Source: an uncultured Cellvibrio sp.
GTDB taxonomy: Bacteria; Pseudomonadota; Gammaproteobacteria; Pseudomonadales; Cellvibrionaceae
Direction: 5' to 3'
Assembly (NCBI GenBank): GCA_946482345.1
Contig: CAMLRJ010000253.1
Location: 1 to 5,660, forward strand
DNA: 5,660 bases
Below are positions 1 through 5,660 of the stretch, piece by piece. Position 1 is the first letter of the stretch; every line of letters starts with the position of its first letter. Both the position numbers and the translations under genes were made by a program. Below the pieces are notes generated by a model. That model saw nothing but the letters and a program-made list of their open reading frames with translations, ran no database searches and was not told where the DNA came from.

Positions 1-1794
1 ATCTTTACCATGAATTAGCAGGATCGGTATCTTTACGTTTTCAACCATGCGCGCAGGGGAAGTCTTTTTTAGTTGACCGGAGTCTTCTCCAAATTGTTTG
101 CGTGCGACAGTAGAGTTTACAAAGTTTCTATAACTGTCTTGCATTTTTATCAAATCAGACATACCTGCAAAACTGATTGCACATTGAAATAAATCCGGTG
201 TTTTGGTTGCGCCCATTAATGCCGCATAGCCACCATAACTTGCACCTGCAATACACACGCGTTTGGGGTCAGCAATTTTTTGCTCTACCAAATACTTCAC
301 CGCATCTTCAAGGTCATCCTGCATTTCCAAACCGTAACCACCGACAGCTTTCATCATAAAATCATGACCGTAACCAGATGAGCCCCGGAAGTTTGGTTGA
401 AAAACTACATAGCCTCTATTCGCCATAAATGTGGAAAAAATGTCGAAATCCAAACCGTCTTCGCTCATAGGGCCACCGTGCGGAAAAATGATTGTGGCAG
501 AAGGTTTGGCGGCAAAATTTTTAGGTAAGGACAAATAGCCATCCAATTCCAGGCCATCACGAGCTTTATATTTTCTTAATTCTTTTTTAACCAATATGTC
601 TTCCGTCAAATCGGGATAAGAACTTGCGAGATAGTCCAGTGTTTTTTTATCTCGATCACCAAAATAATAAGTGCCGGGGTTGGTGCTGTTGGATGAGAAC
701 AAAATATATTTTCTGGCATCATCACTCATGCTGATGATGTAGTTGTTGGTTTTCGGCATGGCTTTGTCTATACCTGCCTGGAATGCCTGAAATTCTTTAT
801 TCCAGAAAATACTTTTTGAGCTGCCATCGTTGTAATAAAGGCCAACCACTTCTTTAAGTGCTGTTGAATAAATTAAACGACCGTTAACATCATAATTTTT
901 ATTGCTCAGGATTAATTCTTTCGGAAATCCCGGTTTTGACAAATCCACTTTGAATAATGCCTGGCGCCCTTCATGATCAGCGAAAATAAATAATTCATTT
1001 GAGTTGCTGCCAAATCCGGCGATGCTGATACCGGGTTCATCCAACACCACATACTGCCATGCTGTTGTCCATTTTTCAGTTTTCGGGTCAAGAATTTTGT
1101 AGGTAACTGTTCGTTTTTTTTCATTGTAGGCTTCGCCAACGCGAATAACGCCCTCGCGATCTGCATACCAGGATTTGATCACGTTTGATGATTTTTTGTA
1201 TTTAGACATTCTTCCGTTGTTTACATTTACTTTGTAAACAGTTTGATGCAAAGGAACTTCGCGATCGACACTTACCAATATATGATCAGGATCATCCTGC
1301 ATAAAACTGATGACGTTGTCCTGAAATTGACTCACCCAGCCTGCATCTTCATCAGGCTTAATCAGCACCATCAGTTTCGAATCTTTTTTTGCATCTTTTG
1401 CAAGCAAGCGACTTTGCATGTATTTGGTGCCATTCAGCATGCGGCTGTCAAATCGTGCGCTCATTAAAAGGCGATCATTATTGGCCCATGTCACCCAATT
1501 AAATTTAAATTGTTTGTTGTCGGTTTTAGCGGGATAAAATGATTTGTTGGTGGCCAGATCCATCACCATCACAGCTGTGTCACCACCTATATTTCTTAAT
1601 GCAAGAATATGGGTTCCATCAGGCGATAATTCTATATCTTCTATCGCCGCATCGTTGTAAAAAACTTCCAGAGGTAAAAGCCCGCTGCTGTTAGTTGTTT
1701 CAGTGGCATATGCACCACTGCTGATCACAGAGATTGCCAAAAAGCATAAATGAATAAAACGACAATTGTAGTAGTTGTGAAATCCTGATTGCAT
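1..1794 (-). CDS. Secreted prolyl-oligopeptidase-family (S9) serine peptidase, 3' end beyond window
   Basis: This is a serine peptidase of the S9 alpha/beta-hydrolase family, expected to cleave peptides in the periplasm or outside the cell. The frame is open from the start codon to the left edge (598 codons visible; relatives are usually about 650-700). Residues 1-30 look like a signal peptide: a hydrophobic stretch FIHLCFLAISVI followed by a likely cleavage site after AYA (residue 30). Residues about 31-400 form the beta-propeller-like region, opening with DIELSPDGTHILALR, a typical PD40/WD40-like blade. The hydrolase domain starts near residue 410 (DGLELDGYLSLP) and carries the oxyanion-region motif HGGP (His439) and the nucleophile elbow GASYGG (Ser519). 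The last visible residues are LLIHGKD, so the catalytic Asp, expected one codon later, and the His are outside the window. The start is well fixed: an in-frame stop lies 12 bases upstream, and GAGGA (1804-1808) sits 9 bases before the ATG. It is divergent from trkA. Substrate specificity cannot be read from the sequence. Confidence 0.93.
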   Translation of the reverse strand, partial: MQSGFHNYYNCRFIHLCFLAISVISSGAYATETTNSSGLLPLEVFYNDAAIEDIELSPDGTHILALRNIGGDTAVMVMDLATNKSFYPAKTDNKQFKFNWVTWANNDRLLMSARFDSRMLNGTKYMQSRLLAKDAKKDSKLMVLIKPDEDAGWVSQFQDNVISFMQDDPDHILVSVDREVPLHQTVYKVNVNNGRMSKYKKSSNVIKSWYADREGVIRVGEAYNEKKRTVTYKILDPKTEKWTTAWQYVVLDEPGISIAGFGSNSNELFIFADHEGRQALFKVDLSKPGFPKELILSNKNYDVNGRLIYSTALKEVVGLYYNDGSSKSIFWNKEFQAFQAGIDKAMPKTNNYIISMSDDARKYILFSSNSTNPGTYYFGDRDKKTLDYLASSYPDLTEDILVKKELRKYKARDGLELDGYLSLPKNFAAKPSATIIFPHGGPMSEDGLDFDIFSTFMANRGYVVFQPNFRGSSGYGHDFMMKAVGGYGLEMQDDLEDAVKYLVEQKIADPKRVCIAGASYGGYAALMGATKTPDLFQCAISFAGMSDLIKMQDSYRNFVNSTVARKQFGEDSGQLKKTSPARMVENVKIPILLIHGKD

Positions 1795-1994
1795 TATAAA
1801 AAGTCCTCAATGTTTTCTTTTTTTGATCAACAATAATCCGAATATTGTCGGTCGTCAGCATGATAAATTCATCTTCAAAAATCAATCTCTATCGTGACAA
1901 TTCCGTGGTGTACTTGCGCAGTTAGATTCAGACGCCCATAATCGCGCCCATTAAGCAATTGACATTCTGATGAGCGATCGACAAAGGTCTTTTC
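1795..1994. promoter_or_regulatory. Divergent intergenic region between S9 peptidase and trkA
   Basis: These 200 bases separate two genes that start away from each other, so they should hold both promoters. The ribosome binding sites are visible: GAGGA on the minus strand (1804-1808) for the peptidase, and AAAGG on the plus strand (1983-1987), 7 bases before the trkA ATG. A perfect -35-like TTGACA lies at 1959-1964 on the plus strand, but the bases at the right distance downstream (about 1982-1987) do not resemble a -10 box and overlap the ribosome binding site. I therefore cannot name a promoter with confidence. I see no convincing gene in this spacer: the plus-strand frame from 1860 encodes only 21 residues. 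Confidence 0.4.
1830..1848. repeat. Short inverted repeat, possible operator
   Basis: ACAATA (1830-1835) and TATTGT (1843-1848) form a perfect 6-bp inverted repeat around a 7-base spacer. It lies 36 bases upstream of the peptidase start and about 150 bases upstream of trkA. The size and dyad symmetry fit a binding site for a dimeric regulator, but an AT-rich 6-bp repeat can arise by chance. No T-tract follows, so it is not terminator-like. Confidence 0.2.
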
Positions 1995-3380
1995 ATGAAA
2001 ATTATTATTTTGGGAGCGGGGCAGGTTGGTGGTAGTTTGGCTGAACATTTGGCCAGTGAATCCAACGACATTACAGTAGTGGATACCGACGAAGCGCGTT
2101 TGCGTGAATTGCGGGACCGTTTGGATATTGGTGTGGTGGCGGGCCCTGCGGCGCATCCTGATATTTTGATTCAGGCAGGTATCGAAGATGCTGACATGTT
2201 GGTTGCAGTCACCAGCGATGATGAAATTAATATGGTGGCTTGTCAGGTTGCTTATTGTTTATTTAAAACGCCGACAAAAATTGCGCGGGTGCGTGCAACG
2301 TCTTATCAAAATCATCACCAACTTTTTGATTCGGGTGCAATACCCATAGACGTTATTATCAGCCCCGAGCAATTGGTTTCAGAATATATTTATCGTTTGA
2401 TTGAACAACCCGGTGCTTTGCAAGTATTGGATTTTGCCGATGGCAAAGTGCAATTGGTTGCGGTTAAGGCTTATCACGGTGGTCCGTTAGTGGGTCAGGA
2501 ATTACGTTTTTTGCGTGAGCATATGCCATCGGTTGAAACGCGCGTTGCTGCCATTTATCGTAGAAATCGAGCGATAGTGCCGACAGGCTCAACGGTGATT
2601 GAAGCCGATGATGAAGTATTTTTTATTGCGACACGCGCTGATATCCGCGCGGTCATGAGTGAGCTGCGTCGATTGGAAGTGGCCTATAAACGCATCACGA
2701 TTGCAGGCGGCGGTAATATTGGTTTGCGTTTGGCAAAAATGTTGGAAAATCGTTACAAAGTTCGCGTTATTGAATTTAACAAACAGCGTTGCATTAAATT
2801 ATCAGAGCAACTTGAGCGTGCAGTTGTACTTGAAGGCAGTGCATCGGATAAAGCGTTGCTAATGGAAGAAGGAATAGAAGACACAGATGTTTTTCTTGCG
2901 CTGACCAATGACGATGAAGCCAACATTATGTCGTCGATGTTAGCCAAGCGATTGGGTGCGCGCAAAGTGATGACACTGATCAACAATCCCGCTTATGTGG
3001 ATGTAGTGCAGGGTGGTGACATCGATATTGCAATTTCCCCACAAACGACCACCATTGGCAGTTTGTTAGCGCATGTGCGTCGCGGCGATATTGTGAGCGT
3101 GCATTCGTTGCGTCGCGGCGCGGCTGAAGCAATAGAAATTATTGCGCACGGCGATGCCAAGTCATCGAAAGTTGTCGGTAAAGCACTTGAGGATATAGAC
3201 CTTCCCGAAGGTGCGAATATAGGTGCAATTGTACGAGCGGCTGCAAAAGGCAGTGAAGTATTAATCGCACACGATAATCTGGTGGTACAAAGTGGCGACC
3301 ATCTTATTATTTTCCTGTTACAGAAAAAACATATTCGCGATATAGAAAAATTATTTCAGGTTGGCTTTAGTTTCTTTTAA
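1995..3380 (+). CDS. trkA: Trk system potassium transporter regulatory subunit TrkA
   Basis: TrkA is the cytoplasmic ring-forming subunit that binds NAD+/NADH and nucleotides and gates the TrkH/TrkG potassium channel at the inner membrane. The 461-residue product matches the usual length (458 in E. coli) and has the complete tandem layout: RCK_N about 1-125, RCK_C about 140-225, RCK_N about 233-350, RCK_C about 370-455. The first Rossmann fold has GAGQVG (7-12) with the ribose-binding acidic residue Asp30. The second has GGGNIG (238-243) with Glu260. Family signatures include [46 protein letters not shown] and [16 protein letters not shown], and the C-terminus ends FQVGFSFF. The start follows AAAGG (1983-1987) at 7 bases and begins exactly at the canonical [12 protein letters not shown]. 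In many gammaproteobacteria trkA follows rsmB; here the gene upstream is a divergent peptidase instead. The downstream kinase begins after 26 bases and is probably in the same transcript. No frameshift or missing key residue is seen. Confidence 0.98.
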
Positions 3381-3406
3381 TAACTTATATAACCGAGTGT
3401 GCAAGA

Positions 3407-4774
3407 ATGGAAGACAAAACCCGAATAACACCTAAAAACGAAATGCCCACAGAAATTGCAGTGCCTACAGAGATTGCAACTCGAATTCTTGAACCACAAG
3501 AAAAAACCCGTGTTAACTCTGCTGTAAAATCTGGAAAAAATAACAATCAGGAAGAAAGATTTTTATTGATTGGCGACAAAATCAAACAGCGTTTTATTTT
3601 GGATAGCCTGTTGGGTGAAGGTGGTATGGGAGCCGTTTATCGCGCACTGGATTTGCGTAAGCAGGAAGCCGGTGACCCGCAACCTTATGTGGCGATAAAG
3701 ATTTTAGGTGATGCTTTCAAACGTCACCCGCGTGCGTTAATTACCTTACAGCGCGAAGCGAAAAAAACTCAACAGCTGGCGCATCCCAACATAGTCACTG
3801 TCTATGATTTTGATCGTGATGACGATTTGATTTATCTCACCATGGAAGAACTCAAGGGGCAATCACTGAGTGATTTCCTTAAACACAAGGAAAAAATTGC
3901 AGCATTAAGTTTCAAAGAAAAAACCCAGTTTATTTTGCAAATTGCCCAAGCGCTGGCTTATGCCCATGCAAAAGGTTTGATCCATTCCGATTTAAAACCC
4001 GCTAATATTTTTGTCACCAACGAAGGCACAATCAAAGTGTTGGACTTTGGTATTGCCAGAGCAGCCAATCAGGAAGGTTATCAGGATAATTTTGATGCAG
4101 GTGAATTGGGCGCGCTAACCTATTCTTATGCCAGTTTGGAAATGCTGAATTCGGAATCACCACATCCCAGTGATGATATTTATGCGCTGGGTATAATTGC
4201 TTGCCAGATTTTCGGTGGCAATCATCCTTACGGCGACAGGCCTGCCAACGCCGCATTGAAAGAAAAATTGCACGCTGATGTTCCACCTGTCAGTAATATG
4301 TTGTTGCGGCGTTTGCTGTTGAAATCAGTTGCCTTGCGCCGTGCTGATCGTGTCGCAGATGCAAAATCGTTTATCAGTGGTTTTTATCGAGCAATCAAAG
4401 CTCCTCGTCGGATTTTAATTGGTCTGACACTGATATTAATTATGGGAATCGCCAATTATTTTTATGTGCAAACCATTCAGGTAGAAGAAATTCCATTCGA
4501 CTCTTTAACACTGGATCAGCAACAGCAATTTAAACAGTTTATCAATGAAGGAAATTTGGGTTTATCTCTGGGTGATCTGGAAGGCGCCACCCACAATGCA
4601 AACAAGGCGTTTGCTTTGCACCAAACCCATCCGGATATCAAGAAACTAACAGACAAAATACGCAGCATCATTCAGGAAAATTTTGATAAAGCTGAAACCG
4701 ATGAAGAGAAAGAGTTTTTTAATCATCAATTACAAGCATTAAAACAACATCCTGCGTTTGCGAAAAAGGATTAA
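3407..4774 (+). CDS. Membrane-anchored Hanks-type Ser/Thr protein kinase with helical periplasmic tail
   Basis: This is a eukaryotic-like Ser/Thr kinase of 455 residues. Residues 1-60 form a disordered-looking tail with repeated Thr-Arg-Ile/Val motifs (T5, T25, T34). The kinase domain covers about 60-328: glycine loop GEGGMGAVY (70-78), VAIK with Lys98, probable alpha-C Glu117, catalytic loop HSDLKPAN with Asp195, Lys197 and Asn200, DFG at 213-215, SDDIYALG (255-262), and the late Arg315. Two motifs deviate: HRD is HSD (Ser194) and APE is SLE (243-245), with Glu245 kept. All catalytic residues remain, so an active kinase is expected. Positively charged KAPRR (331-335) precedes a single transmembrane helix at about 336-354. 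About 100 residues follow, probably periplasmic, helical, with one TPR-like stretch (about 384-415). The start has only a weak GAG (3395-3397) as ribosome binding site; the next in-frame ATG (residue 13) has none better. It follows trkA by 26 bases and ends TAATGATAA, with three stops in a row. Substrate and ligand are unknown. Similar kinases occur beside type VI secretion genes, but none are seen here. Confidence 0.93.
   Translation: MEDKTRITPKNEMPTEIAVPTEIATRILEPQEKTRVNSAVKSGKNNNQEERFLLIGDKIKQRFILDSLLGEGGMGAVYRALDLRKQEAGDPQPYVAIKILGDAFKRHPRALITLQREAKKTQQLAHPNIVTVYDFDRDDDLIYLTMEELKGQSLSDFLKHKEKIAALSFKEKTQFILQIAQALAYAHAKGLIHSDLKPANIFVTNEGTIKVLDFGIARAANQEGYQDNFDAGELGALTYSYASLEMLNSESPHPSDDIYALGIIACQIFGGNHPYGDRPANAALKEKLHADVPPVSNMLLRRLLLKSVALRRADRVADAKSFISGFYRAIKAPRRILIGLTLILIMGIANYFYVQTIQVEEIPFDSLTLDQQQQFKQFINEGNLGLSLGDLEGATHNANKAFALHQTHPDIKKLTDKIRSIIQENFDKAETDEEKEFFNHQLQALKQHPAFAKKD
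3446..3481 (+). repeat. Two-copy 18-bp tandem repeat in the kinase N-terminus
   Basis: Two adjacent in-frame 18-base units (3446-3463 and 3464-3481) encode PTEIAV and PTEIAT. They differ at only a few bases (for example GAA versus GAG, and the last codon GTG versus ACT). The repeat sits in the predicted disordered tail ahead of the kinase domain and adds threonines there. It is probably a small in-frame duplication. Confidence 0.6.
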
Positions 4775-4782
4775 TGATAAGC

Positions 4783-4810
4783 GCAATCGCAAAGCAAAAT
4801 GTGCGATTGC
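4783..4810. terminator. Perfect 9-bp hairpin between convergent genes, probable terminator
   Basis: GCAATCGCA (4783-4791) and TGCGATTGC (4802-4810) form a perfect 9-bp stem with a 10-base loop, 8 bases after the kinase stop and 41 bases beyond the stop of the opposing DUF4276 gene. Neither side has a strong T-tract immediately after the stem: the plus side continues AAACACATGG, and the minus side continues GCTTATCATT. A better T-rich run, GCGCTTTTTATTT, lies at 4841-4853 on the plus strand, and its GCGCTT can pair with AAGCGC (4779-4784) as an alternative outer stem. Its position between convergent transcription units supports a bidirectional terminator or a 3'-end stabilising hairpin. Confidence 0.5.
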
Positions 4811-4851
4811 AAACACATGGCATCCGATGAATTGTAAATGGCGCTTTTTAT

Positions 4852-5487
4852 TTAGGATCTTAAATTCAATAATTGGTCATAGAAACCAGTAAAGCTGGGT
4901 GATTTATTTAATTGAATATTCATGTGGGGTGTTATTTTTTTAGCCCACTGACACTTTTCCATTGCGACTCGCCTATCTCTCTTTGGAAGATCCGCTATGT
5001 GACTACCAATGATTCTTGAAAGTAATTCCCACGTGCCGCAAATAGAATCCTGAATATATTGGCTGTAGAGTGCTTGATTAAATGTTGGGTAAGAGTTTTT
5101 AATTGCTTGAGCGTCACCGAGAAACCAAGCTTCCAGTTCTTCTACTGCAAAGCAAAATTTGATTGCCAAGTTGGATTTTTCGGGAATTAACTTTTTTAGC
5201 TCGCTATGAATTTCGTCTTGATCAAGCTTGTCCAAATCTAACAGAACCACTATTACCCTGTTGCTGTCATTGACTTCGGCATATGCAGCAATTTTCATAG
5301 GCAGCTGCCCTAGTAGGGATCTGTCTAGCGGGTTATATGGTTTATTATTGCTTGGTATTGATCCAATTCCTTGGTGCTTATGGATTTTCCACGTGTTGCC
5401 CTCGCCGTACGAACCTAAAATTTTAGGCATCAGAATAGATAATGTTGTGAGCTCGCATTGACCTTCAACTAATATTTCAAAGTGCAT
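4852..5487 (-). CDS. DUF4276 family TOPRIM-like protein, partner of the adjacent ATPase
   Basis: This 211-residue protein matches what I know of the DUF4276 (RloG-like) family. It opens with ILVEGQCE (Glu8 and Glu12), resembling the TOPRIM/OLD-type N-terminal acidic motif. A hydrophobic strand then leads into LLDLDKLD with Asp84 and Asp86, the DxD pair expected for metal binding. The most diagnostic segment is AVEELEAWFLGD (114-125), the family's E-x-EAW-x-x-x-D signature. The C-terminal third is basic and helical (PKRDRRVAMEKCQWAKK) and could contact nucleic acid. No signal peptide or membrane segment is seen, so it should be cytoplasmic. The ATG lies 5 bases after the ATPase stop, and its likely ribosome binding site AGGA (5498-5501) lies inside the end of the ATPase gene, so the two are almost certainly co-translated. 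Family knowledge suggests a metal-dependent nuclease or related enzyme controlled by the ATPase, as in two-gene defence modules. Activity is inferred, not shown. Length is usual for the family and the frame is intact. Confidence 0.82.
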   Translation of the reverse strand: MHFEILVEGQCELTTLSILMPKILGSYGEGNTWKIHKHQGIGSIPSNNKPYNPLDRSLLGQLPMKIAAYAEVNDSNRVIVVLLDLDKLDQDEIHSELKKLIPEKSNLAIKFCFAVEELEAWFLGDAQAIKNSYPTFNQALYSQYIQDSICGTWELLSRIIGSHIADLPKRDRRVAMEKCQWAKKITPHMNIQLNKSPSFTGFYDQLLNLRS

Positions 5488-5492
5488 TCTTG

Positions 5493-5660
5493 TTAGATCC
5501 TGCTGTCAATATGATCGCTATACCATAGACTTCCAAGGGTTAACCCTTGATTGACCATTTCTACAACTTCTTGAACATCAGATGCTCTCGTTATTTTTGA
5601 AAAGCCATCATTTTGCTTTTCAAGTATCCAAACTTCAGAAGGGTTTAGCTCGTCTATTAG
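5493..5660 (-). CDS. C-terminus of an AAA/ABC-type ATPase (AAA_21-like), 5' part beyond window
   Basis: The last 55 codons of a gene entering from the right edge are visible, ending in TAA at 5493-5495. The peptide begins LIDELNPSEVWILEKQNDG, continues through FSKITRASDVQEVV and ends LGSLWYSDHIDSRI. This matches the tail of RecF/OLD-like AAA_21 ATPases: the segment after the H-loop (usually T-H-S-P followed by L-hydrophobic-D, then P-E-x-V), an acidic K/N-D-G turn, and a closing LGxLW motif. Walker A, Walker B, signature motif and H-loop histidine would all lie outside the window, so ATPase activity is inferred. The stop codon is 5 bases from the DUF4276 start, and the last codons carry that gene's ribosome binding site. 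Such ATPases paired with TOPRIM-like proteins usually act as sensors or clamps that control the partner. Its total length and any fused N-terminal domain are unknown. Confidence 0.75.
   Translation of the reverse strand, partial: LIDELNPSEVWILEKQNDGFSKITRASDVQEVVEMVNQGLTLGSLWYSDHIDSRI

What the first reader, a model, noticed from the sequence alone, without database searches (positions are those of the whole stretch)
4852..5660. ATPase + DUF4276 (TOPRIM-like) two-gene unit: candidate anti-phage defence module
The ATPase tail and the DUF4276 protein are 5 bp apart, and the second gene's ribosome binding site lies inside the first gene, so they form one translational unit. DUF4276 has acidic motifs consistent with a TOPRIM-like metal site (Glu8, Glu12, Asp84, Asp86) and a diagnostic ELEAWFLGD segment. 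ATPase plus TOPRIM-like pairs are established defence layouts (PARIS AriA/AriB, AbiL-like pairs, and the fused OLD/GajA proteins). To my knowledge the DUF4276 version is much less characterised. The pair runs convergent to a trkA-kinase unit, as expected of accessory cargo placed behind a terminator.
Basis: partly seen in the sequence, partly recalled or inferred. Interest (0 to 1): 0.72.

Follow-up and report, generated by a model that had tools for sequence, protein, structure and literature searches.

The report
ATPase–TOPRIM nuclease defence pair (HEC-01)
The two neighbouring genes look like a mobile bacterial immunity module, an ATP-driven sensor plus a metal-dependent nuclease, of a type already catalogued as a candidate anti-phage system; its likely active site can be named here, but it is a new example rather than a new kind of system.

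Summary
Window 4852-5487(-) encodes a 211-aa DUF4276 protein, 5 bp behind the last 55 codons of an upstream gene. Those 55 residues best match PADLOC HEC-01A (1.3e-21). Among the best 80 of 232 related loci, 79 show the same adjacency and 74 of 79 partners carry a Walker A motif. So the upstream gene is an AAA_21/OLD-type ABC ATPase, though its motifs lie outside the window. The pair is the catalogued candidate system HEC-01.

The pair is accessory: 0 of 144 genomes of the nearest family have it. Relatives occur on a conjugative plasmid, in a prophage-like region, and in 4 of 80 loci with BREX genes. Best reading: a sensor ATPase controls a suicidal TOPRIM nuclease. Protection and substrate are untested. 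New member of a known kind.

The parts
4852..5487 (-). DUF4276 protein, 211 aa: predicted TOPRIM nuclease with C-terminal helical part, effector (PADLOC HEC-01B)
5493..5660 (-). last 55 codons and stop of the upstream ABC (AAA_21/OLD-type) ATPase gene, predicted sensor (PADLOC HEC-01A); the rest lies beyond the window
   Evidence: HEC-01A 1.3e-21 on positions 350-402 of 406; 65% identical to the tail of L001's ATPase
5488..5492 (-). 5-bp intergenic gap; AGGA Shine-Dalgarno-like site lies inside the ATPase gene, 10 nt before the ATG
   Evidence: sequence; gap of -11 to 21 bp in 79 of 80 loci
5464..5466 (-). codon of Glu8, predicted metal-A ligand (BpOLD E400 analogue)
   Evidence: 45 of 45 rows; analogy to BpOLD is inferred
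5452..5454 (-). codon of Glu12, predicted metal-B ligand (E404 analogue)
   Evidence: Glu in 43 of 45 rows, Asp in 2
5230..5238 (-). codons of Asp84-Leu85-Asp86, DxD motif (D455/D457 analogue)
   Evidence: Asp84 and Asp86 in 45 of 45 rows
5131..5139 (-). codons of Glu117-Leu118-Glu119, predicted metal-B motif at the start of the helical part (T506-x-E508 analogue)
   Evidence: Glu117 and Glu119 in 45 of 45 rows; paired with TLE of GajA-like OLD proteins only in a low-confidence hhalign
4954..4956 (-). codon of Lys178 in the long penultimate helix (K562 analogue)
   Evidence: 45 of 45 rows; helix 172-188 in model; not reached by the hhalign alignment

Best explanation
This is a two-gene accessory immunity module, the candidate system HEC-01. 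The ATPase is an OLD-type ABC ATPase that senses infection. It holds the DUF4276 protein inactive or positions it, and an infection signal changes its nucleotide state or assembly. The DUF4276 protein is then free to act as a two-metal TOPRIM nuclease and stops the infection, most likely by disabling the infected cell. Shown here: the pairing, the family identities, conserved ATPase motifs in relatives, a predicted TOPRIM-plus-helical fold, invariant acidic and lysine residues, patchy distribution, and defence or mobile-element neighbours in some relatives. Inferred: sensing, release and two-metal chemistry, by analogy with PARIS and Class 2 OLD nucleases. Unknown: the trigger, and whether the substrate is DNA (OLD/Gabija-like) or tRNA (PARIS AriB-like). 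I lean slightly to DNA because the closest solved folds are OLD nuclease domains.
Against: No experiment on this pair was found. Foldseek alone gave no DUF4276 match at E<=0.001 in the PDB or in viral models. The sequence profile found no solved structure (best E 2.4, chance-like). Profile-profile comparison with GajA-like OLD proteins is weak: probability 13.5% over 12 columns, 35% over the same 12 columns with the C-terminal region alone, and nothing in global mode. Retron Eco2, another TOPRIM match, scores only 6.0, level with unrelated rows. Only 4 of 80 loci show strong BREX genes. The 85 PADLOC families near the pair come from few proteins: no family has more than 3 members of 137, and one BrxHI protein alone hits 13 families. 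Controls are 16-17 loci from one bacterial order, not matched by phylum. On the tree the phylum label is clustered beyond chance (31 changes, shuffled mean 44.3), so much of the spread could be vertical or limited to near kin. The window's own visible flanks are ordinary genes.
Confidence: 0.8

Rival explanations
1. The effector cleaves RNA, most likely tRNA anticodon loops, as AriB of PARIS does, rather than DNA. The pair is then functionally a PARIS analogue with a distinct effector subfamily.
Confidence: 0.35
2. The pair is a housekeeping DNA-repair or stress unit in the manner of RecF/Rad50-type ATPases with a processing nuclease, not a phage-defence system.
Against: No match in 144 of 144 genomes of the nearest family and in 388 of 394 of another order. 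Carried on a conjugative plasmid and in a prophage-like region. BREX genes in 4 of 80 loci.
Confidence: 0.1
3. The pair acts as an addiction-like (toxin-antitoxin) unit whose ATPase restrains a toxic nuclease and mainly stabilises mobile elements.
For: Tight two-gene coupling, position on a conjugative plasmid. In PARIS the ATPase holds the nuclease inactive until triggered (PMC12409363, passages).
Against: The restraining partner would be a large conserved ABC ATPase with hydrolysis motifs intact in the 44 aligned sequences, unlike a small labile antitoxin (recalled). Matches in plasmids (2 of 72,556 records) and phages (1 of 50,697) are rare.
Confidence: 0.15

Closest known systems
PADLOC HEC-01 (HEC = Hma-embedded candidate, PMC12988326 passages; Payne et al. 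2024 preprint, seen here only as citations in PMC13092281, and PMC11411939)
   Same: Both proteins match its models: HEC-01B 1.2e-73, HEC-01A on the tail 1.3e-21. Same adjacency.
   Different: Nothing tested differs. The ATPase of this window is cut, so its full length could not be checked. Whether HEC-01 itself was tested against phage I could not read.
Class 2 OLD nucleases / GajA of Gabija
   Different: ATPase and nuclease are separate genes here; GajA is one polypeptide paired with a UvrD-like helicase (PMC10568477 passages). Sequence similarity is barely detectable.
PARIS (AriA/AriB)
   Different: No AriB model matched the nuclease. Trigger and substrate unknown here.
TOPRIM-linked OLD-ABC dyads inside BREX loci (PMC12839542, passages read)
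   Same: 4 of 80 relatives lie in loci with BREX genes; in L035, L049 and L070 PglX lies upstream and BrxHI and PglZ downstream.
   Different: No BREX gene is visible in the window. That paper's main text does not hold the words DUF4276 or HEC; its supplementary tables were not seen.
Septu (PtuA/PtuB) and retron PtuAB effectors
   Same: PtuA is the best Foldseek match of the ATPase model (9.7e-14).
   Different: The partner PtuB is an HNH nuclease (PMC12409363 passage), here a TOPRIM protein.

Membership tests
PADLOC HEC-01 | Second gene matches HEC-01B models | tested here: met
   1.2e-73, residues 1-207 of 211; 45 of 45 rows of A1 match the same model
PADLOC HEC-01 | First gene matches HEC-01A models | tested here: met
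   55-aa tail 1.3e-21 on positions 350-402 of 406; four full relatives 1.1e-183 to 2.3e-201. The window's own first ~350 positions are not visible.
PADLOC HEC-01 | Genes adjacent and co-oriented | tested here: met
   5-bp gap in the window; 79 of 80 loci
TOPRIM superfamily | Predicted fold matches solved TOPRIM domains | tested here: met
   [not shown]
TOPRIM superfamily | Conserved Glu after strand 1 and DxD motif at the end of a later strand | tested here: met
   Glu8, Asp84, Asp86 in 45 of 45 rows; strands 2-7 and 77-84 in the model
Class 2 OLD / Gabija GajA | ATPase and TOPRIM fused in one polypeptide | tested here: not met
   Separate ORFs with a stop between them; separate in the 79 loci with a visible upstream ORF
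Class 2 OLD / Gabija GajA | Helical domain after TOPRIM carrying metal-B ligands and a catalytic Lys | tested here: inconclusive
   Six helices from residue 119 on and invariant Glu117, Glu119, Lys178 fit. Residue-level superposition was not available; hhalign support is weak.
PARIS | Effector matches AriB models | tested here: not met
   15 PADLOC families up to E 1, none AriB
PARIS | Triggered by Ocr-like anti-restriction proteins; tRNA cleavage | not testable with these tools
   needs phage and biochemical assays
AbiL | Effector matches AbiLii models | tested here: not met
   no AbiLii among the 15 families; the four relatives' ATPases cross-match AbiLi at 1.1e-28 to 2.4e-24, far below HEC-01A
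Anti-phage defence system | Protects cells from phage | not testable with these tools
   no experiment on the pair found in the held library; searches 'DUF4276' 0 papers, 'HEC-01'

The most novel reading that the evidence does not exclude
HEC-01 with a DUF4276 effector is a distinct split branch of the OLD nucleases: the Class 2 OLD catalytic half (TOPRIM plus metal-B helical domain) made into a free-standing 211-aa enzyme held by a separate ABC ATPase. It has been recruited several times, independently, into BREX loci between PglX and BrxHI as a back-up suicide arm that fires when restriction is blocked.
Probability: 0.3. Interest if true: 0.6.

Novelty: new member of a known kind. Interest (0 to 1): 0.42.

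Why it matters
ATPase-TOPRIM pairs keep turning up as anti-phage systems, but the function of most of their TOPRIM nucleases is unknown (so PMC12409363, passage). This report gives an uncharacterised catalogue entry a concrete, testable active site (Glu8, Glu12, Asp84, Asp86, Glu117/Glu119, Lys178). It also offers an evolutionary hint: the pair occurs in BREX loci in four relatives that do not form one group on the tree. If it senses anti-restriction proteins as PARIS does, it would help explain how restriction-type systems insure themselves against phage countermeasures.

Tried and rejected
Single-protein scan of genome contigs with the window protein: 19 stretches, none confirmed; repeated with alignment A1: 232 relatives, best 80 kept.

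IMG/VR scan with A1: 50 pattern matches, none a relative; it used two short patterns, so absence is not proven.

E. coli complete genomes with the Vibrio ruber pair, distant blastn: no match. An E. coli protein relative (P0030, 51%) is in the protein database, so the DNA search was too insensitive or that strain is not in the set.

Solved-structure search by sequence: nothing. Foldseek PDB and viral for DUF4276: nothing at E<=0.001. hhalign to OLD: weak, nothing in global mode.

No tRNA in the window. GC of the DUF4276 gene (0.39) lies within the range of 636-bp stretches of the window (0.368-0.476), so composition does not argue for transfer.

The empty-site comparison failed. Ten genomes with the best kinase matches (39-48% identical, from 88 of 390 genomes) have no trkA homologue in the stretch fetched around the kinase. 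Seven genomes with the closest TrkA (75-89%; 336 of 381 genomes matched) have no kinase, S9, ATPase-tail or DUF4276 homologue within the 19.9 kb fetched around trkA; the genes before trkA look like def-fmt-rsmB (names recalled, not from a call). The nearest genome has the S9 gene about 57 kb away. No clean empty site could be read.

NCBIfam: no family. The ABC-ATPase classification paper 10.1093/nar/gkaa726 is not held, nor are bioRxiv preprints. The PADLOC paper PMC8565338 does not hold the words HEC or DUF4276. Considered and rejected: filing it as PARIS, AbiL or Gabija (see membership tests).

Full report
What is in the window. The minus strand carries a 211-aa ORF at 4852-5487 that is DUF4276 by Pfam (50 bits, cut-off 30.2). 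Five bases upstream of its ATG another minus-strand reading frame ends, of which 55 codons are visible. The AGGA ribosome-binding-like site is inside that upstream gene. The rest of the window holds a divergent S9 peptidase, trkA and a Ser/Thr kinase, and the pair is convergent to the last two. The scan found no terminator in the 77-bp gap, but a 9-bp stem folds at 4783-4810 (-19.4 kcal/mol for the 86 bases folded).

What the upstream gene is. The 55-residue tail matches PADLOC HEC-01A at 1.3e-21, covering positions 350-402 of 406; no Pfam family reached E 0.01 on it. A scan of one genome for each of 84,980 species with the DUF4276 alignment A1 (45 rows) found 232 relatives, of which the best 80 were kept. 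In 79 of the 80 a same-strand ORF ends between 11 bp inside and 21 bp before the DUF4276 start; L033 begins too close to the gene to tell. Of the 79, 74 carry a Walker A motif; L005, L018 and L030 run off a contig end, and L003 and L019 are short. I aligned 44 of the 74: the Walker A lysine, the SDG core of the signature, the two Walker B glutamates and the H-loop histidine are in 44 of 44. Four of four scanned are Pfam AAA_21. The model of L001's ATPase (pLDDT 87.5) is closest to PtuA of Septu by Foldseek and to SMC, Rad50 and PtuA heads by VIA-align.

Is it accessory? The nearest genome by TrkA is 89% identical, so I take its family as the window's; in that family 0 of 144 genomes match A1. 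The same query rang in 6 of 394 genomes of another order: three with the full length in one frame, one in two pieces, two partial; that set includes the genome used as its centre, itself a source of the loci. Among plasmids it is rare (2 of 72,556 records) but telling: on pGLE121P3 the pair lies between type IV secretion genes and the relaxase, and on Rahnella PRA1 between phage replication/antitermination genes and lysozyme/terminase genes. One of 50,697 phage records matched. On a quick tree of 83 DUF4276 rows with many open forks, the phylum label needs 31 changes (minimum 18), and well-supported branches force at least 5 for Thermodesulfobacteriota. But the label is clustered beyond chance (shuffled mean 44.3, as low in 0 of 200), and more than one change is no proof of transfer.

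Is it near defence genes? I picked 24 of the 80 loci by hand, mainly isolates with flanks, and up to three ORFs on either side. Of 140 ORFs, 137 were scanned: 85 PADLOC families matched at E<=1e-25 (25 shown), led by BREX, methyltransferase and DISARM-like helicase models, none with more than 3 members. In 126 genes around 16 control loci, 4 families did, none with more than 2 members. One protein can hit many models (a BrxHI hit 13), so 85 against 4 overstates the contrast; the tool does not tell how many distinct proteins matched. Single-protein scans show that L035 and L049 have PglX before and BrxHI and PglZ after the pair, and L020 has a Zorya/Dpd-type helicase upstream (two of the ten proteins scanned, one each from L035 and L042, matched nothing). 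A tblastn count over all 80 loci adds L070 (PglX before; BrxHI and PglZ after, some 3.4 kb away) and L018 (BrxHI and PglZ directly after the pair; upstream side cut). In L049 the BrxHI match covers only 534 of 964 residues. Four more loci (L016, L059, L068, L079) have only a 29-32% identical helicase match. None of 17 control loci had any. The four BREX-linked pairs need four changes on the tree, but L035 and L049 lie in one unresolved group, so three is possible, and loci with short flanks were counted as 'no'.

What is known. PADLOC lists both genes as HEC-01. PMC12988326 (passages) expands HEC as Hma-embedded candidate and says several HECs, naming HEC-06, are active; PMC11411939 (passages) discusses HEC-05 and HEC-06. 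The held library has no paper containing 'DUF4276'. 'HEC-01' as a defence system appeared in PMC12724379 as one name in a list; the other papers listed for it were judged unrelated from titles and abstract starts only. PMC12839542 (passages) describes TOPRIM-linked OLD-ABC pairs as back-up suicidal effectors of BREX, which fits L018, L035, L049 and L070; its supplements were not seen. PMC10568477 and PMC12409363 (passages) supply the OLD and PARIS background. So the general idea is published. What this work adds is the window's example, the fold and active-site assignment for the DUF4276 branch, and the BREX placements.

Mechanism. Shown: pairing, families, predicted folds, conservation, patchy spread, defence or mobile context in some relatives. 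Inferred: ATPase as sensor and keeper, nuclease as two-metal effector, cell-disabling outcome. Open: trigger and substrate. DNA is slightly favoured over tRNA by fold rank alone, which is thin evidence.

Verdict. The finding is a good, ordinary member of a catalogued candidate defence family, now with a fuller, testable active site.

Noticed in passing
window 1-3380: In the 7 genomes with the closest TrkA (75-89% identical) trkA is not flanked by the S9 peptidase or the kinase; the nearest has an S9 homologue (72%) about 57 kb away on the same contig. The window's gene order around trkA is unusual for its kin: rearranged, or a misassembly.
   Followed up: partly
window 4783-4810: A 9-bp inverted-repeat hairpin between the kinase and DUF4276 genes; the strict terminator scan did not flag it.
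   Followed up: partly
PADLOC models PDLC04143 and PDLC04144: Model labels appear swapped: 'HEC-01A' PDLC04143 matches DUF4276 proteins (45 of 45) while 'HEC-01B' PDLC04144 matches the ATPases at 3e-94 to 4e-100 (4 of 4).
   Followed up: no
L003, L019: The ATPase reading frame upstream of the DUF4276 gene is short or lacks the N-terminal motif (355 and 54 aa), possibly a decayed or misassembled partner.
   Followed up: no
L081 (G001:C841) and G001:C737: The genome of L002 (Sansalvadorimonas) holds a second, different DUF4276 gene that scores far higher against the Pfam model (156 bits) than the HEC-01 type (42.5 bits), so PF14103 may span distinct groups.
   Followed up: no
[not shown]
   Followed up: no
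L018, L035, L049, L070: The pair lies in loci with BREX genes; in L018, L035 and L049 BrxHI begins within about 20 bp of the end of the DUF4276 match.
   Followed up: yes
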